The notes below the pieces were generated by a model. The model did not search any database, was not told where the DNA came from, and was given only the letters and a program-made list of their open reading frames with translations. Shown in pieces: positions 1 to 64,000 of a DNA stretch of 64,000 bases (its first letter is position 1; each line of letters opens with the position of its first letter). Source of the stretch: Synechococcus sp. LTW-R. Lineage in GTDB: Bacteria > Cyanobacteriota > Cyanobacteriia > PCC-6307 > Cyanobiaceae. A program made the position numbers and the translations under genes. The stretch lies in the NCBI RefSeq assembly GCF_014217875.1, contig NZ_CP059060.1:620001-684000 (forward strand). Direction: 5' to 3'.

Positions 1-38
1 AAGAGGTGATCGACACCATGGAAAACCTTTGCGGCTGA
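1..38 (+). CDS. 3' end of an unidentified gene (partial)
   Basis: The frame starting at base 3 is open from the window edge and ends in TGA at 36-38, giving a C-terminus reading EVIDTMENLCG. It stops one base before the stop codon of the next, oppositely oriented gene. Too little is present to assign a family. That it is coding at all is inferred from the open frame and the tight convergent spacing. Confidence 0.4.
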   Translation, partial: EVIDTMENLCG

Positions 39-39
39 T

Positions 40-315
40 TCAGCTGCCGTAGAAGAACGCCACTTCCTTGTCCTTCAGACCCTCCCAACCGGCTGCCTTG
101 AGGCGAGCATCGAGGGTCTCCTGGTCGAAATGCTTGGACCCGGTCTTCACGACACGGTTCCTCATTGATTTTTTGACACCGCTGCGGGCCCTCTGGCTCT
201 CCAGGTCCATCACCTCGGTGTAGAGGCTGAGCATCTCCTGGGGGATCGGGCTGCCATCGAGATCGATGCCTGAGGCGATCGCAGCATCAACGCCGCCAGG
301 TCCAGCAATGGCCAT
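40..315 (-). CDS. Small conserved-type hypothetical protein (91 aa)
   Basis: I do not recognise a characterised family. The 91-aa product has a Gly/Ala-rich N-terminus, a middle rich in Arg/Lys (around SGVKKSMRNRVVK) and a C-terminal half with the look of a small soluble helical protein (LDARLKAAGWEGLKD). There is no signal peptide, membrane segment or Cys motif. The ATG at 313-315 lies 26 bp downstream of the metH stop on the same strand, so it may be the last gene of an ilvE-metH transcript. The codon use resembles that of the neighbours, which supports a real gene. Confidence 0.6.
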   Translation of the reverse strand: MAIAGPGGVDAAIASGIDLDGSPIPQEMLSLYTEVMDLESQRARSGVKKSMRNRVVKTGSKHFDQETLDARLKAAGWEGLKDKEVAFFYGS

Positions 316-341
316 GGGTCAGGGGGGGGAGGCCCTTGACC

Positions 342-3300
342 CTAAGCGGAGAAATAACGGGCCTGGCTGTGGAGGGCCACCAGCGCTGTGGTGCTCTGCT
401 CGGGCTCCAATTGGTCGCTCTCGTCCATGCTCAGACCAATCCGCTCACTACCAAGCCAGCGCAGCTGCTGCCGAGAATCGGGAACGTTCGGACAGGCCGG
501 ATAGCCAAAGGAGTAGCGGCTGCCGCGGTAGCGCTGGGCCAGGACATCCCGTAGGGGCATGTCTGCTGGATCGGGATAGCCCAATTCGCGGCGGATCCGG
601 GAGTGGACCCACTCCGCCAGGGCCTCGGCCATTTGAACGCCCAGGCCATGGAAGTAGAGGTAATCGCTGTATTGATCGCCCTTGAACAGGTCTTGGGCGA
701 AGGCAGTCGCCTGCTCACCCATGGTTACCGCCTGCATGGGCAGCACATCCGATGCACCACTGACGGCATCGCGGTAGAAGTCAGCAATGCAGTAGCGGTT
801 GCCCGAGCGTTGCCGCGGCAGATCAAACCGCCCCAGCTCGCTCTGCGGTTGCTCCGGGTCAAACACGACCAGCGCATTGCCCTCGCGCCCGCACGGGTAG
901 TAGCCGTAGGCCACTCGAGGGGTGAGCAGGCCTTCATCGATGCAGCGTTGCTTCCAATGGGCGAGGACGGGCTCCGCCTTCTCGGCCAGCATCGCTTCGT
1001 AGTCCTCGCGGGACTGCCCTTGGGCCTTGCGCAACTGCCACTGGCCGGCGAAGAGGGCATTGCGATCGAGGAATCCGAAGACCTCCTCAATGTCGATCGC
1101 GTCTTCGAGCAGCACCTGACTACCCCAGAAGGGGGGAGTGATTGCAGCCTCCTCCGGCACGCTCTCGGAGCGGTCCGTCGAGACAGCGACGGCTGCTGGC
1201 TGTGCGTCGGCGGGCGCTGCGGTCTCGTCCGTGTCAGCACGCTCGTCCGTGTTAACCGCCTCGAGTCCGAGCCCGTCGGGGATCGCTCCGAGGAACCCCT
1301 TAGCGTTATCCCACTGCTCTTCAGCCTTGGCCGTCACCAGGGCATCCATGAAGCGCAGGTCAACGAAGGCGTCGCGCCCGTAAATGACCTGGCCGTTGTA
1401 GACCTCGCGGCAGTCCTTGTTCACGAACCGGGGGGTGAGGGCAGCCCCGCCCAGGATCACGGGGACATTGATCCCGGCCTCGTTGAAGGCGGCGAGGTTG
1501 TCCTTCATGAAGGCTGTTGATTTCACCAACAGTCCGCTCATGGCAATGCAATCGGCCTGGTGTTCTTGCTGCGCCTCGATGATGGCTTCAACGGGTTGTT
1601 TGATCCCCAGGTTGATCACCTCATAGCCGTTGTTCGTGAGGATGATGTCGACCAGGTTCTTGCCGATGTCATGCACATCGCCTTTGACCGTGGCAATCAG
1701 GAACTTGGCCTTGGCGGAGCTCTCACCCTCCACCTTGTCCATCAGGGGCTCGAGGAAAGCCACGGCGGATTTCATCGTCTCGGCGCTTTGCAGGACGAAG
1801 GGCAGCTGCATTTGCCCTGAGCCAAAGAGCTCACCGACCACCTTCATCCCATCCAGCAGGAAGGTGTTGATGATCTGGAGCGGTTTGTAGCTCTCAAGGG
1901 CAATCTTGAGCGCGTCTTCCAAGCCAATGCGCTCACCATCAATGATGTGTTGCTTCAGGCGTTCCTCAATAGGGAGATCAGCCAAGGACGGTCCGGAAGC
2001 CCGTGCCTCCTTCGTGGAGACGCCTTCGAACAACGTGGTGAGTTCGGTAAGGGGGTCATAGACACAGACCCCGTTGTCAAAACGCCGGCGATCGTGAATG
2101 AGGTCGCGGCAAACCTGCTGGTGCTCCTCGCTGATCTTGATCAGCGGCAGGATCTTGGCGGGGCTGACGATCGCCGCATCCATGCCTGCCTCACAGCAGT
2201 CATGGAGAAAAACGGAGTTGAGCACGATCCGCGCCGCTGGGGATAGGCCAAAGCTCACGTTGCTGACGCCCAGCACCACATGAACACCCGGAAGGTTCTC
2301 GCGGATCATGCGAATCGCATTCAGCGTCGCCAGTCCGTTTTCCCGGTCTTCTTCGATGCCCGTTGAGATGGGGAGTGCCAGGGGGTCGTAGAAGATCTCG
2401 TGGGCCGGGATGCCGAATTCCAGGGCATCGCGGTAGGCCCGTTGCGCGATCGCGAATTTGCGTTCCGCGGTGCGGGCCATACCCTCCTCATCAATGGTCC
2501 CGACGACGACACCAGCGCCGTAATCGCGCGCCAGTTCGAGCACCTTGAAGAAGCGCTCGTCGCCGTCCTCGTAGTTGGTGGAGTTGAGGATGCATTTGCC
2601 GCCAGCCACCTTGAGGCCGGCCTCCATCTTTTGCCACTCCGTGGAGTCCAGCATCAGGGGGAGGTTGACGTTGGTCACCAGACGGCTGACCAACGCGTGC
2701 ATATCCGCCTCGCCATCGCGGCCGACGTAGTCGACGTTGACGTCAAGAACATGAGCGTTCTCCTTCACCTGGCCGCGGGCTACGGAGACCAGACCGTCCC
2801 AGTCTTCTTCCGCGAGCAACTCACGAACTTTCTTCGAGCCACTGGCGTTCAGGCGTTCGCCAATGATCAAGAAGGAGTTGTCCTGCAGGTAGGGGGTGAC
2901 TCCGTAGATCGAGCTGGCTGAGGGCTCGTACTGCAGGGCCGGGCGTGGGGCTTCAGGGTCTGGCTCCATACCACCGCGCACCGTGCGCTGGGCTGGCTTG
3001 AGTTCCGAGGAAAGCTCAGCCAGGGAGGCGATGTGTGCTGGCGTGGTTCCGCAGCAGCCGCCAATCACCTGCACCCCCAGATCTTCCACGAAGTGCATCA
3101 GCTGCATCTTCATTTCGGTCGGGGTCAGCCGGTAGTGGGCGACGCCGCCGATGTTTTCCGGTAGACCCGCGTTCGGGATGCAGCTCACCACGAAAGGGCT
3201 GTGGGCTGAGAGGTAGCGGACGTGCTCCTTCATCTGCTCGGGGCCCGTCGCGCAGTTCAGGCCGAGCACATCGATCGGGAATGGCTCCAGAATCGAGACC

Positions 3301-3947
3301 ACCGCCGCGATGTCTGAACCCACCAACATCGTGCCGGTGGTTTCCATGGTCACGCTGACCATCAAGGGCCTGCGCTGACCGGTTGCCGTGAAGGCCTGCT
3401 CAATTCCCTGCAACGCCGCCTTGATTTGCAGGACGTCCTGGCAGGTTTCGACGATGAAGAGGTCCACGTCTCCGGCGATCAGGCCCTCGGCCTGTTCGGC
3501 GAAGGAATCGCGCATTTCGTCGAAGCTGATGTGCCCCAACGTGGGCAGCTTCGTCGTCGGGCCCATGGATCCCGCCACGAACCGGGGCTTCTCCGGCGTC
3601 GAGTAGGCGGCGGCCATTTCGCGTGCCAGCTCCGCTGCCCGCTTGTTCAGCTCAAAGGTCTTGTCCTGGATGTCGTACTCGGCCAGGACCGTGGAGGTCG
3701 CGCCAAAGGTGTCGGTCTCAATGACATCGCATCCGGCTTCAAGAAACTGACGATGCACGGCCTGCACGGCATCCGGCCGGGTGAAGACCAGGTTCTCGTT
3801 GCACCCTTCGAGGGCCAAGCCGCCGAAATCGTCGGCGGTCAGATCCATCTGCTGCAACGAAGTTCCCGTTGCACCGTCGAACACCAACACAGGCCGCTCC
3901 GGGCTGTGCAAACGCTCCAGGAAGCCAATGCGTTGGGTGGCGAGCAT
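342..3947 (-). CDS. metH: Cobalamin-dependent methionine synthase MetH
   Basis: MetH transfers a methyl group from 5-methyltetrahydrofolate to homocysteine through protein-bound cobalamin. The order is canonical: homocysteine-binding barrel (residues ~10-310, zinc ligands in LNCATG near 232 and IGGCCGTTP near 298), pterin-binding barrel (~345-610), B12 cap and Rossmann domain (DVHDIG, His near 759 as cobalt ligand), then an AdoMet-activation domain (~935-1201). A low-complexity Ala/Glu/Asp linker of about 45 residues precedes the activation domain. The longest frame starts at 4043 inside ilvE; I prefer the ATG at 3945-3947, eight bases after the ilvE stop, which gives 1201 aa, the usual family length. 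Confidence 0.96.
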
Positions 3948-3954
3948 CAGTCGA

Positions 3955-4872
3955 TCAACCGTCAAGGCGCACGCGGCTGACCCAGTGCTCATAGGCGGGG
4001 TCACGCCCTTCGGTAATCGTCGTGAGGCGCTCACGGATGGCATTCATCACGGGGCGCTCGGCACTGAGTTCTGTGGTTTCCACGCGACGGATGGGCGTGA
4101 CCTTGGCTGCGGTGCCGCTCAGGAAGACTTCGTCGGCGATGAACAACTCGCTCTTGTCGACGGGCCGCTCCAAGGTGGGGATGCCCATGGCCTTGGCCAG
4201 CTCCAGCACGCTCGAGCGGGTGATGCCCTCAAGGATGTCCTGGTCAACACCAGGGGTGATCAGGACACCGTCACGGACCAGGAACAGGTTCATGCCACTG
4301 GCCTCGCTCACCTTGCCGCGGCTGTTCAGGAGCAGGGCTTCATCAAAGCCACTCTTGACGGCCTCAGTCTTGGCCAGGGAGCTCGTGATGTAGGCGCCGC
4401 TGATCTTGCCGCGCAGGGGCAACGAGCGATCCTCCTGACGGGTCCAGGAGCTGATCCGGCAGCTCACACCCTCCGGGGAGAGGTAGTCACCGAGCTCAAG
4501 CCCGTAGATCAGAAAATCGGTCTCGATGTTGTGCAGACGGGGGGCAATCCCCAGATCACTCGTATAAACAAACGGACGGAGATAGACCGGACAGGTCGGC
4601 TTATTGGTACGCAGGAAGGCGTGGATCGCTGAGTGAATGGTCTCTTCGCTGAGCTCCGTCAGCAGCAGACGGGCGCTCTGGCTGAGACGGCGGGCGTGGC
4701 GGTCAGCCCGGAACAGCAGGATCTCGTTCGCATCCGCAGGATTGGGGATCGCCCGCATCCCGCCAAACGCACCGGTGCCGTAGTGCAGCGCATGGGTCGC
4801 GACCGAGAGGGTGGCCTCCGCGAAAGGCACACACTTGCCACCGAACCAGGCGTAGGGCAGGAACTGATGCAT
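3955..4872 (-). CDS. ilvE: Branched-chain amino-acid aminotransferase
   Basis: This fold-type IV PLP aminotransferase catalyses the last step of valine, leucine and isoleucine synthesis. The expected motifs are present: an N-terminal [19 protein letters not shown] segment, the presumed PLP lysine in RGKISGAY, and a [10 protein letters not shown] motif that binds the cofactor phosphate. The frame opens at 5085, but its first 71 residues are Arg/Pro-rich and overlap cobN. The ATG at 4870-4872 ([10 protein letters not shown]) gives 305 aa, the normal length. It lies just upstream of metH, probably in one transcript, and is divergent from cobN. Confidence 0.93.
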
Positions 4873-4958
4873 GGGGTCGGTGGGGGCGGCCACAGCTGCA
4901 GACGATCTTCTCACTGCCCGGTGCCCTAGCGCGAGTGCTGACCCAGCAAGATGGTTCG

Positions 4959-7900
4959 ATGCACCGTCTTGCGGCTGTCCCCGGTAGCCACAGCCCTGAG
5001 GACGGGGTCGTCTATGTCGAACAGCCAGGTGCCGACCTGGTGGTTCTCTCAAGCGCGGACACCGACCTCGCGGCGTTGGCCGCAACGCTGGACCGGGAGA
5101 GCTTCCCGGCTGGTCAGGGCCGTCAGCTCCAGGGCCTGAACCTGGCGAGCCTCCAACACCCCGCGGTGCTGGATCACTACATCAGCACCAGCTTGAGCGG
5201 CACACGATTGGTGTTGATCCGTCTGCTCGGCGGCCGAGGCCATTGGAGTTACGGACTGGAGCAGTTCCGGCTCTGGGCCGAAACCGCATCGGACCGCCAC
5301 CTGGTGGTGATGGCCGGTACCGCCGATGAAGACGAGGCGTTGGCCTCCCTCAGCACCGTCCCGGCACCCGTGGCTGTCGCCTGCAGCCAATGCCTGAGAG
5401 AAGGGGGCACCGACAACTGGCTGAGGGTGCTCAAGAGCCTCGGCTCATTCCTCGACAACGGCGAGGTTGTTCTTCCTGCAGCCCAGGCCGTTGAAGACCC
5501 CAAGGCCCATGACTGGCAAGGGGATTCCGGCCCACGGGTGGGCGTGATCCTGTATCGCGCGCTTCTGCAATCGGGCGACCTGGCGCTGGCGGAGGCCCTG
5601 CTCTCCGCGCTCAGGGCCCGGGGCTTAGCCCCGCGGGCGTTGTGGGTCAGCAGCCTGCGGGACCCGGTGGTGCAGCGGGGTGTGCTGGATCTCCTCCAAC
5701 GGGAAGCGGTGGACGCCGTGGTCTGCACCACCTCGTTTGCTTCGGTCCAATCCGCGGAGGCTGGATTGGGGGCGCCCCTCTGGGAAGAGCTCGGTGTACC
5801 GGTCTTTCAGGTCCTGTGCAGCACCCAGTCCGCTGCGGCCTGGCAGGCCAGTCCGGTGGGGTTGGCCTCCCTCGATCTGACTCTGCAAATCGCGATGCCG
5901 GAGCTGGACGGCCGCATCACGACGCGGGTTGGGGCCTTCAAAGAGCTCGAGCAGGCCGACGCGCGTCTCGCCACCGGACTGCATCGCTATGTGCCAGCAC
6001 CGGAGCGTCTCGCCTGGGTCGCCGAACTGGTTCGGCGTTGGTGTGACCTGCGGGTGACTCCCCCACAGAACCGGCGTCTGGCGCTCGTGCTGGCGAATTA
6101 CCCCACCCGCAACGCCCGTCTTGCCAATGGCGTCGGACTCGACACCCCAGCCAGTGCCGCGGCGATGCTCGGGTGGTTACAGGACGCTGGCTACAGCCTC
6201 GGGGCTGAGATCCCCGGCGATGGCGACGCGCTGATTGCAGCCTTGCTCGCCGGCCGAACCAATGATCCAGAAAGCAGCCACCTCAAGGCCGCGGACCATC
6301 TGCCCCTGCAGGCCTATTTGGATTGGTATGGCGCGCTACCCAGTGCCGCCCGCCAGAGCCTCGAGGCCCAGTGGGGGGAACCGCAGCAGGACCCGTCCCT
6401 CGAGCCCCATGGATTTCCAATCCATGGACTGCGTTTCGGCAACGCGGTCGTGATGATCCAGCCGTCACGCGGCTACGAGAGGGATCCCAGCCTGAGCTAC
6501 CACTCTCCAGATCTGGCTCCGACGCACCAGTACCTCGCGCATTACCTCTGGCTTGCCCAAGCCGCTCGGGTGCAGGTGGTGTGCCACGTGGGGAAGCACG
6601 GCAACCTCGAATGGCTGCCCGGGAAGGGGCTTGGACTCTCCGGCAGCTGCTTCCCAGAGTTGGCCCTGGGGCCCATGCCCCACCTCTATCCCTTCATCGT
6701 GAACGACCCAGGTGAAGGCTCCCAGGCCAAGCGGCGTGCCCAAGCGGTGATCCTCGATCACCTCACCCCACCTCTCGGTCGAGCGGGACTGCATGGGGAC
6801 CTTCGAGAGCTGGAGGCGCTGATCGATGAGTACTGGGAAGCGGTGCAACTCGGGAGTGCCCGCAGTGAGGGGCTCCGGGCAGAGATCCTTCAACAGCTCA
6901 GTGCTTCGGAACTCGAGGGGGTCCTGGCGACCGGCGAGGGGGATGACCCGTTGGATGCGGCCGATGGCTATCTCTGTGAGCTCAAGGAAGCGCAGATCCG
7001 CACGGGATTGCATCGCTTTGGCTCCTTGCCTGCCCTCGATGCCCGTGCGGAATTACTGGCCTGCCTGGCGCGCCCTCCCCAGCAGAACGGCCTCGGCCTG
7101 ACCCAGGCCTTGGCGCGCGATACGCAACTGGGCTTGGACCCCTGGGCTGATCCGGAAGAACAGCCGCTTGAGCCAACTGATCGAGACCGCCTGATCACCC
7201 TGGGGCTGGAGCAACCCCGCCGCTGCGGCGATGCCGTCGAGTGGCTGGAGCAACAGGTGCTTGATCTCTGCCAGGCCCTGTTGTCGGGGGCCACTGCATT
7301 CCCGGCGACGGGCCCGCAAACCTACGCGGTGCTCCACCGTCTTCAGCGGGAGTTGGTGCCGAACCTGCTGCGCTGCGGAGAGGCCGAACAGACCTCTTTC
7401 CTGCGGGGCATGGCCGGGCAGCGCATCGCCGCCGGTCCCTCGGGCGCCCCAACGCGAGGGCGCCCGGACCTTCTGCCAACGGGCCGCAATTTCTACAGCG
7501 TGGATTTGCGCGGTCTGCCAACGGAAGCCGCCTGGGACCTCGGCCGCCGCAGTGCGGAGTTGCTGGTGGAGCACCACCTCATGGAGGAGGGTGAACCCCT
7601 ACGCCACCTCGCGCTTTCGGTCTGGGGCACCAGCACGATGCGCAATGGCGGGGAAGACATCGCCCAGTGCCTCGCGCTGATGGGTGTCAGACCGATCTGG
7701 GATGGGCCCAGCCGCCGACTCGTGGACATCGAATTGATTCCACTGGCTGCCTTGGGCCGCCCCAGGGTGGATGTGACCCTTCGAATCTCCGGCTTGTTCC
7801 GTGACGCCTTCCCCCAACTGGTGGGTTGGGTCAACCAGGCGACCGCCCTCGTTGCTGCAGCCGAGGAAGACGCCGATGGCAATCCCCTCGCTGAGGCCGC

Positions 7901-8648
7901 CAGACGTGATGGCCATGCCTGGCGCGTGTATGGCTCAGCACCGGGTGCCTATGGAGCGGGTCTTCAAGGGTTGATCGATAGCGGCGACTGGGAGAACCGG
8001 GATGACCTGGCTGAGGCCTACTTGAACTGGGGCAGCTGGCGTTACGAAGGGGATGGCGCTGGGCCCCTGCGCATCGCGGCCGATCGGGGCGGGTTTGAGC
8101 GGCGGCTGGGTTCGGTCCAGGTGGTGCTCCAGAACCAGGACAACCGCGAGCACGATCTGCTGGATTCCGACGATTACTACCAATTCCAGGGCGGGCTGAG
8201 TGCCGCGGTGGAGTCCGTGCGCGGAACCGCTCCGGCGGTCTGGTTCGCGGACCATTCCCGCCACCAACGTCCGCGGGTTCACCGACTCGAGAAGGAATTC
8301 GACAAGGTGCTGCGCTCTCGCGTGCTCAACCCCCGCTGGATCGAGGGGATGCAACAGCACGGCTACAAGGGTGGCTTTGAAATGGCCGCCAGCCTCGACT
8401 ACCTGTTTGCCTACGACGCCAGTACGGGGCGGGTGCCGGATTGGAGTTACGGCTCAATCGCTGAGCAGTGGCTGGAGTCCAAAGAGGTTCTGGACTTCCT
8501 CAAGACGCACAATCCCTGGGCGCTGCGGGACATGGCGGAGCGGCTGCTGGAGGCGCACAACCGCGGTCTTTGGAGTGGGGCACAAAAAAACCAGCTCGCG
8601 CACCTGCGTGAGCTGGTCCTGGACGCTGAAGCGTTGATCGAGGGTTAG
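4959..8648 (+). CDS. cobN: Cobaltochelatase subunit CobN
   Basis: CobN is the large subunit that inserts cobalt into the corrin ring in the aerobic-type cobalamin pathway; it is related to magnesium chelatase ChlH. The family signature HGNLEWLPGKG occurs near residue 550, and the length (about 1229 aa) fits CobN rather than the larger ChlH. A GTG at 4935 extends the frame by eight residues, but the ATG at 4959 gives the cleaner MHRLAAVPG start. No cobS or cobT lies in the window; in cyanobacteria the ChlI/ChlD ATPase subunits are thought to substitute. The stop overlaps the stop of the next, convergent gene. The neighbour metH is a cobalamin consumer. Confidence 0.93.
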   Translation: MHRLAAVPGSHSPEDGVVYVEQPGADLVVLSSADTDLAALAATLDRESFPAGQGRQLQGLNLASLQHPAVLDHYISTSLSGTRLVLIRLLGGRGHWSYGLEQFRLWAETASDRHLVVMAGTADEDEALASLSTVPAPVAVACSQCLREGGTDNWLRVLKSLGSFLDNGEVVLPAAQAVEDPKAHDWQGDSGPRVGVILYRALLQSGDLALAEALLSALRARGLAPRALWVSSLRDPVVQRGVLDLLQREAVDAVVCTTSFASVQSAEAGLGAPLWEELGVPVFQVLCSTQSAAAWQASPVGLASLDLTLQIAMPELDGRITTRVGAFKELEQADARLATGLHRYVPAPERLAWVAELVRRWCDLRVTPPQNRRLALVLANYPTRNARLANGVGLDTPASAAAMLGWLQDAGYSLGAEIPGDGDALIAALLAGRTNDPESSHLKAADHLPLQAYLDWYGALPSAARQSLEAQWGEPQQDPSLEPHGFPIHGLRFGNAVVMIQPSRGYERDPSLSYHSPDLAPTHQYLAHYLWLAQAARVQVVCHVGKHGNLEWLPGKGLGLSGSCFPELALGPMPHLYPFIVNDPGEGSQAKRRAQAVILDHLTPPLGRAGLHGDLRELEALIDEYWEAVQLGSARSEGLRAEILQQLSASELEGVLATGEGDDPLDAADGYLCELKEAQIRTGLHRFGSLPALDARAELLACLARPPQQNGLGLTQALARDTQLGLDPWADPEEQPLEPTDRDRLITLGLEQPRRCGDAVEWLEQQVLDLCQALLSGATAFPATGPQTYAVLHRLQRELVPNLLRCGEAEQTSFLRGMAGQRIAAGPSGAPTRGRPDLLPTGRNFYSVDLRGLPTEAAWDLGRRSAELLVEHHLMEEGEPLRHLALSVWGTSTMRNGGEDIAQCLALMGVRPIWDGPSRRLVDIELIPLAALGRPRVDVTLRISGLFRDAFPQLVGWVNQATALVAAAEEDADGNPLAEAARRDGHAWRVYGSAPGAYGAGLQGLIDSGDWENRDDLAEAYLNWGSWRYEGDGAGPLRIAADRGGFERRLGSVQVVLQNQDNREHDLLDSDDYYQFQGGLSAAVESVRGTAPAVWFADHSRHQRPRVHRLEKEFDKVLRSRVLNPRWIEGMQQHGYKGGFEMAASLDYLFAYDASTGRVPDWSYGSIAEQWLESKEVLDFLKTHNPWALRDMAERLLEAHNRGLWSGAQKNQLAHLRELVLDAEALIEG

Positions 8649-9175
8649 AGGTCCTTGACCCAGCCCTTGAAGGCGCCAATGTCACCGGGCTTCGACTGCG
8701 CGGTATCGGCGGGCTTGGGCTGCTGAGCAGCGGCCTCGGCTTGTTGCTCCTGCTCAGCCTTAATGGCAGCAGGGCCGCCGGGAACATTCACGCCGAAGGA
8801 TGAACCGCGCTTGCGTTCATCCAACTCGGCCATGGTCATCGGCTCACAGAACGTCTTCTTGACGGTCTTGGGGATGCCACCGGTGAGGTCGGTCTGCACT
8901 TCAGCAGGCTTGGGATCGCCGAGACCCTCGGACTTGACGACGCGACGGGCCTCCATCGAAGCGACCTCATCGATGATTTCCTTGCTGCCGGGGCTGTCCA
9001 CAGTCCCGGGGAAGGTGCGCCGGATCGTGTTCGATTGGCGCATGAAATCAACGTTCCCCATGCTGCTGGAGGCGTCAGCATCAAGGAAGAACGCCTCTTC
9101 TTTTTTCGCAGCTTCCCGCTTGGTCACAGGAGACTGCGGCTTGTCACTGCCCAGCAGACGATCAAACAGGCCCAT
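8645..9175 (-). CDS. Conserved-type cyanobacterial hypothetical protein (176 aa)
   Basis: I do not recognise a named family. The N-terminus MGLFDRLLG is followed by a charged segment and a well-ordered stretch (SMGNVDFMRQSNTIRRTFPG), then a proline/alanine/glutamine-rich region and a short C-terminal block ending GAFKGWVKDL. There is no signal peptide or membrane segment. The Ala/Gln-rich region looks like a flexible linker. The stop codon overlaps the end of cobN on the other strand. The context suggests no function; the ordered N-terminal half suggests a real soluble protein. Confidence 0.75.
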   Translation of the reverse strand: MGLFDRLLGSDKPQSPVTKREAAKKEEAFFLDADASSSMGNVDFMRQSNTIRRTFPGTVDSPGSKEIIDEVASMEARRVVKSEGLGDPKPAEVQTDLTGGIPKTVKKTFCEPMTMAELDERKRGSSFGVNVPGGPAAIKAEQEQQAEAAAQQPKPADTAQSKPGDIGAFKGWVKDL

Positions 9176-9202
9176 CGCAAGGGATCACGATCTCCAGAAA
9201 CC

Positions 9203-9859
9203 CTAGCGGCCACAAAGCTCTAAGCCGTGGGTATCGGTGCCGCAACTTCGCAGAAGTGCGTGTTTTTCAAGCAAGCCCACGATCGAATCGCAAACCAGGG
9301 GCGTCGGGCGCCACTGCACTTGCATCTCGTAGTCATAGAACGCTTCCGCCCCATCGAACCCCAAGTCCGCGGCCGCAGGGATCAGCCGTTGAAAGGGGAG
9401 GCGATAGCGCGCTGGATGCGCCAGCAGCGCCAACCCGCCTGCGGCATGGATTCTGCGGCGGGCCTCAGCGGCAGCGAGGACTTCCCCGACTGCCGCTTGC
9501 CCTTGGCGGTAGGGATCCAGGGCGGTGTGGTCCAGCTCAAAGCCGAGGGCCAGCACATGCACCAGGCAGCCCTCCAGCAGGCAGCTGATCTCCATCCCAG
9601 TCCAGAGCCGCGGAGGCGAAGACCCCGCCTCGGCTTGCTGCTCAAACCAGCGTTGGATCGGCAGGAAAGCCGCCGTGCTGTGGTGATCGGTCACCGCCAA
9701 ATGCTCCAGGCCGATCGCGAGGGCCTGTTCAGCCAACGCTTCCGGTCGAAGACTCCCATCACTGCTGGTGGTGTGGCAGTGAAAGTTGATCCGCCCCGGA
9801 CAACAGGTGGGGGTGACGGTTTCCAGAACCGCGACCAGGGGATGGTGTCTGTCCGTCAT
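9203..9859 (-). CDS. PHP-domain metal-dependent phosphoesterase
   Basis: The N-terminal motif INFHCHTTSSDGS followed by LAVTDHHS is the classic PHP-superfamily metal-binding signature, shared with histidinol phosphatases, polymerase PHP domains and RNase AM/TrpH-like enzymes. A later HPAR motif and DTHG near the C-terminus supply further metal ligands. At 218 aa it is a stand-alone, slightly short member. It lies nine bases downstream of hemJ in the leftward run. TrpH-type enzymes act on nucleotides such as phosphoadenosine phosphate or short RNAs; which substrate applies here cannot be told. Confidence 0.85.
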   Translation of the reverse strand: MTDRHHPLVAVLETVTPTCCPGRINFHCHTTSSDGSLRPEALAEQALAIGLEHLAVTDHHSTAAFLPIQRWFEQQAEAGSSPPRLWTGMEISCLLEGCLVHVLALGFELDHTALDPYRQGQAAVGEVLAAAEARRRIHAAGGLALLAHPARYRLPFQRLIPAAADLGFDGAEAFYDYEMQVQWRPTPLVCDSIVGLLEKHALLRSCGTDTHGLELCGR

Positions 9860-9867
9860 GGCCGGAC

Positions 9868-10455
9868 CTACGCCGCTGCGGCTTCCTTCTCGGCCCGTAG
9901 CCGCCTCCAGCGGGCATAAAACTGAATCGACGCAGCCATAAAGACCACCAACGCCACGATGAACCAGGTGGCAGCTCCCGTCGGGAACTGGTTCTTGAAG
10001 ACCACCAGCATCACGACGATCACCAGCAGCAGCGTTGGCAGCTCATTGAGTGCCCGCAGTTGTTTTGGACTCCAGCCGCAGGTCCCCTGCTGCAGCTGAC
10101 CCATCAGGCGGTAACAGAAAAAGTGATAAGCCAGCAGGGCCAGGACGAAGGCCAACTTGGCGTGCATCCAGCCCTGCTGAAGCCAGGCGGGATTGGCGAT
10201 CAAGAGACCAACGGCCATGGAGACCGCCACGACCATTCCCGGCGTCGTGATGATGTTGGCGAGGCGCTTCTCCATCAAGCCGTACTGGGCTTGGAAGGCA
10301 TCCTTGAGGGTCGGCTCGAGCTCTTCGGCTTCCCGGTGATAGATGAACAGCCGCACCAGATAAAACAGGCCAGCGAACCAAACCACCACCCCGACGATGT
10401 GCAGGGTCTTGAACCAGAGGTAGGCCTCAGGGGGAAGAGCCGCCAGGGTGATCAC
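9868..10455 (-). CDS. hemJ: Protoporphyrinogen IX oxidase, HemJ type
   Basis: HemJ oxidises protoporphyrinogen IX to protoporphyrin IX, the branch-point precursor of heme and chlorophyll; it was characterised in Synechocystis. The 195-aa product has four hydrophobic segments and the family N-terminal block WFKTLHIVGVVVWFAGLFYL with its conserved His, followed by a YGLMEKRL segment and W/H-rich helices. The start is a GTG at 10453-10455. It belongs to the leftward run between the photolyase-like gene (27 bp upstream) and the PHP gene. It acts in the membrane. Confidence 0.92.
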   Translation of the reverse strand: MITLAALPPEAYLWFKTLHIVGVVVWFAGLFYLVRLFIYHREAEELEPTLKDAFQAQYGLMEKRLANIITTPGMVVAVSMAVGLLIANPAWLQQGWMHAKLAFVLALLAYHFFCYRLMGQLQQGTCGWSPKQLRALNELPTLLLVIVVMLVVFKNQFPTGAATWFIVALVVFMAASIQFYARWRRLRAEKEAAAA

Positions 10456-10481
10456 AGGCCGAAGCCGAACTGGGCAACAAG

Positions 10482-12005
10482 TTAGTTGGACCCAGCAGCC
10501 GCCAACGCCCGATGGTTCGCCGCGGAGCTGCGAATCGCGGCCAGCTCCTCCTCAGGCAGCTTGCTGAGCTGCTTCATCACCAGGCCCATGCGGTGATTGC
10601 GCTTGAGCTCGGGTTCGTGGCGGGCCAGAAAGTCCCAATAGAGGCTGTTGAAGGGGCAAGCCTTCGGGCCGGTGCGTTGCTTGACGTCATAGGAGCACCC
10701 CTTGCAGTAGTTGCTCATCCGTTTGATGTAGTTGCCGCTGGCGGCGTAGGGCTTGCTGGCGAGGCGCCCCCCATCCGCGAAGACGCCCATCCCCAGGACG
10801 TTGGTGAGCATCACCCAGTCGTAGCCATCGATGAACATCCGGTGGAACCAGGCCGTCAGGGCCTGGGGATCCAGCCCCGCCAACAGGCCGTAGTTCGCCA
10901 GCACCATCAAGCGTTGAATGTGGTGGGCGTAGCCAGTGGCCTTGATTTCGCCAAAGACCGTGTCCAAGCAGCGCAGGCCACTGCCTCCCAACGCCTCAAA
11001 CCAACTCGGCAACGGTGCGTTGGCCTCGAAATGGTTGACCGAGGCGTAGTCCTCACCGAACCAGTGATACAAGCCGTGGGTGTATTCCCGCCAACCGAGG
11101 ATTTGGCGAATCACACCCTCGAGGCCGGCCAAGGGCACCTGTTGGGCCAGCCCCTCCGTTTCGAGGCGCTGGATGACCTCCAGAGGATGGAGCAAACCCA
11201 GATTCAGGTACGGAGACAGCAGGGCATGCCAAAGGGTGGGTTCGCCGCTCACCATCGCGTCCTGGAACGGTCCAAATCCAGGCAGACGCGTTGCGATGAA
11301 GTGATCCAAGACCGCTAGGGCCTGCTCCCGAGTCACTGCCCAGCGAAACGGCTCCGGGCTACCGGGCAAACCATGGCGCTCCTGAAGGGCGCTCACCTTC
11401 TCGATCACGGCCGCCGTTGTCGCATCGGGCTCAAACCACAGCGGCTCCGGCCCCGAGAGTCCCTTGGTGGGGGGCTTGCGGTTCTCCTGGTCGTAATTCC
11501 ACTGACCGCCGAGGGGCTCACCGTCCTCATCCAGGAGCACACCAAAGCGTTTGCGCCCCTCCCGATAGAAGAGCTCCATGCGCAGCTGCTTGTACGGCGT
11601 CGCCCAGGCGGCAAACGCTTCACGGCTCCAGAGGAACGCATTGTTCGCGATCCAGTGAACGGGCAGTGGCAATGGCAGCCGCTCGATCGCAGCGCGGAAG
11701 CCGCGATCCACAGGCTCCATAACGTGCAGTTCCTGGATGCCGTGTTGTTCGACCCACTCCCCTAAGGCGCTGCTGAAGCGCTCGGTTTGCAGGTAATCCA
11801 CCGTCCAGCCCTGGGCCCGGAGATCAGCGGCGAAGTGCCGCATCGCACTCCACACCAGCACAAGCTTTTGCGCGTGATAGGCGCGTCGTTCGATAACGGA
11901 GCTGCTCTCCAGGAGCAGGACGCGAGCTGTGGTGGGGTCGGCGCCGGCCAACGCCGCCTGCTGGAGATTCAGTTGATCTCCGAGAACCCAGATGCCGATG
12001 GTCAT
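10482..12005 (-). CDS. Fe-S bacterial cryptochrome/photolyase (FeS-BCP, CryB/PhrB family)
   Basis: This 507-aa protein begins with the deoxyribodipyrimidine photolyase-related N-domain (IGIWVLGDQLN) and ends in the FAD-binding helical domain of the FeS-BCP group. All four Cys that ligate the [4Fe-4S] cluster in this family appear present: one in GLRCLDTVFG, two in NYCKGC and one in KACPFN. Characterised members repair (6-4) photoproducts or act as photoreceptors; the sequence does not decide which. The start ATG overlaps the stop of the upstream small secreted protein (ATGA), implying translational coupling within an operon that also contains uvrC, in keeping with a DNA-repair role. Confidence 0.9.
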   Translation of the reverse strand: MTIGIWVLGDQLNLQQAALAGADPTTARVLLLESSSVIERRAYHAQKLVLVWSAMRHFAADLRAQGWTVDYLQTERFSSALGEWVEQHGIQELHVMEPVDRGFRAAIERLPLPLPVHWIANNAFLWSREAFAAWATPYKQLRMELFYREGRKRFGVLLDEDGEPLGGQWNYDQENRKPPTKGLSGPEPLWFEPDATTAAVIEKVSALQERHGLPGSPEPFRWAVTREQALAVLDHFIATRLPGFGPFQDAMVSGEPTLWHALLSPYLNLGLLHPLEVIQRLETEGLAQQVPLAGLEGVIRQILGWREYTHGLYHWFGEDYASVNHFEANAPLPSWFEALGGSGLRCLDTVFGEIKATGYAHHIQRLMVLANYGLLAGLDPQALTAWFHRMFIDGYDWVMLTNVLGMGVFADGGRLASKPYAASGNYIKRMSNYCKGCSYDVKQRTGPKACPFNSLYWDFLARHEPELKRNHRMGLVMKQLSKLPEEELAAIRSSAANHRALAAAGSN

Positions 12006-12298
12006 GCCGGCTCACCGGCCAGACGGCAGGCCTTGCTCGCCACGGCTCGGGCATAACCGCGTTCGACCAACCCAGCGGCCGGGGACAACTGGCCATTGCG
12101 GCAATCGATCACGACGCGTTCGCGATGGCCCCGTTGGTCACTGATCCGCATCCGCAGCTGGAAGTGATGCTTGGCACTCCGGCTGATTTCATCGGCGCAA
12201 ATCGGCCCAATGCATAGGCCCGGAGCCGCCAAAGCCCCCGCGGGAAGGGCGAGCAGCAGGACGCTGATCGAAGCCAAGATCCAGCACAGCGGCTTCAA
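12002..12298 (-). CDS. Small secreted hypothetical protein (98 aa)
   Basis: The product starts with a clear signal peptide ([21 protein letters not shown], cleavage likely after ALAA) and a short mature part with four Cys ([28 protein letters not shown]), compatible with two disulfides outside the cytoplasm. No family is recognised. The start is a TTG whose bases overlap the uvrC stop, and its own stop overlaps the photolyase start, so it is embedded in the operon by 4-nt overlaps on both sides. An exported protein between two DNA-repair genes is odd; its presence there may be only positional. Confidence 0.72.
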
Positions 12299-14331
12299 CC
12301 AGCCAGCTCCAAAGGCCTCTCATTCTCGGACTCCAGCGCCTCCGCCTGCGGACCAGGGGCCGCATCAGGATGGAAATGATCCCAAATCACCTTCGCCAAG
12401 CCGGGCCCCATCCCCGGCGCGGCTGCGAGGGCCTCCGGGCTCGCCAGCTGGATCGCGTCAATCGAGCGAAAATGAGCCAAGAGTTCCTTGATCCGCTTGG
12501 GACCGAGGCCTGGAATGTCGGACAAGCGTGAACGTTTCATCCGCTCACCGCGCTGCTGACGGTGGAAGCTCACCGCAAACCGGTGGGCCTCGTCGCGCAG
12601 ACGGCGCAAGAGCTGAACCCCAAGCTGCTCGGGTTCACTGTCCAGGGGCTCCTTCACGCCGGGGATAAAGACCTCCTCGCGCTGCTTCGCCAGGGAACAC
12701 ACGACGAGCTCCTCATCGAGATTGAGTTCGCGCAGGGCCTCCATCACGGCCGACAGCTGTCCCTTGCCACCGTCGATCATCACGACATCGGGCCAATCGT
12801 TCAGCCCGCCAGTGTGCAGAGCTGATCCGGCGGATCGGCGCAGCTCCTTCAGGTCCGCACCAGCCGCTTTGGCCTGGGCCCAACGCCGGAAGCGTCGGCG
12901 CATGATTTCCGCCATCGCCATGAAGTCATCGGAGTGGCCCGCGCGGATCGAGCTGCTCTGGATCTTGTATTTGCGGTAGTGCTGCTTGGCGGGCAGGCCA
13001 TCGATAAACACCACCTGAGAGGCGACCGCGTCGCTGCCCTGGATGTGACTGATGTCGTAGCCCTCGATTCGCCTCGGGAGGGTCGTCAACTCGAGCAGTT
13101 GGGCCAGGTCCTCCGTGGCCAACAGGTTCTGTTCGCTGGCCCGGCGGGCCCGTTCCAGTTCGTAGTTGGCATTGCGCTCGACCAACTCGATCAAGTCCGC
13201 CTTTTGAGCCCGCTGGGGAACAGCGAGGCGCACCTTGCGACCGCGCAATTCGGAGAGCCAGTCCTCGATGAGCTGCTGCTGTGGCAAGGGCTCCTGGAGC
13301 AACAGCTCGGGGGGAATCTCGACACCCTCCACCTGGCTGTAGTGCTCTTCGATCACCGTTTGCAGGATCCGCCCCGTCGCAGCCCGACGGTCTGCTGATG
13401 GGGGCAGGTCTCCGCCAGCGCCTTCCTCGGCTGGAGGCATGCCAATGGCATCCGCCGTGAAACCAAGGCGGCCGACCAGTTTTCCGGCACGCATCTGGAA
13501 GAGCTGAACGGCCGCCACCCGGTCATCCGCCGCCAACGCCAAGACATCCCGGGACACCGAGCTGTCCCCGAGGCTCATTTTTTGGTCGGCCGTGAGGGTG
13601 TCGATGCCCTGGAGCTGGTCACGAACGCGGGCCGCGCTCTCGAAGTCGAGGCGCTCGGCGTAGCGCTCCATCTGCTCGTGCAGGAGCGCGAGCAGTTCCT
13701 CGTTGCGCCCCTGGAAGACCATGGCCACCTGCCGAAGGGTTTGGTGGTAGTCCTCGGAACTGATCTTTTCTTGGCAGACGCCCGGACAGCGGCCGATGTC
13801 GTAGTTCAGGCAGGTGCGGTCGCGATGGAGCGGTTGGGGGCGCTGCCGCAAGGGGAAGACGCGTTTTACGAGGCCCAGAGTTCGGCGCAGGAGCCCCACA
13901 TCGACATAGGGACCGTAGAAGCGATCGAGTGGGGAGCGAAATCGCCGCCGCCGGGTGATGAAGATCCGCGGGTAGGCCTCACTCCAGGTGATGCACAAAT
14001 AGGGATATTTCTTGTCGTCCTTTAGCAGCACATTGAAGTGCGGCTGATGGTTCTTGATCAGGTTGGCCTCCAGGGCCAACGCCTCCGCCTCGCTGTCGGT
14101 GACGATGAACTCGATCTCGCAGACCTGGCGCACCATCAGGGCGATGCGTGGGGAATGGCCATGGCCACTCCCGCTCTGGAAGTAGCTGCGGACCCGGTTG
14201 CGCAGCACCTTGGCTTTACCGATGTAGAGGATTCGGTCCTCCGCATCGCGCATCAAGTAGCAGCCCGGCTCAGTGGGGACCTCCTTGAGGCGGGCCTTGA
14301 GCCGAGGCGGGTCCTGCAGCAGTGCCTTCAA
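12295..14331 (-). CDS. uvrC: Excinuclease ABC subunit C
   Basis: UvrC makes the dual incisions in nucleotide-excision repair together with UvrA and UvrB. Visible parts are the N-terminal GIY-YIG nuclease domain ([19 protein letters not shown] near residues 23-42), a UVR motif around 205-240, the RNase H-like C-terminal nuclease ([19 protein letters not shown], later [11 protein letters not shown]) and a helix-hairpin-helix tail ([13 protein letters not shown]). The length of 678 aa is normal. The start is TTG at 14329-14331, overlapping the stop of the flavin reductase gene (TTGA). Confidence 0.96.
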
Positions 14332-14810
14332 CCGCCGTACTGCCAGCCAGTGGTGCTGAGTTCGAGCGCAGCAGCATCGCGATGGAGAACGGCGCTCTTC
14401 ACCTCGCCGACAAAGACGGTGTGATCACCGTGGGCCACCTGACCGACAAGTTCACACTCGACACCGCCCAGGGAGTCATTGAGGATCGGCAGTCCAAGTT
14501 CGCCCAGGCTGAAGGGTGCGGCATCAAAGCGGCCACCAACGCCTTTTTGCGGCTTGAAAAAGACGGCGGCCAGATCCTTCTGATCCGCCGCCAGGACGTT
14601 CAATGAGAAGCGCTTCGTGCGCTGAATCATCCCGTTGCTGGTGCTGTCGGCACGGACCGCCATGACCACGAGGGGCGGCTCGAAGGAGCCCTGGGTAACC
14701 CAGCTGGCGGTGAAGCCGTTGACCTCGTCCCCTTCGGCCACGCCGCAGATGAACACCCCATGGGGAATCTTGCGCAGCAAGGTCTTCTTGGCGTCTGCGT
14801 TCAGTGCCAT
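14328..14810 (-). CDS. Flavin reductase family protein (FMN-binding split-barrel)
   Basis: The 160-aa product carries the flavin-reductase-like split-barrel pattern: [23 protein letters not shown], then [11 protein letters not shown] and an [11 protein letters not shown] segment. Such enzymes bind FMN and reduce flavin with NAD(P)H, and in cyanobacteria similar modules form the C-terminus of flavodiiron proteins. The frame extends to 15320 across coaD, but the ATG at 14808-14810 ([12 protein letters not shown]) is the natural start. It heads the run containing uvrC and the Fe-S photolyase, so it could supply reduced flavin to the latter; this is inference. Confidence 0.85.
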
Positions 14811-14885
14811 GGTTCGGGCCTTCAGAGCCCAAACTCTAGGAAGGGCAGTCCCTTTGCGGGTCGATGCCGAGGAGTGCGTTTCTAG

Positions 14886-15371
<486 letters not shown>

Positions 15372-15391
15372 TCTCTCCACGCACCCCGCTG

Positions 15392-16330
15392 ATGTCCGAG
15401 ACGCAGCTGACCTCCGTGCTCGACCAGCTGGATCAACTGGAGGAAGTCGTCCTGGACGGCACCCGCGTCCCCTTCAGCGGTGGACGTCTGGTGAACGAAC
15501 AGGACGCCATCGAATTGATGGATGCCGTTCGGGATGCCCTCCCGACTCAGTTGGTGAAGGCCGACGAGCTCGTGGCAAAGAAGGACGAGTTCATCACCCA
15601 GGCTCGTCAAAAGGCTGACGACATCGTTGCTCAGGCCAAGCAACAGCGCGATCAACTGATCAATAGCCAGTCCATCCGCAGTGAGGCGGAACGGCAAGTC
15701 GCTGAATTGCGGGAACAGGCCCGCCAGCAGTGCGAGCAGATGATTGCCCAGGCACGCCAGCAGGTCGCCAAGACCGAACAGGAGCACCAATCGCGGCTGG
15801 CTCAACTGGAGCAGCAGTTCAGCCAGCGCCGCCAGCAGCTGGAGCAGGAGGGCCTGCAGCGCCGTCAACAACTGGACCAGGAGGCCATCGAACTCAAGCG
15901 TCAGCTCAGTGAGCAGCACGAACAGGCCCGCAAGCAGAGCTTGACGGAGCTGGAGAAAGTGCGCGTTGAGGCCCTACGCCTCCAACAGAGCAGCCAAGCG
16001 GAAGCCGAGCGCGTTCAGGGCGATGCCCTGCAGTTCCGTCAGCAGACTCAGCAGCAATGCGAGGCGCTGATCGCCCGCAGCCGTCAGGAAGCCAGCTCCA
16101 TTCAGGAGGGGGCGAACCGTTACGCCGAGCAGGTCCTGGGTGAGCTGGAGGATCGTCTCCGGGAGATGGGCCAGGTGGTCGTGGCCGGCAAGCGTGAGCT
16201 GGTCAAGCTGCAAGGGGTGAACCCTGCCTCCCTGGTGCCAACCCCCGCTGCGGGCCAGCAGCAAGCAGTCCCCATTAACCGAGCTCGCCGCGCCGCCGAT
16301 CGCATCCGCCGCGCCGCCGGAAACCGCTAG
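15392..16330 (+). CDS. DivIVA-like coiled-coil protein, candidate Cdv3-type division factor
   Basis: The first ~60 residues form a small ordered N-terminal region (VLDQLDQLEEVVLDGTRVPF...), followed by a very long Gln/Glu/Arg-rich heptad coiled coil from about residue 60 to 265 and a basic tail (RARRAADRIRRAAGNR). This resembles the DivIVA-like protein found next to coaD in cyanobacteria, where Cdv3-type proteins are linked to cell division; that placement rests on memory of the family. There is no signal peptide or membrane span. Alternatives are a generic structural coiled coil or an ATP-synthase-b-like helix. The end overlaps the stop of dacB by four bases, tail to tail. Confidence 0.75.
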   Translation: MSETQLTSVLDQLDQLEEVVLDGTRVPFSGGRLVNEQDAIELMDAVRDALPTQLVKADELVAKKDEFITQARQKADDIVAQAKQQRDQLINSQSIRSEAERQVAELREQARQQCEQMIAQARQQVAKTEQEHQSRLAQLEQQFSQRRQQLEQEGLQRRQQLDQEAIELKRQLSEQHEQARKQSLTELEKVRVEALRLQQSSQAEAERVQGDALQFRQQTQQQCEALIARSRQEASSIQEGANRYAEQVLGELEDRLREMGQVVVAGKRELVKLQGVNPASLVPTPAAGQQQAVPINRARRAADRIRRAAGNR

Positions 16331-17586
16331 GGGCAAACCCCCTGGCGGGTTTGACGCAGCAATTGGCCCATCACGCTGTTCGGGGCCGCTGAGCCGTTGG
16401 AAATCATGCTGATGTAGCGGGGACCTTCGCTCGTGTTCAGCAGTCCGCTGACCGAGCGCACCCCTCGGATCGTGCCCGTCTTGCCAAAAAACTGGCCCTG
16501 AAGTTCGGTGTCATACCAATAGTTCCGCAGGGTCCCCCGCTCCCCCGCGATCGCCATCGAGGCGAAGTAGTGATCCGCCATCGGATGGTGCGCCATTCGC
16601 AGCATCAAGGCGACCAAGAGACGACTTGTCAGTCGGTTGCCGCGATCGAGACCACTACCGTCGACGACCTTGACGCCCGTCATCGGCAGGCCCTGGGCCG
16701 CGAGCCAGAGTTGTGTTCGCAGCTGACTGGTGCCCTGGTCCCAACTGCCGGTGGCCTGACGCAGGAGCACCTCAGCGGTGAAATTGTGGCTCTCGGTGTT
16801 GGCCAGGCTGAGCAGGCCATGCATGCCAATCGAGCGCTCTTCGTGGAGAAGCACCCCATTTGCCGCTGGCGGCCCCATGCCCACGGTGGTGATGACCGCC
16901 TGCCCACCCTGCCGCTTGATCTCGGCGGCCAGGAGTTGTTGGAGCCGGCTGGGGGGATCGCTCACGGCCATGGCCTTGGCGTTGCTGGTCACCGCCAAGC
17001 GGGTGATAGGTGCGCCATAGGCCTCGACCCGGTCTTCACCGGGCCACCCGCTGGGCCACCACCGTTGGGGCAGCTCCTCTTGGAGCTGGATCCGGACCAA
17101 GGCCGGGGCGGGAAAGCTGCTGCCGCCCTGGCCCATCGCCAACTTGGCGAAGCGCTGAAGTTGAGCCGTGTTGAAGTCCGGGTCTCCCTCTCCCGTCAGC
17201 AAGAGGCTTCCATCCGGCTTGCGCCAGAGCCGCGTGGTCAGGCTGTAGTCCGGGCCCAGTTGATCGAGGGCAATCGCCGTCGCCACCAGCTTCTGGTTGG
17301 ACGCGGGAATTCGGGGTGTGAGGCCGTTGAGATCCGCCAAGAGACGGCCGGAGCCATCGGCCACGCTCACGCTCCAGACGTTGGACTCCGCCCCGAGGAC
17401 TCGGCGCAGCCGGGACTGCAAAGCCGGACAACTGACCTGGCTTTGCAGCTGCGGGAGTCCGAGCGGCGGCGGGGCCGGCGGGAGGGCAATGGCTCTGGCG
17501 GTGGTCGGCGGTGCGGCCTGGAGAGCGGCGCAGGGAACCAGCGCCAGACCGAGCCCAAGGCTGATGCCGACGCGGAGCCCTGCCAT
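16327..17586 (-). CDS. dacB: D-alanyl-D-alanine carboxypeptidase/endopeptidase (PBP4, peptidase S13)
   Basis: An N-terminal signal sequence (MAGLRVGISLGLGLALVPCAALQA) precedes an S13 penicillin-binding domain with the three active-site motifs: SNQK (serine nucleophile, in IPASNQKLVATA), SHN (in NTESHNFTAEV) and KTG (in FFGKTGTIRG). The enzyme trims or cleaves peptidoglycan stem peptides in the periplasm. The 419-aa length is typical. It is the last gene of a leftward run beginning with dapF, which makes meso-diaminopimelate for the same peptides; four genes separate them. Confidence 0.92.
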   Translation of the reverse strand: MAGLRVGISLGLGLALVPCAALQAAPPTTARAIALPPAPPPLGLPQLQSQVSCPALQSRLRRVLGAESNVWSVSVADGSGRLLADLNGLTPRIPASNQKLVATAIALDQLGPDYSLTTRLWRKPDGSLLLTGEGDPDFNTAQLQRFAKLAMGQGGSSFPAPALVRIQLQEELPQRWWPSGWPGEDRVEAYGAPITRLAVTSNAKAMAVSDPPSRLQQLLAAEIKRQGGQAVITTVGMGPPAANGVLLHEERSIGMHGLLSLANTESHNFTAEVLLRQATGSWDQGTSQLRTQLWLAAQGLPMTGVKVVDGSGLDRGNRLTSRLLVALMLRMAHHPMADHYFASMAIAGERGTLRNYWYDTELQGQFFGKTGTIRGVRSVSGLLNTSEGPRYISMISNGSAAPNSVMGQLLRQTRQGVCP

Positions 17587-17588
17587 CG

Positions 17589-18104
17589 TCAGGAATGACC
17601 GAGTTGCAGGCCAGAGACGGAGCCGTTGATACGGAACTCACGGCCCTCCAGCTCAATCGGCGCGCCAATCTTCAAGGTCTGATTGCCGAAGACGACACCA
17701 CCGGCTCCCTTCCGCCCCTCACCCTTCAAGACAAAACGGGCATCCAGGTTGCCGAGCTGCTTCTGGTTGGGGTCGGGGGCGGTGACGACCTTGCCGTCGG
17801 CAAAGACAGCGGCCAGTTGCCGTTGGAGCGGAATCACGTCATCTACCGCGACGGACCCATGGGGTTGATTGCGGATGACGATGGCGACCTTGCCCTGTTC
17901 TTTAGCGCCGGCAATCAACGCGGCGGGATCGGCCACCGGCACATTGCGGACGTCCACGAAGACCGTGACGGGTTGAAGGCCACCGGTCGCTCGGGCGACG
18001 GCACCACTGAGTTTGGGACTCCAAACGACCCCACCGATCGCCAGCACTACGGCCGCCGCAGCTCCCGCGTCCACCAGCGAGAAACGACGCGACAACACAG
18101 GCAT
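17589..18104 (-). CDS. DUF4330-type membrane-anchored hypothetical protein
   Basis: The product (171 aa from the ATG at 18102-18104) has an N-terminal membrane anchor (RFSLVDAGAAAAVVLAIGGVVWSP) followed by a soluble extracytoplasmic part with beta-rich segments such as VTVFVDVRN and a C-terminal LKIGAPIELEGREFRINGSV block. This layout matches the cyanobacterial DUF4330 family; no activity is known for it. The longer frame start at 18161 adds a segment unlike family N-termini. It lies two bases upstream of dacB, so a cell-envelope role is plausible but unproven. Confidence 0.8.
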   Translation of the reverse strand: MPVLSRRFSLVDAGAAAAVVLAIGGVVWSPKLSGAVARATGGLQPVTVFVDVRNVPVADPAALIAGAKEQGKVAIVIRNQPHGSVAVDDVIPLQRQLAAVFADGKVVTAPDPNQKQLGNLDARFVLKGEGRKGAGGVVFGNQTLKIGAPIELEGREFRINGSVSGLQLGHS

Positions 18105-18166
18105 GGCAGAAAGGCAGCGTTCGAACTGTACGGAGACTGCGCCGCCGAAACAAGCGGTCAATTCGC

Positions 18167-18865
18167 CTAGTTCTGCAGTCCCTCAATCAGGCGATCGACG
18201 GCCTTCAAGCCGCGGGCGACACCACCGCCTTCGCCATCCAGGGCATCGGCCATCTGCTCGGCATCCGGTTTGGCCTCAAAGTCCTGAACGAAGCGGTAGC
18301 CATCAGGATCGCGGCGATAGAGCTGCCAGTCCTGGGGGAAAGCGCGCCTCAAGGCCCCATCACCCGTTGGAATGAGGGCGTAGGCCGACTGCCAACTGGA
18401 AAGGAACCCTTTGCGTCGCTCACGAGCCACGGTGCCGATCCCCACGGCGGCGTCTTCCAACTTGCCGTTCAGCAGAACCACGCTGCCGCGGTGCAAGGCG
18501 CAGACCGCCTCGACATCTTCATAGTCCGCAGGGGTTGGCGCCACGAGCACGAGCAAGCCATCGCTGCCGCCGTCGGCCTGCTGCAGACGTTTAATCCCGC
18601 TGAGTTCGGTGATGCCGCTGGCCTGCTCCGCGGCATCACGCTTCGCCAAGGCGGCGGCACCCGCATCGGGGAAGACCAGGCGGGCGTCGGCGTGGGTCGG
18701 CGTCAACGCAGCCAACAGCCGCAGGGCCACCGGCAGTATGCGCAGGCCCTCGAAACGAAATTCAGCGGTCCAGAAGCCCTTGGCCTGACTGGCCAAGGCC
18801 GCCGCTATCGCGTCCACGGCTTCGGCTTCAGCACGTCGCAGATCAGCGGGGAGCATCCAGGCCAT
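18167..18865 (-). CDS. DUF1995 family protein
   Basis: This 232-aa protein matches the DUF1995 pattern of cyanobacteria and plastids: an N-terminal LPADLRRAEAEAVDAI helix, an RILPVALRLLAAL segment, ARLVFPDAGAAALAKRD, a central LVLVAPTPADYEDVEAV strand-helix and a C-terminal ERRKGFLSSWQSAYAL block with a Trp/Tyr-rich end. Plant relatives have been implicated in photosystem assembly, but no biochemical activity follows from the sequence. It lies in the leftward dapF-dacB run, 15 bp downstream of the cysteine desulfurase gene. Confidence 0.82.
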   Translation of the reverse strand: MAWMLPADLRRAEAEAVDAIAAALASQAKGFWTAEFRFEGLRILPVALRLLAALTPTHADARLVFPDAGAAALAKRDAAEQASGITELSGIKRLQQADGGSDGLLVLVAPTPADYEDVEAVCALHRGSVVLLNGKLEDAAVGIGTVARERRKGFLSSWQSAYALIPTGDGALRRAFPQDWQLYRRDPDGYRFVQDFEAKPDAEQMADALDGEGGGVARGLKAVDRLIEGLQN

Positions 18866-18880
18866 GTCGTTCGGCCGACC

Positions 18881-20068
18881 TTAAGCAGCCGTCACCGCCG
18901 TGATGGCCCTACGCAACGCTTCTGGAACGTCCTGAAGATCAGCGTCGCTGTGCCAGTCGCCCAGGGTGAGGCGAATCCCACTGGCGCAGTCCTTCAAACC
19001 AAACCCCATCGCCTTCAGCACGAGACTCCCCGCAGAGCGACTGCTGCTGCACGCCGAACCACTGCTGATGGCAAAGCCCGAGCGGGCCATGGCCCGAACA
19101 ATGGCGCGACCAGGTAACGGGCGGCCATCCGCGGCTCGGACGATCAGGCTGATGTGATTCGCCAGGCGCTGCTCAGGATCCAGCCGGGGGTCCGGCCCAG
19201 TCAACTGAAGACCCGGCTCTTGAAGCAGGGCCGACAGCAAGCGGTCGCGCAACTCCGTCATGGGATCCGCCTCGCCCCTGAAGCGAAGCGCATGCAATCG
19301 CTCCAGCGCTGCCGCGAAGCCAGCGATCAAAGCCACCGGCTCCGTGCCGGAACGCAGACCACGCTCCTGGCCGCCACCAGCCTGGATGGCCTGGAGTTGA
19401 ACACCGTCTCGCACCAACAGGGCAGCGATGCCACGGGGACCGCTCAGCTTGTGGCTGGCGACACTCATCAGGTCGATCGGAAGTGCGTCGAAGGCAATGG
19501 GCCGCTGGGCCGCGACCTGAACGGCGTCCACGTGCAGCAGGACGCCGGCAGAACGGCACAGCGCTCCGATCTCCTGGATGGGCTGCAGCGCCCCCACTTC
19601 GCTTTGCCCCCAGATCAACGACACCAGCTGGGTTGGCCGTGTCAGGAGCGAACCCAGGGCCCCGAGATCGATCAGCCCCCCGCAATCAACAGGAATTCTC
19701 TCCACCGTCCAGCCCAGGCGTTGCAACTGCAACGCAGCCGCTTCGCTGGCGGGATGTTCCACGGCGGAGAGCAACAGCCGTGGCGGGGTGCCCTGCTGGT
19801 CAGCGATCGCGCCGATGCTTCCGAGAAGCGCGAGGTGGATGGATTCGGACCCCCCCGACGTGAACACCACCTGCCCGCTGCAACCCAGCAAGCTGGCGAT
19901 CTGATCACGGCTGCGCTCCAGTTGTTCGGCCGCCGCCAGACCAAAGCCATGCAGGCTCGAGGGGTTGGCCCAAGCCTCTCGCTCGACCCGTTGGATCTCC
20001 GCCTGCACCTCTGGCGCCACCGGCGTGGTGGCTGCGCAATCGAGGTATCGGCGTAGATCCAAGCTCAT
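18881..20068 (-). CDS. Cysteine desulfurase (NifS/IscS family)
   Basis: This PLP enzyme removes sulfur from cysteine for Fe-S cluster and thio-cofactor synthesis. Key sites are visible: YLDCAATTPVAPEV at the N-terminus, HVDAVQ carrying the PLP-ring aspartate, the PLP lysine in SVASHKLSGPRG, and the catalytic loop Cys in SSGSACSS. The order matches group I (NifS/IscS) enzymes; the exact subtype is not certain, so no symbol is given. The ATG overlaps the dapF stop by four bases. The upstream DapF carries an unusual Cys-rich tail, which makes the coupling worth noting. Confidence 0.92.
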   Translation of the reverse strand: MSLDLRRYLDCAATTPVAPEVQAEIQRVEREAWANPSSLHGFGLAAAEQLERSRDQIASLLGCSGQVVFTSGGSESIHLALLGSIGAIADQQGTPPRLLLSAVEHPASEAAALQLQRLGWTVERIPVDCGGLIDLGALGSLLTRPTQLVSLIWGQSEVGALQPIQEIGALCRSAGVLLHVDAVQVAAQRPIAFDALPIDLMSVASHKLSGPRGIAALLVRDGVQLQAIQAGGGQERGLRSGTEPVALIAGFAAALERLHALRFRGEADPMTELRDRLLSALLQEPGLQLTGPDPRLDPEQRLANHISLIVRAADGRPLPGRAIVRAMARSGFAISSGSACSSSRSAGSLVLKAMGFGLKDCASGIRLTLGDWHSDADLQDVPEALRRAITAVTAA

Positions 20069-21174
20069 GTCTCCCGCTCGAAACGCGCCCGTGTGCGCGA
20101 CTCCAACGAATTGGTCGCGATCGTCACCAGGTCATCCAGCGACGTGCTGTCGAGCAGGGCCGCCACCTTGGCCCGGGCCGCTTCGCTCGGGCAATTCTCA
20201 GGCTGGATGCAGCCGTTGGCGCAAACGGTGGCGCAGTCAATGCGGCCGTCACTGGTCGGCGTGGCCTGGGGTTGCTCCTGGACTGGGGCGATGGCTTGCT
20301 GACGGGCAGCGGCGACCGCCTCGGGGGACGGGATCGATCCGTCAAAGACATGCTCCGCGGGACCATCCATAAAGACCTTGCCGCTGATGGCATCCCAATG
20401 GATCTGGAGCGGGCCGCCGGGGAGATCCAGGCGGGCCGTTCGTTCCGCGAGGCCGAGACGATGACAGGCCACCAAGGTCGCGCAGGCTCCGGTGCCGCAG
20501 GCGAGGGTCGGGCCCGCACCCCGTTCCCAGACCCGCATCACGAGATGAGAGGGCGAGAGCACCTCCACAAAATGCACGTTGGTTTTGGCGGGGAAGGCCG
20601 GGTGCACCTCCAGCTGGCTGCCGAAGCGGTCGAGGTCGATCTCATCGACGGCATCCACCGGCACCACTACATGGGGGTTCCCCATGCCAGCGGCGGCCAC
20701 GGCAAAGCGCTCGCCGTCAATCTCGAGCTCACCGACCGGGAGCCCCGCCTCCCCGACCTCCAGCGTTGTGGGGATCGCGCTCGGCTCCAGGAAGGGAGCC
20801 CCCATATCCACGCGGATCGTTCCGTCGGGAAGTAGTTCAGGGACGATGCGCCCAGCCAGGGTGTCCACCTGCCAGGTGCGGCCAGGTCCATCGCCATCGC
20901 AATCCGCCAGGAAGCGTGCCAGACAGCGGATCCCATTGCCGCACATCTCGGGCTCGGTGCCATCGGCATTGAAGATGCGCATGCGCAGCTCGCCGCCGGC
21001 ATTCGGCGGCAAGGCCAAGATCACGCCATCGCCACCGACACCAAAACGACGGTCGCAGAGCTGAACGACCAGCTCCGGTGTCAAACCAAACAGAAAGTCG
21101 GTCTCGCCTGATTGACGCCCGTCGAGCATCAAAAAGTCGTTACCAAGCCCTTGGTACTTGCTGAATTGGAACAC
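20065..21174 (-). CDS. dapF: Diaminopimelate epimerase with a C-terminal Cys-rich extension
   Basis: DapF interconverts LL- and meso-diaminopimelate for lysine and peptidoglycan synthesis. Residues 1-285 are a full epimerase with both catalytic cysteines in EMCGNGIRC and ACGTGACA, and the N-terminal KYQGLGNDF. The protein does not end at the usual point (FMDGPAEHVFDG) but continues about 85 residues through a Gln/Pro/Ala linker into a Cys-rich block, CATVCANGCIQPENC (spacing C-x3-C-x3-C-x5-C), and a helical end. The start is GTG. It is translationally coupled to the cysteine desulfurase gene and divergent from hfq. Confidence 0.93.
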   Translation of the reverse strand: MFQFSKYQGLGNDFLMLDGRQSGETDFLFGLTPELVVQLCDRRFGVGGDGVILALPPNAGGELRMRIFNADGTEPEMCGNGIRCLARFLADCDGDGPGRTWQVDTLAGRIVPELLPDGTIRVDMGAPFLEPSAIPTTLEVGEAGLPVGELEIDGERFAVAAAGMGNPHVVVPVDAVDEIDLDRFGSQLEVHPAFPAKTNVHFVEVLSPSHLVMRVWERGAGPTLACGTGACATLVACHRLGLAERTARLDLPGGPLQIHWDAISGKVFMDGPAEHVFDGSIPSPEAVAAARQQAIAPVQEQPQATPTSDGRIDCATVCANGCIQPENCPSEAARAKVAALLDSTSLDDLVTIATNSLESRTRARFERET

Positions 21175-21181
21175 GCGCGAC

Positions 21182-21199
21182 AGCCTGTTGATGCAGGCT
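21182..21199. promoter_or_regulatory. Inverted repeat in the dapF-hfq divergent region
   Basis: AGCCTG and CAGGCT form a perfect 6-bp inverted repeat around a 6-base loop in the 44-bp space between the dapF and hfq starts. It could be an operator or a 5' leader hairpin for either gene. The short stem makes chance occurrence quite possible. Confidence 0.25.
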
Positions 21200-21218
21200 C
21201 ACCAGTGCGTTCGATCCT

Positions 21219-21458
21219 ATGGGGAGCAGTCCAGACAGGCGGTCAGCGGACCTCGACACGTCTCAACCCGGGGTGCGCCAAATCCAGGCCTGGATTCGAG
21301 CGGAGCTTCCCCTGTCGCTTCAACTGAGCAATGGCAGCAACTTGAGCGGCCGTCCGCTCTGGATCGACCCCTGTTTTTTGGCAGTGGAACCGGAACCGGG
21401 GGCATCGCCTGTGCTCATCAACCGGGACGCCATTGTTCTGCTGCGTTCCTTGGCTTAA
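21219..21458 (+). CDS. hfq: Cyanobacterial-type Hfq (Sm-like protein)
   Basis: The 79-aa protein matches cyanobacterial Hfq: a helix VRQIQAWIRAELPL, a Sm1 strand region LQLSNGSNLSGRPLWIDP and a Sm2 motif PVLINRDAIVLLRSL, where the enterobacterial YKHA is replaced by INRD. Cyanobacterial Hfq lacks key RNA-contact residues; in Synechocystis it binds the pilus ATPase PilB1 and is needed for motility, rather than being a general sRNA chaperone. Its position beside dapF is conserved in cyanobacteria as far as I know and strengthens the call. The gene is easily missed because of its size. Confidence 0.87.
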   Translation: MGSSPDRRSADLDTSQPGVRQIQAWIRAELPLSLQLSNGSNLSGRPLWIDPCFLAVEPEPGASPVLINRDAIVLLRSLA

Positions 21459-21500
21459 CAGCAGCTATGGGAGCATCACTGCTCTACTCCCGATCCGTCC

Positions 21501-24149
<2,649 letters not shown>

Positions 24150-24158
24150 GGGCCCTGC

Positions 24159-25760
24159 TCAGTCGTGGATGAAGACCAGGGACTCGGGGTTGCCCCATTC
24201 CCCTTGCGCTGAGATGTGGCGGCGGTTGGCACAGAGGTGGCGCAGGATCCAATAGAGGGGCTCTGCCGTCTCGAGATCCAACTTGCTTTGAAGCTCCACC
24301 AGGGTGTGTTCGCGTTGGTCGGCCATAACCATCTCGAGCCTGGACTGGAGATCCAGGAGAGCCGCGGCAGCCTTCTTGCCGGCCTCGACGCCGGGCTGGT
24401 GGTAGGCGTTCACATTGACGAGCTCGCCATAGAAGCCAACGGCCCGTTCAAAGAGGGCGATCAACGCCCCCAAGCTGTGGGCATTGAGGCGCTGCATGGT
24501 GATGCTCAAGTTGAAGCGCCCTTCCTCGGTCAGGGCGGAGCGGGTGCCCTGCAGGAAGCCATCCAGGAAGTCCCCAGGGTTCTCCCCCTCGAGGGGCGGG
24601 ATATCACCGGGATCCTCGAGGACCTCCACAAAGGTCACGAAGAAATTGTCCACGCCATCACGCAGCTGCTGGACATAGGCGTGTTGATCGGTTGAGCCCT
24701 TGTTGCCGTAGACGGCGATGCCTTGGTGGACGACTTGGCCATTGCGGTCGAGCTTCTTGCCGAGGCTCTCCATGACCAACTGCTGGAGATAGCGGCTGAA
24801 CACCTCCAGCCGGTCGCGGTAGGGCAAGACCACCATGTCGCGCTGCCCCTTTCCGCCACAGGCGGAGTACCAAGCGGCGGCGAGGAGCGCCGCCGGGTTG
24901 TTATCGAAATCGCCAACGCGCGTGACCGCATCCATCTGGGCGGCACCGGCGAGGAACTCGCGGATGTCAGAACCGATCAGGACCCCAGGGAGCAAACCCA
25001 CGGCACTGGTGATGCTCGTGCGACCACCGACCCAATCGAACATGTCGAAGCGGGCCAACCAGACGGCATCTTTGGCTTCGCGGTCGAGCTTGCTGTCGAC
25101 CATGGTCACGGCCACGGCCTGCTGGGACCAGCTGCCGCCCGCGGCTTCAACGGCCCGGCGCGCCTGGAGCATGCCGATGTGGGGTTCAGGGGTGCCGCCG
25201 GATTTGCTGACGACGATCACGAGGGTGGTCTTTAGGCGCGAGCCAATGGACGCCAAGGTGCGGCGCATCCCATCGGGATCGACGTTGTCGAAGAAGTGGA
25301 ACGGCAGGCCGGCACCCGGGTCCTGAAGGGCACGGATCATCAGCAAGGGACCGAGACCCGAGCCACCGATGCCAATCCATAGGACGTCGGTGAAGGCGTC
25401 ACCGGACGCATTGCCAATGGCACCGCTCAGGACGTCACGGCCAAAGGATTCGATCCGATCCACCTCGGCCTGGATGTGGACACCGCTGGCGGGATCCGGA
25501 GCGAGCTGGGGTGAGCGCAGCCAATAGTGACCGACTTGCCGATGCTCATCCGCGTTGGCAATCGCACCGGACTCCAGGGCTGCCATCGCCTGGAATGCGG
25601 AATCAAAGCGGGGCTTGAGGGACGTCATTGTGGGCTCATCAAGGCCCATTCGACTGACGTCCAACCAGAAGCCGAGCTCAGGGTTGTGCCAAATCTGACG
25701 ACAGAACCTCTGCCACTGGCTTGCGGGATCCAGAGCGGGGGCAGAGGGGTGAGAAGACAT
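24159..25760 (-). CDS. pgi: Glucose-6-phosphate isomerase
   Basis: PGI interconverts glucose-6-phosphate and fructose-6-phosphate. The 533-aa protein shows the GIGGSGLGPLLMIRAL and VVSKSGGTPE sugar-phosphate-binding segments, and the C-terminal catalytic region with ALFERAVGFYGEL and NAYHQPGVEAGKKAA. It converges on leuS with only nine bases between stops and is divergent from the next gene across about 107 bp. Confidence 0.95.
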   Translation of the reverse strand: MSSHPSAPALDPASQWQRFCRQIWHNPELGFWLDVSRMGLDEPTMTSLKPRFDSAFQAMAALESGAIANADEHRQVGHYWLRSPQLAPDPASGVHIQAEVDRIESFGRDVLSGAIGNASGDAFTDVLWIGIGGSGLGPLLMIRALQDPGAGLPFHFFDNVDPDGMRRTLASIGSRLKTTLVIVVSKSGGTPEPHIGMLQARRAVEAAGGSWSQQAVAVTMVDSKLDREAKDAVWLARFDMFDWVGGRTSITSAVGLLPGVLIGSDIREFLAGAAQMDAVTRVGDFDNNPAALLAAAWYSACGGKGQRDMVVLPYRDRLEVFSRYLQQLVMESLGKKLDRNGQVVHQGIAVYGNKGSTDQHAYVQQLRDGVDNFFVTFVEVLEDPGDIPPLEGENPGDFLDGFLQGTRSALTEEGRFNLSITMQRLNAHSLGALIALFERAVGFYGELVNVNAYHQPGVEAGKKAAAALLDLQSRLEMVMADQREHTLVELQSKLDLETAEPLYWILRHLCANRRHISAQGEWGNPESLVFIHD

Positions 25761-25867
25761 CAGGCCGAAGTGGGGCGCACCACAGCTCGAACCTATCCGC
25801 GAAATCCAATCAGGGATACCCTTTTTGGCCTTTTCGATGAATTACCACGAGTCCAGGCCGCGACTGT

Positions 25868-26773
25868 GTGGACTCACACATCAATCCGTTCGGGAAGCTG
25901 TCAGAGCCAGGAGGCGGGATTAGGTTAAAAGCAGGTTCAGTAAGGTTTCTGGCTCCCTTCAAGCGCCACGGTCAGCAGCTCCGACGGCACCGCAGTCGCC
26001 GCAATCTCTGGGCGTGGTTTGGAGCGGCGTCGACGGCCCTAGCCAGCCTGGCCGCCTACCCGTTGATTCAGTCCAGCTTGAAGCCGGGCCCGAGCGTGGC
26101 CGTCGATCGCGTCGACAGCAGCAGCCATTCGGATCCCACCAGCTTTAGCCCCGAAGAACTGCAGGAGCTCCAACGCCGTTTTGGCGTCCACGGGCCCCAG
26201 CCGCCCCTGGCGCGCCTGTTCACGAAAGGGGTCGATCAATTCACCCCCCTGCGGAACCACACGGTGACGCGGCTGCAGTCCCTCCAGCCGGTCATTCAGC
26301 AGCAGAGCCGTCGCACCGGCCTCAACCCGATGCTGCTGGCGGCCATCTTGTTTGACGAGATGCAGCACGCCAAACCCGGTGAAGACCACCCATTAGCAGC
26401 CCATTCCGGTCTGTTCAGCACCCACGGCCCTGCGCAGTTGGGCCTCAGTGAAATGGAAAAGCAGGGCCTGCTGCGGCCCAATGCCAGTGCGGAGGAAATC
26501 CAAGAGGCTCGCAATCAGTTGCTGGATCCCGATCGCAACGTTGAAATGCTCGCCGGAAAGATGATACGGCTCTTGAAGCTGCTTGAGCGCGACGTCAGTG
26601 AGACCAAAAACGTCAGCCGCTCCCATCAACACGCCAAAACAGTGGCGACTCTGGCCTATTTACACAACGGCAAACTGGACTACCCCGCCCGGATCCTGCG
26701 ATACATGCAGGATCCCGAACTGCATGGCCTGGTTTATGGCCGCCAGCGCAAACCCGTCTCGCCGCTGATCTAG
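25868..26773 (+). CDS. Membrane-anchored lytic-transglycosylase-like hypothetical protein
   Basis: A basic N-terminus is followed by one hydrophobic segment (LWAWFGAASTALASLAAYPL, residues ~48-67) and a roughly 230-residue extracytoplasmic domain. In it, NPMLLAAILFDEM and GPAQLGLSEM are spaced like the catalytic-Glu helix and the G-x-x-Q-L motif of SLT/lysozyme-fold enzymes, although no close family is recognised. The adjacent convergent gene is a peptidoglycan amidase, which fits a wall role. The frame starts at a GTG (25868); a later start within the basic region is equally possible, because no clear ribosome site decides. Confidence 0.65.
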   Translation: MDSHINPFGKLSEPGGGIRLKAGSVRFLAPFKRHGQQLRRHRSRRNLWAWFGAASTALASLAAYPLIQSSLKPGPSVAVDRVDSSSHSDPTSFSPEELQELQRRFGVHGPQPPLARLFTKGVDQFTPLRNHTVTRLQSLQPVIQQQSRRTGLNPMLLAAILFDEMQHAKPGEDHPLAAHSGLFSTHGPAQLGLSEMEKQGLLRPNASAEEIQEARNQLLDPDRNVEMLAGKMIRLLKLLERDVSETKNVSRSHQHAKTVATLAYLHNGKLDYPARILRYMQDPELHGLVYGRQRKPVSPLI

Positions 26774-26782
26774 ACGCGTTCA

Positions 26783-27625
26783 CTAACAGAGCACGCCAAG
26801 GGCCGCGAGCCGCTGCTGCAGAGCCTGCCAATTGAAACTGCGGGGATCGGCACGCTCTGCGCCGAGATCCACATGGCGATGGGTCGTGATCCGCTCTTTG
26901 GGGATGTGATACCGCTTCATCCAGTCCGCCAGGACAACAGCCAGGGAGTCGTACTGCGCTGAGCTGTAGCCACTGTGGCTCTCTGCGTTGTTCTCACCAT
27001 CCAGTGGGGTTTCCAGGCTCAGATGCAGCGCAAAATTGTTGATTGATCCAGGCAACTCGGGGTTCAAAACAGCCCACTCACCGTTAAAGGCTGAATAGCC
27101 CGCTCCGTAGGCGCGGAAGCGCGGATGCAGCGCCTCGACGACCTCACCGTTCTCGCCAATCAAGAGGTGATAACTGACCTGATCCTCATCCCTGGGGTTG
27201 TACTTGATGAAGGTATTCAGCGCGGACTGCAGCCCGAAGACCGTCTCATGCAGCACAACAAGCGTTGGAGTCGTGGCAAGTGGATTGCCAAACGCATCAT
27301 GCGCATCGCGCTGGGCGTAATTGGAGGGATCAATCCGCACCCGCTTCAGGTTCGTCGCGTAGCCCTCTTGCTGGGCCTTCATTCGCGCGACGAGCGCCCG
27401 GTCAGTGACCGCGCACTGATTTGACAGTGGAGTACTCCAAGCGGCCTGGGCGGGTGGCAGCGGAGCGGGCCGGGCATTCGGCAGCGGAGCGGATACATGA
27501 ACCGAACGCTGGCTGTCCCGTTGCCAAAGCGGAACCAACGCCGTAGCCGCTAACGCAACCAAGGCCAAGCCCAGGGCCCGCCGGGACGGATGCCTAAGGG
27601 GTTGCTCCGGGACGAGGCGGACCAT
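26783..27625 (-). CDS. N-acetylmuramoyl-L-alanine amidase, Amidase_2 type
   Basis: After an N-terminal membrane anchor (ALGLALVALAATALVPLW) the protein carries a zinc amidase domain: LVVLHETVFG with the first His, SYHLLIGENGEVVEAL, NFALHLSLET and the C-terminal ITTHRHVDLG. It cleaves the bond between muramic acid and the stem peptide. The membrane anchor indicates a periplasmic enzyme, unlike cytoplasmic AmpD. The 280-aa gene lies two bases downstream of the M61 peptidase gene and converges with the SLT-like gene (nine-base gap). Confidence 0.87.
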   Translation of the reverse strand: MVRLVPEQPLRHPSRRALGLALVALAATALVPLWQRDSQRSVHVSAPLPNARPAPLPPAQAAWSTPLSNQCAVTDRALVARMKAQQEGYATNLKRVRIDPSNYAQRDAHDAFGNPLATTPTLVVLHETVFGLQSALNTFIKYNPRDEDQVSYHLLIGENGEVVEALHPRFRAYGAGYSAFNGEWAVLNPELPGSINNFALHLSLETPLDGENNAESHSGYSSAQYDSLAVVLADWMKRYHIPKERITTHRHVDLGAERADPRSFNWQALQQRLAALGVLC

Positions 27626-27627
27626 GG

Positions 27628-29358
27628 CTAGCCCGCGCGCTGTTGCAACCAGGCCTCCTGGGCCGCCTGCTGTGCGGCACTCACGGTCGCCACCGGGGCG
27701 AGCACATATCGCTTCGGATGGGGCGGAGCGCTGCAGAGCGTCAGCTCCCGCAGGGCTGAGCGACGGGCCATGAGCAGAGGTTGGTTCTGCTCCGCCTGAA
27801 GCAGTGCTGGGATCTGATCGGGCTGGGTCAGCCGCTGACCCGCCAGGCCAATCAGTTCATCACCCACCATCAGGCCAGCCCGTTCAGCTGGGCTATGGCG
27901 CTGCACACGCTGCACAACCAGTCGTCCAGCGTCCTGCCGCGTGGTCATCCCCGTCCATGGATGGCTGGACATCTCCGGCTCCAACGCCAGGCCTACATCC
28001 AACAGGTAGCCAGAACAATCCGGATCGTCGACATCCGTCAACCAGCGCCCCAGAAGGGCAGCGAGACCGGGAACCTCGGCCTCGAAAGCAGCGAAGAGAT
28101 CCGCTTCCTGATAGCCGCGGCGATGACGCCCGTGGCTCTGCCAAAGGCTGCGCATGACCGTGGCCAGCGAACTGTGATGGCGCCTCAGGTGCAGGTCCAG
28201 GCAAAGCGAGACCACAGCTCCCTTGAGGTAGTAGCTGATCTGACTACTGGCGGAGTAGGCATCCGCCTTGTAGAGCTTGACCCAGGCTTCCTCGCTGCTC
28301 TCACGGAGGGTCTGCACCTGACGCCCTGGACTCAGGAGGTAGCGGCTGAGATCCTCACCAAGATCCTTGAAATAGTCCCCAGCGGCGGTCAACCCGGCCT
28401 GTAGGGGCAGGAGCTGGTCGAGGTAACTGGTGACCCCTTCGGCGAACCACAGGGTGGGAATCACTGTGGCGCGCTGGTAGTCAATCGGTCGCAGCTCCGC
28501 TGGGGTTAGGCGACGGACGTTCCACTGGTGGAAGTACTCATGGGCGATCAGCTGCAGGAGCTTCCGGTAGCCGTTCTCCGCTTCTAGGTTCCGGCGGCCG
28601 TAGACGAGAACGGTGCTGTCGTCGTGCTCAAGACCGCCGTAACCCTCATCCAGCAGATGCAGGATGAAGAGATAGTCCGAACTGGCGGGAACGCTTTGCC
28701 CCATCAGTCGGCAACAGGCCCTACAGATCTGTTCGACGTCGTTGAAAAACTCCGGGTGCCGGCCGACGAACCACGCTTCGGTGGCGGGGTCGGCAAACCA
28801 GGTGACCCAACGATGGGGTACGCCGTGAACCGCGAAACGGTGCTCCTGATGGGGCCCCGCTTCGATCGGACTGTCGATGAGGTGATCCAGGTCCGAAGCC
28901 AGCCATGCCCCCGTGGGTTCCTGCGGTAGAGGAACAAAGGCACTCCAGTTCTGGGGCAGATGGCAACGCAGCTGGTGGGGGTGCCAGCGCTTCCCCTCCA
29001 CCTCAAGAACAACGGCGGCCAACGCCAAAAAGCCATGGTCCTGGTCCATATGGCAGGTGCGGACCGTCAGCTCCGTGGCCATGACCGCATAGGTGATCGT
29101 TACCGGACCGCCGGCGGGATCGGCCTCCAAACACCAACTGGCCGGATCAGTCCGCGTGATCGACAGGGCTTGGCCCAGCTGGTGGGCCTTCAACCCCTCC
29201 AGCTGTTTGACGTAATCACGGATTAGGTACGAGCCCGGGGTCCAGCCCGGAAGCGAGACCCGTTGTTTCTGGTGGGGAGCCTCAAAACTGAGCTGGACGC
29301 CCACGAGATGACTCTGAGGGTTGCTCAGATCAAGTTGGACCTGAACCGTTCCAGTCAT
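27628..29358 (-). CDS. M61-family (glycyl aminopeptidase-like) metallopeptidase with PDZ domain
   Basis: The 576-aa protein has the M61 N-terminal beta-domain with PGSYLIRDYVKQL, the zinc motif HEYFHQ at residues ~273-278 (third ligand expected in FAEGVTSYLDQLL) and a C-terminal PDZ domain around 470-545 (SPAERAGLMVGDELIGLAGQ). No obvious signal peptide is present, so it may be cytoplasmic. M61 enzymes release N-terminal Gly or Ala; the physiological substrate is unknown. It lies just downstream of the Ycf35-like gene and upstream of the amidase gene in one run. Confidence 0.9.
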   Translation of the reverse strand: MTGTVQVQLDLSNPQSHLVGVQLSFEAPHQKQRVSLPGWTPGSYLIRDYVKQLEGLKAHQLGQALSITRTDPASWCLEADPAGGPVTITYAVMATELTVRTCHMDQDHGFLALAAVVLEVEGKRWHPHQLRCHLPQNWSAFVPLPQEPTGAWLASDLDHLIDSPIEAGPHQEHRFAVHGVPHRWVTWFADPATEAWFVGRHPEFFNDVEQICRACCRLMGQSVPASSDYLFILHLLDEGYGGLEHDDSTVLVYGRRNLEAENGYRKLLQLIAHEYFHQWNVRRLTPAELRPIDYQRATVIPTLWFAEGVTSYLDQLLPLQAGLTAAGDYFKDLGEDLSRYLLSPGRQVQTLRESSEEAWVKLYKADAYSASSQISYYLKGAVVSLCLDLHLRRHHSSLATVMRSLWQSHGRHRRGYQEADLFAAFEAEVPGLAALLGRWLTDVDDPDCSGYLLDVGLALEPEMSSHPWTGMTTRQDAGRLVVQRVQRHSPAERAGLMVGDELIGLAGQRLTQPDQIPALLQAEQNQPLLMARRSALRELTLCSAPPHPKRYVLAPVATVSAAQQAAQEAWLQQRAG

Positions 29359-29369
29359 CGTTGTTGGCT

Positions 29370-29714
29370 TCAGCTGATCAATTCAACGGAAGCGCTGGAG
29401 AGCTCCGTGGCTGCCGCTTCCAGTGCCCGTAGGGCGGCATAGGTCCGCGTGATTTGGCCCACCAGTTGCTGGACCGAATGGGAGCGGCCGAGGCGTTGCA
29501 GATCCCCGACCAGCGCCAAGCTGCCGTCGCTGTGGCGCGTCCATCCCAACTGCTGTTCTGGAGTGACCTGAACCCACAGGGTGACGGGTTCCCGTTGATC
29601 CGCAAAGCCCTGGAGATGCCCTCCCCAATGGACCGTGTAGCCGAGCTCCTCGAGGGCCTGAGCGAGGAGCCGCTCGTCCTGGAGGACCGTTGGCAGGATG
29701 GAGAGATGGGACAT
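29370..29714 (-). CDS. Ycf35-like DUF1257 protein
   Basis: From the ATG at 29712-29714 the product is 114 aa, starting MSHLSILPTVLQDERLLAQALEEL, the typical opening of the DUF1257/Ycf35 family found in cyanobacteria and algal plastids, followed by LGWTRHSDGSLALVGDLQRL and a C-terminal helix. No function is established. The longer frame from 29873 adds a Trp/His-rich segment that overlaps purN and is unlikely to be translated. It is divergent from purN across about 57 bp. Confidence 0.85.
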   Translation of the reverse strand: MSHLSILPTVLQDERLLAQALEELGYTVHWGGHLQGFADQREPVTLWVQVTPEQQLGWTRHSDGSLALVGDLQRLGRSHSVQQLVGQITRTYAALRALEAAATELSSASVELIS

Positions 29715-29771
29715 GGCCAGGACTCCACTTTTTCCGACCCTAGCGGGGGTGATCTGGCAGTCCAGTGGCCG

Positions 29772-30392
29772 ATGCCACCAGCGCAGCTCATCGTCACCGA
29801 GCGACGCCTCCGCCTGGGGGTGATGGCCTCGGGATCCGGCAGCAATTTCGAGGCCCTGGTTGAGGCCTGCCAAACGGGTCGCCTTGGCGCCGAGGTCGAG
29901 CTCTTGATCGTCAACAACCCGAACGCCGGGGCCCTGAAGCGGGCCGAGCGTCTCGGGATTCAGTCCCAGCTATTGGACCATCGGCTCTATGGGTCCAGGC
30001 AGGAGCTGGATCAGGCGCTGGTGACCCGCTTCCAAGCGGCCCAGGTCGACCTGGTGGTCATGGCCGGTTGGATGCGGATTGTGACCGAGACGTTGATTCA
30101 GGCCTACCCCGAGCGGCTGATCAACATTCACCCCTCGCTCCTACCCAGCTTTCGAGGGGCCAAGGCCATCCGCCAAGCCCTGGAGGCGGGCGTCAAGCTG
30201 ACCGGCTGCACGGCCCACCTCGTGGAGTTGGAGGTGGACACAGGACCGGTGCTCGTTCAGGCGGCGGTGCCGGTGCTGCCAGGGGACAGTGAGGCGAGCC
30301 TGTCGGAGCGCATTCATCGCCAGGAGCACCGGATCCTGCCGCTGGCGGTGCAGCTCGCCGCCGAACGGATCGGCCTTCTCGATCAGGGGTAG
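29772..30392 (+). CDS. purN: Phosphoribosylglycinamide formyltransferase PurN
   Basis: PurN uses 10-formyl-tetrahydrofolate to formylate GAR in purine synthesis. The signature segments are present: LGVMASGSGSNFEALVEA, LLIVNNPNAGAL, VVMAGWMRIVT, the catalytic block INIHPSLLPSFRGAKA (Asn and His) and VDTGPVLVQAAVPV with the catalytic Asp. The ATG at 29772 gives 206 aa; an in-frame ATG at 29706 is possible but its added residues look non-coding. The end overlaps argC by ten bases, tail to tail. Confidence 0.93.
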   Translation: MPPAQLIVTERRLRLGVMASGSGSNFEALVEACQTGRLGAEVELLIVNNPNAGALKRAERLGIQSQLLDHRLYGSRQELDQALVTRFQAAQVDLVVMAGWMRIVTETLIQAYPERLINIHPSLLPSFRGAKAIRQALEAGVKLTGCTAHLVELEVDTGPVLVQAAVPVLPGDSEASLSERIHRQEHRILPLAVQLAAERIGLLDQG

Positions 30393-31447
30393 AAGGGCAG
30401 CAGGGGAAGCCCGGTTTCTGCGGGCAAACCCGCCATCAGATTCAGGCACTGGACTCCCTGTCCGGCCTGTCCTTTGACCATGTTGTCGATCGCACTCATC
30501 ACGATCAACTGCCCGGTGCGCGGGTCGACCTGGACCGAGAGCAAGGCCTTGTTGGTTTGACGCACCCACTTGGTTGAGGGATAGGTGCCGGCAGGCAGCA
30601 CCTGAACGCAAGGGGCATGGCGATAGGCCGCCTCGAGGAGCGTCGTGCAGTCCTCAGCCGTCAGACCGGGATCCCGCAGCCGGCCATAGACCGTCGCCAG
30701 GAGGCCCCGGACCATCGGCGTCAGGTGCGGCGTGAACTGCAGCTGAATGTTGGTTCCGGCCGCACGACCGCAGAGCTGCTCGATCTCGCTGGTGTGGCGA
30801 TGGCCGACGACGCCATAGGGCGAGATGCCTTCCGAGGCCTCGGCGAGCAGGAGATGCTCCTTCGCCGCCCGTCCGCCGCCACTGGTGCCCGTTTTGGCGT
30901 CAATGATGATCCCGCTGGTCTCGATCAGCCCCTGCTTCAAAAAGGGCGTCAACGCCAACAGGCTCGCCGTCGGGAAACAACCCGGGGCTGCCACCAAGCG
31001 CGCCTGGGCGATCTTCTCCTGCTCCCATTCCACCAAGCCATAGACGGCTTCCTGGCACAAGGCGGCGTCCTCGCGGGGGAACTCGCGGGCCTCTGAGGCG
31101 TAGACCTCCTTCCACTGCTCCAGGGAGCTGTAGCGGTAGTCGGCCGACAGATCCACCACCTTGACCCCCCGCTCAAGCAGCGCAGGCGCCAGGCGTGAGG
31201 CCAGGCCATTGGGGAGGCTCAACAGCGCAAAGTCAGCCGCCTCGGCAATGGCATCCACCTGGGGGCTCTGCACCACGGGGTCACCCGGGAGGGGCAAGAA
31301 CGGTGTGAGCTGACTCCAACGCTTGCCGCTGCTGCGTTCCCCACCGAGGAAGCTGACGCTGAATTGGGGATGCCCCTGAAGCAGCCGGAGCGTCTGCAGA
31401 CCGCCGTAGCCCGAGGCCCCGATCACGGCGACGCGCTGACTTGCCAT
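30383..31447 (-). CDS. argC: N-acetyl-gamma-glutamyl-phosphate reductase
   Basis: ArgC reduces N-acetylglutamyl-phosphate to the semialdehyde in arginine synthesis. The N-terminal NADP-binding motif is VAVIGASGYGGLQTLRLL, the active-site Cys lies in AAPGCFPTASL, and GHRHTSEIEQ carries the catalytic His. From the ATG at 31445-31447 the protein is 354 aa, the standard length; the longer frame to 31552 is not needed. It is divergent from ribBA across about 77 bp containing a TATAAA element. Confidence 0.95.
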   Translation of the reverse strand: MASQRVAVIGASGYGGLQTLRLLQGHPQFSVSFLGGERSSGKRWSQLTPFLPLPGDPVVQSPQVDAIAEAADFALLSLPNGLASRLAPALLERGVKVVDLSADYRYSSLEQWKEVYASEAREFPREDAALCQEAVYGLVEWEQEKIAQARLVAAPGCFPTASLLALTPFLKQGLIETSGIIIDAKTGTSGGGRAAKEHLLLAEASEGISPYGVVGHRHTSEIEQLCGRAAGTNIQLQFTPHLTPMVRGLLATVYGRLRDPGLTAEDCTTLLEAAYRHAPCVQVLPAGTYPSTKWVRQTNKALLSVQVDPRTGQLIVMSAIDNMVKGQAGQGVQCLNLMAGLPAETGLPLLPFYP

Positions 31448-31483
31448 GGCTTGCACAGGGGAACGACGAATCGTACCGGGCTT

Positions 31484-31489
31484 TATAAA
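31484..31489 (+). promoter_or_regulatory. Candidate -10 element for ribBA
   Basis: TATAAA lies in the argC-ribBA divergent region, placing a start of transcription near 31496, some 30 bases upstream of the proposed ribBA start. The surrounding TTTATAAA is palindromic and could serve either strand. No convincing -35 hexamer is seen at the right distance. Confidence 0.35.
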
Positions 31490-31524
31490 AGTGTCAGTCC
31501 ACCTGGCCGTAGGGCCCGCCTTCC

Positions 31525-33156
31525 CTGAACCAGCCCCTGACCCAGGACGCATTTCACTTCGATTCCATCGCGGACGGTCTGGCCGCGATCCGCAATGGCG
31601 AGATGGTCGTGGTGGTGGACGACGAGAACCGCGAAAACGAAGGCGATCTGATTTGCGCCGCTCAGTTCGCCACCCCTGAGCAGATCAATTTCATGGCCAC
31701 CGAAGCCCGGGGCCTGATCTGCCTGGCCATGGAAGGGGAGCGGCTTGATGAGCTGGATCTGCCCTTGATGGTGGATCGCAACACCGACAGCAACCAGACG
31801 GCCTTCACGGTCAGTGTGGATGCCGGCCCCGAGAACGGGGTGTCGACGGGGATTTCCGCAGAAGACCGGGCCCGCACGATCCAAGTGGCCATCCACCCAG
31901 ACACCCGCCCCAACGACCTAAGGCGTCCGGGTCACATCTTCCCGCTGCGGGCCAAGCAGGGGGGCGTCCTCAAGCGTGCCGGCCACACCGAGGCCGCCGT
32001 CGACCTGGCTCGGATGGCAGGGCTCTACCCAGCGGGCGTCATTTGCGAGATCCAGAACGCCGACGGGTCCATGGCCCGATTCCCGCAACTGGCGGAGTAC
32101 GCGCAGCTCCACGGCCTGCGCTTCATCAACATCGCCGATCTGATTCGCTACCGCCTCGATACGGAGCGCTTTGTGCGCCGGCAGGCCGAAGCGATGTTGC
32201 CCAGCGCCTTCGGTCAATTCCGTGCCATCGGCTATCGCAATGAACTCGATGGCTCCGACCACGTCGCCATCGTCAAGGGCAATCCTGAACAGTCCTCGGG
32301 TCCCGTCCTGGTGCGGGTACACAGCGAATGTCTCACCGGCGATGCCTTCGGCTCCTTGCGCTGTGATTGCCGCCCGCAACTGGAGTCAGCCCTGCGGATG
32401 ATCGAGGAGGCCGGCGAGGGCGTCGTTGTTTACCTGCGGCAAGAGGGCCGTGGCATCGGCCTGATCAACAAGTTGAAGGCCTATTCACTGCAGGACGGCG
32501 GCCTGGACACCGTCGAAGCCAATGAGCGCCTTGGATTCCCCGCCGATCTGCGCAACTACGGCGTGGGGGCACAGATCCTCAGTGATTTGGGCATTCACCG
32601 GCTGAAGTTGATCACCAATAACCCGCGCAAAATCGCCGGTCTCGGGGGTTACGGCCTCGAAGTGGTCGACAGGGTTCCGCTGGTCATGGATCCAGGCCAA
32701 CACAACGTCAATTACCTGCAAACCAAGCAGGCCAAATTGGGGCACCTGATGGACACCGGAGCTACCCATGGCCCCGCGGCCGTCCTGGCCTGGAAGCCGA
32801 GCTCTGGCCATGACGAAGCGACGAGCGCGACCCTCTTTCAAGAACTCTCCAGCTGGGCCGATCAGCAGGGGCTCGACCTGGAGCGCGAAGAGCACTCCCG
32901 GGTGCTGGCGCTGATGGATCAACCGGAGCTCGCGGTGCTCGTCAGCGGAGGGACCGCGGAGTCACTGCAGCACATTCTCAAGAGGATGTCGGCATGGCCC
33001 CAGACGCAAAGCGTGAGCCTGCTGCTCGCTCCTGATGCCCAGCGCAGCTCACACCCCAGCAACACCCTGGAGGCGCAGCGACGTCCCCTGCAGGAATTGC
33101 AGTCGGGCCATGCGGGTGTCCCCCTCGAAAGCGGAGCCCTGCTGCGCTGGTGTTAA
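31525..33156 (+). CDS. ribBA: Bifunctional 3,4-dihydroxy-2-butanone-4-phosphate synthase / GTP cyclohydrolase II
   Basis: RibBA makes both precursors of riboflavin. The N-terminal RibB part has [16 protein letters not shown] and the C-terminal RibA part has the zinc Cys cluster ([14 protein letters not shown]), RQEGRGIGL and NNPRKIAGL. The first ATG (31603) would delete the first helix of RibB. The frame is open back to a TAG at 31510 and contains no ATG, GTG or TTG there, so I propose CTG at 31525, which yields a family-like N-terminus ([20 protein letters not shown]) and 543 aa. About 115 residues follow the RibA core, an extension that I believe is common in cyanobacterial RibBA and of unknown role. 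Confidence 0.88.
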
Positions 33157-33186
33157 GCGCAACAGGGCTCTGAGGGTTGGGTTCAA

Positions 33187-33205
33187 GGGGCTGTCCGCCA
33201 GCCCC
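33187..33205. terminator. GC-rich hairpin between convergent ribBA and ppiB
   Basis: GGGGCTG and CAGCCCC form a 7-bp stem with a 5-base loop in the 56-bp gap between the ribBA and cyclophilin stops. No T-run follows on either strand, so it is at best an atypical bidirectional terminator. Confidence 0.35.
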
Positions 33206-33212
33206 AGCTGAA

Positions 33213-33653
33213 TCAGCCTTGGATGGTGACCTTGTTGATGCGGCTGCCGTTCTTGAGGGCTAGCACCACATCCATGTTTCCGGTGTGACCGAAGACGGTG
33301 TGGACGCCGTCGAGGTGGGGCTGGGCTTCGTGGCAGATGTAGAACTGCGAGCCACCGGTGTTCTTGCCGGCGTGGGCCATAGCCAGGGTGCCGGCCTGGT
33401 GCTTCTGCGCGTTGATCTCGCAGTCGATCTGATAGCCAGGACCGCCGGTTCCGGCCATGCCACGGGCGCCTTCACGGCTGTTGGGGCAACCGCCCTGGGC
33501 CATGAAGCCAGGGATCACTCGGTGAAAGGCCAGGCCGTCATAGAAGCCGTCCTTGGCCAGTTTCACGAAGTTGGCCACGGTGTTGGGCGCGTCGGCTTCG
33601 AACAGTTCCAGTTCGATCGTGCCGGCGTCGGTCTCCATCACGGCTTTGGTCAC
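33213..33653 (-). CDS. Cyclophilin-type peptidyl-prolyl cis-trans isomerase
   Basis: The 146-aa cytoplasmic cyclophilin contains the core active-site residues: [15 protein letters not shown] (catalytic Arg), GSQFYIC and the [11 protein letters not shown] strand; the usual Trp site in human CypA is replaced by His ([13 protein letters not shown]), as often in bacterial forms. There is no signal peptide. The start is GTG ([15 protein letters not shown]). It is divergent from mtnP. It resembles PpiB, but several cyclophilin paralogues are usual, so no symbol is assigned. Confidence 0.93.
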
Positions 33654-33722
33654 GGTGAGATCGTCAGCAAACCGCCTCAGTATGGGCGCTCCGGTAGAAG
33701 TGATGGGGTCTGATCAGTGGTG

Positions 33723-34634
33723 ATGTCCGTCCCCCATTCCGTTGACCTCAGCCAAGCCCGCCTTGGGGTGCTCGGCGGCAGCGGGCTCTACGCGATGGAG
33801 GGTCTGGAGGACATCCAAGAACTGACGGTTGACACGCCCTTCGGCGCCCCGTCGGATCAGCTGCGGCTGGGTCGCTTGGGCGGAATGGAGGTGGTCTTCC
33901 TGGCCCGCCACGGCCGCCACCACACCTTCCTACCGACGGAAGTGCCCTACCGGGCCAATATCTGGGCGATGCGCTCCCTCGGCGTGCGCTGGATCCTCTC
34001 TCCCTCCGCGGTTGGCTCCCTGCAACAGGAGATTCCGCCCCTGGACATGGTGGTCCCCGATCAATTCATCGATCGCACCCGGGATCGCCCCAAGAGCTTC
34101 TTCGGCGAAGGCGCCGTGGCCCACGTCGCCCTGGCGGACCCCTTCTGCCCGAGCCTGAGCCGCGTCTTGGCGGATGTCGCCGACAGCCTGATGCCCGAGG
34201 GCCGGACCCTGCACCGCGGCGGCACCTACCTCTGCATGGAAGGTCCGGCCTTCTCCACCCGCGCTGAGTCGAACCTCTATCGCAGCTGGGGCTGTTCGGT
34301 GATCGGGATGACGAACCACACCGAAGCCCGGCTGGCCCGTGAGGCAGAAATCGCCTACGCCACCCTGGCGATGGCCACGGACTACGACTGTTGGTATGCC
34401 GACCACGACAGCGTGACCGTCGAGATGGTCATCGGCAATCTCAAGGCCAATGCAGCCCTGGCGACCCAGATCGTCAAAACCACCGCTGAACGGATCGCAG
34501 CCCTCAGGCCGGCCAGTGCGGCCCACCACGCCCTGCAGGATGCGCTGATGACGCCGGCCGATCAGGTTCCGGCGGCCACTCGGCGGAAGCTCAATCTGTT
34601 CACCGAGCCCTATTGGGGGGCGTTTACGGGCTAG
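33723..34634 (+). CDS. mtnP: S-methyl-5'-thioadenosine phosphorylase
   Basis: This purine phosphorylase cleaves methylthioadenosine, a by-product of polyamine and AdoMet metabolism. Key motifs are [15 protein letters not shown] (phosphate binding), [42 protein letters not shown] and [18 protein letters not shown]. Two GTG codons precede the ATG at 33723 in frame; the ATG is preferred, giving 303 aa. The end overlaps the stop of murQ (tail to tail). Confidence 0.92.
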
Positions 34635-35548
34635 GCGCTTAACGCCTGCCGCAGGTTGCCGCCGCAGTTCTCGAGTAATTGGCGGGCTGCGGTCAGATTG
34701 AGGGAGCGCTGGGCCATCACCAGGGCGAGCTTGACGGAGCCCCCACTGGCGTCCAGCAGGGCCCGGCCTTGGTCCCGGCTGACACCAGCGAGGTCGGCCA
34801 GGATCCTGAGGGCTCGGTCCTCGAGTTTGCTGTTGGTGACCGCCACGTCGACCATGCGGTTGCCATAGACCTTGCCAAGGCGAACCATCACGCCGGTGCT
34901 CAGGATGTTGAGCGCCATCTTCGTGGCAGTCCCGGCCTTCAGACGGGTCGAACCCGTCAGCACCTCTGGACCCGTGATCAGGCGAATGTCGATCGCGCAG
35001 GGCATGGGGACCTGTTCGGCAGGAACACAGGCCATGGCGATGGCTAAGGCACCGAGGGAGTTGGCGTAGTGCAGCGCGCCATGGACATAGGGCGTGGTCC
35101 CGCCAGCCGCGATGCCCACCAGGGCATCCTTTGGTCCGAAATTGCGTTCCTCAAGATCCGCCTGGCCGGCTTCGAACCGGTCCTCAAGGCCCTCGGAACT
35201 GCGCAGCAGCGCTGGGCTGCCTCCAGCCAAGACCCCTTGAACCAGCTCCGGCGGGCTGCAAAAGGTTGGCGGGCACTCGGCTGCATCCAACACACCGAGG
35301 CGCCCAGAGGTGCCGGCCCCCAGATAAAAGAGACGCCCTCCGGCCTGAAGGCGCTCAGCGATGGCCTCAATCGCCTCAGCTAACGCAGCGGAGGCACCTG
35401 CAACGGCTTCCTGGGGTTTGCGATCTTCCGCCACAAACACCCCGACGAGCTCCTCGGTGCTGAGGGCGTCAAAGTCCGTACTCGCGGGATTGACCTGTTC
35501 GGTCAGCAGATGCCCCCGCTGAACGTCCTCGAACGCGGAGGGACTCAC
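34631..35548 (-). CDS. murQ: N-acetylmuramic acid 6-phosphate etherase
   Basis: MurQ removes the lactyl ether from MurNAc-6-phosphate, used in recycling peptidoglycan sugars. The SIS domain is evident: [23 protein letters not shown], with [13 protein letters not shown], then the C-terminal [18 protein letters not shown] and a UBA-like helical end. The start is GTG, overlapping the stop of the DUF3110 gene (GTGA). At 305 aa it is complete. No MurNAc transporter or MurNAc kinase is adjacent, so the source of its substrate is not obvious from the window. Confidence 0.93.
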
Positions 35549-35985
35549 AGCAATCCCTCGAGGCGGCGGCGGAAGTCCTCCAGTTCGCTGTTATCGGTGC
35601 TGATGGGCTCCTCCGCCGGTGCGGCAGGTGCTTCGGCGGTCTGAGTGGCCTCCTGACCGGGCTCGGGCTGGTCCCGCCAGGTGGTCACGTCCATATTTTT
35701 TTCGGGGGGCGCAATCAGCAGGCGTTCTTCTGCGGTCTGGGGGAGAAAACCGCTCGGAACGAAGCGAGCCTCATAGCCAGCGCTTGCGCAGAACTCCTCC
35801 ATCTCGCGCCGATCGATGGCGTCCACCGTGGGCATCGGGAAGTCTTGCGCTTCCAACAGGCCGGCGTATCGCTCCGCATCATCCCGATCCTCAAAGAGGA
35901 GGACCACGGTGGAGCCATTCAGTTCCAGCGAGTGGATGCCCTCGTTCTCGCTGCCAGCGTCAAAGAGCAGAACGTGAACCGACAT
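35545..35985 (-). CDS. DUF3110 family protein
   Basis: From the ATG at 35983-35985 the product (146 aa) starts MSVHVLLFDAGSENEGIHSL and has the DUF3110 pattern (VVLLFEDRDDAERYAGLLEAQDFPMP) found across cyanobacteria and plastids. The C-terminal third is acidic and Ala/Pro/Glu-rich, probably disordered, closing with [11 protein letters not shown]. No activity is known. It overlaps murQ by four bases and follows the dnaJ gene, so it may share the dnaK3-dnaJ transcript. Confidence 0.83.
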   Translation of the reverse strand: MSVHVLLFDAGSENEGIHSLELNGSTVVLLFEDRDDAERYAGLLEAQDFPMPTVDAIDRREMEEFCASAGYEARFVPSGFLPQTAEERLLIAPPEKNMDVTTWRDQPEPGQEATQTAEAPAAPAEEPISTDNSELEDFRRRLEGLL

Positions 35986-36014
35986 CACAAACGCACGGGT
36001 CAATCCGCAGTCTC

Positions 36015-36950
36015 TCACTGATTGACCGCGCGATCACGGCCACCATCAATTTCCTCAGCGAGCTGTTGCAGCCTGCGATACAGGGCTTCTTCGGCCTCGG
36101 TCAGCCCCTGGGGGACGACCAGACGAATCTCGACCAGCTGATCGCCCCGTTGGTCGAAGCGGCTCAAGCCACGCGCGCGCAAACGCAGCAGCCGGCCGCT
36201 TGAGGATCCAGGCGGAATGCGCAGCTGCACCGGACCATCCAGGGTGGGGACGACGGCCGTACAGCCCAAAGCCCCCTCCGCGGGGGAGAGCTCTAGTTGG
36301 TAGTGAACCCGCAAGCCATCAATGCGTAAACCGTCGTCCGTGCGGACACGCAGCTGCAAGAAATGGTCCCGGCCACCGGGGGCCACCCCAGCCAGGCGAA
36401 GCCGCCAGCCGTCACCGGCCATGGCTGGCGTCCAGACCTCGATCGCCGTCCCGTCTGGGAGTTCCAGCTCGATGCGAACTCCCTGAAGGGCCTGCTCAGG
36501 CGTGAGGTCGACCACCGATTCGAGCTCCTCGCTCGCGACCACAGGGGGCGGTGGCGGTGGCACCGGTGGGGTCACATCACCCGGCGGGTCTTCTTGGTAT
36601 GGCTCCTCCTCGGAGTCGTACTGGGCAGAACGTCGAGTTTCCCGATGGAACACGTCGTCCAGATAGTCCTCGAAGTCGGGGAAACCGGTGGCGAAGGGAT
36701 CTAAGCCCGCCGCTGCTGCTGCGGCTTCATCCAGTCCGGCCTCCCATTGCTGCCGCCTCTGGGGGTCACTGAGAACGGCGTAGGCCTCGTTGACCGCCTT
36801 GAACTGTTCCTCGGCATGGGGATCATCCCCATTCAGGTCGGGGTGCCAACGCCGAGCTTGTTGGCGAAAGGCGCGTTTTAACGAGGAGGCATCCGCCCCT
36901 GGATCAAGGCCGAGGACGGCCCAGTAGTTGATGCTGCCCGTCTCGGACAT
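36015..36950 (-). CDS. DnaJ-type co-chaperone (DnaJ3-like)
   Basis: The N-terminal J-domain (residues ~8-70) has the HPD motif in WHPDLNGDDP, followed by a Pro/Glu-rich linker and a DnaJ C-terminal substrate-binding domain (DLTPEQALQGVRIELELPDG, then VQLRIPPGSSSGRLLRLRARGL). There is no Cys-rich zinc domain, so it is a type II J-protein. It follows dnaK3 with a 17-bp gap; Synechocystis has the same dnaK3-dnaJ arrangement, so this is the likely partner. The ATG at 36950 (311 aa) is preferred over a GTG four codons upstream. Confidence 0.9.
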   Translation of the reverse strand: MSETGSINYWAVLGLDPGADASSLKRAFRQQARRWHPDLNGDDPHAEEQFKAVNEAYAVLSDPQRRQQWEAGLDEAAAAAAGLDPFATGFPDFEDYLDDVFHRETRRSAQYDSEEEPYQEDPPGDVTPPVPPPPPPVVASEELESVVDLTPEQALQGVRIELELPDGTAIEVWTPAMAGDGWRLRLAGVAPGGRDHFLQLRVRTDDGLRIDGLRVHYQLELSPAEGALGCTAVVPTLDGPVQLRIPPGSSSGRLLRLRARGLSRFDQRGDQLVEIRLVVPQGLTEAEEALYRRLQQLAEEIDGGRDRAVNQ

Positions 36951-36967
36951 CACAGGACTCACCTCCG

Positions 36968-39337
<2,370 letters not shown>

Positions 39338-39411
39338 CTGCGTTCCTGCGCCCTGGGGCCATCCACGTTGTCCTCCAAAGCTAACGGCAATAGGGCAGAG
39401 GGATAGATTCC

Positions 39412-39419
39412 TAGGAGGT
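39412..39419 (+). promoter_or_regulatory. Strong Shine-Dalgarno site for pstC
   Basis: TAGGAGGT, near-perfect complementarity to the 16S anti-SD, lies ten bases before the pstC ATG. It stands out because most genes in this window show weak or no such site, suggesting high translation of the phosphate transporter when transcribed. I could not identify a convincing Pho box in the 92-bp dnaK3-pstC gap. Confidence 0.7.
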
Positions 39420-39429
39420 TAAGAACCCC

Positions 39430-40383
39430 ATGGCCAGGAGTCCGCGCCTTGAGCTCTTCGCCTTGCGGCGTCGGTCTGCCTCCGAACGGGCCGCTGACCG
39501 TGGTTTTCAGCACTTGGCCGTGGCCCTCGCTGGGGCCGTGGGCTTGCTGGTCTTTGCCATCCTCCTGACCGTCTTCAGCGGTGCCTGGGAGGCGATTCAG
39601 ACCTTTGGTCTGTCCTTCATCACGACATCGGACTGGAATCCGATCAGTGAGCACTACGGCGCCTTCACGGCGATCTACGGCACCCTGGTCAGCTCTGGCG
39701 TGGCCCTCTTGATCGCGGTTCCCCTCGGCGTGGGCACAGCGATCTTTCTGACGGAAAACATCATTCCCAAGGGCATCCGCGAGGTGTTGGGGGTGATGGT
39801 GGAGCTCCTAGCGGCCATTCCATCGGTGGTCCTTGGCCTGTGGGCCATCGTCGTGATGGAGCCCTTCCTGCGCCCCTTCCTGACGGATCTGCACCGTTAC
39901 CTGGGCTGGATCCCGTTGTTTTCAACGGAGCCGCAGGGCCCGGGCATGGCGCCAGCCTCACTGATCCTGGTGGTGATGATCCTGCCGATCATCACTGCCA
40001 TCTCCCGGGATGCCCTCAGGCAAGTACCCGACGGGCTGAGGCAGGCGGCCTACGGCATCGGGACCACGCGCTGGGGCGCCATCTTTCAGGTCATGCTCCC
40101 GGCGGCCATCTCAGGCATCACCGGTGGGGTGATGTTGGCGTTGGGCCGGGCGATGGGCGAAACCATGGCCGTGACCATGATCATCGGCAACTCCAACAAC
40201 TTCAGCTTCAGCCTTTTGGCCCCGGCCAACACGATCTCCTCGATGTTGGCCAACCAATTCGGTGAAGCGGACGGCATTCAGGTGTCTGCCCTGATGTACG
40301 CGGCCTTGGTCTTGATGCTGATGACCTTGCTGGTGAACCTGCTCGCCCAGCAGGTGGTGAAGCGACTGAGCTTGAAGTACTGA
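39430..40383 (+). CDS. pstC: Phosphate ABC transporter permease PstC
   Basis: PstC is one of two membrane subunits of the high-affinity phosphate importer. The 317-aa protein has about six hydrophobic segments (e.g. LAVALAGAVGLLVFAILLTVF near the N-terminus) and the permease EAA-type loop DGLRQAAYGIGTTRWGAIFQVMLP. The order pstC-pstA-pstB continues downstream with three to 23 bp spacing. No pstS (phosphate-binding protein) or phoBR lies in the window, so the binding protein must be encoded elsewhere. Confidence 0.95.
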   Translation: MARSPRLELFALRRRSASERAADRGFQHLAVALAGAVGLLVFAILLTVFSGAWEAIQTFGLSFITTSDWNPISEHYGAFTAIYGTLVSSGVALLIAVPLGVGTAIFLTENIIPKGIREVLGVMVELLAAIPSVVLGLWAIVVMEPFLRPFLTDLHRYLGWIPLFSTEPQGPGMAPASLILVVMILPIITAISRDALRQVPDGLRQAAYGIGTTRWGAIFQVMLPAAISGITGGVMLALGRAMGETMAVTMIIGNSNNFSFSLLAPANTISSMLANQFGEADGIQVSALMYAALVLMLMTLLVNLLAQQVVKRLSLKY

Positions 40384-40386
40384 GCC

Positions 40387-41268
40387 ATGACGCTTTCTCA
40401 GCACGGTTCTCTTCGGTACCGCAACGGTCTCTCCCGGAACATCTGGAACCGGGTGTTTACGTCCATTGCGGCCCTCTTCACCGGTCTGGCGGTCCTCCCC
40501 CTGGTCTTGGTGCTGGCCTATGTCCTGATCAAGGGCGGATCCTTGATCAATTGGCAGCTGCTCACTGAGCTGCCACCTCCACCCGGCCTAGATGGAGGTG
40601 GCATCGGCAACGCCATCGTCGGCACCCTGCTGATCACGGTGCTGGCCAGCGCGATTGCCATCCCCATCGGCGTGGGTGGTGGGATTTACCTGGCGGAGTA
40701 CTCCCGCTCCGGTGGCTTCGCCCAGTTCGTCCGCTTCGGGACCAACGTGCTCTCCGGTGTCCCCTCGATCATTTGTGGTGTCTTTATTTATGGCCTGATC
40801 GTCAGCACGCGGGCGATCGCCGGCCAGAGCTACAGCGCCATAGCCGGTGGCATGGCCCTGGCGGTGCTGATGATCCCGACGGTGATCAAGACCACCGATG
40901 AAGGTCTCAAGTTGGTCCCCCAGGAACTGCGATGGGGTGCCATGGGCGTTGGGGCCTCCAAGGTCGTGACGATTACCCGGGTCACCCTTCCGGCGGCCTT
41001 CGCTCCGATCGCCACGGGTGTCGTCTTGGGCATTGCCCGGGCCGCCGGAGAAACCGCACCGTTGATCTTCACCGCACTGTTCTCACCGTTCTGGGCGGAT
41101 GGGGTGTTGAACCCAATCGCCTCGATGTCAGTCCTGATCTACAACTACGCGATCATGCCCTACGAGGCCCAGATCTCCCTGGCCTGGGCGGCGTCCTTTG
41201 TGTTGGTGATGATGATCCTGTTGGCCAATCTTTTGGCCCGCTGGATCGGTCGCCTCTCCCGCGCTTGA
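40387..41268 (+). CDS. pstA: Phosphate ABC transporter permease PstA
   Basis: This is the second membrane subunit of the Pst importer. Six predicted hydrophobic segments and the cytoplasmic EAA-like loop [26 protein letters not shown] match PstA; the protein is 293 aa. It starts three bases after pstC stops and is followed 23 bp later by pstB. It pairs with PstC to form the channel. Confidence 0.95.
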
Positions 41269-41291
41269 TCTTCACCCCCTCACCCAGCCAC

Positions 41292-42107
41292 GTGATCTCC
41301 ACCCCCCAGGCCAGCTCTGATTCCAGCAACGGGGTTTGCCTGTCCCTGCAGGACGTCTCGATTAGCTACGGCAGCAAAGAGGCAGTTCGCGGGGTCTACA
41401 TGGAGATCCCCCGGGGACAGGTCACGGCTTTCATCGGCCCCTCGGGCTGCGGCAAGAGCACGGTGCTGCGGGCCTTGAACCGCATGAACGATCTGATCGA
41501 CGGCTGTTCAATCAAAGGCCGGGTCATCTTCGATCAGCAGGACCTCTACGCCCGGCATGTGGATCCGGTTGAGGTGCGCCGCCGGATTGGGATGGTGTTC
41601 CAAAAGCCCAATCCCTTCCCGAAAAGTATTTACGAAAACATCTCCTTTGGCGCCCGCGTGAATGGCTACAAGGGCGACATGGACGAGCTCGTGGAGCGCT
41701 CCCTTCGCAAAGCTGCCCTCTGGGATGAAACCAAGGACAAGCTCAAGGAAAGCGGTTACGCCCTCTCCGGCGGTCAACAGCAGCGCCTGTGCATTGCACG
41801 AACGATTGCGATTGAGCCCGAGGTGATCCTGATGGACGAACCCTGCTCAGCACTCGATCCGATCTCGACGTTGAAGATCGAGGAAATGATGCACGAGCTG
41901 AAGAAGAACTACACGATCGTGATCGTCACCCACAACATGCAACAGGCCGTTCGGGTGAGCGATTACACCGGTTTCTTCAACGTCAGCCAACGCAGCGATC
42001 GCGATAGCAAGGTGGGAACACTGGTGGAATTTGCTGAGACGGAGCGCATCTTTAACGCACCCAAAGAGCAGGCCACCCAGGACTACGTCACCGGCCGATT
42101 CGGCTAA
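41292..42107 (+). CDS. pstB: Phosphate ABC transporter ATP-binding protein PstB
   Basis: PstB drives the Pst importer. The Walker A motif is GPSGCGKST, the Q-loop region [18 protein letters not shown] is PstB-specific, the signature is LSGGQQQR, and Walker B is [13 protein letters not shown]. From the GTG at 41292 the product is 271 aa, the usual size; the longer open frame (40932) runs through pstA and is a shadow. It is the last gene of the operon, followed by a bidirectional terminator. Confidence 0.96.
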
Positions 42108-42131
42108 TTCGGCCATCAACAAATTGGCATG

Positions 42132-42156
42132 AAAAAGCCGCTCAAAGAGCGGCTTT
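42132..42156. terminator. Bidirectional rho-independent terminator (pstB / tRNA-Ser)
   Basis: AAAGCCGCTC and GAGCGGCTTT form a perfect 10-bp stem around a three-base AAA loop. On the minus strand a run of five T follows the stem, the proper form for ending tRNA-Ser; on the plus strand the stem itself ends in TTT, serving pstB less strongly. Confidence 0.85.
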
Positions 42157-42161
42157 CCAAA

Positions 42162-42248
42162 CGGAGAGGGAGGGATTCGAACCCTCGATAGAGTTGCCCC
42201 TATACAGCATTTCCAGTGCTGCGCCTTCGACCACTCGGCCACCTCTCC
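42162..42248 (-). tRNA. tRNA-Ser (anticodon GGA)
   Basis: The minus strand folds as a class II tRNA of 87 nt. The acceptor stem GGAGAGG pairs with CCTCTCC, followed by a G discriminator base as expected for serine. The D arm has GCCGAGTGGT, the anticodon arm GCAGCACTGGAAATGCTG has GGA as anticodon, a long variable arm (ATAGGGGCAACTCTAT) follows, and the T arm contains GGTTCGAATCC. No CCA is encoded. A terminator lies immediately downstream. Confidence 0.95.
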
Positions 42249-42365
42249 GTGAGGGGCTTTTCGCAGCTCCGCCACTGATCCTGGAAGGAGCAGAGGACGT
42301 CGCGGCTGCGCGGGGGCAACGACGAGAATGTAGCAGTCACTGCTCCCCCATTGGATTGCTGCTCC

Positions 42366-42731
42366 ATGCACAGTCACCCGATCACGGTTCATTGGCGCCA
42401 AGAGAACCGCACGATCCAGTTGAACGTGCCCGAAGGCGAGTACATCCTCAGGAGCTTTGAGCAACAGGGAGAACCCCTCCCCTTCAGCTGTCGCAATGGC
42501 TGCTGCACGGCCTGCGCCGTTCGCGTCCTCGACGGTGAGATCGACCAGCGCGAAGCCCTGGGCTTGTCCAAGGACATCCGCAGCCGTGGCTATGGGCTGC
42601 TCTGTGTGGCCCGTGCCACTGGTCCCTTGGAAGTGGAGACCCAGGACGAAGACGAGGTCTATGAGCTGCAGTTCGGCCGCCACTTCGGCCGCGGCAAGGT
42701 GCGCGCCGGCCTGCCCTTGGATGAGGAGTGA
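42366..42731 (+). CDS. [2Fe-2S] ferredoxin with C-terminal extension (FdC2-like)
   Basis: A plant-type ferredoxin core carries the cluster motif SCRNGCCTACAV (C-x4-C-x2-C counting the ligand Cys) and the distal Cys in LLCVARA. An acidic tail of about 25 residues follows the core, which resembles the FdC2-type ferredoxins of cyanobacteria and plants, electron carriers distinct from photosynthetic PetF. The ATG at 42366 (MHSHPITVHW, 121 aa) is preferred to 42351. The gene ends overlapping a possible upstream GTG of the next gene. Its redox partner is unknown. Confidence 0.82.
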   Translation: MHSHPITVHWRQENRTIQLNVPEGEYILRSFEQQGEPLPFSCRNGCCTACAVRVLDGEIDQREALGLSKDIRSRGYGLLCVARATGPLEVETQDEDEVYELQFGRHFGRGKVRAGLPLDEE

Positions 42732-42739
42732 GTCCAGTC

Positions 42740-43630
42740 ATGCAGACCCGTCTCACCGATCAAGCCGCCCAGAACTCCGGCTTAAGCCAGGCCGAGCTGG
42801 AGCGTTTCAGCACGGTAGCCCGCCAGGCGGCAACGGCCGGAGCCCTCGAGCTGAAGCGGCTCTTTGGACGCCTGGAGCGGATCCGCGAAAAGGGCCGTGC
42901 CGGTGACCTCGTCACCGAAGCCGATGTCGCCGCCGAGCAGGCCGTGCTGACGGTGCTGAGCGAAGCCACCCCCGAGTTGGGGGTGTTGGCCGAGGAGAGC
43001 GGCCGCAAGGAAGGGCAGAGCAGTGACCTGCAGTGGTGCGTTGACCCGCTCGATGGGACGACGAACTATGCCCATGGCTATCCCTTCTTCGGAACGTCCA
43101 TCGGCTTGACCTGGCGCGGACAGCCCCTGCTGGGTGCCCTGGCCGTACCGGCCCTGGATCGCCTCTATTGGGCCGCCCCGGGTCTTGGGGCCTGGTGCAA
43201 TGACGCCCCGATCCAGGTCAGCGGCTGCACGAGCCTGGGGGAGTCCCTGCTGGTGACGGGCTTTGCCTATGACCGCCACACCCGCCTGGACAACAACTAC
43301 GCGGAGTTCGCCTACTTCACGCACCGCACCCGCGGCGTCAGGCGTGGCGGCGCCGCGGCGGTGGATCTGGCCTTCGTGGCCCAGGGGCTGCTGGATGGCT
43401 ACTGGGAACGGGGGCTCTCCCCTTGGGACCTCGCCGCCGGCATGGCCCTGGTGGAGCAGGCCGGTGGTGTCGTCTCGGCCTACGACGGATCGCCGGCGGT
43501 GTTGGCCAGCGGAAAACTGATTGCCTGCACCCCTGGACTGCAGCAACCGCTCGTGGATGGTCTCGCGAACTGCAGGCCACTGACCGGGGCCAGTTTTGGC
43601 GCGCCGGAACTGGATCCGCCCACTCCATAG
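42740..43630 (+). CDS. Inositol-monophosphatase family protein
   Basis: The protein has the IMPase/FBPase-like metal-binding motifs: DLVTEADVAAEQAV, LAEESG, WCVDPLDGTTNYAHGYPFF and the C-terminal GLSPWDLAAGMALVEQAGG. Members hydrolyse inositol phosphates, histidinol phosphate or related sugar phosphates; because the next gene is hisZ, a histidinol-phosphatase role is conceivable but this is inference. The start is taken as the ATG at 42740, preceded by a GAGGAG site at 42723-42728; a GTG at 42728 is also possible. About 296 aa. Confidence 0.88.
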   Translation: MQTRLTDQAAQNSGLSQAELERFSTVARQAATAGALELKRLFGRLERIREKGRAGDLVTEADVAAEQAVLTVLSEATPELGVLAEESGRKEGQSSDLQWCVDPLDGTTNYAHGYPFFGTSIGLTWRGQPLLGALAVPALDRLYWAAPGLGAWCNDAPIQVSGCTSLGESLLVTGFAYDRHTRLDNNYAEFAYFTHRTRGVRRGGAAAVDLAFVAQGLLDGYWERGLSPWDLAAGMALVEQAGGVVSAYDGSPAVLASGKLIACTPGLQQPLVDGLANCRPLTGASFGAPELDPPTP

Positions 43631-43658
43631 GATCGGGCGACTTCGACCTGGCCTTGCG

Positions 43659-44834
43659 ATGGCTCTTCAACCGGCTGCCGGAACCAGGGATCTCAATCCC
43701 CGCGAGGTGGTCGGTAACCGCTGGCTGTCCGAGCAACTGGGCCAGGTCTACCGCCTTTGGGGGTATGTCGAGGTCAGTCCCCCCAGCGTGGAACGCCTCC
43801 AAACCCTGGAGGCCGGCGGCCGGATCAATGACAGCGACGTGCTCCGGCTCGCCACCGATGACCCCCTGGGCCTTCGCCCGGAAATGACCGCCTCCATCGC
43901 CCGGGCAGCCTGCACCCGCATGGCGGAACTGCCCAGGCCCCTGCGTCTGTGGAGCTGCGGCACGGTCTTCCGAAGCGTGCAGAGCGACACCGGTCAGCAA
44001 CGCCTCGAGGAGCAGCTGCAGAGCGGTGTTGAGCTCTTTGGCCTGGCCGATGGGAACCACAGCGTCGCCGATGCCGAGCTGCTTCGCCTCCTCCTGGCCT
44101 GCCTCCAGACCATTGGCATTGGCTCCGAGCACCGTCCCAAGCTGCTCTTGGGCCATCACGGAGTCCTCTCGGCACTCCTCGACCAAGTCCCTGCAGCGCA
44201 ACGCACGGCCGTCCGCCAGGCCCTCGTCAGCTTTGATCCCCTGGCTCTGGCCAAGCTGGAGCTTCCAGGCCACCAACGCCAGGCCCTCGAACAATTGATG
44301 CGCCTGCGCGGCGAGCCGGAGGCCGTGCTGGTGCAGTTGGGAGCGTTGCTAGGCCACTCCCGCCAACTGGATGAGCTTGCGGAGTGCCTCAAGGTCGTTG
44401 CACCTGCCGCAGCCGAGGCCCAGGTCGAGCTGCAGCTGGACCCGACCTTCCAGCCCCACTTCGACCTCTATGACGGTCTGGTGTTGAAGCTGGTCTGTCA
44501 GGGCCTGGATGCCCCCGTCGAAATCGCCAGCGGCGGCCGCTATGACGCCCTGGTCGAACGGTTCGGCGGGGACGCCTCGGGGCTCGGCTTCAGTTTCGAC
44601 CTGGAAGCCATCCAAAGCTTGCTCGGTACCGAGAACACGGCCCCAAGCCGCCCCGAGCTCACACTGATCAGCTTCAAGGACATCACCCAGCTGCCGGCGG
44701 CCTTCTCAGTCCAAGCCGAACGGCACCAACAGGGCCACAGTTGCCTGCTTCTCCATCAGCCCTGCTCGACGGAAGCTGAAGCCCGAGCGCAAGCCGATGC
44801 AAGGGGCTGCACTGGTTTGATCTGGTTGGGCTGA
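43659..44834 (+). CDS. hisZ: ATP phosphoribosyltransferase regulatory subunit HisZ
   Basis: HisZ is a catalytically dead histidyl-tRNA synthetase paralogue that activates the short form of HisG in the first step of histidine synthesis. It shows class II features (DPLGLRPEMTASIARAACTRM, LWSCGTVFRSVQSDTG, ASGGRYDALVERFGG). It lacks the full histidine-binding and anticodon-binding regions expected of HisRS, and its 391 aa is typical for HisZ. The ATG at 43659 is preferred; the frame extends upstream into the previous gene. hisG is not in the window. Confidence 0.9.
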   Translation: MALQPAAGTRDLNPREVVGNRWLSEQLGQVYRLWGYVEVSPPSVERLQTLEAGGRINDSDVLRLATDDPLGLRPEMTASIARAACTRMAELPRPLRLWSCGTVFRSVQSDTGQQRLEEQLQSGVELFGLADGNHSVADAELLRLLLACLQTIGIGSEHRPKLLLGHHGVLSALLDQVPAAQRTAVRQALVSFDPLALAKLELPGHQRQALEQLMRLRGEPEAVLVQLGALLGHSRQLDELAECLKVVAPAAAEAQVELQLDPTFQPHFDLYDGLVLKLVCQGLDAPVEIASGGRYDALVERFGGDASGLGFSFDLEAIQSLLGTENTAPSRPELTLISFKDITQLPAAFSVQAERHQQGHSCLLLHQPCSTEAEARAQADARGCTGLIWLG

Positions 44835-44888
44835 GGCAGCGACTGGAACCTGGGGTCCTTAGGATCTCAGCTCCTTGAAGGGCTGCTG

Positions 44889-45113
44889 ATGGCACACACA
44901 ATCGTCACCGACGTCTGCGAAGGCGTGGCCGATTGCGTTGATGCCTGCCCGGTGGCTTGCATCAACCCTGGAAGCGGAGCCAACACCAAGGGCACCGAGT
45001 TCTATTGGATTGATTTCGACACTTGCATCGACTGCGGCATCTGCCTCCAGGTCTGCCCAGTGGCCGGGGCGATTATTCCGGAGGAGAAGCCCGAACTCCA
45101 ACGCGCCTACTAA
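44889..45113 (+). CDS. Bacterial-type ferredoxin (two-cluster)
   Basis: The 74-aa protein has two cluster motifs: CEGVADCVDACP (spacing C-x5-C-x3-CP) and CIDCGICLQVCP (C-x2-C-x2-C-x3-CP), the second a standard [4Fe-4S] motif and the first like that of 7Fe ferredoxins, which carry a [3Fe-4S] or [4Fe-4S] cluster. It is a small soluble electron carrier; its partner is not known. A TAGGAT element at 44860-44865 might be a -10 promoter. It is one of two dissimilar ferredoxin genes within 2.5 kb. Confidence 0.93.
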   Translation: MAHTIVTDVCEGVADCVDACPVACINPGSGANTKGTEFYWIDFDTCIDCGICLQVCPVAGAIIPEEKPELQRAY

Positions 45114-45194
45114 GCCCTGCGTCAGCGCTTTAGGATTTCTTTCGCTTTTGACCCTGCGCTGCGCTTGAGTGGAGTGAATTGCGGTGTTGAAGCC

Positions 45195-45377
45195 GTGTCT
45201 TTTCAGCCTGGCGCCCTCGTCACGCTCAGCGAAAACCCCGACTGTGTCCTGCAGTTGGTGAATTTGGATGAGGCCAGTGGTTCCGCCTGGGTGCGCCCCT
45301 GGCCCCTTGCTCAAGCCCATGCCGCGACCTTCACGGTCTGTCTGAGCGACTTGGATCAAGCGCAACCCGTTGGTTAA
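45195..45377 (+). CDS. Small hypothetical protein (about 60 aa)
   Basis: From a GTG at 45195 the product begins MSFQPGALVTLSENPD and continues as a compact beta-rich peptide (CVLQLVNLDEASGSAWVRPWPL...). I do not recognise a family; the pattern resembles small SH3-like or KOW-like folds common among picocyanobacterial unknowns, but that is only an impression. A TTG at 45165 extends it by ten residues (SGVNCGVEAV), which look non-coding. No ribosome site clearly decides. Confidence 0.55.
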   Translation: MSFQPGALVTLSENPDCVLQLVNLDEASGSAWVRPWPLAQAHAATFTVCLSDLDQAQPVG

Positions 45378-45381
45378 GACA

Positions 45382-45392
45382 GTGTGAGGAGT
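45382..45392 (+). promoter_or_regulatory. 11-nt sequence complementary to the conserved Yfr1 sRNA motif
   Basis: GTGTGAGGAGT is the exact reverse complement of ACTCCTCACAC, the unpaired core strictly conserved in the cyanobacterial small RNA Yfr1 as I recall it. It lies in the 69-bp leader before the gene at 45447. Neither strand shows the flanking hairpins and T-tail expected of a Yfr1 gene, so an mRNA target site is the better reading. Chance is possible, especially as GAGGAG is also SD-like. Confidence 0.3.
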
Positions 45393-45409
45393 TGACCCAC
45401 TCCGCCCCA

Positions 45410-45442
45410 CTCTCCGCAAAGTGGAATTTCCTTCGGGGAGAG
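45410..45442 (+). promoter_or_regulatory. Leader hairpin that could hide a ribosome binding site
   Basis: CTCTCC at 45410-45415 can pair with GGAGAG at 45437-45442, which is the SD-like site five to ten bases before the ATG at 45447. The loop contains a small GGAATTTCC palindrome. This could damp or thermally gate translation; only six pairs support it. Confidence 0.3.
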
Positions 45443-45446
45443 AAAT

Positions 45447-45707
45447 ATGAATTGGGCGCAGCTGAATCAACCCCAAATCCTGAGGCAGAAGCTGTACCGC
45501 TTAATCGATGGGCTCTGCGAACCCCATCGCCAACTGGATACGCTCTACCCCAGCCTTGAATCGGCACTGGACGATGCCATCGGCTGGTTGCAGCAGAGCA
45601 ACATCAACCCGATCGAACACCCGGTTGGTGTCGAGGTCGTCACGGCGTCTGGTGATTGGCGCACCTTGCGCTCACCGGAGCCGTTGTTTTGCAGCTGGAC
45701 GCGCTGA
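45447..45707 (+). CDS. Hypothetical protein (86 aa)
   Basis: The product is soluble and mostly helical in its first half (QILRQKLYRLIDGL, LYPSLESALDDAIGWLQQ) with a beta-like C-terminal part (VGVEVVTASGDWRTLRS). I do not recognise a family. A GGGGAG ribosome site lies just upstream of the ATG at 45447 and may be sequestered in a hairpin. The orderly composition and good initiation site support coding. Confidence 0.6.
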   Translation: MNWAQLNQPQILRQKLYRLIDGLCEPHRQLDTLYPSLESALDDAIGWLQQSNINPIEHPVGVEVVTASGDWRTLRSPEPLFCSWTR

Positions 45708-45713
45708 ACGCCC

Positions 45714-45836
45714 CTAGTGCATCAAGAGGGGCAGCAGCGGAAACACCGTCGCAAACAAGGTGAGCAGGATGAAACTCCAAATCAGCAGGAGCCCGATTGA
45801 TTCCTGATCGATTTGGTGCAGGGTTTTCGTGGCCAT
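45714..45836 (-). CDS. 40-aa single-span membrane peptide
   Basis: The minus strand encodes MATKTLHQIDQESIGLLLIW..., a 40-residue peptide: a polar N-terminus of 13 residues, one hydrophobic span (IGLLLIWSFILLTLFATVF) and a short end PLLPLLMH. The ATG is at 45834-45836 and the stop at 45714-45716. It fills an otherwise empty 180-bp interval. The architecture matches the many small single-span proteins of thylakoid complexes, but the sequence matches none I know, such as PsbM, PetN or Psb30. It is below the length most gene finders accept. Confidence 0.5.
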   Translation of the reverse strand: MATKTLHQIDQESIGLLLIWSFILLTLFATVFPLLPLLMH

Positions 45837-45888
45837 GGTCGATCACAGTGATCTGAACCAGCCTTAGCGGTGTGGCAGGGACCAACGG

Positions 45889-46200
45889 ATGAGCAGAGAT
45901 CCCTATCCAAGGCGCAAGGGCGGCGAGTATCACTGCCCTTACTGCTCACCGCTGCCCACCCGCGCGATCCAAGGCGGCAACGGAGCTCCGCACTGCGCCT
46001 ATTGCGGTGATCCCTTGGTGCGGGAGCCCCATGTCCGGGGAAGCCAGCTCGCGGCCGTGCTGGTGATCAGCGGCTTCCTGGCGCCACTGATCAGCATCCT
46101 CTGGCTGGCGACTCAACCGACACCACCCAGGAGGCCTCAGCCCCCTGAGCGACTGGCGACGATCTGGGTCGCGGAGATCCAGGCCCCCGAACGGTCGTAG
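45889..46200 (+). CDS. Zinc-ribbon plus single membrane span hypothetical protein
   Basis: The 103-aa product has two Cys pairs, CPYC and CAYC, spaced like a zinc ribbon (residues ~16-40), then one hydrophobic segment (LAAVLVISGFLAPLISILWLA) and a Pro/Arg-rich tail. It is probably a tail- or signal-anchored membrane protein with a cytoplasmic zinc ribbon. No family function is known to me. Its last 64 bases overlap the end of the DUF3598 gene on the other strand. Confidence 0.7.
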   Translation: MSRDPYPRRKGGEYHCPYCSPLPTRAIQGGNGAPHCAYCGDPLVREPHVRGSQLAAVLVISGFLAPLISILWLATQPTPPRRPQPPERLATIWVAEIQAPERS

Positions 46201-46973
46201 CGACGGATCAGACGTTGCATGGTGGTCGGAGTCGGCATCCAGCCCGCCTCCAGTTGAAAGGCCTCACGGTGGCTGACCTGAACAGGCCGCAGATTGAAGC
46301 CAGCGTCGGGCAACAGTTGTAACTGGTGTTCCTGGGCGCCGTCCACACCCCCGATGCAGCTCGAGAGCAGTGAACCGGAGAGCTCGCTCTGCTGCTGACC
46401 GATCTGTGTCCGAATCGAAAAGCCCTGGCTATCAGAGGTCGTGATCTGGAAGGCGGCCTGCTCGAGGCTCGGTTCAGGCCAATCCGCGCTGATCGTTGAG
46501 GCTTGTCCGCTCCACTCACCAGCCAACGACTCCAGGCTGGCGGGGGGCTGCTCTTGCCCCGTTCCATCGGTACGGAACTCCCGGATCAGCACCAACTGGC
46601 TGAAGCGTCCGTCCTTGGCATGCAGCTGCACCAAGCGGTGGCGACGGTCCTGATCGACAAACCCAAATTCGCCTCCGAACTCAGCACAGGGGGACACCTG
46701 CATGCTGCCCTTGCAGAAGGTGCCGTTGTCGAAGAAGACCACCTGCTTGCCGAGGTTTCGGTAGTCCTGAGCCATCTCATGGATGGGCTCACCCTCGACT
46801 CCCTCTGGCCCAAAGCGGCGCAGCCTGAAGTGCACCAACCGTTCCTCATCACCCGCTTGCAGAGTCAGGATCGAAGCAGTGGTGTCTGCGATGGAGCCAT
46901 CGTCGGCGAGCCCACAAAAGGTTCCACGCCACTCCCCCAGGTTGCTCAGAAAGTTGTTCCACTGGCTCGCCAT
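46137..46973 (-). CDS. DUF3598 family protein
   Basis: The 278-aa product matches the cyanobacterial DUF3598 pattern: an N-terminal WNNFLSNLGEWRGTF, a repeated beta-barrel-like half (LVHFRLRRFGPEG, VVFFDNGTFCKGSMQVSP) and a second half with LAGEWSGQAST. The two-fold W-x-G-x repeats suggest two calycin/lipocalin-like barrels, a fold shared with phycobilin lyases, but no activity is established. It is divergent from htpG and overlaps the zinc-ribbon gene tail to tail. Confidence 0.8.
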   Translation of the reverse strand: MASQWNNFLSNLGEWRGTFCGLADDGSIADTTASILTLQAGDEERLVHFRLRRFGPEGVEGEPIHEMAQDYRNLGKQVVFFDNGTFCKGSMQVSPCAEFGGEFGFVDQDRRHRLVQLHAKDGRFSQLVLIREFRTDGTGQEQPPASLESLAGEWSGQASTISADWPEPSLEQAAFQITTSDSQGFSIRTQIGQQQSELSGSLLSSCIGGVDGAQEHQLQLLPDAGFNLRPVQVSHREAFQLEAGWMPTPTTMQRLIRRYDRSGAWISATQIVASRSGG

Positions 46974-47029
46974 GGAGTCGGCTGAGGTCGCGTTGCGGAA
47001 ACTAGGCCTTGCGTCCGGGGAGCGCGAGT

Positions 47030-47058
47030 GGGGGTCGGTTTCCTGCCCACCGTCCCCC
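47030..47058 (+). promoter_or_regulatory. GC-rich hairpin in the htpG leader
   Basis: GGGGGTCGG (47030-47038) pairs with CCGTCCCCC (47050-47058) apart from one T-T mismatch, with an 11-base loop, 44 bases before the htpG start. It may be a leader structure, or a DNA-level operator. There is no CIRCE element in the region. Confidence 0.35.
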
Positions 47059-47101
47059 CTTGGCTTCAGGCCCTGGCTGGGGAGATTCTGGTCTTCACGT
47101 T

Positions 47102-49018
47102 GTGATCAGAACCGTGGTGCTTCAGGCGGAACAGGGTCAAATCCAGATCCATACCGAGAACATCTTTCCGATCATCAAGAAGGCTGTCTACAGCGGCCAT
47201 GAGGTGTTCCTGCGGGAACTGGTCAGCAATGGCGTGGACGCCATCAGCAAGCGCCGCATGGCCTCAATGGCTGGCGACTGCAGCGAAGGGCCCGAAGGCA
47301 AGATCAGCATTCGTATTGACCGCGAAGCCAAGATCCTCACCATTTCCGACAACGGCATCGGCATGACCGCCGATGAGGTGAAGCGCTACATCAACCAAGT
47401 CGCCTTCTCCAGCGCGGAGGACTTCCTCGAGAAGTACAAGCAGGAGTCCGACGCGATCATTGGCCACTTCGGCCTCGGCTTCTACTCGAGCTTCATGGTC
47501 GCCAAACAGGTGGAGCTGCTCACGCGCTCCGCCCGTGGCGAGGCTGAGGCCGTCCGCTGGAGCTGCGACGGTTCACCCAACTTCAGCCTCGAGGCCGCCG
47601 AGCGGTCCGAGCCTGGTACGGACGTGATCCTCCACCTGATGGAGGAAGAAGAGGAATACATCGAGCCGGCTCGCATCCGGACGCTGATCACCACCTATTG
47701 CGACTTCATGCCGGTGGAGGTCCAGATGGAGGGCGAAACCGTCAACAAGCGGGAAGCCCCCTGGCGCAAGAGTCCCCGCGAGCTCACGGATGAGGACTAC
47801 ATCGAGCTCTACCGCTACCTCTATCCCTTCCAGGGAGACCCGCTGCTCTGGGTTCACCTCAACACGGACTATCCCTACAACCTCCAGGGGATCCTCTATT
47901 TCCCGAAATCAACCGGCCGGGCTGACTGGGAAAAGGGCGAAATCAAGCTCTACTGCAACCAGGTCTTCGTCAGCGACTCCATCAAGGAAGTCGTTCCCCG
48001 CTATCTCCTCCCGCTGCGGGGTGTGATCGATTCCCCGGACATCCCGTTGAACGTCAGCCGCTCCGCCCTCCAGACGGACCGCCGCGTGCGCTCCATCGGC
48101 AACTTCGTCGCCAAGAAGGTCGGCGACCGGCTGAAGGAATTGCATCGGGACGAGCCCAAGCGCTACGCCGAGATCTGGGAATCCCTGGCACCGTTCATCA
48201 AGATCGGCGCCATGGAAGACGAGAAATTCGCCGACCAGGTGGCCGAACTCGTCCTCTTCGGCACCACAGCCGCTTCCGCCGAGGGCGACAACGCCGACCC
48301 GATTGCCGCTGAAGCGGGCAAGTCCTTCACGACCCTGGGGGGCTATCGCTCGCGCCTGAGCAGCGACAACGACAAGCGCATCCTCTACTGCACCGACGAG
48401 GCCGGTCAGGCGGGAGCTCTCGCGCTTTGGAAGAGCCAAGGGGCAGAGGTGCTGTTGGCGGACACCTTCATCGACACCCAATTCATCCCCTGGTTGGAAT
48501 ACCGCCATGAGGAGCTGAAGTTCCAGCGGGTCGATAGTGAACTGGACGATTCGCTCCAGGAGAAGGAGAGCGAACTCAGTGACGCCGAGGGCAAAGACAG
48601 CTCAGAGAAGCTGCGGGATCTCTTCAAGGCGGCACTTGCCAACGACAAGGTGACGATCCAGGTTCAAGCCCTCAAGGGCGAGAACGCACCTGCCGCACTC
48701 ATCCTGCTGCCAGAGCAAATGCGCCGGATGAACGACATGGGCGCACTGATGGAACAGCGACTGCCCGGTCTGCCGGACCATCACGTCTTGTTGGTGAACC
48801 GCAAGCACCGCCTGGTCGAGGGGCTGATCAAGCTCTCTGCCGGATCGGTCCTGACGGGAACCGGCACCAGCCCCAGTCAGGAACTGGCGGACAACCTCGG
48901 CCGTCACCTCTATGAGATGGCCCGCCTGGCCGTCGGAGGCCTGGAGCCCAACGAACTCGCCGGTTTCCAGCAACGCAGCTGTGACCTGATGGGTCAACTG
49001 ATGGAGCGCGGTCTCTAA
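47102..49018 (+). CDS. htpG: Hsp90 chaperone HtpG
   Basis: HtpG is the bacterial Hsp90. The N-terminal GHKL ATPase domain has HTENIFPIIKKAVYSGHEVF, ELVSNGVDAI (Asn/Asp for Mg-ATP), ISDNGIGM and GHFGLGFYSSF; the middle domain has NVSRSALQ; the C-terminal dimerisation domain closes the protein. The open frame begins at 47009, but homologues start near QGQIQIHTEN, so a GTG at 47102, 47114 or 47117 is likely; 47102 gives 638 aa. It follows a GC-rich hairpin and is divergent from DUF3598. Confidence 0.95.
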   Translation: MIRTVVLQAEQGQIQIHTENIFPIIKKAVYSGHEVFLRELVSNGVDAISKRRMASMAGDCSEGPEGKISIRIDREAKILTISDNGIGMTADEVKRYINQVAFSSAEDFLEKYKQESDAIIGHFGLGFYSSFMVAKQVELLTRSARGEAEAVRWSCDGSPNFSLEAAERSEPGTDVILHLMEEEEEYIEPARIRTLITTYCDFMPVEVQMEGETVNKREAPWRKSPRELTDEDYIELYRYLYPFQGDPLLWVHLNTDYPYNLQGILYFPKSTGRADWEKGEIKLYCNQVFVSDSIKEVVPRYLLPLRGVIDSPDIPLNVSRSALQTDRRVRSIGNFVAKKVGDRLKELHRDEPKRYAEIWESLAPFIKIGAMEDEKFADQVAELVLFGTTAASAEGDNADPIAAEAGKSFTTLGGYRSRLSSDNDKRILYCTDEAGQAGALALWKSQGAEVLLADTFIDTQFIPWLEYRHEELKFQRVDSELDDSLQEKESELSDAEGKDSSEKLRDLFKAALANDKVTIQVQALKGENAPAALILLPEQMRRMNDMGALMEQRLPGLPDHHVLLVNRKHRLVEGLIKLSAGSVLTGTGTSPSQELADNLGRHLYEMARLAVGGLEPNELAGFQQRSCDLMGQLMERGL

Positions 49019-49047
49019 GCCAGCCGCTCAGGAGCCCCCGGGTTTGA

Positions 49048-49070
49048 CATCCCCAGGGCTCTGGGGGATG
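49048..49070. terminator. Strong hairpin after htpG
   Basis: CATCCCCAG pairs with CTGGGG(G)ATG around a GGCT loop, with one bulged G, 30 bases after the htpG stop. No T-run follows, so termination would be atypical. The rest of the 162-bp gap before ggpS shows no recognisable element beyond a TTGACA-like hexamer at 49044 that lacks a partner -10. Confidence 0.5.
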
Positions 49071-49180
49071 GTGGAGATTGCCTGTCTGGGCTGGCTAACC
49101 CTCAGCAGCCCAGGGCCGATCTTGCTGGACTCCACTGGTTTTGCACGGCCCTAGGGACAGGTGTTCCCTGCCGATCTCGC

Positions 49181-50650
49181 GTGCCCAGCTCGTTTGTCCT
49201 CGTCTACCACCGGTCTCCCTTTGATGAGGTCATCAACGCGGACGGAAGCCGGCAGTGGCAGGACCAGAAGAGCCCGAACGGCATCATTCCCACCCTGCGC
49301 AACCTCTTCCGCTCCCATCCCTCCGGCACTTGGATTGCCTGGCGGCAGAACGAGGATCCCGCAGCCGAAGACGAAACCCTGACCATCGAGGAGCCCATCG
49401 CGATTCGCTTGCGGCGGATCCCGCTCCGTCAAGAGCAGATCGGCAGCTTCTATCACGTCACCTCAAAGGAGTCGATCTGGCCGATTCTCCACAGCTTCCC
49501 GAGCTTTTTCGAGGTCAATAACGCCGACTGGCAGACCTTCAAAGACGTCAACCAGCGCTTCGCCGAGGCGGCCTGCAATGAAGCTGCCCCTGGAGCTTCA
49601 ATCTGGATTCATGACTACAACCTCTGGCTAGCGCCCGGATTCATTCGAGCCCTTCGGCCCGACGTCAAGATCAGCTTCTTTCACCACACGCCCTTCCCCA
49701 GCAGTGATGTCTTCAGCATCCTGCCCTGGCGGGAAGAGATCATCGAAAGCCTGCTCTGCTGCGATGCCGTCGGCTTTCACATTCCCCGCTATGCGGAGAA
49801 CTTTGCCCGGGCCGCATCCAGCTTGCTCCCCGTCAAAAAGGGACCCAAAGCGGAGATTGCCGAACACTTCCTCCCCTGCGGCAGTGCCCTCGCCCAACCG
49901 GATGCCACGCCCTGGCTGGAGCACAACGGCCATCGCGTGAAGTTGGTGGCGACACCGGTTGGCACCAGCCCAGATGTGATTCGAGGCCTCAGGGATACCC
50001 CATCGGTCCAAGAGCTCATCCAGGAGATCGAAACCAACACGAAGCGCGGCCGCACCTTTATCCTCTCGGCAAGCCGTGTGGACTACACCAAGGGCAACGA
50101 AGAACTACTGCGCACCTTTGAGCGCCTGCTCGAGCGCAATGAATCCATCCACGGCCAGGTGGTCTTGGTGTTGGCCTGTGTCGCCGCCAACACCGGCATG
50201 AAGGTCTACGAGGACACCCAGCGCGGGATCGAGGAAACCGTGGGCCGCATCAACGGTCGCTTTAGCAAGATTGATTGGGTGCCCATTCGCCTGACCACCC
50301 AACGCATTCCCTACGAGGAAATGGTCGCCTGGTTTGCCGCCTCCGACATCTGCTGGATCACCCCCCTGCGGGATGGTCTGAACCTCGTCGCTAAGGAATA
50401 TGCGGCGGCCCGGAAGGGCCGTGGCGGGACCCTGGTGCTCTCCGAATTCACCGGCGCGTCGGTCGTGATGAAGGGAGCCGTCCTGACCAACCCCTACTCC
50501 CACAGGCGAATGGACGAGGCCATTGACATGGCCCTGACTCTCTCCCAAGCGGAGCAGGAGCAGCGGATGGCTTCGATGGCAGCCTCCGTGGATCAACTCA
50601 GCGTGGACCACTGGGCCAAGGAACAACTGGGGGCGATTGAGTCGCCGTGA
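49181..50650 (+). CDS. ggpS: Glucosylglycerol-phosphate synthase
   Basis: GgpS condenses ADP-glucose with glycerol-3-phosphate, the first step in making the osmolyte glucosylglycerol. It is a GT20 glycosyltransferase related to trehalose-phosphate synthase: WIHDYNLWLAP, SFFHHTPFPSSDVFSILPWR, SRVDYTKGNEELL and LRDGLNLVAKEYAAA. The 489-aa length and linkage with ggt transport genes and stpA favour GgpS over OtsA. The start is GTG. Its stop overlaps the ggtB GTG start (GTGA), tying synthesis to re-uptake in one transcript. Confidence 0.9.
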   Translation: MPSSFVLVYHRSPFDEVINADGSRQWQDQKSPNGIIPTLRNLFRSHPSGTWIAWRQNEDPAAEDETLTIEEPIAIRLRRIPLRQEQIGSFYHVTSKESIWPILHSFPSFFEVNNADWQTFKDVNQRFAEAACNEAAPGASIWIHDYNLWLAPGFIRALRPDVKISFFHHTPFPSSDVFSILPWREEIIESLLCCDAVGFHIPRYAENFARAASSLLPVKKGPKAEIAEHFLPCGSALAQPDATPWLEHNGHRVKLVATPVGTSPDVIRGLRDTPSVQELIQEIETNTKRGRTFILSASRVDYTKGNEELLRTFERLLERNESIHGQVVLVLACVAANTGMKVYEDTQRGIEETVGRINGRFSKIDWVPIRLTTQRIPYEEMVAWFAASDICWITPLRDGLNLVAKEYAAARKGRGGTLVLSEFTGASVVMKGAVLTNPYSHRRMDEAIDMALTLSQAEQEQRMASMAASVDQLSVDHWAKEQLGAIESP

Positions 50651-51906
50651 TCAGCCGCCGCGCTGGTCTCCTGACGCTGGGCTGCCTTCTGGGCAGCCTG
50701 CTGTTGAGCGTGGCGCTCTGGGCCAAGCCCGCGCCAGAGCCTGTGTCCATATTGATGCCCGCTCCCTTCGCCGATGCCACCGCTGAGCTGGTGGAGACGT
50801 TCAACCGTGAGCACCCCGGCATTGCCCTGAGCGTGACGCGAGGACCCTTGGAAACGGAGGCGGTGTCGGACTTGGCGATTAGCAGCCTGCTGCTTGGCAA
50901 CAGTCCCTACGACGTTCTCTTGATGGACGTCACCTGGACTCCGAAATACGCCAAGGCGGGTTGGCTGGAGCCGCTAGAAGCCTGGCTCGGAGCCGATGCC
51001 CTGGAGGACCTCGCCCCCGGTGCGGAACTCGGTAATGCCTTTGATGGCCACCTCTGGCGCTTCCCTCTGGTGGCCGACATGGGCCTGCTGTTCTGGCGGA
51101 CGGACCTGATGGAGGCTCCCCCCAGAACACCCTCTGAGCTGGAAGCCATCAGCCAGTCCCTGCAGCAAGAGGGGCGGGTCCGCTGGGGCTACGTCTGGGA
51201 GGGCCGTCAATACGAGGGACTCAGCTGCACCTATCTCGAGGTCCTACGGGGCTTCGGGGGACGTTGGCTGCGGGATGGTTCGCCGGATCTCAACAGCAAC
51301 GCGGCGATCGCGGCCAGTCAATGGCTCCGTCACCTCGTCGATGTGGGCATCACGCCTCCAGCGGTGGCCAACATGGCCGAACCGGAAGCCCTGCAAACCT
51401 TCGAAACGGGTGATGCGGCGTTCATGCGCAACTGGCCCTATGCCTGGGCCGAACTGAACAAGAACGGCTCGCTCTTGGCGGGAAAAGTCGGCATCACCAC
51501 GATGGTCAGTGAACCCCAGGAGCCGCATGTCGCCACCCAAGGCAGTTGGGGACTGTCCGTGCTCTCCAGTTCCCAACACAAGCAGGCTGCCGTTGAGGCT
51601 CTGCAGTTCCTGACCAGTAACGCGGCGCAGAAGCAACTGAACCTGAACTGGGGCTACACGCCAACGCGCCTCAGCGTCTTCGAGGACCCGGAACTGATCC
51701 GTGCCAATCCGGTCCTTCCGGAGTTGCAAGCCGCGCTGGCGGCGGCTGTGCTCAGGCCGGTGACACCGATCTACGCCCAACTCAGTGACCTGCTTTACCG
51801 GGAGGTGAACACGGTGATCACCGGTGAGGTCGCCGCCGCTCCAGCCATGGAGACGTTGCAGCGCAACAGCATCCAGCTGGAGCGCTCCACGGGAGGGATC
51901 TCCTAG
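50647..51906 (+). CDS. ggtB: Glucosylglycerol ABC transporter substrate-binding protein
   Basis: A signal/anchor sequence (GLLTLGCLLGSLLLSVALWA) precedes a family 1 sugar-binding protein: PAPFADATAELVETFNREHPGI, YDVLLMDVTWTPKYAKAGWLEPL, and QGSWGLSVLSSSQHKQAAVEALQFL. It captures solute in the periplasm for the permeases encoded immediately downstream. Specificity for glucosylglycerol (and often sucrose or trehalose) is inferred from linkage with ggpS. It starts with GTG overlapping the ggpS stop. Confidence 0.87.
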   Translation: MISRRAGLLTLGCLLGSLLLSVALWAKPAPEPVSILMPAPFADATAELVETFNREHPGIALSVTRGPLETEAVSDLAISSLLLGNSPYDVLLMDVTWTPKYAKAGWLEPLEAWLGADALEDLAPGAELGNAFDGHLWRFPLVADMGLLFWRTDLMEAPPRTPSELEAISQSLQQEGRVRWGYVWEGRQYEGLSCTYLEVLRGFGGRWLRDGSPDLNSNAAIAASQWLRHLVDVGITPPAVANMAEPEALQTFETGDAAFMRNWPYAWAELNKNGSLLAGKVGITTMVSEPQEPHVATQGSWGLSVLSSSQHKQAAVEALQFLTSNAAQKQLNLNWGYTPTRLSVFEDPELIRANPVLPELQAALAAAVLRPVTPIYAQLSDLLYREVNTVITGEVAAAPAMETLQRNSIQLERSTGGIS

Positions 51907-52797
51907 ATGCTCCGTTGGCGCCAACAGCTCTGGCTTCTGCTCCCAGCCCTGGGATTGCTCACCCTGGTCTTCCTGGTGCCGATCGCGCATTACCTCTGGT
52001 TGAGCACCCAGACCCAGACCGTCCTGACGGAACTCCGGCCTGTTCCCGCGGGCGCTGCCCAATGGATTCGGCTCTGGAATGACAGCCGGTTCTGGCAGGA
52101 CGCTTGGCAAACCCTGCGCTTTGCAGGCCTGTCCGTCACCACGGAGATGGTGCTGGGTCTGGCGATCGCGCTGCTGTTGAACGAGCCCCTGCGCGGACGA
52201 AGCAGTTTGCGCATGATCAGCCTGCTGCCCTGGGCCCTACCGACGACGGTCATGGCCTTGGGCTGGCGCTGGATCTTCAACGATCCCTATGGCCCGATTA
52301 ACCTAGCCCTGGGCTGGATCGGAGTCACACCGATTCCCTTTTTGGCTAACCCATTGATCACCTGGGTCGCCACGGTTTGGGCCGACACCTGGAAGACGAC
52401 CCCGTTTGTTGCCCTGCTCCTGCTGGCGGGTTTGCAGAACATTCCCCGAGACCTCTACGAGGCCGCCCAGTTGGAGGGTGCCTCACCCTGGCAGTCGCTG
52501 CGGCACATCACGATTCCGCTGCTCACGCCCTATCTCTTGATCGCCCTGGTCTTTCGCCTGGCCCAAGCGCTAGGGGTCTTCGACCTTGTCCAGGTGCTCA
52601 CTGGCGGTGGTCCAGCGGGCAGCACCGAAAGCTTGGCCCTCTACGCCTACCTCAACGCGATGCGCTTCCTGGACTTTGGCTACAGCGCCACCGTCATGCT
52701 CGGTGCCTTTGCGGGATTACTGGTCTTGTGTGGAGCTTTAGCAACCCTCTGGTGGTGGAGCAGTGGCCGTCAAGACCTCGCCGGAGGTGAGCGGTAA
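51907..52797 (+). CDS. ggtC: Glucosylglycerol ABC transporter permease GgtC
   Basis: This 296-aa MalF-type permease has about six hydrophobic segments (first: LWLLLPALGLLTLVFLVPIAHYL) and the conserved EAA loop EAAQLEGASPWQSLRHITIPLL that docks onto the ATPase. It starts directly after the ggtB stop and overlaps the ggtD start by one base. With GgtD it forms the membrane channel for solute re-uptake. Confidence 0.88.
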   Translation: MLRWRQQLWLLLPALGLLTLVFLVPIAHYLWLSTQTQTVLTELRPVPAGAAQWIRLWNDSRFWQDAWQTLRFAGLSVTTEMVLGLAIALLLNEPLRGRSSLRMISLLPWALPTTVMALGWRWIFNDPYGPINLALGWIGVTPIPFLANPLITWVATVWADTWKTTPFVALLLLAGLQNIPRDLYEAAQLEGASPWQSLRHITIPLLTPYLLIALVFRLAQALGVFDLVQVLTGGGPAGSTESLALYAYLNAMRFLDFGYSATVMLGAFAGLLVLCGALATLWWWSSGRQDLAGGER

Positions 52798-53588
52798 TGG
52801 CTCGCCTTCTCCTCTTGATCTGGAGCCTCGGACCGATGCTCTGGCAGCTCTACACCTCCTTTCGACCCAGCGCCGTTCTCACCGGCGGCGCGCGCGGCGG
52901 CTGGACCCTGGAGCACTACCAGCAACTCCTCAACGGTGAACCGCCGTTTCTGACGTATCTCCTCAACAGCGGAATCGTCGGTCTGAGCAGCACGGTCGTC
53001 ACCCTGCTGCTCGCGATTCCCTGTGCCTATGCCCTCAGCCGGATGCAGGCCCATCGCGCCCGAAGCATCAGCGTGGCGGTGGCTGCAGCAGCGGCCTTCC
53101 CAGCCGTCCTGCTCTTCCTGGCGTTGCTCGAGGTCGCCCGCGACTTCCATCTCGCCAACAACCTGCTTGCCCTGAGCCTTCCCTACGCCGGCCTCTGCTT
53201 GCCCCTGGCCATCCTCTTGCTGCAGGCCGCCTTCCGCGACATCCCCATCGAATTGGAGGAGGCCGCCCTGATGGAGGGCATGTCCCTCTGGCAACGCCTC
53301 CGCTGGGTGTTGCTTCCCTTGATGGCCCCGGCCATCTCCAGCGCGGCCCTGCTGATCTTCATCTTCTGCTGGAACGAATATCCGATTGCCCTCACCTGGT
53401 TGAGCCAGGCCGACCTTCTCACCCTGGCGCCCGCCATCGCGCGCATTGCCGGCTCCTCGATCTTCACTGTTCCGTATGGAGCCTTTGCCGCCGCCACCGT
53501 CCTGGGCAGCGCACCCCTGCTGCTGATCATGTTGCTCTTCCAGCGTCAGATCATCAGCGGCCTCACCCAAGGGGCCATTAAGGGATAA
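52797..53588 (+). CDS. ggtD: Glucosylglycerol ABC transporter permease GgtD
   Basis: This 263-aa MalG-type permease has hydrophobic segments and the EAA loop EEAALMEGMSLWQRLRWVLLPLM. The first membrane segment is short (RLLLLIWSLGPMLWQLYTSF), so the N-terminus is at or slightly beyond the lower limit for this family. Its ATG overlaps the ggtC stop (TAATG). A 39-bp gap separates it from ggtA. Confidence 0.88.
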   Translation: MARLLLLIWSLGPMLWQLYTSFRPSAVLTGGARGGWTLEHYQQLLNGEPPFLTYLLNSGIVGLSSTVVTLLLAIPCAYALSRMQAHRARSISVAVAAAAAFPAVLLFLALLEVARDFHLANNLLALSLPYAGLCLPLAILLLQAAFRDIPIELEEAALMEGMSLWQRLRWVLLPLMAPAISSAALLIFIFCWNEYPIALTWLSQADLLTLAPAIARIAGSSIFTVPYGAFAAATVLGSAPLLLIMLLFQRQIISGLTQGAIKG

Positions 53589-53627
53589 CCCCAAGGACCA
53601 CTTCAACCGATTCGCTTTTCCCGCTTG

Positions 53628-54671
53628 ATGACCTCCTCCAGCCCTGCTCGCACCGGTCTGGTTCTTAGCCAGCTCTGCCGCAGGGTTGGGCAGCAAACCT
53701 TACTCAAGGACCTCAGCCTGGAGGTCGCGCCGGGAGAAATCCTGGCGCTGCTGGGCCCGAGTGGCTGCGGGAAAAGCACCACACTCCGCTGTGTCGCCGG
53801 TCTCGATAGGGCTAGCAGTGGCTCCATCGAACTGGCCGGAGAGGAGATCACTGCGCGACCGCCGGCCGAACGGAACGTGGCCATGGTCTTCCAGAGTTAC
53901 GCCCTCTATCCCCACCTGAGCGTCCGCAAGAACCTCAGCCTTGGTCTGGAACTGCGGCGCGTGCCCCAGGCCGAGGTCGAGGACGACGTCGAGCGGGTCC
54001 TCGCACTGCTCCAACTGGAAGCCTGCCGCGAGCGCAAACCCGCCGAACTCTCGGGGGGCCAGCGCCAGCGGGTGGCCCTCGCTCGGGCACTGCTGCGCAA
54101 GCCCGCCCTGTTTTTGCTGGATGAGCCGATGAGCAACCTGGATGCCCAGCTCCGGGAGGACCTGCGCGGGGAGTTGCGGGGAATCCTGCGGAGTACCGGA
54201 GCACCCGTGGTCTACGTGACCCATGACCAACATGAAGCCATGGGCCTCGCCGATCGCATTGCCGTGCTGAAGACCGGAGAGCTGCAACAGCTGGGCTCAG
54301 CCGCTGAGCTCTACCAAGATCCGCAGAACCAGTTTGTCGCCAGTTTCCTGGGGAGTCCCTCGATCAACCTGCTTCCCCTTCACCCCGGTGAATTGGTGGG
54401 ATTACGGCCGGAACATCTGGAAGTGGTGGAGGCCAGCAGCCCACTGACGCCCGAGCTGGCAGCCCTGGATGCGCAGCGGGAGCACCTCGAATGGCTCGGG
54501 GACCGCGTCATCAGCCATTGGCGGGTGCGTGGCAGCAGCGTGAAGGTGCTCTCCGATGCCCAAAGCCAGAGCGCTGCTCTCGCGCAAAGCCATAACGGCA
54601 CGCTGCAGTTGCGCTGGAAGCGTGAGCATGAGCTGCACTTCGAGCAGGCCAGCGGACGGCGGATTCGCTGA
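53628..54671 (+). CDS. ggtA: Glucosylglycerol ABC transporter ATP-binding protein
   Basis: This MalK-type ATPase has Walker [11 protein letters not shown]-loop AMVFQSYALYPHLSV, signature LSGGQRQR and Walker B LFLLDEPMSNLD, followed by a C-terminal regulatory TOBE-like domain (VGLRPEHLEVV). The start is the ATG at 53628; a TTG one codon earlier is in frame. In Synechocystis ggtA lies apart from ggtBCD, as far as I recall; here all four are together with ggpS. The end converges on the next gene with seven bases between stops. Confidence 0.9.
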   Translation: MTSSSPARTGLVLSQLCRRVGQQTLLKDLSLEVAPGEILALLGPSGCGKSTTLRCVAGLDRASSGSIELAGEEITARPPAERNVAMVFQSYALYPHLSVRKNLSLGLELRRVPQAEVEDDVERVLALLQLEACRERKPAELSGGQRQRVALARALLRKPALFLLDEPMSNLDAQLREDLRGELRGILRSTGAPVVYVTHDQHEAMGLADRIAVLKTGELQQLGSAAELYQDPQNQFVASFLGSPSINLLPLHPGELVGLRPEHLEVVEASSPLTPELAALDAQREHLEWLGDRVISHWRVRGSSVKVLSDAQSQSAALAQSHNGTLQLRWKREHELHFEQASGRRIR

Positions 54672-54678
54672 GGGAGCT

Positions 54679-56232
54679 TTAGTCCCAGACCGTTTCGATG
54701 ACGTTCATCGCTTGCAAATACGCCGGAACTTCATCGCTCGTCGCCGACTCGTCGTCAACAAAACTGTCACCGCTAACGGACCGGCGCGCCAAGTCCGCCA
54801 CAACGGCACTCACCACGAGATCAACCGCGGCAGGGTTATCCAGGTTCTGCAGGGCCTCGGCATAACGGCGGCTATGGGTTGGCCTGACGGACTCTTGGCA
54901 GTAGTTGCTCAACTCGCGACTCTCCGTCATCACCGAGAAGGCGGATTGCTTGGAGTTCTGACGGCCAAAGATGGCCATGTAGAGCAAATTGATCAAGGAG
55001 GCGTCATGGAGAGGGATGCCGTACTGACGCACGATCTGGGGCCAGTAACGCAACGACCGCAGTCCCTCTAGTCCCCCCTTCGATAGGCCTGCGTCATCAC
55101 ACCAGGTCTCAAATTCCTCAACGTTGGCCGGACAACGACCGCACTCGCGCATCCGATTCGCCAGCACTGCTCCCGCCTGGAAGTTGCGGGTCGGACTGCC
55201 CGCAGTGGGCAGCATCATGCTGCCGCGCACATCGGCGACCATCGCTGTCAACTGCGAGAAGGTGTGGTCTCGCACTTTCTCCATGTCGCCATCGCGAACG
55301 AGTGCGGCCTCAATGCGCTGGACGCCGTAGCCCAATTCGGTCAGGGCAATCGGCTGACGGTGATAAAGCCGTTGGCGATCCGTTCGCGCCATCGACACCG
55401 TGGCCGCCTGGTCCAAACACTGCTCGAGCAGCAACGTCAACAGAGTTGGCAGAACACCCGGGTTTTCCCGGTGGAAGGTGTAGCCAAACCCAGCAAAGAT
55501 CGAGGCCATGTTTTTAGCGGCCTTGATGTATTGCCCTTCGATGTTGTGAACACCGGCTGAAACCTGGAGGTTGGGGGAGAGGCGATCCAGCAGCCGTGCC
55601 CCCAGCAAGGCCGTCAGAGCATTGGGATGGCAGAAATTCGCCGTGAAGCTGTCAAGGGGGTTGCGGAGGGCGCCATGGCGGTGAAATCCCGTGAAGAAGC
55701 CCAGGTTCGGTGCCTTTTGACAGAGGACATAGGCCTCATTGGAAATCGGATCGTGGGTGAAGGACCCCGCCAAACAAGCGAGCACAACGTGCTCGCGGCC
55801 GAGGTCCTCCCGAAGCCGTAGGGCCTCCTGCAGGTCCTCTTCAATGTGGTTGCTGTTCGCACTCAGCACCACCAGCTCACAGTGCTGAATCAGATACCCA
55901 AGGTCATTGGGCACCGGCTTGCCCGCCTCGGAGTGGGCACCCATGCGCTCCATCGTGGCGCGGTGCTCGGGGTCCATCCCCGAGAGCTCCTCGCTTTTAA
56001 AGGCCCCCAGAATTTTTCGGCCGGGGCGAGCCGCTAAGAGCAACCGAGAGCCATCGGTTTGCATCGCGCAGTTGTAGGCCAGCGACGCCGGATACAGACC
56101 AACGCTGTAGAAGCCGACCTTGCCCTCTTCCAGCGCGATCAGGCGCCTTCGGATCCGCTCAGCGTCAAGGTTGGATTCGAAAAAACCGTTCTGCAAGATA
56201 AAAACTGGGCCTACACCATCCTTACGGACCAT
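54679..56232 (-). CDS. Unrecognised protein in the GG locus; distant glycerol-3-phosphate-dehydrogenase-like fold suggested
   Basis: I do not recognise a named family for this 517-aa protein. It has a Rossmann-like start (KVGFYSVGLYPASLAYNCAM, residues ~38-57), a segment CELVVLSANSNHIEEDL in the place of the GpsA AD-xIxxAVPS strand, and VHNIEGQYIKAAKNMASIFAGF, which lines up with the GpsA block V-x-G-V-E...ALKN-x-x-AIAAG that carries the catalytic Lys. This suggests a 6PGDH/GpsA-type dehydrogenase fold, but the Gly-rich loop is degenerate. About 200 C-terminal residues are mostly helical. It is divergent from stpA (33 bp) and converges with ggtA. Confidence 0.6.
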   Translation of the reverse strand: MVRKDGVGPVFILQNGFFESNLDAERIRRRLIALEEGKVGFYSVGLYPASLAYNCAMQTDGSRLLLAARPGRKILGAFKSEELSGMDPEHRATMERMGAHSEAGKPVPNDLGYLIQHCELVVLSANSNHIEEDLQEALRLREDLGREHVVLACLAGSFTHDPISNEAYVLCQKAPNLGFFTGFHRHGALRNPLDSFTANFCHPNALTALLGARLLDRLSPNLQVSAGVHNIEGQYIKAAKNMASIFAGFGYTFHRENPGVLPTLLTLLLEQCLDQAATVSMARTDRQRLYHRQPIALTELGYGVQRIEAALVRDGDMEKVRDHTFSQLTAMVADVRGSMMLPTAGSPTRNFQAGAVLANRMRECGRCPANVEEFETWCDDAGLSKGGLEGLRSLRYWPQIVRQYGIPLHDASLINLLYMAIFGRQNSKQSAFSVMTESRELSNYCQESVRPTHSRRYAEALQNLDNPAAVDLVVSAVVADLARRSVSGDSFVDDESATSDEVPAYLQAMNVIETVWD

Positions 56233-56265
56233 GGGAGGGTGGACGGAAGATCAGTGGCGAACCCC

Positions 56266-57471
56266 ATGGCGCGTCTCTCCCTCGAGAAGCTGCAGGAGGA
56301 GATCAGCGCCAGCTCCAACGTCCTCTTGATCCAGGACCTCGATGGGGTCTGCATGCCCCTGGTGCGTGACCCCCTGACACGGGCGCTGCCAGCTGACTAC
56401 ATCGAAGCGGTCCGACGGCTTGGCCACCGCTTCCGTGTCCTTACCAATGGGGAGCACAGCGGCAGCCGCGGGGTGAACCGGCTGGTGGAGAGAGCCCTGG
56501 GGCCGGAGCGTGATCCTGCCGGGGAAGGGCTCTATCTCCCGGGACTCGCGGCGGGCGGCGTTCAATCCCAAAGCCAGCACGGTGCCATCAGCCACCCCGG
56601 TGTCAGTGAATCTGAGTTGGCGTTTCTTGCGGCCGTCCCCGGCCAACTCAAGGCAGGGGTGCAGGCCATGGCGGAACGACTCCGTCCCAGCTCTAGCGCC
56701 GCTGTGCTCGAGCCCCTCAGCCAGGCGGCGGTGCTGGACAACCAACTCTCACCAACCCTGAATCTGAACGTGCTCTTCGCCGGTCTCCAGCTGGAGCCAG
56801 CGGAACAACGCCGACTGCAGGAGGCGAGTCAAGAACTGCTCGAAGGCCTGGAGGAGCAAGCCAAAGAGCAGGGGCTGGGGGATTCCTTTTTCCTGCACTT
56901 GGCCCCCAACCTCGGCAGCCAGGACGGCAAAGAACAGCTCAAGTGGGCCAGCCCCGAGCACTGCGGCACCAGCGACTTTCAATTCATGCTCCGCGGAGCC
57001 GTCAAAGAGGCAGGGCTCTTGGTGCTGCTCAATCAGCACATCGCCAGACAGACCGGCCACGCGCCCCTTGGGGATGACTTCAATGTGCGCACGGCTCCTC
57101 GCAACGCCGAGGGGCTACTGGCCCTGGCCCAAGAGGCGATTGCGCCCGATCAGGTGCCGACCCTGATTGGGATTGCCGACACCATAACCTCCGAGCCTCG
57201 CGTGGAAGGCACCCAGGTGCGTTGGAGCCGTGGCGGCAGTGACCGGGGCTTTTTGACCCTCCTCCAAGAGATCGGCCGGGCCTTTGGGACGCCAAATCGG
57301 GTGGTCTTGGTGGACAGCAGCGACGGCGAATTGGATCGACCGAGCCTCCTGGACCCCGAGCTCAAGGGCCTGAGCGACCCGGAGGATCCCCTGCAGCTCG
57401 ATGTCCTGGTTCCCGGGGGGCCAGCGACCTACGTCGAGTGGTTCAACGGCATGGCACGCAACGTCTTTTAA
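56266..57471 (+). CDS. stpA: Glucosylglycerol-3-phosphate phosphatase
   Basis: StpA (GgpP) removes phosphate from glucosylglycerol-phosphate, releasing the osmolyte. The N-terminus has the phosphatase motif LIQDLDGVCMPLV with the two Asp expected of HAD-like catalysis, followed by RFRVLTNGEHSGSRGVNRLVE and a C-terminal GDDFNVRTAPRNAEGLL block. From the ATG at 56266 it is 401 aa, in keeping with the family; a GTG four codons upstream is possible. The divergent partner is the GpsA-like gene. Linkage to ggpS supports the assignment. Confidence 0.87.
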   Translation: MARLSLEKLQEEISASSNVLLIQDLDGVCMPLVRDPLTRALPADYIEAVRRLGHRFRVLTNGEHSGSRGVNRLVERALGPERDPAGEGLYLPGLAAGGVQSQSQHGAISHPGVSESELAFLAAVPGQLKAGVQAMAERLRPSSSAAVLEPLSQAAVLDNQLSPTLNLNVLFAGLQLEPAEQRRLQEASQELLEGLEEQAKEQGLGDSFFLHLAPNLGSQDGKEQLKWASPEHCGTSDFQFMLRGAVKEAGLLVLLNQHIARQTGHAPLGDDFNVRTAPRNAEGLLALAQEAIAPDQVPTLIGIADTITSEPRVEGTQVRWSRGGSDRGFLTLLQEIGRAFGTPNRVVLVDSSDGELDRPSLLDPELKGLSDPEDPLQLDVLVPGGPATYVEWFNGMARNVF

Positions 57472-57532
57472 AAACCTGGGCTGACAGTCGCCGCAGAACG
57501 GCCTATGCCAGGGGTAGTCACCGTTCGTTCTG

Positions 57533-59281
57533 ATGCCAGAGGGGGCCAGCAGGACTCAACCCTGGCCCCCAGCCCCGGGACAGCATCCCTGGTGGGATGG
57601 AGCGGTCATCTATGAGCTCATCCCGCGCTGCTACAGCGATTCCGATGGCGATGGAATTGGTGATTTCGGTGGTCTCACCAAACGGCTCAGCTACCTGCGT
57701 TGGCTCGGGGTCGATGCCATCTGGATGACCCCGATCTATCCGTCTCCCCTTCGGGATGGCGGATATGACATCACGGACTTCACCGACATCCATCCGGAAC
57801 TCGGGGACCTCGACGCCTTCCATCGGTTCGTCGAAGCGGCCCACGCCCATGGCATCCGGGTGGTGATCGACCTGGTGTTGAACCACACCAGCCAGCTCCA
57901 TCCGTGGTTTCAACGGGCTCGTTTCGCCGAACGGGGGAGCCCGGAGCGGGATTACTACGTCTGGAGAGACGACCCGGACGGCTACAGCGAAGCACCCGTC
58001 CTCTTCCGCCACTTTGAGGACTCCAACTGGTCCTGGGATCCGATTGCACAGCAGTACTACCTGCACCGCTTCCTGCATCACCAACCCGACCTCAACTACG
58101 ACAATCCCGCCGTCCAAGAGGCGGTGCTCCAGGTCGTCGACTTCTGGTTGGCCCGAGGCATCGACGGCTTTCGACTCGATGCCATTCCGTTTCTGTTCGA
58201 ACGGGAAGGTACCCGCTGTGAGGGTCTACCGGAAACCCACGCCTTCCTGAAAACCCTGCGCCAACGGGTTGACGCCTTCAGTGCAGACCATCCTGGTCGC
58301 GACATCCTGCTGTTGGCGGAAGCGATTCAGCCGGTGGAGGAGGCCATGCCTTACCTCGAAGACGGGGAACTGCATGCGGCCTTTAATTTCGCCCTCACGG
58401 CCCATCTCTTCGCCTCCGTCGCCCACGGGGAGACCAAGAGCCTCAATCGCTTCCTCAAGGAGATCAGCAACCTGGACTGCGGCCGCGGTTGGGCGCTGCC
58501 GCTGCGAAACCACGATGAACTCTGGCTCGGCGATGGTCATCTCGTCCCCGAGGAGGTCATTCATTGGGTCCGCCATGGCCTGCCGGCTGCCCATGGCCAT
58601 TGGCTCAATTGGGGCATCAACCGCCGTCTGGCACCGCTGCTGAACGGCGACCCGCGGCCCAACATGGCCCTGCATGCCCTGCTTTACAGCTTGCCGGGCA
58701 TGCCTTGCCTCTATTACGGCGATGAGCTGGGCATGGGTGACTGGCCTGGTCTGCGGGACCGTGACCCCAATCGCACACCGATGGCCTGGACCCCCGACCG
58801 CAACGGCGGCTTCTCAGCGGCCCCCGATCCGTTGCTGGTGCTCCCGCCGATCACGGCACCGGGATACGACTACCGGGTGATCAACGTCGAGGTCCAGAAA
58901 TCGCTGAAGGGTTCGCTGTTGAATTGGCATCGCCACATGTTGGTGAGCCGCAAGCTGCTGCCGGCCCTCCGGCACGGGGACTTTGAACTGCTGCCGAGCC
59001 ATCACCCGAGCGTGGTCAGCTTCATTCGCCGCTGCGAGGCCATGACCGTTCTGGTCGCGGTCAACCTCAGCGGCACCGGTGCTTCAACCGAAATCGACCT
59101 GAGCCGCTGGGAAGGGGAACGCATTCGCGAGTTGCTTTGGGGTTGTGAATTCCCCGAAGCGACGCGCGACTGGTTCGTGTACCTGCAGGCCTATGGCTTT
59201 GGCTGGTGGTTAATCGGCGATATGGAACTCGCCAACAACAGCGATTCCGCCTCGGGCGTGAGCCGTTCGGCTTCAGCCTGA
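57533..59281 (+). CDS. GH13 trehalose-synthase-like enzyme (TreS type, GH13_16)
   Basis: This 582-aa GH13 enzyme follows TreS almost throughout: WWDGAVIYELIPRCYSDSDG, GIGDFGGLTKRL, PIYPSPLRDGGYDI, DLVLNHTS, the catalytic Asp in GFRLDAIPF, the acid Glu in LLAEAIQ, the transition-state HD in LRNHDEL, and YYGDELGMGD with NRTPMAWTPDRNGGF. It ends WFVYLQAYGFGWWL, like the TreS C-domain. TreS isomerises maltose and trehalose; here, between stpA and glpD, it may act on glucosylglycerol or trehalose as osmolyte, which is inference. Its last 91 bases overlap the glpD end on the other strand. Confidence 0.82.
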   Translation: MPEGASRTQPWPPAPGQHPWWDGAVIYELIPRCYSDSDGDGIGDFGGLTKRLSYLRWLGVDAIWMTPIYPSPLRDGGYDITDFTDIHPELGDLDAFHRFVEAAHAHGIRVVIDLVLNHTSQLHPWFQRARFAERGSPERDYYVWRDDPDGYSEAPVLFRHFEDSNWSWDPIAQQYYLHRFLHHQPDLNYDNPAVQEAVLQVVDFWLARGIDGFRLDAIPFLFEREGTRCEGLPETHAFLKTLRQRVDAFSADHPGRDILLLAEAIQPVEEAMPYLEDGELHAAFNFALTAHLFASVAHGETKSLNRFLKEISNLDCGRGWALPLRNHDELWLGDGHLVPEEVIHWVRHGLPAAHGHWLNWGINRRLAPLLNGDPRPNMALHALLYSLPGMPCLYYGDELGMGDWPGLRDRDPNRTPMAWTPDRNGGFSAAPDPLLVLPPITAPGYDYRVINVEVQKSLKGSLLNWHRHMLVSRKLLPALRHGDFELLPSHHPSVVSFIRRCEAMTVLVAVNLSGTGASTEIDLSRWEGERIRELLWGCEFPEATRDWFVYLQAYGFGWWLIGDMELANNSDSASGVSRSASA

Positions 59282-60747
59282 TCCAGAAACGCGATCCGAC
59301 TGCGCCGCTCCAGAAGATCCGTGCTGGTCTTGGCCCACTCGAAGCGGATGTTGTAGCGCCACTCCGCCAAGCAGACCGGCACCACCGCGCTCAGCGGAAT
59401 GGCCTCGGATGAATCCATGGCCTGCTCAAGCACCTGCTCAGCTTGCAAGCCGTAGTTGGCGATCAGGTGGTCGATCTGTCGGCGTTGCAGAGGACCCGTC
59501 GGTGTCAACGGCTCGAGCCGCGCCCGCAGCGCTGCCAGTGACGCCAGGGACTGCGCCGGACTCGAGTCGGCCCCAAGCAAGGGCAACGGCACGGGAGCTG
59601 GCAGTGTCTGGTTGAGCTCGCCTGCGATCGCCTTCAGGGCATCCAGGGCCAAGACCCGGCAGGTAGTCCACTTGCCACCCAGCAGGCTGATCAGGCCGCA
59701 GTCCAAGCGCTCGACCTCGTGTTCGCGCACGACCTTGCTGCTGCCGCGATCGGAGTCCGGCTGGATCAGTGGCCTGCCGCCCGCCCACCGACTCGAGACC
59801 GTCAACGTGGGCTGCCCCGGGAACCAGCGCCGTAGATGGTCCATCAGGAAGGTCTCCTCAGCAGCGGAGACCGTGGTGGCCTCCCCGACCGCACAGGGGG
59901 AGTCGGTGGTGCCCACGAGGGTCCTGCCCTGGAAGGGCAAGACGAACATCACGCGGCCATCACTGGTCTTGGGAATTAAGAGTCCGGTGCCGGCTGGACA
60001 TAACTGCTGTTCAAGAACAAGATGCACACCGCGGCTCACCAGGAGCCGTTCCCGGCAGTTGGGCTGGGCCAGGGCCCGAAGGTGGTCCGCCTGAATGCCC
60101 GTGGCGTTCACGATGCAACGGGCCGGCCAGCAGGTTGTGGATCCATCGCCGCCGCGCGTGACCGCGGCCACCACCTGGCCCCCCTCATGCTCAAAATCAA
60201 CGACAGGACAGTCCCGCTGGACGACGGTGCCGGCGGACTCGGCCGTGAGCAACAGCAGCAGGTTCAGCCGGGCATCGTCGAATTGACCGTCGCTGTAGAG
60301 CACCGCCCCATGGCGCTCACGGTCCAAACCCGGTAGGGCCGCTTGCAACTGCTGGCGGTTCATGCCGCAACTGGGCTCCAGGCCAGCGGAACCCGCCAGG
60401 AGGTCGTACATGCCCAAGCCCATTCGGTAATAGGCCTGCTCGATGGGCCCCTGGGTAGGCAGGGCAATGCGAAGGGGCTGGGCCAGGAACGGAGCCTGAT
60501 CAATCCAGTACTGCCGTTCAGAGAGGGCCTCCCGAACCAACTTCAGCTGGGCCGCGTCGAGTTGTTTGAAAGCGAGCTCGAGGTAGCGAACACCGCCATG
60601 CAACAACTTCGTGCTGCGCGAACTGGTGCCCTGGCCGGGATCACCCGCCTCGAGCAGCGCCACCCGCAATCCACGACGCACCGCTTCGTAGGCAAGAGCG
60701 GCACCACTGCTGCCGCCGCCAACGATCAGCAGATCAAAGCGGTCCAT
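59191..60747 (-). CDS. glpD: FAD-dependent glycerol-3-phosphate dehydrogenase
   Basis: GlpD oxidises glycerol-3-phosphate to dihydroxyacetone phosphate, passing electrons to the membrane quinone pool. The FAD motif DLLIVGGGSSGAALAYEA begins the protein, followed by STKLLHGGVRYLE and FVLPFQGRTLVGTTDSPC. From the ATG at 60745-60747 it is 518 aa; the ATG at 60753 is equally possible, and the frame to 60867 runs into glpK. Its 5' end overlaps the 3' end of glpK by about 14 bases, so the two are coupled. It can dispose of glycerol-3-phosphate arising from glucosylglycerol breakdown. Confidence 0.93.
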   Translation of the reverse strand: MDRFDLLIVGGGSSGAALAYEAVRRGLRVALLEAGDPGQGTSSRSTKLLHGGVRYLELAFKQLDAAQLKLVREALSERQYWIDQAPFLAQPLRIALPTQGPIEQAYYRMGLGMYDLLAGSAGLEPSCGMNRQQLQAALPGLDRERHGAVLYSDGQFDDARLNLLLLLTAESAGTVVQRDCPVVDFEHEGGQVVAAVTRGGDGSTTCWPARCIVNATGIQADHLRALAQPNCRERLLVSRGVHLVLEQQLCPAGTGLLIPKTSDGRVMFVLPFQGRTLVGTTDSPCAVGEATTVSAAEETFLMDHLRRWFPGQPTLTVSSRWAGGRPLIQPDSDRGSSKVVREHEVERLDCGLISLLGGKWTTCRVLALDALKAIAGELNQTLPAPVPLPLLGADSSPAQSLASLAALRARLEPLTPTGPLQRRQIDHLIANYGLQAEQVLEQAMDSSEAIPLSAVVPVCLAEWRYNIRFEWAKTSTDLLERRSRIAFLDQAEAERLTPEAESLLLASSISPINHQPKP

Positions 60748-62254
60748 CACCATGCCAGTGCAAACAACGGTCAACGGCCTGATCCCAGCGGCGGCACCAA
60801 CGCTCCCGTTCAGACGCGTCGCGCTGGGGACTGACCTGGGTTGAGGAGGCACGGATGGCCGTGGCAATCGGCCCCAGATCGCTCAGCACCCCGGCGCCCT
60901 CACCGGCCATCAAGGCCACTCCGAGGGCCGTTGATTCAAGATTTGCTGGCCTGACAACCTGCACGCCGGCACTGTCGGCTTGCGCCTGGAGCAGGACCGC
61001 CGACGCGGCCGCTCCGCCATCAACGGCAATGGTGTTCAAGGGAGCACCGAGCGCTTCAGCGGCACCGCGCAACAGGCCGGTCACCGCCAGGGCGATGCCC
61101 TCCAGGGCTGCCCGGGCGATCTGCGGGGCGGCGGTGTCACGGGTCATGCCAATCAGCAGGCCCCGGGCGTTGGGATCCCAGTGGGGGGATCCCCAGCCGG
61201 TGAAGGCCGGCACGAGCATCAATTCACCCGCGCTCTCCACCCTGGAGGCCAGGGCATCCACCTCGGAGGACTCGCGGATGATCCCCAGGCCATCACGCAG
61301 CCACTGGATCACCGTCCCAGCATTGAAGAGGCTGCCCTCAATGCAATAGGTGGTGCTGCCGTCGGTGTTGCTCCAACCGACCGTGCTCAACAGCCCCCCT
61401 GCAGCTCGTTGCGGGCGAAGGCCACCGTTCACTACCAGGAAAGCGCCCGTGCCGTAGGTGCACTTCGCCTGGCCCGGTTCAAAGCAGAACTGGCCATAAC
61501 TGGCCGCCTGCTGGTCACCCAGCATCGCCGTGATGGGGGTGCCAGCGAAGGGAAGCCCCTCGGCGATCACGGCAAAAGCACTGCGGGTCGGCAGCAGTTC
61601 CGGGAGGGCAGCAGCCGTCAATCCGACGCGCTCAATCACGTCCGGCAACCAGCACAACTTCTCCAGGTCCAGTAACAACGTTCGGCTGGCATTGCTGATG
61701 TCGGTGGCATGGCGTGTTCTGCCGCTGAGGTGCCACAGCAACCAGCTGTCGATGGTGCCAAAGCAGAGGTCATCGGCGGCCAGGGCCTGCCGGGCCTCGG
61801 GATGGGCCTCGAGCATCCAAGCGATCTTGCTGGCGCTGAAATAGGGATCCAGCACCAATCCGGTTTGGCGCTGCCAGGACTCCGCATCGGGCTCGCTCCT
61901 CCAACCCGCGCAAATCGACGCCGTCCGCCGGTCCTGCCACACCAGGGATGGGCCGAAGGCTTCGCCGGTGCTGCGGCGCCAGAGGGTGGTCGTTTCCCTT
62001 TGGTTGGTGATCCCGCAGGCACGCACCGCTTGGCGCTGCTCTGGGCTTAAGCGCTGCTCCAGCAACGCCATGGCCTCCAGTTGGCTTTGCCAGATCGCGG
62101 CGGCGTCCTGTTCGACCCAGCCATCACTGGGGTACTGAATCGCGAGGGAGACCTGGGCGGAGGTAACCGGCACACCGCGGACGTCGAAGAGAACCGCGCG
62201 GGAGCTGCTGGTGCCCTGATCGAGGGCTAAGAGATAGGACTCGGACACAGGCAA
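60734..62254 (-). CDS. glpK: Glycerol kinase
   Basis: GlpK phosphorylates glycerol to glycerol-3-phosphate. The FGGY-kinase motifs are LALDQGTSSSRAVLFD at the N-terminus, ITNQRETT, DNRS-type QDRRT, and the ATP-binding GWSNTDGSTTYCIEGSLFNAG. At 506 aa it is complete. The start is a TTG (62254) or a GTG two codons later; neither has a good ribosome site. It forms an operon with glpD and recycles glycerol from osmolyte turnover; whether free glycerol is imported is not shown, as no GlpF-type facilitator is seen. Confidence 0.94.
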   Translation of the reverse strand: MPVSESYLLALDQGTSSSRAVLFDVRGVPVTSAQVSLAIQYPSDGWVEQDAAAIWQSQLEAMALLEQRLSPEQRQAVRACGITNQRETTTLWRRSTGEAFGPSLVWQDRRTASICAGWRSEPDAESWQRQTGLVLDPYFSASKIAWMLEAHPEARQALAADDLCFGTIDSWLLWHLSGRTRHATDISNASRTLLLDLEKLCWLPDVIERVGLTAAALPELLPTRSAFAVIAEGLPFAGTPITAMLGDQQAASYGQFCFEPGQAKCTYGTGAFLVVNGGLRPQRAAGGLLSTVGWSNTDGSTTYCIEGSLFNAGTVIQWLRDGLGIIRESSEVDALASRVESAGELMLVPAFTGWGSPHWDPNARGLLIGMTRDTAAPQIARAALEGIALAVTGLLRGAAEALGAPLNTIAVDGGAAASAVLLQAQADSAGVQVVRPANLESTALGVALMAGEGAGVLSDLGPIATAIRASSTQVSPQRDASERERWCRRWDQAVDRCLHWHGDGPL

Positions 62255-62349
62255 AAGGGTTTCCCCACTCTTACGGGTATCCCCTGGATCTGTCAGGGCC
62301 TTGACGCAGCACGAGACAGTGGAGGCCTCTGAGGCAATTTCGGCTGGTC

Positions 62350-63381
62350 ATGGTCTCGATGTCAACGCTCCTGCCGGCCCTGTTGGCCTTGATCGGTGGG
62401 GGGTTGCTTTCGCTTCTCGTCGCGCGGGTGTTTGGGGTTGTCTTTGGTCGCCTGACCCGGAGGACCAGGAGTGATACCGACGACTTCATCGTTCAGGTCA
62501 TCGTCGAGACGATCCCGATCCTGGGTTGGGTGGTCAGCGCGAGCTGGGCCTGGTGGCTCGTCCCAACGCCGCCTGAGTTGGATCGGGTGGTCTTCACCAT
62601 CGCCAAGCTGATCCTGGTGGTCTTCCTGGTGCGGCTCGTGAACCGCATCAGCCTGCGTCTGTTGCAACGCTCCGCGGTCCACAGCGGTGACCCCGCCGTG
62701 GGGAGCATGCTGCGGGCCCTCGCCCCGATGTTGCGCGCCCTGGTCTGGTCTGTGGGCGCGGTTCTCTATCTCCAGAACATCGGCGTCCAGATGGCGGCGA
62801 TCTGGGCCCTCCTTAGCGCCGGTGGAATTGGCGCGGGCTTGGCGTTGAAACAGCCGGTCTCTGAATTTTTTGAATACATCACGATCCTGCTGGACAAGCC
62901 CTTCCAAACCGGGCAATTCATCAACGTCGGCGAGGTCTGGGGCACGGTGGAACGGGTCGGCGTGCGCACCACCCGTCTACGCAGCGTCAACGGTGAGGCG
63001 ATCGTGATGAGCAACAGCGCCCTCACCAGCTCCGTGGTGGCGAATTACGGAGAAATGCAAGAAAGGCGGCTGATCTACCGCTTGGGGGTGACCTATGACA
63101 CCAGCCACGCCGTGCTGGAGCGGATACCGGGGCTGCTGAAGGCGATCGTTGAACGGGGCGGGGACACCCGCTTTGACCGGGCCCATTTCGTGGCCTTCAA
63201 CAGCAGCAGCCTCGACTTTGAGCTGGTCTATTTCGTTCCCTCCAACAACTACATCCAAGCCATGGAGGCCCAGCAACGGATCAATCTCGACATCGTTCAA
63301 CGCTTCGCGCAGGAGGGGATTGAGTTCGCCTTCCCAACCCAGACCCTGCACGTGCACAACGCCTTGGAGACTGGGGTCTAA
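62350..63381 (+). CDS. MscS-family mechanosensitive channel
   Basis: The 343-aa protein has four or so N-terminal membrane segments and the MscS pore helix and beta-domain pattern: LSAGGIGAGLALKQPVSEFFEY with Gly/Ala-rich pore helix, then a domain with LLDKPFQTGQFINVGEVWGTVERVGVRTTRLR and a C-terminal alpha/beta part. It is a small-conductance-type osmotic safety valve. Adjacent to the osmolyte cluster and divergent from glpK by about 95 bp, it could release solute upon osmotic down-shock. Start at 62350 or the next ATG at 62359. Confidence 0.92.
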   Translation: MVSMSTLLPALLALIGGGLLSLLVARVFGVVFGRLTRRTRSDTDDFIVQVIVETIPILGWVVSASWAWWLVPTPPELDRVVFTIAKLILVVFLVRLVNRISLRLLQRSAVHSGDPAVGSMLRALAPMLRALVWSVGAVLYLQNIGVQMAAIWALLSAGGIGAGLALKQPVSEFFEYITILLDKPFQTGQFINVGEVWGTVERVGVRTTRLRSVNGEAIVMSNSALTSSVVANYGEMQERRLIYRLGVTYDTSHAVLERIPGLLKAIVERGGDTRFDRAHFVAFNSSSLDFELVYFVPSNNYIQAMEAQQRINLDIVQRFAQEGIEFAFPTQTLHVHNALETGV

Positions 63382-63403
63382 CACCACTTGCTATGGTGGG
63401 CAC

Positions 63404-63432
63404 TTGGGCGAAATGCCCAATGTTGTGTTTTT
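63404..63432 (+). terminator. Hairpin with T-run between mscS-like gene and rpmB
   Basis: TTGGGC pairs with GCCCAA around GAAAT at 63404-63420, followed by TGTTGTGTTTTT. It is a plausible terminator for the channel gene or an attenuator-like structure in the rpmB leader. A second possible hairpin, CACCA...TGGTG, lies immediately upstream (about 63382-63398), and TATGGT at 63392-63397 could instead be an rpmB -10. Confidence 0.6.
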
Positions 63433-63443
63433 AGAAGACGGTC

Positions 63444-63680
63444 ATGTCCCGGGTCTGCCAACTCACCGGCAAGCGCGCCAACAACGGCATGGCCGTCTCG
63501 CACTCCCACATCCGCACCAAGAAGCTCCAGCAGGTCAACCTGCAAGAGCGCCGTCTGTGGTGGGCTGAGGGCAACCGCTACGTCAAGCTGCGCGTCTCCA
63601 CCCGCGCCCTGAAGACCATCCAGAAGAAGGGTCTGGGCGCCTACGCCAAGCAACTCGGCATCAACCTGGCCAAGATCTGA
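63444..63680 (+). CDS. rpmB: 50S ribosomal protein L28
   Basis: The 78-aa product matches bacterial L28 in its cyanobacterial form: [27 protein letters not shown], then [23 protein letters not shown]. It is a structural protein of the large ribosomal subunit. A strong terminator hairpin begins five bases after the stop. Confidence 0.97.
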
Positions 63681-63685
63681 GCTTC

Positions 63686-63714
63686 AATCCTGGGAGTACC
63701 TCAGGATTCCTTTT
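63686..63714 (+). terminator. Rho-independent terminator of rpmB, overlapping the next start
   Basis: AATCCTGGG...CC(T)CAGGATT forms a nine-pair stem with one bulged T around an AGTA loop and is followed by CCTTTT. The last T lies in the proposed TTG start codon of the downstream gene, and the only SD-like AGGA is part of the stem, so termination and downstream initiation are physically interlocked. Confidence 0.75.
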
Positions 63715-64000
63715 GAACCGCCGCGATCTGCTCCTCTCTGTTGGCGCTGCGGCCCTCGGCCTGCTGGGACTTCCCCGGCAGGCTTTTTCAATGGGCGGCA
63801 CCCTGCCCGAGCTCAACCTGCCTGCACCGCCATTCACGCTCCCGGGCGTTGTTCCCAGCCCCGATGGCGCCATCGAAGCCGAGCGCAGCCTGAGTGACTT
63901 TCAAGGGCAGTGGCTGGTCCTCTATTTCTATCCGCGCGATTTCACCGAAGGCTGCACGATCGAGGCCAAGGGCTTTCAACGGGACCTGGAGCGCTTCCAT
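63713..64000 (+). CDS. Exported peroxiredoxin (PrxQ/Bcp-type), N-terminal part
   Basis: From TTG at 63713 the product reads (M)NRRDLLLSVGAAALGLLGLP, a twin-arginine plus hydrophobic Tat-type signal, then a mature domain with PPFTLPGVVPSPDG and the peroxidatic motif YFYPRDFTEGCTIEAK. This is the Bcp/PrxQ group of thiol peroxidases, here probably lumenal or periplasmic. An ATG at 63791 would delete the signal. The gene is cut by the window edge after about 96 residues. Its TTG start overlaps the rpmB terminator, so a separate promoter or read-through would be needed. Confidence 0.8.
   Translation, partial: MNRRDLLLSVGAAALGLLGLPRQAFSMGGTLPELNLPAPPFTLPGVVPSPDGAIEAERSLSDFQGQWLVLYFYPRDFTEGCTIEAKGFQRDLERFH

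Follow-up and report, generated by a model that had tools for sequence, protein, structure and literature searches.

Every glycerolipid requires glycerol-3-phosphate, and Prochlorococcus-type organisms make glycerolipids too; Prochlorococcus and marine Synechococcus are among the most abundant photosynthetic organisms. The metabolite is handled by the soluble NAD(P)H-dependent glycerol-3-phosphate dehydrogenase (GPDH) GpsA, with the domains PF01210 and PF07479, and by the FAD-dependent GlpD/GlpA, an unrelated flavoprotein working in the catabolic direction. In Dunaliella salina a bifunctional GPDH (6iuy), a phosphatase-GPDH fusion, makes glycerol. The conserved active-site residues of human GPDH are K120, K204, N205, D260, T264, R269, N270 and Q295, and the K120 lysine matters for catalysis by about 300-fold in kcat (PMC12874384). 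As for picocyanobacteria, a survey of 2012 left EC 1.1.1.94 unannotated for Prochlorococcus and WH7803 (PMC3369817), and a study of 2022 located gpsA in freshwater and subcluster 5.2 brackish strains, and an FAD-dependent version in marine ones, naming no replacement of GpsA (PMC9361551). Our literature search found no paper assigning a GpsA replacement in Prochlorococcus.

We analysed a stretch of 64,000 nucleotides from Synechococcus sp. LTW-R (the window), in which an osmolyte locus encodes a protein, hereafter the GPDH-like protein, that is probably a highly divergent member of the GPDH fold and an NADPH-dependent dihydroxyacetone-phosphate reductase, which would have fed glucosylglycerol synthesis and then, in Prochlorococcus and marine Synechococcus, replaced GpsA.

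The gene and its neighbourhood

The open reading frame at 54679..56232 of the minus strand, picked out in a sequence-only reading, is a real and conserved gene, present in 127 of 251 genomes of the same taxonomic family (Cyanobiaceae) with identities of 48–100%; copies in other marine cyanobacteria are 61–71% identical. Since the homologues begin with M[KRQ]NSFF, translation most likely starts at TTG 56196, and the upstream ATG at 56232, at whose position close relatives carry a stop or lack an ATG, is probably unused. The GPDH-fold gene, defined by homologue alignment, model and structure matches, would therefore occupy 54679..56196 (minus strand) and encode 505 aa from the conserved TTG start. 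With this shift the divergent arrangement with stpA is maintained, but the gap between the two genes, previously given as 33 bp, becomes 69 bp, from TTG 56196 to the stpA ATG at 56266.

With an E-value limit of 10 the protein matched no Pfam or PHROGs family and no PDB sequence, and with a limit of 1 it matched nothing in NCBIfam; no match of the window protein to PF07479 or PF01210 was above the gathering score, and a 58-member profile of its family matched none of the PDB sequences. A phage-gene origin was also considered; no relative is encoded on any viral contig.

The divergent neighbour is stpA (ggpP; 56266..57471, plus strand), coding for glucosylglycerol-phosphate phosphatase (TIGR02399, 497 bits; PF09506). 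On the same strand lie ggpS (49181..50650; TIGR02398, 739 bits), whose product, glucosylglycerol-phosphate synthase, consumes glycerol-3-phosphate, and the osmolyte ABC transporter genes ggtB, ggtC, ggtD and ggtA (50647..54671), the subunits being named by position and similarity. The genes for the catabolic FAD-dependent dehydrogenase, glpD (59191..60867), and for glycerol kinase, glpK (60734..62254), are on the minus strand. Between stpA and glpD, at 57533-59281, the window encodes a trehalose-synthase-like enzyme of the alpha-amylase family (TIGR02456, 604 bits, with a cut-off of 678), found in the same interval in RCC307 (L061); this enzyme may take part in glucosylglycerol turnover.

Most Prochlorococcus, like the subcluster to which the window belongs, carry the GPDH-like gene next to a divergently oriented stpA, and in a distant cyanobacterium (G371) the GPDH-like gene comes directly after glpD in a cluster with the order stpA...glpK-GHL5 hydrolase-ggpS-glpD. 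The GHL5 hydrolase of the distant cluster (PF14872; L150:8114-10771), between glpK and ggpS, is probably a glucosylglycerol hydrolase.

Fold and active-site positions

An AlphaFold2 model of the GPDH-like protein, built from 58 aligned natural sequences, showed a mean pLDDT of 86.5 and a pTM of 0.85. When this model was compared with the PDB, the best 20 chains by Foldseek were all GPDHs (E from 1e-9 to 2e-7), as were the top 16 entries by VIA-align (Z 22.3–27.9, 299–334 residues aligned), the best structure being the GpsA of Coxiella burnetii (3k96), with Z 27.9 over 310 residues, 3.0 Å and 12% identity. The next fold was that of ketopantoate reductase, at Z 14.3, and among opine dehydrogenase and ketopantoate reductase structures 1bg6 reached 12.4. 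As modelled, the protein has the GpsA/GPD1 fold, with a Rossmann domain and the GPDH helical domain; in the fold check set beforehand, the Rossmann/6PGDH architecture was present, with GPDH structures best by both programs. An opine dehydrogenase of the CntM-like type, which was the first idea raised by the SxGxxP loop, was dropped, the GPDH structures being far ahead. The protein does contain the approximately 200 extra residues noticed earlier, but they are not all C-terminal: since model residues 22–435, the span matched to 3k96, cover the 326 residues of GpsA, much of the extra length is inserted into the helical domain, with a C-terminal tail of about 70 residues.

Residues were paired through a sequence alignment that included GpsA from the same genomes and from related ones, and their invariance was scored over 58 sequences of the GPDH-like family. 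The AKN block reported in the sequence-only reading was recovered as KAAKN (residues 225–229; 55510..55524, minus strand), in which K225, K228 and N229 are invariant and K228-N229 are aligned with the LKN of GpsA and with K204-N205 of human GPD1. TRNFQAG (residues 336–342; 55171..55191, minus strand) is the equivalent of SRNxxxG (R269-N270), T336-R337-N338 being invariant (n=58) and aligned with S-R-N of GpsA, and E377-G378 (55063..55068, minus strand), invariant in the 58 members, falls on an E-G that is likewise invariant in GpsA. DVRGS (residues 322–326; 55219..55233, minus strand) is proposed as the D260...T264 equivalent: D322 and S326 are invariant with the D-x-x-x-T spacing of D260/T264, in a loop whose alignment is ambiguous by 4 residues.

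The nucleotide loop is degenerate, as described before: residues 27–40 (VGFYSVGLYPASLA; 56077..56118, minus strand) show S31-x-G33-x-x-P36 in place of the GxGxxG of GpsA, with S31 and G33 invariant, and are paired in the alignment with IGVLGLGAWGQTLA of GpsA. At the end of beta-2 (residues 52–60; 56017..56043, minus strand), the usual place for binding the 2'-phosphate of NADP(H), R57 and R60 are invariant, which suggests NADPH as the cofactor. The catalytic lysine of SKG (K120 of the human enzyme) maps to VLACLAGSF (residues 138–146; 55759..55785, minus strand), where there is no lysine, the aligned position being A143 in the window protein and V in high-light Prochlorococcus; as a guess, the role of this lysine might be taken by one of the invariant residues K225, H172 and R173. 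After beta-6, an invariant GFHR motif is found where GpsA has GPN.

Sequence identity to GPDH is 12–15%, and 16 of the 58 family members matched PF07479, the GPDH C-terminal domain, below the cut-off (best E 0.003, residues 316–416). The profile-profile comparison of the family with GpsA fell short of significance, owing to the small depth of the two alignments (effective number 2.2–2.7); TRNFQAG was nonetheless placed on SRNYRFG.

Co-occurrence with osmolyte genes and complementarity with GpsA

The gene had been expected to accompany ggpS. In the Cyanobiaceae this association exists, with ggpS in 74 of the 127 carrier genomes (phi 0.47), but it is too narrow a description, the closest partner being stpA, found in 125 of the 127 (phi 0.92). 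The GPDH-like gene is present in 39 good-quality genomes with no ggpS above the cut-off, and a partnership with ggpS only was ruled out by the phylogenetic profile. Outside the family, carriers were marine Xenococcaceae, Pleurocapsales, Acaryochloris, Leptolyngbyaceae and Lyngbya; those sampled had ggpS in 8/8 (p ~3e-6) and stpA in 7/8 (p ~2e-5), with p values uncorrected for relatedness. A study of 67 freshwater picocyanobacteria reported ggpSP only in CH-040 and ATX 6A2 (PMC9361551), and both strains carry the GPDH-like gene (L093, L095).

In ggpS-less Prochlorococcus-type genomes stpA is retained, upstream of the GPDH-like gene (L038-L046, L055-L057), and the StpA of a high-light strain matches PF09506 with 498 bits. 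One genome, G128 (L048), has the GPDH-like gene and ggpS and lacks stpA, and in another, G020, an in-frame TAG is reported in ggpS. Four contigs labelled as Gammaproteobacteria (L064, L068, L086, L087) contain picocyanobacterial-like copies 72–75% identical to the window protein; wrong binning of metagenome contigs is the likeliest explanation.

Many Cyanobiaceae genomes lack GpsA (PF07479), and in every genome having it GpsA scores 139–165 bits, so that its presence or absence leaves no grey zone. Among the 167 Cyanobiaceae genomes at least 90% complete (good genomes), 78 have only the GPDH-like gene, 66 only GpsA, 21 both and 2 neither. In the last two (G036 and G118), the contigs with stpA measure 3324 and 3231 bp and end 109 and 3 bp beyond it, exactly where the GPDH-like gene would be. 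The window's own genome has both genes, GpsA being encoded just outside the window (G000:C1:618427). The loss of GpsA may have been a single event in one clade, so that many of these genomes are not independent and few independent events lie behind the complementarity; in the tree of the GPDH-like family the deep forks are poorly resolved and the Prochlorococcus branches are long.

GpsA (PF07479), GlpD and GlpK were absent from 16/16 Prochlorococcus-type genomes, where the search for GlpD returned only FAD-motif fragments (at most about 21 bits), and the GPDH-like gene was present in 16/16. The GPDH-like protein is the only candidate enzyme forming glycerol-3-phosphate that was found in Prochlorococcus. 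Glycerolipids are made by organisms with these GpsA-, GlpD- and GlpK-less genomes; therefore, some source of glycerol-3-phosphate must exist.

Proposed function and comparison with described enzymes

We infer that the GPDH-like enzyme would convert dihydroxyacetone phosphate into sn-glycerol-3-phosphate with NADPH and that, in cyanobacteria making glucosylglycerol, it would feed GgpS. At first it could have served glucosylglycerol synthesis alongside GpsA; the ordinary gpsA would then have been lost in the lineage of subcluster 5.1 Synechococcus and Prochlorococcus, leaving the GPDH-like enzyme as the only NAD(P)H-dependent one to supply glycerol-3-phosphate for all glycerolipids. The relation to GpsA and the role of glycerol-3-phosphate supplier, both advanced in the sequence-only reading, are well supported by the fold, the catalytic motifs, the genomic context and the distribution complementary to GpsA, the activity being a predicted one. 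The idea of a supplier dedicated to GgpS is too narrow: in Prochlorococcus the protein looks like the general source of glycerol-3-phosphate. The replacement of the K120-equivalent lysine by A or V, the altered GxGxxG, the identity of 12–15%, the non-significant profile comparison and the possibility that GpsA was lost only once count against this assignment. In its boldest form, which we consider rather doubtful, the lipid glycerol backbone of Prochlorococcus and marine Synechococcus would come from an undescribed class of GPDH, formerly of osmolyte metabolism, which displaced GpsA and which in ggpS-less Prochlorococcus still acts together with StpA in a novel pathway of two steps, perhaps one that forms glycerol.

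The same differences at the K120 position and in the dinucleotide loop, together with the invariant GFHR in place of GPN and the closer link to stpA than to ggpS (phi 0.92 vs 0.47), could be expected if the protein were a functional reductase from the GPDH superfamily whose substrate is another phosphorylated compound of osmolyte metabolism, later dephosphorylated by StpA. We regard this as unlikely: R337-N338, which in GPDH bind the substrate phosphate, and K228-N229 are kept, GPDH structures score far above all other folds, and it is GpsA that the gene replaces across genomes. Devoid of the K120 equivalent and of GxGxxG, and encoded next to stpA, the protein could also be a catalytically inactive descendant of GPDH, sensing glycerol-3-phosphate or NADPH and regulating StpA or GgpS. 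The sensor and regulator roles suggested in the sequence-only reading found no positive support, and the missing lysine is the reason why they are still considered; an inactive sensor is very unlikely in our judgement, as the other catalytic residues do not vary across very diverged members, and the gene is retained where ggpS is gone and kept in every good GpsA-less genome, which a regulatory role does not explain. Thus, the invariance of the phosphate-binding and K-N positions and the retention of the gene in the good genomes lacking GpsA make both explanations less likely than a dihydroxyacetone-phosphate reductase.

Glycerol formation together with StpA, from dihydroxyacetone phosphate through glycerol-3-phosphate to glycerol, at least in ggpS-less Prochlorococcus, would be an extension of the reductase assignment and compatible with it. 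It would explain why Prochlorococcus-type genomes keep stpA without ggpS, and the bifunctional Dunaliella enzyme (6iuy) is among the best structural matches. To our knowledge, however, glycerol is not a reported solute of Prochlorococcus, the GlpK needed for its reuse is absent, and the substrate described for StpA is glucosylglycerol-phosphate (PMC6753628); we consider this extension quite unlikely.

If the reductase assignment is correct, an unannotated, near-universal gene of Prochlorococcus and marine Synechococcus would be an essential enzyme, filling the gap of 2012 at EC 1.1.1.94 in Prochlorococcus and WH7803 (PMC3369817). Metabolic models would gain a real reaction where that gap stood, and the takeover of a core lipid step by osmolyte metabolism would become testable.

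Among the systems compared, the opine dehydrogenase, ketopantoate reductase and 6PGDH-like folds share with the GPDH-like protein the Rossmann domain and the helical C-terminal domain, but the structural match is much weaker (Z 14.3 or less). GlpD/GlpA acts on the same metabolite, and a glpD is encoded nearby in the window, but this catabolic flavoprotein is unrelated and absent from the tested Prochlorococcus genomes. The Dunaliella enzyme has the GPDH fold (Z 26.0, 14% identity) and an osmotic context; its phosphatase domain is fused, whereas here the phosphatase, StpA, is a separate partner encoded by the divergent adjacent gene. Compared with GpsA, the GPDH-like protein is about 200 residues longer, 12% identical and below the Pfam cut-off, has the SxGxxP loop, is devoid of the K120-type lysine and was found here only in (mostly marine) cyanobacteria, but it resembles GpsA in the fold over 310 residues (Z 27.9), in the K-N, S/T-R-N and E-G motifs and in a distribution which, within the Cyanobiaceae, is complementary to that of GpsA.
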